A stretch of 64,000 nucleotides of DNA from Gordius sp. MW1. Lineage: Eukaryota; Nematomorpha; Gordioida; Gordea; Gordiidae. Below are positions 1 through 64,000 of the stretch, piece by piece; the stretch's first letter is position 1, and each line of letters begins with the position of its first letter. A program made the position numbers and the translations under genes. The notes under the pieces are model-generated. The model had not been told where the DNA came from. It saw only the letters and a list, made by a program, of their open reading frames with translations, and made no database searches. The stretch spans positions 3,044,501 through 3,108,500 of the forward strand of contig OZ038528.1 of NCBI GenBank assembly GCA_964036665.1, given 5' to 3'.

Positions 1-1135
1 TTAGAGGATTGTATGTAGGATTCTAATTCGTTGAGAAAATGTTGGCAATTAGGGGTGCGAGGGGGTTGCCCATAGCAGTGCCATCAATTTGGTCATAATT
101 TATATTATTAAACTGAAAGTTATTTGTTGTGCAAAAATTTAATAGCTCTTTAAATACTGATTTAGTGAAAGGAGGTTGTTCAAGTCTATCATAGATTTTT
201 ACACAATAATTTTTAGCAGAATCTAAAGGAATATTGGTAAATAATGACTGAATATCAAAGCTTACAAGTGAAAATGAAGTCGGTAAACTACAGTGTTTTA
301 ATCGATTAATTAGATCTAAAGAGTTTTTTAAAATTAATGGTGAAGATACATGTGGTTGCAATATTGATATAAGGTGCTGGCTTAGATTAAAATTGTAGGA
401 GTTATAGGATGACACAATTGGTCTTAATGGAATTAAAGGTTTATGAATTTTGGGTAGCCCATAAATTAGAGGAGTGCGAGATGTGGACGGTCTTAACTTC
501 CAGTATAAGGAGGTGCTGATTTGATTATCTTTTGAAAGATTTAATAAGAAGGTTTGTAACTTTTTTTCACGGGCATTAGTAGGGTTTCTTTTCAATTCCT
601 TAAATAAAGTATTGTCTTTTAAAATATCAAACATTTTTTTGTTATAATCATCTGTGTTCAGAATTACTAGTTGACCACCTTTGTCTGATTTACAAATTCT
701 TATATTAACATTGGATTTCAATGACTTAACAACTGAAAAAACTTTCTTATCTTTAATTAATTTCGATTTGTTAACTTTCAAAGGGCAGTCATTATTTAAG
801 GTGTTAGATAAAAAAGATTCTAATGAGTTTCTTAAATGTAAATAGTCTGGATGTTGTTTTTCTATAGTGGTTAGAATGTTATTAAAGCTGTTCAATGTAG
901 GTAGTAATTTGAGTTTATTGTTGTCAAGACAGAATTTAGGTCCAAGATTAAGCAAATTGATTTGAGATTGATTAAAGTTAGTGCTTGACAAATTTAAAAA
1001 TGCTGGTTTATTGTTATATGCTTTAGGTTTATTTTCTATTGATACCGAGGGTTTCTTGATGGGAAGGGAAGAAAAAGTTTTGTGTTTAACTAAATTATCT
1101 GACTTTTTTAAAATTGTTTGAGCTGGATAAAACAT
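1..1135 (-). pseudogene. Penelope-like element, 5' half of reverse transcriptase
   Basis: The 370-codon minus-strand frame (1135 down to 23) is the N-terminal and palm-proximal part of a Penelope-like (PLE) reverse transcriptase. Family blocks are visible: the YGLPKIHKP block with LRPIVS downstream, the motif A block SFDIQSLFTNIPL and the motif B block GTAMGNPLAPLIANIF. The frame breaks just after motif B through a one-base loss in a T run near position 23. The reading continues in another frame to the window edge, so the copy is decayed or mis-sequenced there. The catalytic motif C of this copy is outside the window. The ATG at 1133-1135 is the only good start, and 1136-1264 would be its 5' leader. 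A second PLE piece begins immediately upstream in opposite orientation. PLEs are retroelements with a telomerase-related reverse transcriptase. Confidence 0.85.
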
Positions 1136-1264
1136 TTTATTGTAGGCTAAAATGTTTGCGTACTTTATAAAAACATTATAAAAGTCTTTATTATTAGTAA
1201 ATAATAAATTTTGAAGATCAAAGAGTTTATAAGAAAGAGTGAGTTTGCTAAAATAAAGGTTAGT

Positions 1265-2243
1265 AATCCTACATACAATCCAATAAATTATTCCCTCCTT
1301 TTTATGCCAGATATGTTGATGACATTTTATGTATTTGGCCTCATAACCTAACTAATGACTTAGATGATTTTTTAAAAACATTAAATTCATTCCATAATAA
1401 CATTATTTTTACAGTTTAAATAGAATCAAATAATCAGTTACCATTTCTAGATTTAACCCTCCATAATTTAAATAAAGAGATCATCACAACAGTTTACCAT
1501 AAACCTACTGATTCCTATCAGTATATACCATGGCACAGCCATTCCCCCTCTTCATTTAAAATAAACACATTTAGAATGATGATTAAAAGAGCAATATCTC
1601 ATTGCTCTCGAGAGTGTGATAGGATTGTAGAAGTTGACAAGATAACACAAAGATTTTTAGACCTCAACTACCCACTCGACCTGCTGACAAACATTAAAAA
1701 TAAATTAATATCAGGAGCGAATCCCCCCACAATAATAAAATCTAATATAAACCATTATATATCCATACCTTTCCACCGAAGTCTTAATAATAATTTCCTC
1801 AAGGAATTAAATAAAATTTTTCACAAACATAATATAGATAATTTTAAGTTTTCTCAGAAAACATCATCCAACCTATTTGCACTCATAAAACCTATTAATA
1901 ACATAACCGATAAAAATTATATCTCTAATTTAATATATAAAATCTCCTGCGCCGATTGCAACCAATTTTACGTGGGAGAACAAAGAGAACCTTAGATGAA
2001 AGAATTAAAGAACACAAAGCCCCGCTGACACGATGCGCGACCCACTCCGCCATAGCAGAACACTCTCTACAAAACCAACATACCATCGACTGGGACAACC
2101 CGACTCTCCTCTACCGATCTCAGTATAACAAAGAAAGAAAATTCATCGAAAGCGTTCTAATCGACCGCCTCAAGCCCCAAATCAATGATCAACCAGGACA
2201 ATTCAGAAATTACAAACACATACACCCACACCTTCCTCTATAA
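1265..2243 (+). pseudogene. Penelope-like element, 3' half: RT motif C plus GIY-YIG endonuclease
   Basis: From 1265 the plus strand encodes the part of a PLE protein that follows motif B. RYVDDI (motif C) is encoded at about 1309-1326, followed by the thumb with LPFLDL, VYHKPTDSY and HSHSP blocks. The C-terminal GIY-YIG endonuclease has IYKISCADC, then FYVGE, and an R-x-x-EH helix in the next frame. Three breaks are visible: an in-frame TAA near 1419, a frame change near 1985, and a missing N-terminal half. The piece is joined head to head to the minus-strand 5' half. Both pieces include the same 17 bases (1265-1281 and, reversed, 6-22), so they are overlapping fragments of one PLE family. 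No functional protein can be made from this copy. Confidence 0.85.
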
Positions 2244-2594
2244 CTACCTGTTATCACTATACACACCCTATTACCCTTTTGTCTTTCCCCTATTGTTTCG
2301 TAACCGCCTTATTTTGTAATTGCCATCCTTTACACTATTCTTATAGTTGCTATTGCTTCATTTTTATAATCCCCTTTTGTATTTTACCTTATCCTTTATC
2401 TTAAAGTTGTTTACCCCATCTTTATCTTAAATTTGTTTATCCCACTATTTCAATAAGTGTTAACTCTCTTGTTCCAACCGGTGTTCGCTATTATTCACCC
2501 TCCTATTTCAACTAGTTTTCATTATTTTTGTTTATAAATTAAAACTTGTCGACACCTTCTCGTTCATTGGTAATTCACATCACTTGTAAGTTAC

Positions 2595-2628
<34 letters not shown>

Positions 2629-2656
2629 ATTGATAATGGTCGCTGGACGACCGAAA
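2629..2656 (+). ncRNA. Decayed hammerhead-ribozyme-like motif of the Penelope-like element
   Basis: Just 3' of the GIY-YIG frame, TTGATAA (2630-2636) is followed by a perfect 5-bp stem (GGTCG 2638-2642, CGACC 2648-2652) with a 5-nt loop, then GAAA (2653-2656). This is the order of a type I hammerhead core (CUGANGA, stem II, GAAA). Hammerheads are established components of Penelope-like terminal repeats. Two core positions differ from consensus (C to U, G to A) and a helix III is not convincing, so I expect it to be inactive. A T-rich run (2590-2628) precedes it. Confidence 0.3.
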
Positions 2657-2661
2657 TATCT

Positions 2662-3181
2662 AAACCCATTTCCACCCTCGCATTTTATCAATCCTAAACT
2701 ACCATTATTGGAAACTAACTTTATAAAAGAAGTATATATTTTAAAAAGGTGAATGAAACATATTGAACTTGTTAGATATCAACAAAATTATATTGACACA
2801 TTTCATAAAAATTAAAAATGTTAAAACTGTGATGATATTAAAATTAATCTAATAAATTATATATCAGAATACATAACTATTGTATTAATACTCAATTTGT
2901 TACTTGGGAATTAATGATAAAGTAAAGAAGTATATAATGTACCCTCTCAAATAAGGTCAATTATGAATTAACACCTAATTTTTTTTAAAAATATCGTATA
3001 TCTTGTAATATCTTACTTATTTATGGTATCAAATCCTTTTTTCTTTAACTCTCCTGTTCGAAGAAAACGACATAGCGCAAAACCACATTATATGATATAG
3101 GACGGTAGTGTTATTCAAAATGGAGGCAAATTTCACACACAATTTGCCATATGGAACATATGATATGATTCAGTTGCAATT
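2662..3181. other. AT-rich spacer, no gene seen
   Basis: No reading frame or family homology is recognised between the Penelope-like piece and the first inverted-repeat element. The sequence is AT-rich and appears unique. Confidence 0.5.
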
Positions 3182-3190
3182 GTCCAAAAA

Positions 3191-3374
3191 GGTGGCCCGT
3201 CAACTCGCCGAAAACAATCTCGCCGAAAATAATGTCCCCCAGCTAAAAAATGTCCCCAAAATGTCCCCAAATTTGTGATTGGTATGGGTTAGGGTTAATA
3301 AGCTTGGGGACCTTTTTTTAGCTGGGGGACATTATTTTTCGGCGAGATTGTTTTCGGCGAGTTGATAGGGCACC
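3191..3374. mobile_element. 184-bp MITE with ~58-bp TIRs and 9-bp target duplication
   Basis: The two ends are near-perfect inverted repeats of about 58 bp. Each carries the blocks CAACTCGCCGAAAAC and TGTCCCCCAGCT, and the outermost bases are GGTG. Both flanks carry the same nine bases, GTCCAAAAA (3182-3190 and 3375-3383), a clear target-site duplication. The ~70-bp centre has no coding capacity and includes GGGTTAGGGTTA. A 9-bp duplication is typical of Mutator-like (MULE) elements; the superfamily assignment rests on that length alone. Confidence 0.8.
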
Positions 3375-3570
3375 GTCCAAAAAGCAAAAAACCAATATAA
3401 ATGTCTACGGAAATGCATGAATGTTTATACGCACTTTATAATCATACATTTTATACGGGACCGGGTCAAAACCGCAGAAAAAAAACAGCAGAATTGGTCA
3501 GAACTGATCAAGACTGGTCAGAACTGGTCAAGATTGAACATCTGTTTATTGATATGACAAATTAAAATGT

Positions 3571-3965
3571 AAGTTTTAACCTATCTTTTATTCATAATTT
3601 ATATTATAGATGTTGTATACTAATACTTCCATGGATATCATATTATATTTACAATTTTGGAAATAAAGGAAATAGAATTAAAAGTTTTAACCTAAAATTC
3701 TATTCATAATTTATATTAAAGATGTTGAATACTAATACTTCCATGGATATGATATTATATTTATAATTTTGGAAATAAAGGAAATAGAATTTAAGTTTTA
3801 CCCTATCTTTTATTCATAATTTATATTATAGATGTTGAATACTAATACTTCCATGGATATGCTATTATTTTTACAATTTTGGAAATAAAGGAAATAGAAT
3901 TTAAGTTTTAACCTATCTTTTATTCATAGTTTATATTATAGATGTTGAATACTAATACTTCCATC
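3571..3965. repeat. 111-bp tandem repeat, about 3.5 copies
   Basis: Units starting AAGTTTTA recur at 3571, 3682, 3793 and 3903, giving periods of 111, 111 and 110. Each unit contains ATACTTCCATGGATAT, and the last unit is truncated. It lies inside the 1.36-kb TIR element. Confidence 0.9.
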
Positions 3966-3979
3966 TTAGATTGGTGAGG

Positions 3980-4107
3980 AGGGTTAGTGTTTTAGGTCTG
4001 GGTTAGTGTTTTAGGTCGAGGTTAGTGTTTTAGGTCGGGGTTAGTGTTTTAGGTCGGGGTTAGTGTTTTAGGTTAGGGTTAGTGTTTTAGGTCAGGGTTA
4101 GGGTTAT
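3980..4107 (+). repeat. Telomere-like minisatellite, ~19-bp unit
   Basis: Six to seven imperfect copies of a unit GGTTAGTGTTTTAGGTCGG end in plain GGTTAGGGTTAGGGTTA. The unit looks like a degenerate derivative of the TTAGGG telomere repeat. It abuts the 111-bp array inside the TIR element. Confidence 0.85.
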
Positions 4108-4870
4108 ATTGATTATCTAAAAGTCATATTATTCTGCTACTTTTTAATCCTGCTACTTTGACCCTTTAAAATGTTTTGCCTTTACACTCATTTAAGTTTT
4201 TTTTATAAATATTTACTAGATTATAACAGACCAATTTTATTAATATTTACTAAATTATAACAGACAAATAATCAAGTGGTAATAATATTTAACATTGCAT
4301 CTCTTTCTTTATATTTTAGATAACATGATATTGTTTTTAGAAATTGAGATGGGTCTATTTCACTGTTAGTATAATGTTCTTTTAAATTATTGATACAAGA
4401 TTCTTTGTTGATTTCTTTCTTAGATTTTGGGTTTATTGTTTTTCCTTGGTTTATTTTATAGATATTTGAGTTAGTTTCTTTCTGTATCTTTTTGAGATAA
4501 TCAATAAATTGATAAATATTGGGTCTGATAATTTTTACCCATATTAGCTTTGATGTAAGAATATTGACCAAGGGTCAGTACCTGCCCACTTCTTGAAGAT
4601 TTTTTAAATTCTAACCAAATATGCATTAAAATTTATATTTTGTATACTTATTCTCTTCTTGCTCAAAAATGAGACAAATTCTTTAAAATAAGACATGAAA
4701 ATAACAATTAAATATATGCTGTTTTGTCGTATAATTCTAAAATGTCTATGCGCTTCGCATTTTCCATCCCCCCGACTTTTTCTGCTATTTTTTGATAATT
4801 CTGCTATTTTGACCCCGATTCATTTTATACATTAAATGAATAGGTAAGACGAATATAATGTAAATTCTAT

Positions 4871-5860
4871 CATTGATGATCAAGTATAAATGTAAATGTA
4901 AAAAAAAGGAATATGATAAAGAATCTTTTTGTTAGGTATGTTAGTGATGACTATATAAAACAAACTTGAATATGCGTAGATGTTTATTCCTGATAATTCT
5001 TTTAATAGAATCATTTAATCAAGTATAAATGTAAATTAAAAGGACTATGATAAAAAATCTTTTGTAATGTTAGTGATAACTATATAAAATAAACTTGACT
5101 ATGTGTAGATATTTTATGTTTATTCTTGATAATATACTTCTAATAGAATCATTGATGATCAAGTGTAAATGTAAAATAAAAAGGAATATGATAAAGAATC
5201 TTTATGTTAGGAATGTTAGTGATGAATATATAAAACAAACTTGAATATGCGTAGATGTTTATTCCTGATAATTACTTTTAATAAAATCATTGATGATCAA
5301 GTGTAAATGTAAAATTAAAAGGAATATGATAAAAAATCTTTTGTAATGTTAGTGATAACTATATAAAATAAACTTGACTATGTGTAGATATTTATGTTTA
5401 TTCCTGTTAATATACTTTTAATAGAATCATTGATGATCAAGTGTAAATGTAAAATAGAAAGGAATATGATAAAGAATCTTTATGTTAGGAATGTTAGTGA
5501 TAAATATATAAAATAAACTTGACTATGTGTAGATATTTTATGTTAATTCCTGATAATATACTTTTAATATAATCATTGATGATCAAGTATAAATGTAAAA
5601 TTAAAAGGACTATGATAAAAAATCTTTTATGTTGGGAATGTTATTGATGACTATAAAAAAACAAACTTGACTATGTGATATTTTATGTTTATTCCTGATA
5701 ATATACTTTTAATATAATCATTGAATCAAGTATAAATGTAAAATTAAAAGGACTATGATAAAAAAATCTATGTTGGGAATGTTAGTGATGACTATATAAA
5801 ATTAACTTGGCTATGTGTAGATATTTTATGTTTATTCCTGATAGTATACTTTTAATAGAA
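4871..5860. repeat. ~140-bp tandem repeat, seven copies
   Basis: The block CATTGATGATCAAGTRTAAAT recurs at 4871, 5012, 5150, 5288, 5428, 5574 and 5719 with spacings of 138-146 bp. Copies are AT-rich, differ by small indels and carry no reading frame. The array begins about 40 bp after the target duplication of the preceding TIR element. Confidence 0.9.
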
Positions 5861-6927
5861 TAGATGTAGTTATAAAAGTGAAAGTTTAATTACTAAAGCT
5901 TAAATAATGTTAGACATTAGAAATATTTGAGGGTGTTAATCAGAGATCAGATTGCCCGGGCCGGGCAACTGCTTTAGATTTTTATTTTCGGGCGGGCCCG
6001 GGCGGGCACGAGTATTTATAAAGTATATATACTTTAAACTTAATTAACACTCCGTCGGTCGGGTCTAAAATGCTAACACGGATGGTATTTGGGGTCATAA
6101 TTACCCCAAACTTTAAATAGCTATAACTTCCATATTTTATAATATAAACTTGTCAAAATTTGCAAGAATAATATTTCAACTCTTATACGTTCATTAATAT
6201 ATTAATTTGGCTATTTGATCAAGTGGTTAAAATTTTATATCTATCTTTAGAACAACCCCCAAAATTTTTCCCCTAATGACTATTTTGCCTCATACCCAAA
6301 AAAAACTATATTATATTTTATGGTTTAATTAATAAAATCTTATAAAAGAAGGTTGAAACTATAAATGTGGAAAATTTGGTAATAATCAACCCAAAAACAA
6401 AAAAAATAGAGATGTTCAAACTTAGGGCAATTTTTGGGCTTTAATTTTTTATAGCAAAAAAAGTTATTGTTGGTCTTAACTCATATTCTTATAAATTGAA
6501 ATGTTATTTTATAAATTTTTTATACAGATTTATAATAAAAGAACAAAATTAAGAATATGAAAAAATTTAAATGAAAAATGTTATATAAGAAATTTTATGA
6601 GGCTATAAAAGTAGTTACATACACATTTTATACATATATTTTTGGTCACAAATTCTAGTTATTTTAGGTAAAATTCTTAAATCTGGTCACTTTATCTCAA
6701 ATATAACCTAAGAGGTACAGGATACTAATTATATTTATTCATTTGGAAATTTACAAAATATATATACAAATGTGACATTGTTGCTCTAAAATGTTTAAAT
6801 CTCTGCTCCATAAGTCATTGAGGTTTTGATGATTCAATTTATACAAATAAAAAATCAATTATAAGGACTAAATTTATTGTAAATATCTAAAAAATACAAT
6901 ACAATATGCATATAATAGCATTGAGTT
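5861..6927. other. AT-rich non-coding stretch with one GC-rich island
   Basis: No gene is seen. A GC-rich patch at about 5955-6012 is made of CCCGGGC and GGCGGGC motifs like those in the hAT-type elements elsewhere in the window, probably a fragment of one. Confidence 0.5.
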
Positions 6928-7335
6928 ATTTGAGAGTAATTGCACTTTGTATACTTTCTGCATCAGAAGCCATCGAATCTAAGACAAGTGTAAAATTCTG
7001 GTTTATGACTAAATGAACTTACAGTTGGTGGTGGTTGGGATGGATGAATATTATATTGCACGTATACTTTCTGCAGCAGAAGCCCTCAAATCTAAGACAA
7101 GTGTAAAATTCTGGTTTATGACTAAATGAACTTACAGTTGGTGGTGGTTGGGATGGATGAATATGATATTGCACGTATACTTTCTGCAGCAGAAGCCCTC
7201 AAATCTAAGACAAGTGTAAAATTCTGGTTTATGACTAAATGAACTTACAGTTAGTGGTGGTTGGGATGGATGAATATGATATTGCACGTATACTTTCTGC
7301 AGTAGAAGCCCTCAAATCTAAGACAAGTGTGAATT
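6928..7335. repeat. 113-bp satellite block 1, ~3.5 copies
   Basis: AAGACAAGTGTAAAATTC recurs at 6981, 7094 and 7207, and AAGACAAGTGT at 7320, a strict 113-bp period. Each unit includes GGTGGTGGTTGGGATGGATG and TACTTTCTGCAKCAGAAGCC. The same unit occurs at 13466-13580 and 16643-17075. Confidence 0.92.
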
Positions 7336-8361
7336 TTGACACGCGTGTTATTATCTCCTGACATTTGGATTGCATCATTTTTTCATCATTATGAGTAAGT
7401 TTATAACCATTTAAAAAATATTTTTTCCAAAATACATCATTAATAATTTATTATTTTGTGGTAGAACTTTTTTGTCTAATAACTTATTGATGACAAATTT
7501 TAGTAAAAAAGTCCCTAATTTACATTATCAGAAAATAATATTAATATTGTTTTTCTTATTATAAATTTTAGTAGATAAAAAATGGCACGCAATGGGAAAA
7601 ACGCTATAATTTTGACTTCCTATAAGTGACTAAAAAAAAAAAAAATTAAGATAGACTTTATGGGCTCGAATCATTAGCGATTGCTTAAATAATATAAGTG
7701 TAAAAATTTCTAGTTTTAGTACTGATTGTAATTGTTTAAAATCTCAGATGCTTGTGTAAAATAAAACATCGCCAGAATTGATGAATTTTGCAGCTTCGGA
7801 TCTTTTTATATTATTTTATTCATAATACTTCTAACCTTATATTGGAAATTAATCTTAAAATTATTGCCACTTGCAATTTTGCTTGTCAACTGATAAATGA
7901 CTTAACCTAAATTCTTGATTAAAAGATAGACTTTATGGAAAAATTAAGCGCCAAGGTTCAACAAAAAGTATAGTTTAAAATGTATTTTAGCGCTTTTGGG
8001 TCATATTGAACCCCTAAAACCTACTGATTTTAGGAAATTGCTTCCAATTAATAGTTTTCATTGGGGCGCCGAGATTATAAATAGAGGGGGTCCCCTACCC
8101 CCCCCCCCCCCCCTGGCTACCCCCATAGTAACTTTCTTTCAAAAGACATTTTTTGGTGTGGTATTGTTGAAATAGCATCTATATTCAAGGTTAAACAAAG
8201 TTAACTCTGAGAAATAGGATGCCTATACATAGCATACGTTTTACCTGTATTCTAGGCTCCTTCAGCACATTTGTGAAAGCATTTGCTAAAAAACTGCCAT
8301 TTTATGTTTGTAAAACAGCACAAACAATAAACTTCATTTTAATTTCCCGCTTATAATTAAC
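7336..8361. other. Non-coding stretch with a partial MITE end
   Basis: No gene is recognised. At 8066-8129 there is a partial copy of the small dispersed MITE (purine-rich end, long C run, CTGGCTACCCCCAT). Confidence 0.45.
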
Positions 8362-9136
8362 TAGAGGCCTGCAAAGCTACTTTTTTTCAACCCGACCCGA
8401 CCCGAAAGCGTTTTTTAATTTTTAATTCCCAACCCGAACCCGACCCGACCCGAAAGCGTTTTTAAATTTTTAACCCGAACCCGACCTGACCCGAAAGCGT
8501 TTTTAAATTTTTAACCCGTACCCGACCCGACCCGAAAGCCTTAATAAAATAAGTATAAAATTTTAGATCTACTTAATAATGAATAAAACTAACTTTTTTG
8601 TTGATTCATGAATATTTAGTTATATCTTTATGTAGTTAAATTTATAATTTACTCTATTATAGACTATAAACAATAATAAATATTCATTTGTAATATTTTA
8701 CCTTTCGTGATTCAACTTTAAATTCAATATTTAATTATATCTTTATATAATAAAATTTATAATTTACTCTATAGGTATAGTCTATAAACAATAATAAATA
8801 CTCATTTGTTAATACTTTACTTTTACCCTTCGTGATTCAGCTTTAAATTTGCCTCCAAACTAAACGAATTAAAAAAATAGAAAAGGAAATTGATTATATG
8901 AATGAAGAATGATTATAATTAATTATACAATGCGATATTGTTTTACAAAAATTATAGATAATAGCATTAATTTAACAAATACGTTTCGTTCATTTTGTAA
9001 TGTAAGATTCATATCCTTTGACCCGACTTTATAAACTTAACCCGACCCGAATGCACTCGAAAAATTTCAACCCGAACCCGACCCGAAAATTTTTAACCCG
9101 ACCCGACCGGTTTCGGGTGACCCGTGCAGGCCTCTA
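8362..9136. mobile_element. 775-bp non-autonomous hAT element rich in CCCGACCCGA motifs
   Basis: The ends are perfect 12-bp inverted repeats, TAGAGGCCTGCA at 8362-8373 and its complement at 9125-9136. They are flanked by the same 8 bp, TAATTAAC (8354-8361 and 9137-9144). An 8-bp duplication with TAG-type ends fits the hAT superfamily. Inside each end are runs of CCCGAACCCGACCCGA and its complement, and the AT-rich centre has a diverged duplication (about 8560-8700 and 8700-8830). There is no transposase frame. Confidence 0.82.
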
Positions 9137-9144
9137 TAATTAAC

Positions 9145-10335
9145 TATAATTAACTACACCGTCCTGTCCATAACATTACACATCTTTCAGTTAACTTTAA
9201 TCTAGGCTAATGAAAGTAGAGATTAAACTGTCATACTCGCACAAACACTCACCACATGTGCATTAACAGCCACCGTAATTTTTCACTGCTCGCTAAGACC
9301 AACTCACACCATCCCTCCTGCACTTATTTAAAAAAACATGTTGACATAAATGCACACGTGTATGCTTAAAACCCCCTCTCTATCGACTTCCCACATAAGG
9401 GTCCGTTTGATACCTAACAAACCATCTAGCAAAATACCAGTATCTAAGAATAGTGCAACGAGATATTTCTTAGCAGTTCTTTTGTCTCTAATAAGGTCTT
9501 GTTGGGCCAGTTGTTATTCACCCTTGCGTCCTTTAGGTTACTCTTCTTTCTTATAATTTCTTTGTCCACCGCTTACTTGTCCAGCAACTTATCCCTCGCT
9601 TATGGTACTAGTCTTCAAAGACTCTTTGTTTGATGTTTCCTCGCAACTGCTAAGTAATGAGAAACTTTAATATAGAAGGAAATACTCTAGTCAATGTGTT
9701 AAAGTCCAAGTCGGTGCTAGAATTAATAATCGTCATCATACTAAAACGCAATCAAAGCACTTAAAATAACCTTACTGAGTATTTTACTTTGCAATCAACA
9801 TATTTGAAATATTTAAGCTCCCCCCCCCCAAATAACCCTCTCACGACCCAGCTACATCCATAATACCCTGGTAATTTCTTTCCCTCGGCCTAATCATTAT
9901 ATGTGATTGGACAAAGATGTTTTAACAACATATGAAACAACAAAATTCACTCCCCACAAATGTCTTCGGTAACACCCTATCTCGACATCTTTACTTATAT
10001 GAGCTATGGTTAATATCCACCTACTTCCAAATCAACCCAGATCAATCGCTCCTAAGTACATTAATCCATGCGTTTGCTGATAACCTCGTTCTTAGAAGTG
10101 ATCTGAAAACTGTTACTTAACATTTCGTCATATTATTGGTAAGCGTTGCTGCATTTACTGGTAACGTCAGGGCCCTATCCTCAGACCTGCTGAATACTAC
10201 CCACATCTTCCCTTTTAACAGAACTAGGGCTTGTAGTCTACAACTCATTATCTCTAAATATATAACATCTAAGAAAGGGTTTAAATCATCCGTCCATAAT
10301 CTATTCCTCAACCTCGACCACTATCTTAACCGCTA
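9145..10335 (+). other. Probable LINE 5' region, no recognised ORF
   Basis: Between the hAT element and the LINE start codon there are only short frames with no family resemblance. The base composition is more balanced than the surroundings and similar to the LINE body. This may be the element's 5' untranslated region, but its 5' boundary and target duplication could not be found. Confidence 0.35.
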
Positions 10336-13218
10336 ATGAAGATCAAAATAGCCTCAATAAATATCAATTCCCTTATGATACAAGGCAAACAACAGATGAT
10401 GTTAACATTCGCAAGAAACCATAAACTAGACATCTTATGCCTTCAGCAGACGCGGATTCCTCATTGTAGAATCGACAGCAGCTCAGAATACACCCTTTAC
10501 CATGAGGGTTTTACAGATAATTTAGCAACAGGGATCTCAACTTTCATAAATAAACGTCTTCCCGTTCTAAGTATCGACTGGGTAAACGAAAGAATCCTTA
10601 TAATCAATCTAACAATAGGGGTACGTGTGGTGTCAGTGATAAACGTTTATGCCCCTACATCCTCCTACAAAACTAAGGTTATTAACGAATTTTTTAGCCT
10701 TCTTTCTGACAAAATCAAAAATTTAAGCCGCAAGTCGGTGCCAATTATAATTGGCGACTTGAACTCATCCGTCGGACGCACTGACCGTGACAACCCTAAT
10801 TTAATAGGCCCTAACACCTTAGGCCCCAACAACAGAAACGGTATTATTCTAAAAAAATGGTGCAATATGGGAAATTGGCGAATTACTTCAACATTCTCAG
10901 ATCTTCCTTATATTCAGCTGGCCACCTTCCGGAAAAAAAACAACTTGCAATCAAGTCAAATAGACCATCTGATCTGTAGGTCAAGGCATCTAAAAATCGT
11001 CAAAAACTTTCATGTAATTGTGGACCCCCTCACCGATGATGCTGACCATTGTGCAATAGCCGCTGAACTAGTGTTGAAAGCAGCTACCCTACGGGTTCCT
11101 TCGACACGCAAATCCCCGAAAATAAGGCCCCAGGGTCTGTCCCAAACCACTGAATTTAGGGACCACCTTCGCCTAAAAATCCAAAATAACAATCTTTCCG
11201 ACCTATCGATAAACGATCACAGCATAAAAATATCAGAAATTTTTACAATTCCCTTGAAGGACCAGGGTCGAATTAAAACAAAGACTTGGTTTTCAGAAAA
11301 AACAACTGGGCTCCTCAAGACAAAATCTAACATCTACTTTGATAGGAATGAGTTTCCTTTCAAAAACGCATGCTTATCCGCTCTCAGCAAGCGTATTAAA
11401 TCCAGCATTAGACAAGATAAAATAGCGTTTATTAACGCAAAAGCCACAGAGGCCGAAGTGGCAGCCCGCTCTAATAACAATCACCAATTGTTTACCATTC
11501 TAGACAGCCTTAACTATAACACATTCTCCAAACGAGCCTACAATAGCATAAACACAGTTGGCGGCTCCAACGACACCTTGGCCCAAACCAAAGCTTGGGA
11601 AGATCATTTTCGTTCAATCTTGTCGCCCCAGCCCTTATTCCCTGTAATAGATATATACAGAGGATTTATCGTTAACTTCAAAGGCCCACCACCCCTCCTC
11701 ATCGATACGGACCCACCCTATTTATCTGAAATTGACAGAGCTATCAAGTCACTCAAATACCACAAAGCGGCCGATCCGTCAGGTCTAACCTCAGAAGCGC
11801 TCAAAGCTGACTCCCATATCTCTAGCTCTCTTTTACACGACTTGTTTCTGAAAGTTTGGACGAAAGAGGTTATATCGGACTCCTGGACAATAGGTCACTT
11901 GATCAAACTTTTCAAAAAAGGAGATCCATCCAATCCCGACAACTACCGGGGCGTGACTATCATTAACCTTGAATCAAAAATATTCATCAAGGTTATTTAC
12001 AATCGAATCTACAGCGAGGTGGACGAAATAATTAAAAACAATCAAGCAGGTTTTAGGAAGTGCCGTACGACGACAGAGCACATAATAACATTAAGGAACA
12101 TAATGGATATCTCACGGACAAGCGGTTCCCCCCTGGTTCTTGTGTTTTTAGACATCGCTAAAGCTTTTGACTCGCTGTGCCATCTATACATTTGGGAAGC
12201 GCTATGTTTATTAGGCTTGCCTAAGAAAATAACTCTCATGATCTTTCTACTCTATGAAAACATGAAACTAGTTATCTCTCACCTCCACCATAAATCGGAG
12301 CCCATACCAGTAACTTCTGGTGTCAGGCAAGGTTGCCCGCTGTCCCCTCTCCTCTTTATAATTGCGATGGATCTAATAATGAAGAGATCCACATTTCCGA
12401 CTGATGGTATCAAACTAAACGGCACTACTCTATCATCCCTGCTGTTCGCAGACGACATATGTCTAGTGGCCCCTTCTATTTCCAAAGCACAACTAATGTT
12501 AGACAGGTTCAGCATCCAAGCCAAGCAAGCAGGACTGTTTATAAACCCCAACAAATGCTCAATGATTTGTATAAACGATCCTTCGAACTCTACTCTGGTA
12601 ATCAACAACAACATAATAAATGCATCTCAAAAAGTCCGATATTTGGGAGTGGACCTTACTCCAGATACCTACGCCAAAGCGGATGCCGAATCGAAGCTCC
12701 GTCGGACCATGGTCAAATTCTATTCATGCTCGGCGATTTGGCGCTCACGCCAACTGACGCTCCATACACGTTTGAGAATTTTCAAAGTCACGATCCTACC
12801 AGTCCTCCTATACGGCTGCGATTCTTGGTCGCTGAAGGCTCCTAGCCTAAAGAAACTGCAAGTTAGTCTTAATAAAATGCTACGTATCGTTTGCCGGATA
12901 TTTTATCCGATGAGAATAACCAATGAGGATCTATGGGTGCGCTGCAAAATCGCCCCAATCAAAAACATTCTACTCGCGAGAAAATGGGGTTTTTTGGCAC
13001 ATCAAGCGCGAAGGAAGGGAACCAACTATTGTCTATCTTCCCTGTTTTGGTGTCCACCCCAGCTAAAAGGCCGCAAATGCAACGGCAGCTGGCTTTACAA
13101 GGTGTTCCGTGAGGTCCAAGCACTGGGTCATGATTGGAATTCATTGCTACCCATCATGCAAGACAGGAAGCTTTGGAAAGACTTCTCTAATAACAAATTA
13201 TTGCGGCTCCCTCATTAA
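10336..13218 (+). CDS. LINE ORF: AP-type endonuclease plus reverse transcriptase (RTE-like)
   Basis: This 960-residue uninterrupted frame encodes a non-LTR retrotransposon protein. Residues 1-230 are an exonuclease-endonuclease-phosphatase domain with ASININSL, GDLNSS, SQIDHLI and ADHCAI blocks. The expected glutamate in the LQET-type motif is glutamine here (CLQQTR), which would impair nicking if real. The reverse transcriptase follows: LFKKGDPSNPDNYRGVTI, NQAGFRK, motif A VFLDIAKAFD, motif B SGVRQGCPLSPLLF, motif C LLFADDICLV and VRYLGV, then LLYGCDSW. A single ORF and a microsatellite 3' tail are as in RTE-like elements. The start ATG follows a stop and gives a normal N-terminal endonuclease start. 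There are no frameshifts, so the copy is young compared with the other retroelements here. Confidence 0.92.
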   Translation: MKIKIASININSLMIQGKQQMMLTFARNHKLDILCLQQTRIPHCRIDSSSEYTLYHEGFTDNLATGISTFINKRLPVLSIDWVNERILIINLTIGVRVVSVINVYAPTSSYKTKVINEFFSLLSDKIKNLSRKSVPIIIGDLNSSVGRTDRDNPNLIGPNTLGPNNRNGIILKKWCNMGNWRITSTFSDLPYIQLATFRKKNNLQSSQIDHLICRSRHLKIVKNFHVIVDPLTDDADHCAIAAELVLKAATLRVPSTRKSPKIRPQGLSQTTEFRDHLRLKIQNNNLSDLSINDHSIKISEIFTIPLKDQGRIKTKTWFSEKTTGLLKTKSNIYFDRNEFPFKNACLSALSKRIKSSIRQDKIAFINAKATEAEVAARSNNNHQLFTILDSLNYNTFSKRAYNSINTVGGSNDTLAQTKAWEDHFRSILSPQPLFPVIDIYRGFIVNFKGPPPLLIDTDPPYLSEIDRAIKSLKYHKAADPSGLTSEALKADSHISSSLLHDLFLKVWTKEVISDSWTIGHLIKLFKKGDPSNPDNYRGVTIINLESKIFIKVIYNRIYSEVDEIIKNNQAGFRKCRTTTEHIITLRNIMDISRTSGSPLVLVFLDIAKAFDSLCHLYIWEALCLLGLPKKITLMIFLLYENMKLVISHLHHKSEPIPVTSGVRQGCPLSPLLFIIAMDLIMKRSTFPTDGIKLNGTTLSSLLFADDICLVAPSISKAQLMLDRFSIQAKQAGLFINPNKCSMICINDPSNSTLVINNNIINASQKVRYLGVDLTPDTYAKADAESKLRRTMVKFYSCSAIWRSRQLTLHTRLRIFKVTILPVLLYGCDSWSLKAPSLKKLQVSLNKMLRIVCRIFYPMRITNEDLWVRCKIAPIKNILLARKWGFLAHQARRKGTNYCLSSLFWCPPQLKGRKCNGSWLYKVFREVQALGHDWNSLLPIMQDRKLWKDFSNNKLLRLPH

Positions 13219-13465
13219 GGATCTTCTCACGCATTATTCATTTACGACCTTACCATTAAAGGCTTTACATTACTTTCAAGTCAATAGGTATTACATATTT
13301 ACATGTCATAATTACACTGCATGTTAACCATTTTTTTACAGCATATTTACACACGTTATCACTAACGTGGCCTGATGCGCCATTTGGCGTTAGAAGGGGC
13401 TCAACCTTAGATTGCACTAACTAACTCTTGGGCGTCTTCGCGGCAAACTTACTTACTTACTTACT
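10336..13465 (+). mobile_element. Nearly intact LINE with CTTA-repeat 3' tail
   Basis: The ORF is followed by a ~240-bp 3' untranslated region ending in ACTTACTTACTTACTTACTA, a short tandem tail of the kind that RTE-like LINEs carry instead of poly(A). The tail runs straight into the 113-bp satellite at its TAAGACAAG position, so the element appears to have inserted into a satellite unit. The 5' end could not be fixed, so the start given is that of the ORF. Confidence 0.8.
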
Positions 13466-13580
13466 AAGACAAGTGTAAAATTCTGGTTTATGACTAAATG
13501 AACTTACAGTGAGTGGTGGTTGGGATGGATGAATATGATATTGCACTTTGTATACTTTCTGCATCAGAAGCCATCGAATC
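13466..13580. repeat. 113-bp satellite, single unit between LINE and foldback
   Basis: One complete unit of the same satellite as at 6928-7335. It lies between the LINE tail and the foldback region. Confidence 0.9.
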
Positions 13581-13587
13581 TAAGACT

Positions 13588-13708
13588 GTAGTATACTACT
13601 ACTTAAGTTATGCCTTTGTCTGCCGGCGAGCAGATGGCATGATTCCCACTATACAACCATACATTACTCTAAGATCTGAATGATTAACGTCAACAACTTC
13701 CATGATTC
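13588..13708. repeat. Detached 121-bp copy of the foldback arm interior
   Basis: This stretch, containing TTTGTCTGCCGGCGAGCAGA, matches the right arm of the adjacent foldback at about 15926-16045 almost exactly and in the same orientation. It lies outside the TTAA-bounded element, so the arm sequence occurs three times within 2.5 kb. Confidence 0.85.
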
Positions 13709-13715
13709 AGTTTAA

Positions 13716-16597
13716 CTGTAAAACGCGAAGATGTATTGTCGAAAAATAGCGTTAATATAATAAGCGAAGGGGGAAGAAATATGTGACGCGAGGAGGGGAT
13801 GAATCAGGAGAAATCTTTTCATATGATTCTTTAAGACGAGAATTAAATTATGTGTGTAAAATCTAATATGCTTTCTTCAGGCGCTGTCTGCCCTCATGTA
13901 CTTCTGGCTGGGTAAAGGGAAGGGGAAAGAGAAAGGGGGGGGGGTTTATGAACTTAGTGTGTATTTAGAATTTTCTGCATCTGTTTCGTTGTAGCTTGTT
14001 CACCAATCATTATAATGTCCTAGAATAAGGGAGGCCGGCACCCATCATCCGGTCAAATCATTAGGGTGTCTTAGAGTAAAGGGAACGTAATCGGCTTTCT
14101 TTGATATAATTAAGGGAAAGCATGGCTGGGAAGGGAAGTAGTACTGCAGTTGTTGGCGATAATCAATAAGATGTCTTAGAGTAAGATATGGTTGTATAGT
14201 GGGGATCATGGAAGTTGTTGACGTTAATCATTCAGATGTCTTAGAATAAGATATGGTGGTATAGGGAGAATCATGGAAGTTGTTGACGTTAATCATTCAG
14301 ATCTTAGAGTAATGTATGGTTGTATAGTGGGAATCATGCCATCTGCTCGCCGGCAGACAAAGGCATAACGTAAGTAGTAGTATACTACATGTCCCATTTT
14401 TATCTTAACCACAATGGGGAGGGGGTCTAGATAATAGGTGGAATTCTCCCTGGTAGACTTGGAGATTGCGCCCATACGGACGCTCAATGTTTTTTTGAAC
14501 GTAGGAATAGGAAGAGAGGGGGGGGGGGAATCACATGGTTTTGATATGAGTAAGCTTTAACCTTTCCTATATTTGTGAACGAACAGGTTACAACATGGCT
14601 AGTGGTTTGGAGAGAGAGAGAGAGGGGGGGGGGAACCACCTGGTCTCAATACTTCTTATATCTGGGACGGACAGGTGACAAAATATGATCGTGGTTTGGA
14701 GGATGGGGGGGGGGGGGAAATCCCATGGCCTTGAGATGGGTCACAGACTTCCATATGGGATTATTCGGCTGTAACGGGCAGACCACAGGGCTTCGACTCT
14801 TCATATATTTAGGTCGTCCAAGGACAAGATACAATCGTGGTTCAGAGGAGGAGGGGGGGGGGGGGGGGGGAATTACATGGTTTGACAAAATATGATCGTG
14901 GTTTGGAGGATGAGGGGGGGAATCACATGGCTTGGAGATGGGTCACAGACTTCCATATGGGATCATTCGGCTAGGGGATAGGGGACACATGAAATTGAGA
15001 TAAGTGGGTATGGCTTGGAGATGGGTAACAGACTTCGATATAGGATCATTCGGCTAGGGGATAGGGGACACATGAAATTGAAATAAGTGTGTACAAGACT
15101 TTCATATAAGATAATTGACGGCTATCGAACATGGTTTGACAATATATAATCGCGTTTGACAAGGGGGAAGAACACATTATTCTGAGGTGTGGTGGGTACT
15201 AGACTTTTATATAAGATAAACGGCTATCGAACATGGTTTGACAAAATATAATCGCGTTTTGACAAGGGGGAAGAACACATTATTCTGAGGTGTGGTGGGT
15301 ACAAGACTTTTATATAAGATAATTGACGGCTATCGAACATGGTTTGACAAAATATAATCGCGTTTTGACAAGGGGGAAGAACACATTATTCTGAGGTGTG
15401 GTGGGTACAAGACTTTTATATAAGATAATTGACGGCTATCGAACATGGTTTGACAAAATATAATCGCGTTTTGACAAGGGGGAAGAACACATTATTCTGA
15501 GGTGTGGTGGGTACAAGACTTTTATATAAGATAATTGACGGCTATCGAACATGGTTTGACAAAATATAATCGCGTTTTGACAAGGGGGAAGAACACATTA
15601 TTCTGAGGTGTGGTGGGTACAAGACTTTTATATAAGATAATTGACGGCTATCGAACATGGTTTGACAAAATATAATCGCGTTTTGACAAGGGGGAAGAAC
15701 ACATTATTCTGAGGTGTGGTGGGTACAAGACTTTTATATAAGATAATTGACGTAAAGCTTACTCATATCAAAACCATGTGATTCCCCCCCCCCCTCTCTT
15801 CCTATTCCTACGTTCAAAAAAACATTGAGCGTCCGTATGGGCGCAATCTCCAAGTCTACCAGGGAGAATTCCACCTATTATCTAGACCCCCTCCCCATTG
15901 TGGTTAAGATAAAAATGGGACATGTAGTATACTACTACTTACGTTATGCCTTTGTCTGCCGGCGAGCAGATGGCATGATTCCCACTATACAACCATACAT
16001 TACTCTAAGATCTGAATGATTAACGTCAACAACTTCCATGATTCTCCCTATACCACCATATCTTATTCTAAGACATCTGAATGATTAACGTCAACAACTT
16101 CCATGATCCCCACTATACAACCATATCTTACTCTAAGACATCTTATTGATTATCGCCAACAACTGCAGTACTACTTCCCTTCCCAGCCATGCTTTCCCTT
16201 AATTATATCAAAGAAAGCCGATTACGTTCCCTTTACTCTAAGACACCCTAATGATTTGACCGGATGATGGGTGCCGGCCTCCCTTATTCTAGGACATTAT
16301 AATGATTGGTGAACAAGCTACAACTCCGGAAACAGATGCAGAATTCTAAATACACACTAAGTTCATAAACCCCCCCCCCTTCTCTTTCCCCTTCCCTTTA
16401 CCCAGCCAGAAGTACATGAGGGCGGACAGCGCCTGAAGAAAGCCTATTAGATTTTACACACATAATTTAATTCTCGTCTTAAAGAATCATATGAAAAGAT
16501 TTCTCCTGATTCATCCCCCCCTCGCGTCACATATTTCTTCCCCCTTCGCTTATTATATTAACGCTATTTTTCGACAATACATCTTCGCGTTTTACAG
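13716..16597. mobile_element. 2.9-kb foldback element with 844-bp inverted arms, TTAA target
   Basis: The left arm (13716-14559) and right arm (15753-16597) are inverted copies at roughly 98-99% identity by eye; visible differences are a few substitutions and indels, such as CTGTCTG versus CTGTCCG. The outer ends read CTGTAAAACGCG and its complement and are each flanked by TTAA (13712-13715 and 16598-16601), the target of piggyBac- and Kolobok-type transposases. The arms contain internal degenerate repeats and G/C homopolymers. The centre has purine-rich segments and a 106-bp tandem array. The 64-codon frames at 14487-14293 and 15825-16019 are the same sequence in both arms and are not a gene. 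No transposase is encoded. Confidence 0.85.
15117..15749 (+). repeat. 106-bp tandem repeat, six near-identical copies
   Basis: GACGGCTATCGAACATGG recurs at 15117, 15325, 15431, 15537 and 15643, with a slightly shortened copy at 15220. The period is 106 and the later copies look identical. This is the spacer of the foldback element, and its homogeneity implies recent expansion or conversion. Confidence 0.93.
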
Positions 16598-16642
16598 TTA
16601 ATAAAATAAACTTTAATCTTATTTTAGTCTAAATATATAATT

Positions 16643-17075
16643 AAGACAAGTGTTAAATTATGGTTTATGACTAAATGAACTTACAGTTGGTGGTGGTTGG
16701 GATGGATGAATATGATATTGCACGTATACTTTCTGCAGCAGAAGCCCTCAAATCTAAGACAAGTGTAAAATTCTGGTTTATGACTAAATGAACTTACAGT
16801 TAGTGGTGGTTGGGATGGATGAATATGATATTGCACTTTGTATACTTTCTGCATCAGAAGCCATCGAATCTAAGACAAGTGTAAAATTCTGGTTTATGAC
16901 TAAATGAACTTACAGTTAGTGGTGGTTGACATGGATGAATATGATATTGCACGTATACTTTTTGCAGCAGAAGCCCTCATATCTAAGACATGTGTAAAAT
17001 TCTTGTTTATGACTAAATGAACTTACAGTTGGTGGTGGTTGGGATGGATGAATATGATATTGCACTTTGATTATT
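16643..17075. repeat. 113-bp satellite block 3, ~3.8 copies
   Basis: Starts of the AAGACAAGTGT unit fall at 16643, 16756, 16872 and 16985 (the last slightly altered). Two unit variants alternate, one with TGCACGTATAC and one with TGCACTTTGTATAC. The block flanks the foldback on the right as block 2 does on the left. Confidence 0.92.
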
Positions 17076-17211
17076 GATTGCTCTCACTTTTTTAATTAAA
17101 TCTAAAACATGTGGTCATATTTTAAAATTAGCTTACTAGTAACTTTGTTGATGTCCAATGTTTGTAGAGGTTGTGAAACCTGAGTAAAAGATCCATAGTT
17201 TGGATAAGCTA

Positions 17212-17442
17212 TTATGAAGATAAGATATAATAATCATAAACATTACTTGTGTGGGGAATATCATCATGATTTCTTGTTATAGTAAAGTTTTCGTCTCTGT
17301 AAACACCTCTTGAGGAGCATTTTCGTGTTCTACATTTGTAATATACTTGTGAACACTTCCCTACATTCACTTTAATGTATTCATATTTTCCCGCAACTAA
17401 GTATGGTCGTCTTTTCTGGGATATACAAAATTTAACTGACAT
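17212..17442 (-). pseudogene. FLYWCH-type zinc finger fragment
   Basis: The 76-residue minus-strand frame holds one FLYWCH-like zinc finger: RPYLVAGKYEYIK, then YYKCRTRKC with the two cysteines, then ITRNHDDIPH with the two histidines. FLYWCH fingers occur in host proteins and at the N-terminus of many Mutator-like transposases. No transposase catalytic domain follows, and no exon context is visible, so I call it a fragment. The nearby MITEs with 9-bp duplications make a MULE origin attractive, but that is inference. Confidence 0.55.
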
Positions 17443-18260
17443 TTGAAATTAAAAGAAGTGATATTGAACAGCCACGCTCTGATTGGTCAATAAATATTCA
17501 TAGACATTTATAGGCATTCATAGACATTTGGTCAGTTGAACTTTGGTCGAATGCATCGATACGGTCTATGTAGTCTATGGCTATGACAATAAACAACTAT
17601 AAACTCTGTACTAAAATATTTTCTATACATTGTCGAACATTATAACTAACTTTTAAACACCAGTGCAGTGGTTTATAAATTTTTGTTACCCAACTATGCA
17701 TATTATCGTTAACATCGCACTTTCAACATATAAAATAACAAATATTTTATAAGTTTTTAAACTATTACAAATCTATTTAATTATGAAAAAGGCCTTTTCC
17801 TATATTTTTTACATCATAAACGATTGACCCAAAATTTTCCATAAATGTTTTATTTCATACTAATTATTTAGCTAATTAAGGACTAAACCAAAGCAACGCT
17901 TGGCTGGGCACAGCTAGTGATTTATCATTTAGGTTAAGGGACACTTTTCAGGGGAAATAGGGGGATAAAGACAACTTAATATAGATAGAATGTTAAATAA
18001 GAAGATTTATGAATTTATATTATAATATAGATTATAAGTTATATGCGTGTATTTGTCGTTTAGCATACACCTAAAATGAGCCTACCCCCCCCCCCCCCCC
18101 CCTTAGCAAAATTTAGAAAATTTCATTTGATTAATAAATAAATTATCAAATGAATTAAAAGACTAAGACACTTATAAATACTTCAAAAGCTAATACATAT
18201 ATACTTTTTCTTTTTGAATTTGATTTTCAACAAAGAGGCTTTTAATTTCACAGCTTTATT
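17443..18260. other. Non-coding stretch, no gene seen
   Basis: It includes a short tandem motif around 17490-17530 (CATAGACATTT repeated) and an 18-base C run at 18086-18103, and nothing else that I can name. Confidence 0.45.
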
Positions 18261-18891
18261 GAGTTTTTTTAGATGTACGAGGTTTAAGGTGCCAAAAATG
18301 CCCTTTTTAAGCCTTTTTGAGGTTATATTGCCACGGTATTTTTAATATTTAGTGAAAAATAGTAATATATTAATGTAGATTAAAGTTTCATCTATAGGTC
18401 CATTCTTTATTTTTTTTATATCACCCTTATATTTTATCAAAATTCGTCCCGCTATGTTTAGAAAAGGAGTACATTAGAGTGCATACTACACACGTGATGT
18501 TTATTATCATCTCTCACTCCCTTTCTCCTTCTCTTCCACTCCCGCCCCCATATCTATCCAACCACGCATGAAAGGGGCTGGAGGAGAAAGAGAGGAGAGT
18601 AGGTGAAGGGAGAGATATATGTGTTAGTAAACAGCGCGTACGCAGTATGAGCTCTAATGTAATCCGTTTACCAGACATCGTGGGACGAATTTTGATAACG
18701 AGAAGGGGTTTATGCAAACGCGTATAAATTGTAGTACAAGGGTGATAAAAAAAATAAAATAATGAACCTATAGATGAAACTTTAATCTACATGAATATAT
18801 TACTATTTTTCACTAAATGTTAAAAATGCCATGGCAATATAGCCTCAAAAAGGCTTAATTGGCACTTTCAACATCGTGTATCTAAAAAACT
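18261..18891. mobile_element. ~630-bp foldback MITE with ~215-bp inverted arms
   Basis: The left arm begins AGTTTTTTTAGATGTACGA and the right arm ends with its imperfect complement. Matching inner blocks (AGGTGCC, AGTGAAAAATAGTAATATAT, AAAATTCGTCCC) run outward on both sides. The loop is a pyrimidine-rich then purine-rich stretch that can also pair. No target duplication was found. Confidence 0.75.
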
Positions 18892-19249
18892 GGTAATTGT
18901 AGAAAAAAATTAAGAAAAATTATTTTTCAGCTCAAAATTCTCTATCAGAATTATTGGTCGGATTGCGGGATGTTTTTTTTGTAGACCTGTGTTATCTTTT
19001 TCCAAAGGCTCTTGATCACTTGCCAAAAAAAACATGATAGCGTATTTTCTCCGCAAGAATACCAGGCCCTCCCACATGTTTTATATAGCAATTTTATAAA
19101 TTATGGGAGTAGTTCTCGACAATCTGAATACGTGATTTCCCGTTTACATCCTGACAAAATTTTCACCTATACATTCTTACTATGAAAATAATTGCAGAAA
19201 CAGTAAACGAATTGACAATTCTAGAGACTTTCGACTAATCCGGTCATGA
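18892..19249. other. Non-coding stretch, no gene seen
   Basis: AT-rich unique sequence between the foldback MITE and the LINE remnant. Confidence 0.4.
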
Positions 19250-19800
19250 ATGGCTACCCTAGTAAGTTTCGGGAATGTTTTTAGAGAACCCTACCCTGTC
19301 CTTCAACATAGCCCTCCGCTTGGGCTGTAAATACACGTCCCCATACCCCTGCCGGCTTTGTAATTCACTTGTAGATGAGGAACAAAAGCCGGTATAGTAG
19401 GCACCAAAAAATAAATACACTGCTTCAAGCTGCCCTCAAACGGGCAAAAGTTCCTTCCATCCTTGAACCATCAGATCCTTCTCTCGAAGGGCGGATGCGT
19501 CTTGACGGTTCGTCACTTATCTCATGGGACAAAGGCCTTTTCTCAAAATAGGACTACACCTGTATTGACCTGTTTGCCCTCTCCAACGAGACTCACGACC
19601 CCCTAGGATCGGCAGAGCATCGTGAATCTAAAATACTTCAGCAACCTTCATTTTTATTCCTATCGTCTCGTGCTCAGGGACGTTTGGGAAGAGCGCATTA
19701 ATTTTTTTAAAGAATTTAATAAACGCTCGCCCCCTTCTAAAATATCGAATAGTTTTTGACTGAGACCATCAATTGCCATGCGATTGCTAAATCCAATTTT
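19250..19800 (+). pseudogene. Decayed C-terminal tail of a LINE reverse transcriptase
   Basis: Across shifted frames the translation shows the tail common in a widespread LINE protein family: an N-S-L-V-D-E-E-Q block, then KVPSILEPSDPSLEGRMRLDG, SLISWD, and a YTCIDLFALSNETHDPLGSA block. Stops and frame changes are frequent. Related remnants lie at 54188-54480 (RT core) and 61865-62065 (same tail). Confidence 0.5.
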
Positions 19801-22678
19801 TATTCTTTGATGGATTCAATGCCCATTCTTAAAGAAGATGAAGAAACGAATAATGTGTTTTAATCATTTTTTTTATAAATGTTTTCGTTCTTGTATCTTT
19901 TTATTAATTCCACTATATAGTTTATACTTTTTTTTAATAAAGCATGTCAATTCAAAAAAAAATTCTAGATCATATAGGTTAACATTCAGCTGGTGATTCG
20001 ACTAGCAGATATTTATATGATTTAGATACTAAATTTAAACCCTAATTTACTTAGAGGCAAAGTTTCGTTAATGTTTGAACTAAATCCATTAAGGTTTATA
20101 AAAATTAACAATTTTTATTTCCTTGATCGAATCCTTCAGTATACAAATTAATAAACTAGATAAAAAACAAATTTTAACGCACTTGAAATCTTGTTTCGCA
20201 AGATCCGTCACTTATTATGTAAGAAATTCAGGGAGACTTTTTTGACTAAAATACAGTGATTTGATCGGCAAAAGCAACAACTAAAATTAAATAGTTTATA
20301 ATATATGTCTTTGTTCCAAACTTAAAAGACCTGTCGTTTAAAAATGCTCTCGACACTCTAACAGCTTACAAATTGTTATTAAAACCACTGCCTAATATAA
20401 TTACACCGTTTCGCCTCATAACCCAATGCACCACTAAAATTTCCAGTAGTCAGGGGAATGGAGACTTATTAAATATTATGTCTATCGATTAAATGTATTG
20501 GCGTTATTAACAATTCATCGAAAATGTTCCCACCTCCGGTAATATTATAATTAGAGAATTGGTGAGCAAAGTAAAATTACCTTGTCTATAATAACTCTTT
20601 TTATAACGTTTTATATTTTTAAGGCAGAGTTCATATATTTTTAGAGGTTAGATTTGTTAAAATTTTCTTCCGGGCCCGGCCCCCTCCGATTTTATGACTA
20701 AATTGCCCGCCCGGACTAGAAAATTTATTAAAGCTGACCAACCTTCCAGGTCCAAAATAAGGATTTTAAATTTTTGACAGTAATTGCGTTTTATTTACAT
20801 ATTGGCTTCTAAGATAAGAAATACAGTTAAAAAATATTATACACTAAAATAATAATTTGATAAAATAATATATATAAAAACAAAATAATACAAAAAAGCT
20901 TATAAGACTCGAAGTGTTCGAATTTTGTTGTGGTGCCCGTTAGGCCAGAAAATTCAATTCCGCGACAGTGGCTCGGCCCGGCTCGTATCATCTTTATTAT
21001 ACAATAAATAAAAATTATTTAAAAAATCTGAAAATTCCCTCCCACTGGAGAAAAGACTGGCTACGCGCCTGAGTGTTGACATTATTTTATGGAATAGGAT
21101 TATAGAGATGATTTTGTAGATTCATATTTACAATTTGATTTAAACGCGTACCGTGCCGTGTGGACCTTAATGAATAAAATTTTGTCAATCCTAATCCGAT
21201 TGCATTATTTTAAATGAACACTCTGAAACGTGGGCAATTTGTAGGGGTGGCTGCACTTGTTGCTGAGATTATTTAAAAAAGTATAATGACATCCTGTGAA
21301 AAGGCTTAATTGTACACAAGATTTTCCGCCATCATATACAGTTAAAATCGTATCAGTGATAATCAAATAATTGGTATAGTTTTTAAGTGAAAAGTAACCG
21401 CGACGTTTTTGGGCACATAACCATTTACGCTAAATTTGCTTATAATTGGTAATTATAAATGTAAATAATCGGATAAGTGATAAAATTTAGATAAAAGTAA
21501 TAATTTTCACATGCATATTTTGATGCTTAAATGATAATATTTATTATTATTACCTATTATTATAAATGAGTTTACTTGTTTAATAGAAAAAAAATGAATG
21601 GAACCCCCCCCCCCCCCCCCTATTTATGATATATCAAAAAAATCTATAGCTGTTTTGGTAATTATACTTATGCTGATGTAGGTTAAGATGCAAGTAATAT
21701 TCTTTTTTTCGATTTGTTGGAGATTTAGATATTCATACTTGTGAGGAGACTGATGAAATTAGATTTGTGCTGGGAATTGCAAAGAAGAAGCTTAGATGGG
21801 TTTATCACATCAGCAAAATATACACACGATGTTCTATAAGATCAGAAAAAATTTAGAGATTAATTATATTTTATTGAGAATAACTAATTTAAACCACAAA
21901 GAAACCCATAGCTATTCAAAACTTTTAAACAGATATTTTACAAATATGAACATAATTTATTATTTTGTAATTATAAAATACATATATTGTAATGAAAAGT
22001 GAAATAATTAAGAAAAAATTGGTTGTAAATAGTTGGAAAACATTTAAATATGAAATTATTAAATTTTTAATTCAAAAATTATCGTCAGCTGATTCTCTTA
22101 CTCCAAAAAGTGCATATAAGGCCATGGATATTGACCCATTTTTTTAAACCTCAATATCTATCTTTAATAATATTTAAAGTATTTTCTGAACTTTTCTTAT
22201 AATAAAAATACCTTTATTGCAAAAAAATTATGCATTTTTTTTCTAAATTTTAGGATTTTGATTGTCACTTAGGCAATTTTGAGTGTATATATAATTTTCC
22301 TATACGGACTGTCTTCTTTACGCCAATCCCTATATTCATTTACGTGTTTTAATGAAAAAAATTTAATAGCTATGAGGGAAATCTTTTGTTTTTTTTAATT
22401 CAACCAAAATCGGGTAGGCATAATTATTGGTCAAAAATGTATTTGGAAGGTGTTTGCTTGAAGTCGTTAAGTAACTATTTACATCAAGCTAGTCTCAGAA
22501 ACTCAAGTGCATTTCTTCAAATCAATTACAACTTTAAGACTTCTGTATATCTTTTACAAAAAGATATTTATGTATATCGTGTCACTTTTAACAAATAAAA
22601 TAATATAACAGCGTGGTATTTTCCTATCTAAGAAATAAATGCTACCAAATTAAACAACTTATCAATTACGTATAAACA
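19801..22678. other. Long non-coding stretch, no gene seen
   Basis: AT-rich sequence without recognisable coding. GC-rich patches at about 20669-20720 and 20935-20990, of CCCGGGCCCGG and GGCCCGGCTCG type, resemble hAT-element ends but have no clear termini. A C run lies at 21604-21620. Confidence 0.4.
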
Positions 22679-22841
22679 TGCGTGTAGCCATGTTTGAACT
22701 GGGACAGGGCAATAATGATTTAGAGAGGAGCAAAATAATAATTTTTTAAAATTACAGCTATAATTATATAAAATTTTGAAGAATTTCTGGATTTAGAGGG
22801 CGACAGCCGCCTATCCCTGCTACCCTGGTTACGTCCGTGCG
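22679..22841 (+). mobile_element. Small dispersed MITE (CATGGGCGTAGCC family), copy a
   Basis: The 5' end is CATGCGTGTAGCC; then come GGGCAATAATGATTTAG, GCAAAATAAT, a TTTAGAGGG-CAGCCGCC block, and an end resembling the complement of the start. Other copies lie at 32338-32462, 32601-32757, 35801-35958 (minus), 36358-36498, 37593-37728 and 39203-39354 (minus). The family consensus is about 140-160 bp with ~13-15 bp inverted ends. Confidence 0.6.
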
Positions 22842-23101
22842 CAATAGTAAACTTTAATAAGTATTTTAACCTTATACCCATAGACTAATAATAACACAGT
22901 CTATGCTTATACCGAGCTAAAGTTGGTGTCAGGATCTGGTTTGAAGCAAGATTTGTGCTTTACTTATCAAGTCATATATCCAGGCACGGATGAAATGATC
23001 GGGACCAAACACCAATTTATATTGTGCCTAGATTTAGAAATGCGAATTTAATGACATTTAAATCTTTTCAGTAGACATTTGGTACTAATCTTAGTTGTGC
23101 C

Positions 23102-42204
<19,103 letters not shown>

Positions 42205-45200
42205 AAAAATGATTTTCGATAAAATAAAAAATTATTTTTTTTATGATAGTTATTATACACTCCTTGCAAAAATGTTACGGATATATCGTATGTTATTTTT
42301 ATCAAGACACCATAAATACTTAAGTTGCCATAGCCGTAGGTGGAAAATCTTTTGATTTATAATTTTAGCATTTGTATCTTAAAATAAAAGTGCATTCTTT
42401 TGTATATTAACTGCTGTAAAAATCTTTTTTCTTTGACTATTTTCGTAAGTTATTTTGTAGATTAAATATGCTATATATTATAATTTTATATGATTGTTTT
42501 TGTAATATACATAATTGAACGCTTTGTTTCAAACAGGACTTAAAGTGATAAAACGAAAAGCATATTAGTACTTTCTACAATAATCCGTAAAAAATGTTTG
42601 CCTGTTAGGAATTATTTATTAAGTGCGCACTGTTGTGATTTCAAAATATTACAAGGCTTACTCAATCCTTTTTCGAATTAATTTATTCCCCGACCCTAAT
42701 ATTGTTGCTTTTGCTGCACAGAATTTTATGGTTATATAACTAAGATAAAATTTTCGACTATCGTACTGGATTTATATGAAAACGTGACCATACTAAATGG
42801 TTCCCATCAACTTTTTTGTCGCTTTCGCTTTTATTGAATCTCGCAATTAATTGATAGGCATTTTTTCGCCCCGCTCTCCGCTTTCAACTGTGGTATCTTG
42901 TCCTCTGAGGCGTTAAGTCATGCTTTTACCTAAATAAAATCTGGATACTTATAAGTTTCTCATAAATTAAATAAGAAAGGTAATATAAGTCTATTTGTGA
43001 AAAACTTAGTCTTTTACTAAAGCATACGTCATAGCCATTTAAACGCCGTATAAGGTTCCACGACAATTATTAAAAAATTACAAGTTGGACAGGACGGACG
43101 GACAACCAAAAGCGGGCCCATAAATTGCATAGCAATTAATAATAAAATTGAAAGTGTAATTAACAAATTAGGGAATTGTGACAAAAAAGATTAAAAATAA
43201 AAATATAATTTTAACATTTAACACTAGTGATGGGGAAACGCCACATCCGCTATATAGCACAGCGTTTTATATGCGCCAGTGCTATTAGCGCTAATTACCT
43301 ATGGCGCTATAAGCTGTAGCGCTACTTTAAGGCGCTAACGCCATTTTATAATTTTTATATTTACAAATTCTTACTATGCACTAGATGTTTTCAAATACAG
43401 AACATTTTTATTTTGCTTAACGAGCGACCGTTTGTTTACCCTTTGCCGGTCCCGCCGAAAGTTTTGTTTTGATATATATTGCCCGGCTCTCCTGCAATTC
43501 TATAACTCAACCTTCAACGCACATTCTATCTAATTTTGCAATAAATATATAACTGTTATTTGATTATTATACTTTATAAAACAAAAATCGCAACATTTTG
43601 GTTCACTAAAATTGGCTTAGCCTGAAACCACTTGAGAGGCAATGTTACTTATTCAACTTTGTTTTTTTATCGTGCTTAATGTTAGAATCAGCAGTTTGGT
43701 TAATTTGTATAAGTTCAAGATTAAAGGATCAAAAATAAAGGTAACTTATTGCCACCAAAAAAGTATTTGTTCGACTTGGCTTCCCCGAAAGTAAATTTAT
43801 AAAATATTTTCCCCTGTCAGTCGGGCATGCAGACCTCTGCTTTGCACCCCAAGGGCGAAGGCGAACTTCATTTATGTTAGATAAAATAAAAATAAAATCA
43901 ATTTTGTCCCTTCTAACACCTGAGCTCTTTTTTCAATAGAAATTTAGTTAAAGATCTATTTTATTTATTCCATAAGTAATTCCCCCTACTCGCACTTAAA
44001 TTTTGGCTAGGTCCGAATACATTGACCATAAAGTTATAGCAAGCTTTAAAATACCTTGCTCTGGAAGAGCCTACATTTAATCTATTAGAATAACATATAA
44101 TTGCCACCTTCAATTAATGAAAATTGTTGAGTTTTAAATGATTAATCAATAGAGGCGTATAAATTTGGAACGCTGATAAAACTTCATTTTAATGATAGGT
44201 ATTATTTGCTGGTTCGATACCCGGAGAGGGCAAAATTTTTTTTTTAGTTAAATTTATTTTCTTCTTGTTAATACCGTTGATAATATTACTTTTTGACCGT
44301 GTCCTGGCTACTAACCAGTGAAAAAATGACCATTGGCCAAATTGTGAATCGAAATTTTTAGTTTCATTTTTTTGAAATGGTAAATTAGGTTAACATAAGT
44401 ACATACACATAACCTTTTAAGATCTAAGATATTTACGAAATCTAATAGTTAGTACTTAGCTTTATCTACTCAAATATGATCTTATAGGTATCCTGGAGGT
44501 TTTCTGTCACCATTTTATTGGATATTTTGAAGTGTTCGAATTTCGTTTACTGTCTTACATCCGAATAGCATCTCTAGTAGGTCAGCCATTTTCGCGTCCT
44601 CAACCATTAATATATCGTTCTTTTTTTGCCCTTAGTACCTAAAAAAACGAACGTACGGAACACCCCAAACCTTAAATTTAACCTCTGATTTATATTAGGT
44701 ATACCAGCTGGTATCGCAACTTTTAGATACAAATGTATTTTTTCCGCTTTTTAAGCGTGTGTGCTGGTTTTATGAAATACCATTTAAGCGATCGTTTTTT
44801 TATCGCTATAAAATTTCAAAAATGTCTGCTAATTAAATTGATACTCGGATAACTGTCTATAATTGTGGCCCGACACCATAACTAAAAACTTTACTACCCT
44901 CAAGCTGTATTCATTTAATTGCAAATACATGCCTTGGTTTTTCCAAATTGCATTTTGTCCAATGCCCTGTGACCAACTTGCCTCATTTATGTGTAATGTA
45001 TTATTTTTAAGTCAAACATTTATAATATCGAAATCAGAATAAAAAAAAGCTTTAATATATAATCTCGATTTAAATTAATCGCTGAAAAATTATATTTATA
45101 CACATATTCTGGAACATAAGCCCCTTAATTTTAAGCGATATAAAATCAATTTCTGCCAAATTATTTAATTCACTTTCTTTAATACCTCATCTTTTTAATA

Positions 45201-45615
45201 ACTTTAATAATATCTTTTAAGATCAGCTGTAATAAAATTTTATATTTTGTTTAAAAAAATATAACCAGTTATCGATAACGCTGATTTAATTATATTCAAT
45301 TTTGTTCTTTTTGGATTCAAATTTTTTTAAGGAAATTAATGTTGTAACACAAATCTACACACACAAAAACCACTACGCATAAAAATCTTTTTACGCTAAA
45401 ATTATTGTTTAACAATCAAATGATGAATCAACTTTAATATTATTACAATGACCAGATGGGTTTGGTTATTTAATAACTATCAACTAAAATAAACGGACAC
45501 GAATTATATAGCATATAAGTAAGTTAATGAATTAGGCGTATGCATGGTTGGTGTGTTGCTATATATACATAATAGACACTTGGCTAAAACTTCTGACCTT
45601 CAGAAAACATGAGCT
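42205..45615. other. Intergenic region between convergent RIOX1 and STIP1
   Basis: No gene is seen in these 3.4 kb. AATAAA at about 42380 could serve RIOX1 polyadenylation. A truncated 5' end of the Helentron-like family lies at 43087-43138 (minus strand), and module fragments of it lie at 44205-44360 (plus strand, with a GGTTCGATACCCGG block). A cluster of GCGCTA motifs at 43240-43340 may be a small TIR element remnant. Confidence 0.5.
43087..43138 (-). mobile_element. Helentron-like family, solo 5' end fragment
   Basis: The last ~52 bases read in reverse as the family's left end, TAATTGCTATGCAATTTATG followed by GGC and the GTCC microsatellite. No other part is attached. Confidence 0.6.
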
Positions 45616-48600
45616 TTAACGGATTTGAATTATTCCAACTTCTATGAGTTTTTGAATCTTCCCTGCTATGTTTGGATTTTTCATGTGTCTGCAAAAAAGG
45701 TAAAAAAATATAGTAAATTATTTTGATTTGTCCTATTTTACCAAGGGCATTATTGCCCCCTTTATGCAATAGCTAATTTTTACAAAATTCAAACAAATAA
45801 ATATGATAGATTTCAATAAGTTACAGAGATGTTATCACCTCATGTAGCCTAGCATTTAGTGTTATTAAAACCCAGCAGAATACTAGACCTTTAATAAATA
45901 GCCAATTATTTTGACCCTATTTTATCGATTCAGAACACCTGTGCTAAAGTAGTACTAGATATCGTAAAATAGAGTCAAAGCTCGACCATAAATAAGACTT
46001 CCCATCATTTCATAGTTCCAATTTTTGATTTACAACAAAATTATTCTTTACCCAATTGGGCCAAAACACACTGGAAAAAATAAAAATGCCTTTCAAAATA
46101 CAGACATCTAAAATTTAAGACTTACTCCTTAAGGGCGTTAGGATCATTTTGCATCTGTTCGAGAATCATTCTCATGGCGGGATCCCCAAGGATGGATTGA
46201 ACTTCGGGATTCTGCAAAGCCTTTTCCTTTATTTCTTCCGTCGATTGAGACGACTGATTTTGCCCGAGCGTGTTGTAGCAACGCCTGGTCCCTTCCAAAG
46301 CCTCCTACAGGTTTTAGGTTTGAGCATAATTTTATAAAATCAACTAAGATAATTACATTTGGTACCAACTTGGATACGATCTTAAAATTAATATATGGCT
46401 TATCTATATAACTACAAAAAATCAATTACTAAATAGGCATCTTACAAAAATATCGAAGTTTGCATGCAACGGGAAAAAAAGAAAATAAGGGAAATTTCGC
46501 TATGCATATATAACCTGTAATAATGAAGGTCGTTGGTTGGAAGCCTCAATCCGAGAAAGACTTACATTATAGGGTCAATTAAAATATTATTTTCGAATAT
46601 GACAACCAAATTGCTAAGTGAAGACAGAAACGTTTTAATTTCAAAATTTATTACCCCATCTACCTACGACCTCAAAGATTTTTTTTCTATTAAGCAGAAA
46701 ATGACCATGGAAATTGTAAAACCCAATAATTTCGAATGGTTCTATGCCTGCTCATTAATCAATTATATTTTAGCAGTTATGACACACACTCATTTGGAAA
46801 TTAATATCTATCAGCTCAAAAAATTTGCAAGTCTCAATTCCTAAAGTCATTCAAAGTAAACGAGTTAAGGGGAAATAATTGGTGCAAAGTTCTAAGACAA
46901 ATGTCTGTATACTAGATAAGCAATGTAACATTATTCTTACGCTTCTGTAGACTCCAAACAGTGTTCAAAAAGCCGCAGAATATATAAGAAGGGTGTAGGC
47001 TGGGCCTGTGCTTTGCAAAAAATTAGCGGGGCGAACTTTAAAAAATAATTTAAGTTCGAAAAAAGTTTTAAACTACTTAATTGTTTTTTTTACGTATTAG
47101 CGCAAAATTTAAAAATGAGCGATGTGAAGCCATCGCAAGACTATAAAAATTGTTAAGGTAAAATGTATATGAAATTTCATACACTTATATACTAATTTTA
47201 GAAGAATTTTATCCTCGTAAATAATGTTTATCATAGATTCATTTTCGGGAATGTTAGAGGGTGTTAAAAATAAATTATAATTATTATAATATTTCGTCTA
47301 TATTTTTCATTGAAATCTATGAAAAACATATTTAATATTCAAAATTCAATGTTGTTTAATTAAAATTTAATAAAGATTTGGGATTTTAATATAGTATAAT
47401 ACATATACCGGAAACTAAGCCCCGCCGATTATAAAGTTATCTATTAATTAATTTTTGCAGCTATATAAAAACTAAGAGGGCTTTACTCCCGTAAATGCAT
47501 TAAATTTCCTGAAACCTATATAAAATCTGATTTTATATAGGTCTTTAACGTAGGAAAATTATACTACGGCATCCCCTTATATATAGATTGAGCAAAACAT
47601 ACGGCTGAATTTCGTTTGGTCGGCCTTTGGATTAGTCAACTAAGTATGAAGAGACCAAGTTTTTTGGTCTGTTTTCCTTAGTCGTCCTCTCTATGCTATG
47701 TAGAAATTTGAAAAAACAGATCAGAGACCATCGTTAGTCTAAGTTAACCAAACAAAATGCAGCCGTTTTTACAACACTACTGACAATTAAAAGTATAACT
47801 AACCTGAGACGACGGGTCGAGTTCGAGAGCTTTTTGATAAGCTGCCAACGCTTTGGCACTTTCTTTTAGGCCGATCAGTATGTGGCCCTTCCGAATGTAA
47901 CCTTTGACTAGCAATTCATAAAGTAAGATTCGTTTACATTGAATATATAACTCCACAGGGTGGACATAAATTTTGAAACTAATTGACAAATTAATTAATT
48001 AAAAATAACCCCATTTTGGAGTGTCGCACTTAACTAAAAAGTATACTCTAACGCCATCTCGAAGCAATTTTAATTAGAGATTAATTTGACTATATATCCC
48101 TCTCTTTTTAGCATATGTGACTCGAAAATGATAACAGACATATAACGTTTAAGCTCTTATTAGAGCTCATCAGTATGCCATAATTAATTTTCTAGTCACA
48201 TTCTAAGCGAGATAAGGTATACATAAGGGCAAATAGATTCAACCCATTCTTATGGTTAGTCTCTAATTAAAATTGCCTCTAGATGGCGCTAATTAGAGTA
48301 CACTTTTAAGATAATTGCGGCACTCCTAAATGGACTTACTATCTCCTTCAAAAAAATTTATGCTTCTTATATAATAATTTACCAAATTTGGGGTCTAATT
48401 CTAGGCATTTTTCGCAGTCTTGGAGCCCGAGTCTGAACTCGGCCAATTTGGTGTAGCAGGCAGCTCTGTTGCTGTAAAGTATAGCATCTTTGGGGTTGCG
48501 ATTTATGGCTTCGGTGTAATGTTTTAGCGCAGTTGGGTAATCTCCTACACAATATATATACATACAAGCAAGGGAAAACAAAATGATTTACATAGAGCTT

Positions 48601-50601
48601 TAGCCACAATTAATTTTAGCATTGCATAAAATACCATTGCCAAAAATTGTTTTGAGCATTATGTTGATTAATTCCTTAAATATTGACAACTTTGTATGTA
48701 AAAAAAGTTAGGAGCCATATTGAGTAGATATTCAAAAATTTTGTTGCTATGAAATGCTTTTAAAATTCTTATATTTACAATCCATTGTAACAAACTTTAC
48801 AAATAATATTAATTAATAAAATTAGCTATGCTTGATCATAAAGAAAAATTAATAAGTTTTAATCATGAGGAAGTTTTGAATAAATCAAACCTTTTTGAAA
48901 CAATTCGTTGCCTTTGGCCTTCTCTTCCAGTGCTAATTCAGGGTTCACATATGCTTTGACCTCTTCCTCTTTTTTAATTTTTTCTGTCTACATTAAATAA
49001 TCAAAAAATTGTAAATAATCTGAACTTATTTTTAGTATAAGCATTAAATTAATGTGAATGAAGTAAATTTAAAAAACTTTATTTATAAAATGTAACACAA
49101 GAATTAATATACTCAGTCATGCAAATTCAACAAATAGTTTAAATGTATTATACTTCGTGAAGTTTTTTAACGATATCAGGTGATCTATGTTCGGTGAGAG
49201 ATTTTTGGTAATAAGTAATGGCATTAGCCCAATCCTTTAATTTAAAGTAAGCATTTCCAAGTCTGGCATATGCTCTGAACATAACATACATAAAAGATGA
49301 AATTTTGATAATATAGTTACTTTGCTATGAGCTTAAAATCAGCAAAATTTTCTTTGCCTACTTCTATAGCCTTGACACATGATTTAATGCAGTCTTGGTA
49401 GCTACCTTGTTCAAAAAACACAGCTAAAAGCAAATATTACTTAGGGATCTAAGTTAACGTTACCTGATTTATTTGTTAAAAAAGTCATGTTTGTTGGGTC
49501 AAGTTCTATAGCTTTGTCATAATGAATTATTGCTTGATCAAAGTTCTTTTTCTTGTATGCCTCATTACCAAGGTCTTTTTCTTTTAAAGCCTATATCATG
49601 TAATATAAACTGTATTTTATGGAAAATTTAAAAATAATTTTAAACAAGTTGGGAATAAAAATAGATAATATTTAAGTTGCAAAACTTCCAATTACTTCGA
49701 ATTGATTGGGGGCAAGATCTACTGACATACTTTCAGGTTCTTTTCTAGTTTCAGATTTTGTTTTTGATTTATTTTCATTTGTGTAATTAAAATGATTTCC
49801 ATTAATATTATTATTATTTTCAAAAGTATCCTCTTCCATTGTGTCATCTGGGTCCATTGCATTCATGTCAATTCCCATCAACACTCCTAATGCAGTTAAT
49901 AATCTTGGATCTTGTAATTTCCTGTAAAATTTTATCAATTAACCAATACAGCAAATTTTAATATACGTTGATATAGATTTAGGATTTGTTTGCAACTCAG
50001 ATATCATAGCAACAAAATCAGGCTGCATCATATATTGCTTAGTTCTTGAATCGTTTCTAAGCTTATCAAAAACATGTGGACCAGCAAATAGATTGGGAAA
50101 TTTGTGATCAGACTCATTTTCTAATTAATGACTACAAATATTTAGCAAAAAATTTATACCTAATCGCAATTTTTGTACTTCCTCTAAACCTTGTAATAAC
50201 TGAGCATTATTTGCATTTTTTAAAAGCCCTAGCCGGTAACATGACTCTGCATCATCAAATCTTTTTAAATAAGTCAATGCAGCAGCTTTACGGGAGTAAC
50301 CCTAAAACAATAAAATTTATATTCAATATGGTTACTTTAGGCCAGTTAGGATCAATATCGATTGTTTTCTGCGCATCGTTAAGAGATTGTTCAAAATTTC
50401 CTATTTTCGCATAGGCAGCGGATCGGTTACTATATAAAACATGATTTGCAGAGTCCAACTCAAGCGCCTTAGTATAAGCATCTATCGCTTGTTGGGTTTT
50501 ACCCTCGGCAAGTAGTTTATTTCCCTGATCTTTTAATTCCTGCACTTTCTAAATACTAGTTTATAGTATTGTCTTAAAATAATTACTTCCGTGTCTTTCA
50601 T
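45616..50601 (-). CDS. STIP1: STIP1/HOP Hsp70-Hsp90 organising co-chaperone, 13 exons
   Basis: Cytosolic adaptor that passes client proteins from Hsp70 to Hsp90. Exons in transcript order: 50601-50587, 50548-50336, 50301-50160, 50120-49967, 49921-49696, 49590-49464, 49423-49321, 49274-49154, 48987-48891, 48544-48383, 47907-47804, 46304-46126, 45688-45616. All borders are GT-AG, phases agree, and they give 571 codons (human 543). TPR1 is about residues 6-110 ([29 protein letters not shown]), DP1 about 126-195, an acidic Asn-rich linker to 250, TPR2A about 251-370 ([23 protein letters not shown]), TPR2B about 385-490 ([25 protein letters not shown]) and DP2 about 515-571 ([20 protein letters not shown], ending GIIQIR). 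The carboxylate-clamp Lys/Asn/Arg positions for EEVD tails are kept. The five-codon first exon is chosen because it supplies the only in-phase ATG. Introns grow from 34-46 nt early to 346-1499 nt late. Confidence 0.95.
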
Positions 50602-50616
50602 TATAACTTTTTATAA

Positions 50617-50629
50617 GTCTAGAAAATTC
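50617..50629 (-). promoter_or_regulatory. Possible heat-shock element upstream of STIP1
   Basis: GTCTAGAAAATTC contains alternating GAA/TTC units (one mismatch in three), the binding pattern of heat-shock factor, and STIP1 orthologues are stress-inducible. It lies only 16 bp from the start codon, which is unusually close and may place it in the 5' untranslated region. A chance match is possible. Confidence 0.2.
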
Positions 50630-51129
50630 AGTATAGATATCAAGTATAAACAGCAAAATGGTACCTACTGTTGGTAATATCTTGTCGAACTGGCTCTTTA
50701 AATAGTGAAATGCCTAGGTAGAGGGCTATAATAGTAGTATGGCAAAATTAAGGATTAAGTCGAGCTTAAAAAGACTGCCTATCTGTCTTATGAGAGCTTA
50801 ATCTTATGACTCCGAGTAGTAGAAAGAAATTTTGTAAATGGTCCGATTTTTGGAACCTGTGGATCTTTACACCGTATAGTTTACAGATCATGCAAAAAAA
50901 AATTTATTATAAATTGTTACGCTATCGGGATTCAAATTTTTAAGAAATATATTAAAACCAAATGGGATAGTACATACTTTGTAAAGTGCAATTATTAAAA
51001 TAACCATATGCACATGCGATTGTCTAAAAAGCTAAAAAATCTGCTTATTTTAATTTTTTGTGTATGTGTACTAAATGTAGTACTTTTAATTGATTTAAAA
51101 AAAATTTACAAGCCATTAGAATGGGTTTA
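50630..51129. other. Spacer between STIP1 start and Ty3 remnant
   Basis: Probable STIP1 upstream region, AT-rich. No gene is seen and no 5' LTR for the following element. Confidence 0.4.
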
Positions 51130-53050
51130 TAAAAGCCGAACAGGTCAAGCAGTGGAAAAATTTAACAAAAATGAAATAAAATCGTTCCTGGGGTTAACAG
51201 CATATTTTTCAAAGTTTATTAAGGACTACGCCAAAATCGTGCACCCAATTCAAAAACTCATGAAAAAAGACGTGCTGTCCCACTGGGGTGGAGAACAACA
51301 AGACGCATTCGAAGCCATCAAGTCCGCGCTTACTAAAGCCCCCGTACTGGCATACTTTAATGGAGAGTGGGAGACTGGCCTGGTCGTAGACGCCTCTGGT
51401 ACAGGGTTAGGGGCCTTACAGGAACGAGCACCAGGGGAGAATTGGAGAGTGGTGGCCTATGCTTCAAGAGCGTTAAACGATAGCGAAAGCTGGTATTCGA
51501 CGATCGAACGAGAGGCCCTTGCGGTGGTTTATGGAATAAAAAAGTTCAATGAATATATACAAGGACGAAGCGTTACAATCATGACGGATCATAGACCCCT
51601 AGTATATATATTCGATCAGAGCAATAGGGGTAAGGAACTATGGTCACCACGTCTAACTAGGTGGGCGCTCATGGTATCAGGCTACACGACCAAGTTTGTG
51701 TACAACAAGGGATCCGAAAAACGCGGCAGATTTCTTGTCTAGAAAACCGAACGAAAACGCGTATCAGGTTAGCTAGGAAATGCCAGAAGACTCGACGAAT
51801 CCGTTTATATCATTGGACGTAGTAAGACAACACACCTTGAACGACCCGGGGCTGCGACAATTAAAAGAGTGGATTAGAGGTAAACAAAACACAATGGTCG
51901 CGTATGGGCTAAAACGCTCCTACGAAAAACACCTGCCAAAGTTACACGAAGCCAAAAGCATAATATTTTACAAAGGACGACGAATATTAATTCCGACTAA
52001 GTTACGAGGAGCGGTACTCCAAAGATTACATAGGGGCCACGTGGGTATCAAGCGGATGCAAGAAGTGGCGGGGCAGTATATATGGTGGCCTACTCTCGAC
52101 GATGACTTATTGAGCGTAGCGAAAGGGAGCCGGAATTGCAATTACACTGCCGCGGCGGCAAAGAAGGCACCGTTGATAGAGTGTCAACCTAGCCATAAAC
52201 CGTGGGTTCAAGTACATATCGATATCATGGGTCCTCTCAAGGGTAAGTCATACCTGGTGATGGTGGTCAATAGCTCGAAATGGGTAGAAGTGTTTAAATT
52301 AGAAGACACCACAGCGACCACCATTATAAAAAAGCTTGCCAAAACGTTTGCTAGATTTGGAAATCCGCCATGATTAATATCAGATAACGGCCCGCAATTC
52401 AAAGGGCAGGAATTACAGAATTTTGCAAGATGAGAGGGATTAATCAGCGATGGACAGCTCCTTACCATCCTGCGTCTAACGGTCTGGCAGAAAGATATGT
52501 ACGATTAATTAAAGAAGCCATTATTAGAAACGAGTCGGAAGTAGAGCTAAGTAGATTTTTAGAAAACTACAAATCTACAAAACACCCCACAACCAATAAA
52601 AGGCCAGCAGAGGTGATGCTAAAAAGGCGTATGCGAACCGAATGGGAGGTATTGAGGGAAACCGTATTACAACAATGGGTAGAGACTGGGAACCCGCGTT
52701 CAACGTAGGAGACTTGGTTTGGGTACGTATGTTTTTAGGACCAAGCAAATGGGTAGAAGGCACGATAAAAGCCAAGCACGGTAGTCGGTCCTACGATGTA
52801 TGGGCACAGGGAAGAAAACAACATCGACACGTGGATCAAATAAGGAAACGGAAATCTTAAATTGGACCACACTGGGACAAGAGAACGGGTGGCCGCAAAG
52901 GATATCATCAGAAAATGAAGCGGGAACAAGTGCTATAAGGGATCAAATGCAAAACCAGTCAGGAACGCCTAGAGAAAAACCTAGATACCCGCAGCGTAGT
53001 CGAAAACCGCCAGCATTCCTTAAGGATTTTGTCTGTGAAAAGGGGGGAAC
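51130..53050 (+). pseudogene. 5'-truncated Ty3/gypsy pol remnant: RT thumb, RNase H, integrase
   Basis: The piece starts inside the reverse transcriptase C-terminus (FLGLTAYFSKFIKDYAKI), then RNase H (VVDASGTGLGAL, EREALAVVYGIKKF, TDHRPLVYIF). The integrase follows: HRGHVGIKRM zinc-binding part with a damaged second half, IDIMGP, SDNGPQFKG and an ERYVRLIKEA helix supplying the D, D and E residues. The C-terminal tail has FNVGDLVWVR, SKWVEGTI and RHVDQIRKR, then RYPQRSRKPPAFLKDF. Breaks include a frame change near 51715-51735, a TGA near 52371, a frame change near 52425 and another near 52650-52690. Gag, protease and the RT catalytic core are missing. A purine tract (53037-53048) and 3' LTR follow, so it is a 5'-truncated Ty3-type copy. 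Confidence 0.85.
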
Positions 53051-53255
53051 TGTAGAGAGGTAAATGGAGTGCGAAGTGCCTCAGGGGATATGTTATTTGC
53101 CGATGTGTTGTCAATCAAATTATCGTTAATTGGTTATATGCGGAATGTATTATATACGTTGGATATACACGTTTTTACTCACTTTTCATTATTGTATAGC
53201 TCCGAAACCTGTCTGTAGTAAATAAAGATCCCCAATCCCAATATTTTGGGTTACA
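53051..53255 (+). repeat. 3' LTR of the Ty3-type remnant (205 bp)
   Basis: Begins TGTAGAGAGG directly after a polypurine tract (AAAAGGGGGGAAC) and ends GGGTTACA. It includes AATAAAGA at about 53221. The matching 5' LTR is not in the window. TG...CA ends and length are as expected for short Ty3 LTRs. Confidence 0.7.
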
Positions 53256-54187
53256 GCGTTAACGATCTAAAATTTAAGTATAAGGAATTTAAAGGGTTCT
53301 GTAAAAACAAGGCATTATACATATAATCCAGCTCCAAACTATCCTAGAATTAAGAGGCTAAGAGGTATTTTATGTCCTTAAAAACCCCAATTCTTCGACT
53401 TTTAAAAGTCGGGGATAAACATAGACTAATAAAACAATAGACTAACGAACAGCTGATTTTTACTATTAAAATCATTCATACACCAGAATAGCTGCCATAT
53501 TGTAGGAAAAAGTCAACAACAGGTATATTTATACTTCTCCACAATAAAATATTGAAGAAAATAAATAAGTCTAATAGCTTAATTTATAAATTAATAGAAA
53601 ATGAGTAAATTAGAACAATAAATTATGCTGAATTCTATTGTATGGTTACAATTTCCCACAAAGTGACGCTTGCTATATTTGCTGAAAAATTATCAACTGT
53701 TAGGCAGTCTATGGTTTTATTAGTCTATGGGGATAAATGATTTGATAAATTTATTGCAAGTTTAAAATAAGTATTCAAGCTATCATTATAGTGACAACAA
53801 TTATAAGTCCTGCCGAAGAGCCTTAACGACGAATCCGAACTACGTTGAATCAAAACGACTACTCGCTACAGAATTACTCACTCTGAATTCAAAACTACCA
53901 TAAAAACTGGTAAAACCAGGAAAGGTATTCTGCACTGGATTAGAGAGTATAGTATATAACGAAATGTTTAATGATGGAGGTTAAGATCAATATAAAAGAA
54001 AACAATTGGAAACCGATGATGTCGATGCAGCTAGACGAGTTTTGATGAGGCAGGGCGATTATTTATGCAAAAAACACGCATTTGATCATAAGACTATACA
54101 GAAAGGATAAAGTCACTTAAACTATATGATAAAATGTCATTTTCAAAGGAAGAGCAATGTTATGATTTCTGAGTAGTCTCGTTGAAG
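53256..54187. other. Non-coding stretch, no gene seen
   Basis: AT-rich sequence. Faint LINE-like coding may begin around 53950 but is too decayed to follow. Confidence 0.4.
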
Positions 54188-54480
54188 GCAGTCAGCCATG
54201 CTGTACGGATCGCACTTCAATATATTCCTACCGACTTCTGCTTCTTAAAGTTAGATTTGGCCAATGATTAAAAAATATGTATAGTGAAACCCTTAAAACT
54301 TTTTTTAGCAGAATTCACACCTTTCAAAAAAACATTTTATTGAGTTACGGCCTACAACCAGGCTTAGAATGAGCGAATACGTCATAGATTCGTCCGAAGG
54401 TCTAACAAGGAGATTCATCGGACCCTCCTTTAGCCTGTTTAGCTATCATAAATCTAGTGAAGGCAATATCATGCCTATGT
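54188..54480 (+). pseudogene. Decayed LINE reverse transcriptase core fragment
   Basis: AVSHAVRIALQYIPTDF and LKLDLAN (motif A region) are followed, after several breaks, by MSEYVIDSSEGLT at 54369-54407, the block just before motif B in a widespread LINE family. The motif B residues after it are mutated. Tails of the same family are at 19250-19800 and 61865-62065. Confidence 0.55.
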
Positions 54481-54713
54481 ACCTACGATTTGAATGTTTG
54501 TGTCCCGACAACGCACTCTGCCAAAGGAGCTTATTAAGGCCCACAGAACCATTAATTTTAAACCAAATCTAAGGTAGAAATTAACCTAGAAAAAAGTGTG
54601 AAATCTTTCAAGCGCCCAACGAATCTCTTGTTTCAACATCTTTTTCAATTATAGAAATGAAAACCACCCTTATGAGGTCACTGCCAGTAAAAAATCTCTT
54701 TTAAAATTTGTGA

Positions 54714-55133
54714 TGTTCCACGTTGGTTTTATTAGCTGATTTGTTTTTCGTTATTTGTTCCCCCCCCCCGCTTACTTGTTTTAATTATCTTTTCGATTGG
54801 CTTTTACCACTAGGATAAATATAGATTTTATTACCCATCTCGAGCGAGCGATTTTAATTACCATCGCGTTATGGTTTATTATTATATCGAATTAAGATTG
54901 TTATTTTATTAACATGATTTAGAAAATATATTTGATTACCTCGATATCGCTCGTAGAAAAATATTATTATATTTTTGGTGTGTCGATAATAATAAAAGAA
55001 GGAAAAATGTAGAAAACTAAAATATATCTCTAAACTTATTTTCGTGTATCTTTTTTCTCGTCGCGTCTTTAGATTAGAATTAATAAATAAGACGATAGAT
55101 CGTTAATAATCCCTTCGTATTCATGGGATTACA
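54714..55133 (+). repeat. 5' LTR of the outer element
   Basis: Starts TGTTCCACGTTGG and ends GGGATTACA. It differs from the 3' LTR at three positions by eye, plus a C-run length change. Confidence 0.88.
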
Positions 55134-55155
55134 AATTGGCGCCGGAAAGGTGGAA

Positions 55156-55276
55156 TCGAACCACTTACTAAAACAATCGAACCACTTACTAGAACAATCG
55201 AACCACTTACTAAAACAATCGAACCACTTACTAAAACAATCGAACCACTTACTAAGACAATCGAACCACTCCATGA
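55156..55276 (+). repeat. 21-bp tandem repeat, ~5.5 copies
   Basis: TCGAACCACTTACTAAAACAA repeats at 55156, 55177, 55198, 55219, 55240 and 55261. The 21-bp period keeps a frame reading SNHLLKQ heptads. It sits just after the primer-binding site, where a leader or gag start would be; whether it is translated is unknown. Confidence 0.9.
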
Positions 55277-55679
55277 TTCGGAAATATTGGGAGACGGAAG
55301 AAGAAAACAATTCCTTCGAACAATTGGCTACCAAATTTAAACCGCAAACATAATTCAGTGGAAATTCCAATATGTCTGAGAACAGATGGCAGAATTCTTC
55401 GAACGAATGAAAATCCCGAAACTGATTTAAATCAAAATATCAATTCTGCAGAATCATCCTTAACTAATTCTCAAGGCCTAAATTCTTAATATGCCGCTAA
55501 AATATTATTGTAAGACAAAATCTTACACTTGATTTATTTACATATTTTAATTATATGACGATTATATTGTTAACCAATATTAAAACAACCCCACCCCCTC
55601 GCGTTTTCTTTGATTATTATTTGGCGGTCTGCGTATTTTGCTTCTATAAAATTAGAAAAGGGTGGCGAGAGTAACAAAA

Positions 55680-55945
55680 TGTTAACATGAAAAGAGCATA
55701 TGACAAGAAGCAAAATGACATTCATTCATTCGCACGCCATTTTGTATTCATATATCAGCAATCCCTAAACTTCACACATTCAACAATTGCATCATCACCA
55801 CACATTTTATAATCAATCACATTCATTCGCATTCCATAACAATACATATTAAGCAAGTGTTCACATTCGCAATCTCACCTGTTATACGTTTAATTCATTC
55901 ACATAATTTCAATCTAAAACATTTAAATAAACAAAATCTTCAACA
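55680..55945 (+). repeat. 5' LTR of the BEL/Pao element
   Basis: TG...CA ends, with CATTCATTCGCA-type internal motifs. It differs from the 3' LTR at five positions plus a 2-bp indel by eye. Confidence 0.9.
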
Positions 55946-55986
55946 TTTGGTCCTTCGAGCCGGATCCAGCACTTGGATTATTAAAT

Positions 55987-57736
55987 ATGAAACCTAAGGT
56001 AGATTCCAAAAGAACAGATATTCTGCACACCATAACTCGTCTTCTCCAGTTTTGCTCAGAAACAGATGATTCCCTTAATTTAATCTGCAGACTGGATGAT
56101 TTAAAATTATCTTACAACAAATTTGTGAATTTAAGTGAAGGTATTTCAAAGGAAGGAGGTGATTGTCAACAGATTTTGGAGCTCGAGGATAGGTACTATG
56201 AGGCTGTAGCTAAAGTACAAGCAAAAATCAATAATCTTAACCAGAGTAATTCAGCTGCTTTGTCTAAAACTAAAATTCCATCTATAGATTTGCCATAGTT
56301 TGGTGGCAAATATGAGGACTGGATCAATTTTTCTGGTCTATTTAAGACTTTGATCCATGAAAACGACAATGTCAGTAATATTGAACTATTTAAAATTGTC
56401 AATTAGGGGCCCTGCAGCAAATATCATTGAATCATTAGAAATTACATCCCAAAATTATGAAGTGGCCTGGGATTTACTTAAGAAAAGATATAACAATAAA
56501 CGTCTTATTATTAATCAACACATCAAGGCCTTATTTCAGTTGGGTACTATTAAAAGAGAATCAGCCGAGAGCTTCGCCATCTACTTGACAACATTTTAAA
56601 ACATACCCGTGCCCTGAAATCACTAAATCGCCCAGTTGACCATTGGGACGACCTGCTTATATTTCTTTTAACCAACAAGTTAGACTCAATCACTGTTAAG
56701 GTTTGGGAAAACTCAATAAAAATGGATGAAACTTCAACCTTTACAACCTTTACAGAATTTTTATCACAAAGGTGCCTTGTTCTAGAAATTACTAATAAAA
56801 TGGACCAAGTCGAACCTATTACCAAATTCCCTGCTTACAGATCCTCATCAACCTTGCTACTTCTAATCCTTCATGTGTAATATGCAATCAGTCACATTTT
56901 GTATACCAGTGTGAAATATTTTTAAATAGTTCAATTAATGAAAAATATGAATGGGTCAAGAAAAGAGTTTTGTGCCTGAACTGTCTTAGGCAAAACCATA
57001 ATGCCTATCAATGCAGGGCCGGAACTTGTAAGATTTGCCAGAAAAGGCATAATACCTTACTGCATAGGTCAGACTTGACTTATGGCAATTTGCATGAGTC
57101 GGCAAACAATACATGCTATGGTCAAAATTCGCAAATTCTTCTGCCAACGGCCATTGTGGAAATACAAGATTCAAAAGGTGTATTTCATTCGTGCCGGGCA
57201 TTGTTAGACTCAGGCTCACAATCAAACTTTATCACCACGAACTTGGCCAATACATTACAAAACAAGCAACATCCCACATCAGTATCTATAGGTGGCATCA
57301 ATCAAATTCAGGCCCCAATCAACTCATACATTTTTACTTGCCTAAAATCTAAATCTAGCCAATTCAACGAATCAACAAAGTTTTTGGTAATCGACAAGAT
57401 AACATCAAACTTGCCTTTACTCTCTTTTCCTAAATCAAATGTATCCATCCCCGATAACATCACTCTTGCAGATCCAAGTTTTAATAAATCAAGTACATTG
57501 GATATTCTTATTGGTGCCGAGTTGTTTTGGGACTTATTAAGGGCAGAGCAATTACAATTTGGTAAAGGCCGGTTGGTACTACAAAACACAAAACTTGGTT
57601 GGGTAGTTTCGGGCCCCTGCCCTCCTTACAACATAAGTGTCCCAATCGAAAAGCTATGTAACATATCCACGCACTCATTGCAAAATCAATTAACTAAATT
57701 TTGGGACATAGAAGAAATTAATCAAAAATTATCCCA
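55987..57736 (+). pseudogene. BEL/Pao gag, zinc knuckles and aspartic protease (broken)
   Basis: Gag starts at 55987. The conserved BEL block is readable across frames: FGGKYEDWINFSGLF, GPAANIIESLEITSQNYEVA, KRYNNKRLIINQHIKALF, then RPVDHWDDLLIFLLTNKLD. There is a TAG at about 56296, frame changes near 56390 and 56595, and another near 56860. From about 56876 the zinc-knuckle array is CVICNQSHFVYQC, then CLNCLRQNHNAYQC and CKICQKRHNTLLH. The protease has LLDSGSQSNFIT (active-site Asp in DSG), and the block ILIGAELFWDLL and LGWVVSGPCP follows. After FWDIEEINQKLSQ, where BEL polyproteins run on to the reverse transcriptase, similarity stops. In the element this protein would form the particle and process itself; this copy cannot. 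Confidence 0.85.
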
Positions 57737-59312
57737 ACCCTCGAGCCGAGCCATGAAATTCGGCTTGATTTCTTCCTTGTTGGGCGACAAAAATGGCCAC
57801 AATTCCATTAAAACTTATAACCAACCAGGGAATCACTCGCCCCCAGATCCCAACAACAATAACAGTTTTAAACGTGCGGCCTACAATAATAGGAGTTTTC
57901 GACTTTTCCGTTTGCAAAATAAATTACCCTGTCCCCCTCCTGCAGGACATTATGACATAAACGGTAGTGATTATGGTACTGCCGCCGACCAACACAACGT
58001 GACCCTTTTTAACAAAGAGGTTGCCTGCGAAATGGGCTTGCGGCCGCCTTATCATATGCATCATCATTTGGACGATACTTTGTCTGGTCGATCGGGCTCT
58101 TCTAAAGGTTCTTCAGACAGGGAGAGGCAATCCCTTAATTCAACCAAAAAATTATCCAGAGGCAACGGATCCTGTTGTAGTAGCACCCAAAGCAACTATC
58201 ACGTCCACAGCAGGTCCATTGCGTGCAGTAAATCCTCGTCGCAATACAATAACTCGTCGCGATGCAGCGTGCTCAATGACGAAACGGATATCAATGGGCG
58301 GCCTGGTGAATCGATGTCATACGGTGGCAACACTCAACCTAATTGTACTCCACCTACGCGTATTAAATGCTACGAGACAGTCAAAATCATCCCTCATACC
58401 TCGGAAAAAACCCAGAACTCTCGGTTCGATTAAGAAGAAGAAAGAGCTAAGGGGTGATGATGACGAATTCGAACTCAATCCCCAAGTCCAAAAGCGGTAC
58501 AGCTTAATCATGAAACAGCGGGCCTTGCTGCAAGAAACCCTGACACAAAAACCAGTGGAGCCCAGCCATGGCCTCGCATCTCCCAATCCCTACTTATGCC
58601 AAACGGGCAAACCGCATTTCGCTTTTAGCGATACCAACGAAAGGCAAACCAAAGTTCTTTCCCTGTTATCTTCATCATCAACCTCGGGTTCTTCTTCTAT
58701 GGAAGAAGAGTATCCCCCACCCCTTTACCCAACTACGATTACTCATAACTTCAATAATAGCTCAATCAGTAATAACGCGTCGGGCATGAAAAGTTATTAC
58801 AATACTAACCAAGCCTTGGTACCTCATCATCGTTATACCCCTAACATACGCAATAATTCAACCTTGGGCCTATCCAAAAATACCCATCGATATCTCAATA
58901 CCCCACCATCAACCTATCCTGGTCTCAAAGAATACAAGGGATCGGATCTCTTGGCACACATGGTCAATCGGTTTAGTTCGAGCTCTTCGAGCGACCAATA
59001 CAAGGCTGTAGATTCGCTCTACTCGTCGAAAAATGATAAAAGTTGTAGCGGATCAAATAATATAGACCGACACTCGATAGGATCAATCATTTCTCAATCG
59101 TCGTGCAAAAAAAACAGGCTCGAACACCTCTTTGGATGTAGATTCTGCCATTTCTTCCGACTCAAACGAAAAATCTTTAACTCAAACCGAAGGATTAACC
59201 GAATTGCGAGATGTCCGAATAATAAATTCTCGAGGATGTGTTGCATCAAAGTATAAAAAGGCTCCACCCAAACCACCTCCCCGAAATTGTAGCCTAAAAA
59301 GCGGAAACTTCT
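57737..59312 (+). CDS. Foreign coding segment captured by the BEL element, unidentified
   Basis: About 1.57 kb between BEL protease and DUF5641 has no retroelement motif. It is visibly GC-richer than its surroundings and reads open for long stretches. Frame 1 continues in frame from the protease to a TAA at 58431-58433. Frame 2 takes over around the A run 58405-58410, and frame 3 around the A run 59107-59114 to a TAG at about 59312. The product is hydrophilic: Asn/Pro-rich start, HMHHHLDD, Ser-rich stretches, KKKKELRGDDDEFELN, VQKRYSLIMKQRALLQETL, SSSSTSGSSSMEEE, and a tail APPKPPPR that could bind SH3 domains. It looks like the intracellular or disordered C-terminal part of a cellular protein copied from spliced mRNA, since there are no introns. 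I do not recognise the gene. Confidence 0.6.
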
Positions 59313-59520
59313 AGCTAATATGCCTCCGGTAAAGTGGCCTCTAGGACGTATCCAAATTATTCACCCTGATGCAGATGGAATTGTAAGGGTAGCTACTATC
59401 AAAACTATTGGAGGTCTTATTAAAAGACCAGTTGCCAGACTTCACGTCTTACCAATTGATGACAACATTAATGACTTGCCCGATTTAAAGGACTCCACAA
59501 CTTTCGCGGGGGGGGCAGAA
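59313..59520 (+). pseudogene. BEL/Pao C-terminal DUF5641-like remnant and G tract
   Basis: MPPVKWPLGRIQIIHPDADG, then RVATIKTIGGLIKRPVARLH, is the conserved block that follows integrase in BEL/Pao polyproteins. It ends at LPIDDN and a short tail; GCGGGGGGGGCAGAA (59506-59520) is the purine tract priming plus-strand synthesis before the 3' LTR. Its presence proves that the integrase core upstream was lost rather than that the element simply ended. Confidence 0.8.
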
Positions 59521-59784
59521 TGTTAACATGAAAAGAGCATATGACAAGAAGCAAGATGATTCATTCATTCGCACACTATTTTGTATTCATATATCAGCAA
59601 TCCCTAAACTTCACACATTCAACAATTGCATCATCACCACACATTTTATAATCAATCACATTCATTCGCATTCCATAACAATACATATTAAGCAAGTGTT
59701 CATATTCGCAATCTCACATGTTATACGTTTAATTCATTCACATAATTTCAATCTAAAACATTTAAATAAACAAAATCTTCAACA
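59521..59784 (+). repeat. 3' LTR of the BEL/Pao element
   Basis: Begins TGTTAACATG and ends CTTCAACA. Close to the 5' LTR but with five substitutions and a 2-bp indel. Confidence 0.9.
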
Positions 59785-60245
59785 ATGATTATTTTGATTA
59801 TTTAAAGATGGCAAGTTGTAGTTTAGCTATAAAATAAAAGGAAAACGGTACAGCCTTTGTGATAATTTAGTACTGATTAATTATAATTTTGGTTGCGACT
59901 GTTGCTCGGTGCGTTACAGAGCTGGGACAGAAAGTCCGCTAGCCATGACGTACCCTTTTTATCGCTGAGTCGATCCGAGGGCAAAGGTCATAAACTGGCA
60001 GTAGATGTCAGACGATAAATTATATTAATGGACTAAATTTCACGAAATGTTTGGATATTATGTTGGTTATACTTATACCTATGGTTTGTTTGAACTTTGT
60101 TTTAAAGAATAAGGTAAATCGTCGCCACCTCGACCTAATTCCGCCTCAGTCTTTAAATGGCTTTTAACAACACTGAAACCCCTATACCTTTATCGGAACG
60201 GCAGGACTTTAAGCCTTTGACTTCTCGATGAAGGGGGAGGTGTGG

Positions 60246-60666
60246 TGTTACACGTTGGTTTTATTAGCTGATTTGTTTTTCGTTATTTGTTCCCCCCCCC
60301 CCGCTTACTTGTTTTAATTATCTTTTCGATTGGCTTTTACCACTAGGATAAATATAGATTTTATTACCCATCTCGAGCGAGCGATTTTAATTACCATCAC
60401 GTTATGGTTTATTATTATATCGAATTAAGATTGTTATTTTATTAACATGATTTAGAAAATATATTTGATTACCTCGATATCGCTAGTAGAAAAATATTAT
60501 TATATTTTTGGTGTGTCGATAATAATAAAAGAAGGAAAAATGTAGAAAACTAAAATATATCTCTAAACTTATTTTCGTGTATCTTTTTTCTCGTCGCGTC
60601 TTTAGATTAGAATTAATAAATAAGACGATAGATCGTTAATAATCCCTTCGTATTCATGGGATTACA
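60246..60666 (+). repeat. 3' LTR of the outer element
   Basis: Starts TGTTACACGTTGG and ends GGGATTACA. It is nearly identical to 54714-55133. Confidence 0.88.
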
Positions 60667-61864
60667 AAAAATTTCTTCACAAAAATCTTGAAATTTGAAA
60701 CTCTAAAACGGAACTTTTAAGGTGTTTGCTAGAGCAGGCCTCTTTCTACCTAATCAAAAAATATTTTAACTTTTCTAGAATTATTCATCGTTTTCGTTCT
60801 CCAGGTGTATTTTTGCGATGTTTTTGTCGTGGTTGTCTCCTACGCAGTATACCATACGCGTCTCCCCCCCCCACCTCTCTCTCTCTCCTCGCTTTATGAT
60901 ACGCGTACTAATGCCAGCTGCGCTGGCAGGTCATGCTTGGATGATCGTATTTGACAATTAATATTAATTCGTGCGCATTTTTAACGAGATATTATCATGC
61001 GCACCATTCTCGTTTTTTTCTATAATATAGTTGTAACTTTACTTTTCGCTATCGTTGCGCGCGGGACCTACAAACTAATATCATCAAATAAATACATGAA
61101 TGTACTAAATGAAATATTCAGATTGAATAAACTAATTTAAAAAGGGTAATAAATAAATAATTGGATTTTCATGAATAACTGATGAATAAATAATTATTGA
61201 TTAATATAATTAATCTGAGTTTGAGTAAATGATTAAGTATTAACGTAACTTATATTAATTGCTAACAAATAGTGTTTTATCAGTTATTAGTTTTAAAGTC
61301 ATACGAAGACTATCATAATATTCTATTAGAGAAAGGTCTTAAATTCTTAACACTAACAATTGAATTAAAGCTGTTTTACCATCAAAATTAACAGGCTTAG
61401 GAATGTGTTCTCGTGGCATCATCACTGGCTGCTATTATATCCTCTTTAAATCTGTCGAAGTTTGATTTTTAAATTTACAATGCATAATTTTGACGCCCTG
61501 CTGACTCAGCCTTGAAGCTTTAGAGTATAAAAGTCACCCCCGATACCATCTAACCTCATTCGAGACATAAGGATCTGGATTCTGGTCTAATATTGCGTTC
61601 CGTTTATAATCTCTTATTGAACAGCGATGATAGCCAGCATTGCAACCTTAGATCCCTTGCTTGTCCTGTCACGAGTGGCTCATCCAACGGAAATGCTGCT
61701 TTTGATTAATCTTAATACTGGAAATTATTTGTACTAAGGAATATTCTTGTCGTAATTGTCCTACCCTAGCAAACTAATGCCCCCTCTACACTGCCTTTCA
61801 AATAAATTCAAATATATGAGGCATTATAAAGTCAACTTTCTTATCCAAGTTGCATGTATATAGG
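60667..61864. other. Non-coding stretch, no gene seen
   Basis: AT-rich, with a C run and CT repeat at 60865-60890. The part from about 61480 may be decayed LINE coding leading into the next remnant, but it is too eroded to assign. Confidence 0.4.
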
Positions 61865-62065
61865 CAATAATCCCCTCAATCCTTGAGCTCCCGACCCTTC
61901 TTTGGAAGGCCTTCTTTCTAGTCGCTTGGCATAAACCTTATCCCTTAAACAGCATTTTACTTGTATCAACCTTTTTGCCCATTCTAATTTTAACCACGAG
62001 CCTATCGCCAGCGCAGGGGAGTGTAAAAGACTAATTATTCTTCCTTTTTGGTATAAATTGTTGAT
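61865..62065 (+). pseudogene. Decayed LINE C-terminal tail
   Basis: Read across frames it gives a SILELP block, then FTCINLFAHSNFNHEP and SAGECKR, the same tail region as in the remnant at 19250-19800. No intact frame remains. Confidence 0.45.
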
Positions 62066-62934
62066 TGGAACTTTAAAAATTAATTTTGATTTCCCGCTTT
62101 TTAATATCCCGAAGGGGTCTGAGCTCTTTAGGGGGGGGGGGGAAGTAGCTTGGACCCCTTGTCTTTCCTCTAGCTATGCCATTGTGTATGATCTCTAAAC
62201 ACTACTCTAGAAGCTGATATTGAAAAAGAAAAAATAATACAAGCTAGGCTGAATGCAGGATAGATGATATTAAGATTTAAACGCTAAAGCCACCTGTTTA
62301 GTAGAGCTAAGACCTAATGTTAACGAAGATACGAATGTTTAATAATTTTAGGGTAATAAATATGAAACACAGACCTAAAAATGTAAGGATGAAGGTCAGA
62401 AAAACATCGTTCTAATGGCTGGAGCGGTCTTATTAATTCGTAGATAAGTTATGCTTTATTGGCCAATGAACTAATGGTAACATTTTCGGAATAAGTTATG
62501 CTTTATTGACCAATGAACTAATGGTAACAATCTCGGAATAAGTTATCGCAAATAATTATAATTTGGGTTTTCAAAAAAGAGAAAAAATAATGAATTTTTT
62601 TTTGAACACCAAAAAATAACGATCTTGTAATTTTGCACAATAATTATAAGAAGGAATGAATGCGCTTTTTAAAAAGATAAAAATAACTATGGTTCGTAGA
62701 TGATTGTTTTATTTCTTAATTTAGCCTTTTAATAGCTTTTAATGTGCCAGTTTAACTCGCGATATCTAAAAACAAAAATATCACGGTTACTCGGCACAAC
62801 CCAGAGTACCAGCGATATTAAAATCCTTTTTAACTTTTGAGTAATAGGGTTAATAAAAAAAACGTAGAGAAAGGGTGGAACACCACAATCGTAATGCACA
62901 TTCGCTGATAAAAATATACAATAAGTTATAAATT
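62066..62934. other. Non-coding stretch with a 47-bp tandem duplication
   Basis: AT-rich. ATAAGTTATGCTTTATTG recurs at 62444 and 62491, and its start again at 62538, giving two copies of a 47-bp unit. A G run at 62133-62144 resembles the small MITE family. Confidence 0.5.
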
Positions 62935-64000
62935 ACTCGGGCCTTCGGCCCTCGTGGGAAGGGGGAGAAGGGAAGGGAAGAGGGGAAGGGAAGGGGGGAC
63001 GACTCATCTGTACTTCGTATAAATGTATCATATTTGCTATGCAATTTATGGGCGAGAAAGGTGGGAAGGGGCGAGAATGCCTATAGGGGGGTATTAAATG
63101 CCTAATGATTAATTAATTATTTATACAAACTTTCCATTATAGGCAAAATGTAATAAAGGCAAAATGTAATATAGGCAAGGGTTAGATTTAGTGTTTGCAT
63201 CTAGTTGCGTATTACATTAGTTTTTATGGCCTTTAGTGATTATGGGTCTAACAAACATTATATTATAAAACAACACAATGTTAAGAATTTGCAGAATTGT
63301 TGGGAGAAATTTTTTGTTGAATTTGAACAATTTTTAATTAAAAAAATCAAAAATTTGGCCAATGGTCACTTTTTCTCTATTGGTCAGTACCAACAGATAC
63401 TCTATAAGTCAATGATAGCCAAAAAAACGGGAAAAAAAATTTTGATGCTCACTTTGGCCAATGGTCATTTTTTTCCATTGGTCAGCAGCCAGCACACGGT
63501 AAAAGTGGATATAAATTCATAAGAGTAAAAAAAACGAAAAAAAAATTTTCGAATCACATTTTGGCCAATGGTCATTTTTTTCCATTGGTCAGCAGCCAGG
63601 ACACGGTAAAAGTGGATATAAATTCATAATAGTCAAAAAAAAAACGAAAGAAAAGTTTTCGAATCACATTTTGGCCAATGGTCATTTTATTCCATTGGTC
63701 AGCAGCCAGCGGACGGCCAAAAAGTCATAATAGCAATGGTAGGAACAGGAACAATCATAATAGTCAAAAAAAAACGAAAAAAATAATTTCGATTCACATT
63801 TTGGCCAATGGTCATTTTTTCAATAGGTCAGGAGCCAGCGGACGGCCAAAAAGTCATAATAGCAATGGTAGTAACAGGAACAATCATAATAGTCAAAAAA
63901 AAACACGAAAAAATAAACTCGGATTCACATTTTGGCCAATGGTCATTTTTTTCATTGGTCAGCAGCCAACGGACGGCCAAAAAGTCTTATTATCAATGAT
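62935..64000 (-). mobile_element. Helentron-like element, copy 5 (runs off the window)
   Basis: In reverse orientation the hairpin end ACTCGGGCC-TTC-GGCCC lies at 62935-62950. It is followed by the purine-rich tract, the inverted TTGCTATGCAATTTATGGGC block at 63033-63052, the AAAATGTAATATAGGCAAGG segment and the ~130-bp GGCCAATGGTCA array to the window end. It is very similar to copy 4 over the whole overlap. Confidence 0.65.

Follow-up and report, generated by a model that had tools for sequence, protein, structure and literature searches.

The window analyzed in this study, a 64,000-nucleotide stretch of contig C2 from the assembly of Gordius sp. MW1 (211.8 Mb in 12 contigs), contains an element that is identified as a BEL/Pao LTR retrotransposon derivative by its gag, protease, and pol-tail domains and by its paired LTRs. 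BEL/Pao is a group of animal elements. The 5′ LTR (about 55672-55945) and the 3′ LTR (about 59521-59784), both on the plus strand like all the window features that follow, were delimited by repeat pairing (families D3 and D6, which match at 55675-55945 and 59516-59784) and by comparison of copies. The former ends in ..TCAACA, and its first few bases are lost or changed with respect to the TGTTAACAAAATGTTAAC.. of other copies. Right after it comes a putative primer-binding site, TGGTCC... (55948-55965), proposed from its position only, which includes TCGAGCCG. Homology to the gag domain DUF1759 was detected at 56378-56575 (residues 9-74 of the translation of 56354-56596; Pfam, E = 1.7e-17), within a gag that is broken and not a single open frame in this copy. 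Further downstream are zinc-knuckle-like CxxC..H..C motifs (56874-57056), seen by eye in the ORF translation and with no match in Pfam, and an aspartic protease, DUF1758 (57201-57611; residues 135-271 of the translation of 56799-58430; Pfam, E = 2.1e-6). What is left of the pol C-terminus lies at 59325-59519, where Pfam matched only the C-terminal half of DUF5641 (profile positions 50-94 of 94, E = 3.9e-12), ahead of a G-rich run that extends up to the 3′ LTR. No match to reverse transcriptase (RT), RNase H, or integrase was obtained with Pfam in the six ORF translations scanned from the window, so the element is a non-autonomous derivative and not a full member of BEL/Pao.

Between the protease and the pol tail lies a segment of about 1.6 kb (57728-59324), with a GC content of about 0.41-0.47 versus 0.33-0.38 in the gag-protease part. 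Most of this layout had been described in the initial annotation of the window: the gag, zinc knuckles, protease, and DUF5641 inside paired LTRs, the missing RT, RNase H, and integrase, and the GC-richer insert were all recovered here, the knuckles by eye only. The in-frame fusion of protease and insert that it had proposed also stands; from stop to stop, the joint frame runs from 56799 to 58433 and has 544 codons. Likewise, the inserted segment itself was retained with its limits corrected to those given above, and it is not a single open frame in the window copy.

The BEL copy is nested in a second, short LTR element, with LTRs at about 54709-55132 and 60241-60664 (outer ends placed by eye) and about six 21-nt tandem units within it at 55154-55270. 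A BEL copy lacking the inserted segment, in locus L030, is also interrupted by a stretch that resembles the LTR of this outer element (by eye).

Parent gene, junctions, and uncaptured relatives

The inserted segment matches five exons of a host gene located on the minus strand of contig C1 (17002230-16999028). Specifically, it starts with the 3′ part of exon A (57728-57893; 97.0% identity to C1:17002230-17002065) and goes on through exon B (57894-58912; 95.9% to C1:17001677-17000659), exon C (58913-59080; 96.0% to C1:16999799-16999628), and exon D (59081-59172; 97.9% to C1:16999508-16999415) to the 5′ part of exon E (59173-59324; 93.5% to C1:16999180-16999028). The four introns that separate these exons in the parent gene (388, 862, 123, and 234 nt) all have GT..AG borders and are all absent from the element, in which the exons have the same orientation as in the parent mRNA. 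A multi-exon parent whose exons are joined in the element was what the initial annotation had named as the decisive test of its main proposal, the capture of a host coding sequence in place of the pol core, and this proposal is borne out. Querying the genome with 57737-59312 returned at least 14 matches. Seven of the 14 listed are contiguous intron-less copies, one more is a row from a rearranged one of these, five are ordered, gapped pieces of the single C1 locus, and the last is an isolated exon.

Beyond the captured part, the exons of the parent carry on the same frame, which is open across six modelled exons, and of the 2,682 nt of coding sequence in this incomplete model, the element contains 1,596 nt. 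The predicted protein is collinear with an unnamed Gordionus protein of 1105 amino acids (P0001), with an overall identity of 32% and strongly conserved blocks. This Gordionus protein was the only relative retrieved by protein searches with a single sequence and then with the two-row alignment, and Pfam gave nothing over the cut-off for either of the two proteins. As judged from the open frame over six modelled exons and the collinear Gordionus protein, the predicted parent is a real, uncharacterised host gene.

We refer to BEL copies with the host segment as carriers and to those without it as uncaptured relatives. Having the chimera, its parent gene, and uncaptured BEL copies in a single genome makes it possible to place both switch points with base precision. 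At the left one (57728-57733), ATTACC is common to the uncaptured relatives and the parent mRNA, and is found in the other carriers that keep the junction, while the window reads ATTATC. Here the relatives have ..CAAAAATTACC followed by GATAAG, the parent mRNA has ..TTCATATTACC followed by CCAACC, and the carriers have ..CAAAAATTACC followed by CCAACC, with one base changed inside the shared stretch (window) or just before it (C1 carrier). At the right one (59316-59324), the parent mRNA and the relatives have TAATATGCC in common; ..AGCTAATATGCC is followed by CCAAG in the parent, ..ATGATAATATGCC by TCCGG in the relatives, and ..AGCTAATATGCC by TCCGG in the carriers. Both junctions lie inside parent exons, with a microhomology of 6 nt on the left and 9 nt on the right. 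Random joins of the same templates (500,000 trials per template) had a mean of 0.7 shared bases, with six or more in about 0.2% and nine or more in about 0.006-0.008% of the trials. Exact shared bases at two mid-exon junctions are the signature of two template switches by the reverse transcriptase, and template switching onto a spliced host transcript, the mechanism put forward in the initial annotation, is the one that best accounts for them. The reading frame of both BEL and the parent is preserved at the two junctions, for which the chance is about 1 in 9. The 8-mer TCGAGCCG, previously suggested as a possible switch point, was rejected: it lies within captured exon sequence, 13 nt in from the junction, and also occurs in the corresponding exon of the parent, and the 6-mer and the 9-mer are elsewhere. 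In the primer-binding region, it is present in the window and in L015 and absent, for example, from the C7 and C8 carriers.

A genome search with the gag-protease part returned at least 40 rows, mostly 95-98% identical. Among 20 of these loci that were fetched, only two (the window and C1:17.30M) pass from the left junction into the host segment, and the other 18 stay in BEL sequence there; at the right junction, the three relatives read (L023, L040, and L041) are uncaptured. The stretch missing from the carriers measures about 3.1 kb in a relative on C6, where Pfam identified Peptidase_A17, Integrase_H2C2, the first half of DUF5641, and a weak RT match that falls below the cut-off (17.6 versus 29.6 bits), with no match to RNase H; the frame of this relative is interrupted, which makes it a doubtful helper for the carriers and counts against the explanation favored below. 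Relatives that keep pol show a divergence similar to that of the carriers. Other BEL copies, with about 57-79% protein identity, were abundant among the matches listed, and such apparently older resident relatives neither support nor exclude an arrival of the element from outside. Integrase matches of another BEL family, spaced mostly every ~5.4 kb among the matches listed, occur at C8:12283523-12355264 in what looks like a tandem BEL array.

Carrier copies and the proposed capture mechanism

The chimera is present at at least seven places. Four copies are near full length (C2:3.10M, which is the window copy, C7:12.28M, C1:17.30M, and C8:18.40M), and three are partial (C2:5.334M, C2:5.341M, and C2:19.78M), of which the first two, within 7 kb of each other, could represent a single rearranged insertion. 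Six of the seven places retain the left junction and five the right one, so that further BEL copies with the same junctions, which the initial annotation had proposed looking for, do exist. Their breakpoints agree apart from single-base changes, and such identity points to one capture. All four near full-length carriers have paired LTRs, with 5 mismatches in 264 aligned bases in the window, 2 in 279 in C7, 6 in 279 in C1, and 3 in 266 in C8, gaps not counted. Target-site duplications flank three of the four, GTAGG in C7, GTCCT in C1, and GTAT in C8, from which it follows that the chimera moved after the capture; none was found around the window copy, which we count against the explanation favored below. 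With RT and integrase missing from the window copy, this movement must presumably have used the enzymes of other copies. None of these four carriers has an uninterrupted host frame. One carrier (C1:17296493) is only 0.29 Mb from the parent gene, possibly by chance. The two rearranged carriers at C2:5.330-5.347 Mb (L014 and L015) have inverted segments, and their gag parts are identical where both could be aligned.

We consider it very probable that the segment is a piece of spliced host mRNA captured by a BEL/Pao element via template switching, which replaced pol and was then spread. In such a scenario, the host mRNA and BEL/Pao RNA would have been packaged together in one particle. During minus-strand synthesis, the reverse transcriptase would have switched from the BEL RNA to the host mRNA at TAATATGCC and, about 1.6 kb further on, back to the BEL RNA at ATTACC, presumably in this order. 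The exchange would have cost about 3.1 kb of pol, from RT to integrase plus the first half of DUF5641, leaving a product with LTRs, gag, protease, and the pol tail. This product would have been mobilised in trans by the RT and integrase of other copies, up to the at least seven surviving places.

Introns would likewise be missing if a LINE-type processed retrocopy had been inserted into a BEL element that later lost pol by deletion. However, only an internal stretch of the mRNA is present, with edges that coincide both with the shared 6-mer and 9-mer and with the edges of the pol loss, and several events would have to coincide. The edges of the insert pass from mid-exon directly into BEL at the shared bases, with neither a poly-A tail nor a target duplication of the insert's own, and none of the 18 loci read as uncaptured on the left side combines the insert with full pol; we regard such a retrocopy as very unlikely. 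Joined exons are also accounted for by read-through transduction, the classical model for transforming retroviruses, in which BEL would have inserted in the gene and given a chimeric transcript that was spliced and closed on its 3′ side by a single template switch. Against it, the left junction lies mid-exon and has six shared bases, so that it resembles a switch rather than a splice or insertion edge, and the resident exon A of the parent reads through with no BEL remnant, making this route improbable. Finally, we give hardly any credence to the idea that this BEL lineage normally has the segment as one of its domains, or that it derives from another mobile element: nothing was found in its favor, the segment is missing from 18 of 20 fetched gag-protease loci at the left junction and from three relatives at the right one, and the parent has introns and a collinear Gordionus protein.

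Comparison with known captures of host mRNA

Retroviruses acquired oncogenes through the capture of host mRNA, and captures of this kind are thought to create new genes elsewhere, with steps that often have to be inferred from decayed remnants. In acutely transforming retroviruses, gag is fused to a host fragment, pol is lost, and a helper is needed. The worm element is similar in its gag-host fusion, its loss of pol, and, presumably, its dependence on a helper; in contrast, it is a BEL/Pao retrotransposon in a worm, and no infection or effect on growth is attributed to it. Capture by endogenous retroviruses has been described in crocodilians, where KIT-ligand or nectin3 mRNA is present in several copies, nectin3 replacing env and KIT-ligand being carried without loss of a viral domain (PMC4299795). 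As in those accounts, the host mRNA in the window element is captured and multicopy, and one of the crocodilian cases also cost a viral gene; the window element, however, is a retrotransposon with its pol replaced.

On the other hand, LTR-mediated retroposition of host mRNA in animals has been reported by Tan et al. 2016 (doi 10.1101/gr.204925.116; as cited in PMC5408686, PMC8277862, and PMC9674220), and LTR elements of both animals and plants have been described to capture host mRNA by switching templates where short sequences are shared (PMC5408686, PMC8277862, PMC9674220, PMC13317346). Further amplification is possible, the CG17604_r family being named in this context (PMC8277862). As in these reports, the window element has a spliced mRNA fused to the sequence of an LTR element, a few bases in common at the switches, and the possibility of amplification. 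It appears to differ from them in belonging to BEL/Pao, and it differs in having its RT-to-integrase part exchanged with both flanks in the frame of the element and in being comparable base by base with its parent and uncaptured relatives. In Plutella, Pxyfem is also a multicopy fusion of spliced host mRNA with LTR-element remnants, with ATTT at a switch point (PMC9674220). As described there, Pxyfem consists of degraded remnants in tandem clusters, whereas the worm chimera occurs as complete LTR-to-LTR copies at separate sites. The maize element Bs1 contains pieces of three different host genes (PMC13317346, PMC5408686). It resembles the window element in having host gene pieces in an LTR element and differs from it in coming from a plant, not a worm, and in involving three genes. 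To our knowledge, Bs1 is not a BEL/Pao element.

No BEL/Pao element with a captured host gene was found among the titles and abstract openings listed in the literature searches, a scope that does not extend to the survey of Tan et al. 2016. The general mechanism is therefore already known, and what differs here is the BEL/Pao group, the RT-to-integrase exchange that leaves both flanks in frame, the phylum, and the fact that the parent, the uncaptured element, and the chimera all survive in one genome. BEL/Pao thus joins the transducers of genes, and Nematomorpha is added to the phyla concerned.

Divergence between captured and resident sequences

Divergence was calculated for all seven carriers except the rearranged C2:5.341M; these six differ by 3.3-4.3% from the resident gene and by 1.4-3.0% from each other. 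At 40 sites, all carriers for which the site could be read (four to six of them) share a fixed difference from the resident gene, and five further changes are common to some carriers. The fixed differences comprise 28 silent, 12 replacement, and no stop changes, against an expectation of 12.1, 26.5, and 1.4 if the same types of change were unconstrained. By comparison, the 79 changes seen in single copies comprise 14 silent, 63 replacement, and two stop changes (expected 22.4, 52.9, and 3.7). On a neutral scale, the fixed differences amount to about 5.8% and the single-copy changes since the burst to about 0.95% (computed by hand; 79 changes over about 8,350 bases). The 40 fixed differences exceed what is expected for a recent capture from the same resident allele, and we count them against the favored explanation. 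Changes in the resident gene since the burst would account for about 4.6 silent differences, versus 28 seen (Poisson 1e-13, from inputs computed by hand). Unconstrained carriage for half of the extra time would predict about 26 replacements, versus 12 seen in all (Poisson 0.002). At the 40 sites, the Gordionus protein (32% identical) is by eye too divergent to tell the ancestral side.

Across 1,694 gag-protease columns, the four full carriers have no private base with respect to 18 uncaptured relatives, and the gag-protease tree is star-like, with the carriers scattered among these 18 loci. The absence of private changes means that the carriers had hardly any shared time inside the element, and that the 40 changes are part of the host gene's own past, with the caveat that private gag changes could be lost when element RNAs recombine. 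Mostly silent fixed differences, together with a frame that matches at both junctions, are also what selection for a function of the captured frame inside the element would produce. We consider such selection unlikely: unless recombination erased the traces, the time shared in the element was too short, the changes of single copies look unconstrained, and the two-end frame match may itself be due to chance.

If the mRNA was captured by template switching as proposed above, it probably came from a copy that had already diverged, as suggested by the 40 mostly silent fixed differences and the absence of private carrier changes. This source would probably be a divergent allele in a highly diverse species, a paralogue since lost, or a related species from which the element arrived later. 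For the last of these, the capture might have occurred in a closely related worm lineage or species, after which the BEL burst would have brought a foreign piece of gene into the genome of Gordius sp. MW1. We hold this as a tentative and rather doubtful possibility, based on the 40 shared sites (28 of them silent, ~5.8%) versus ~0.95% since the burst and on the lack of private gag-protease changes in the carriers; the same figures are equally compatible with a single species of high diversity or with a paralogue that was lost. If it were true, host coding sequence would have travelled from one lineage to another with the retrotransposon as its vector. This divergence raises the testable question of whether host genes pass between lineages or species in such elements.

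A separate 300-nt copy of the parent gene, 99% identical and made at the DNA level of the end of intron 4 and part of exon E, is located at L013:4916-5215 (C1:27.996 Mb). Of the seven exon-E sites fixed in the carriers, six are of the resident type in this copy and one is of the captured type. Much as in a fold-back element, it lies between long inverted repeats that contain repeated inner units, and related repeats are also present in the parent locus. As for the species itself, C12, which is presumably the mitochondrial contig, encodes a COX1 protein with 97% identity to that of Gordius sp. VVA-2019 and 92% to that of Gordionus alpestris, which places the host among the horsehair worms (Nematomorpha). 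Outside C12 there are 23 of the 24 COX1 matches (e.g., C8:2829490-2830827), one of them nearly full length, and mitochondrial copies in nuclear contigs look common.
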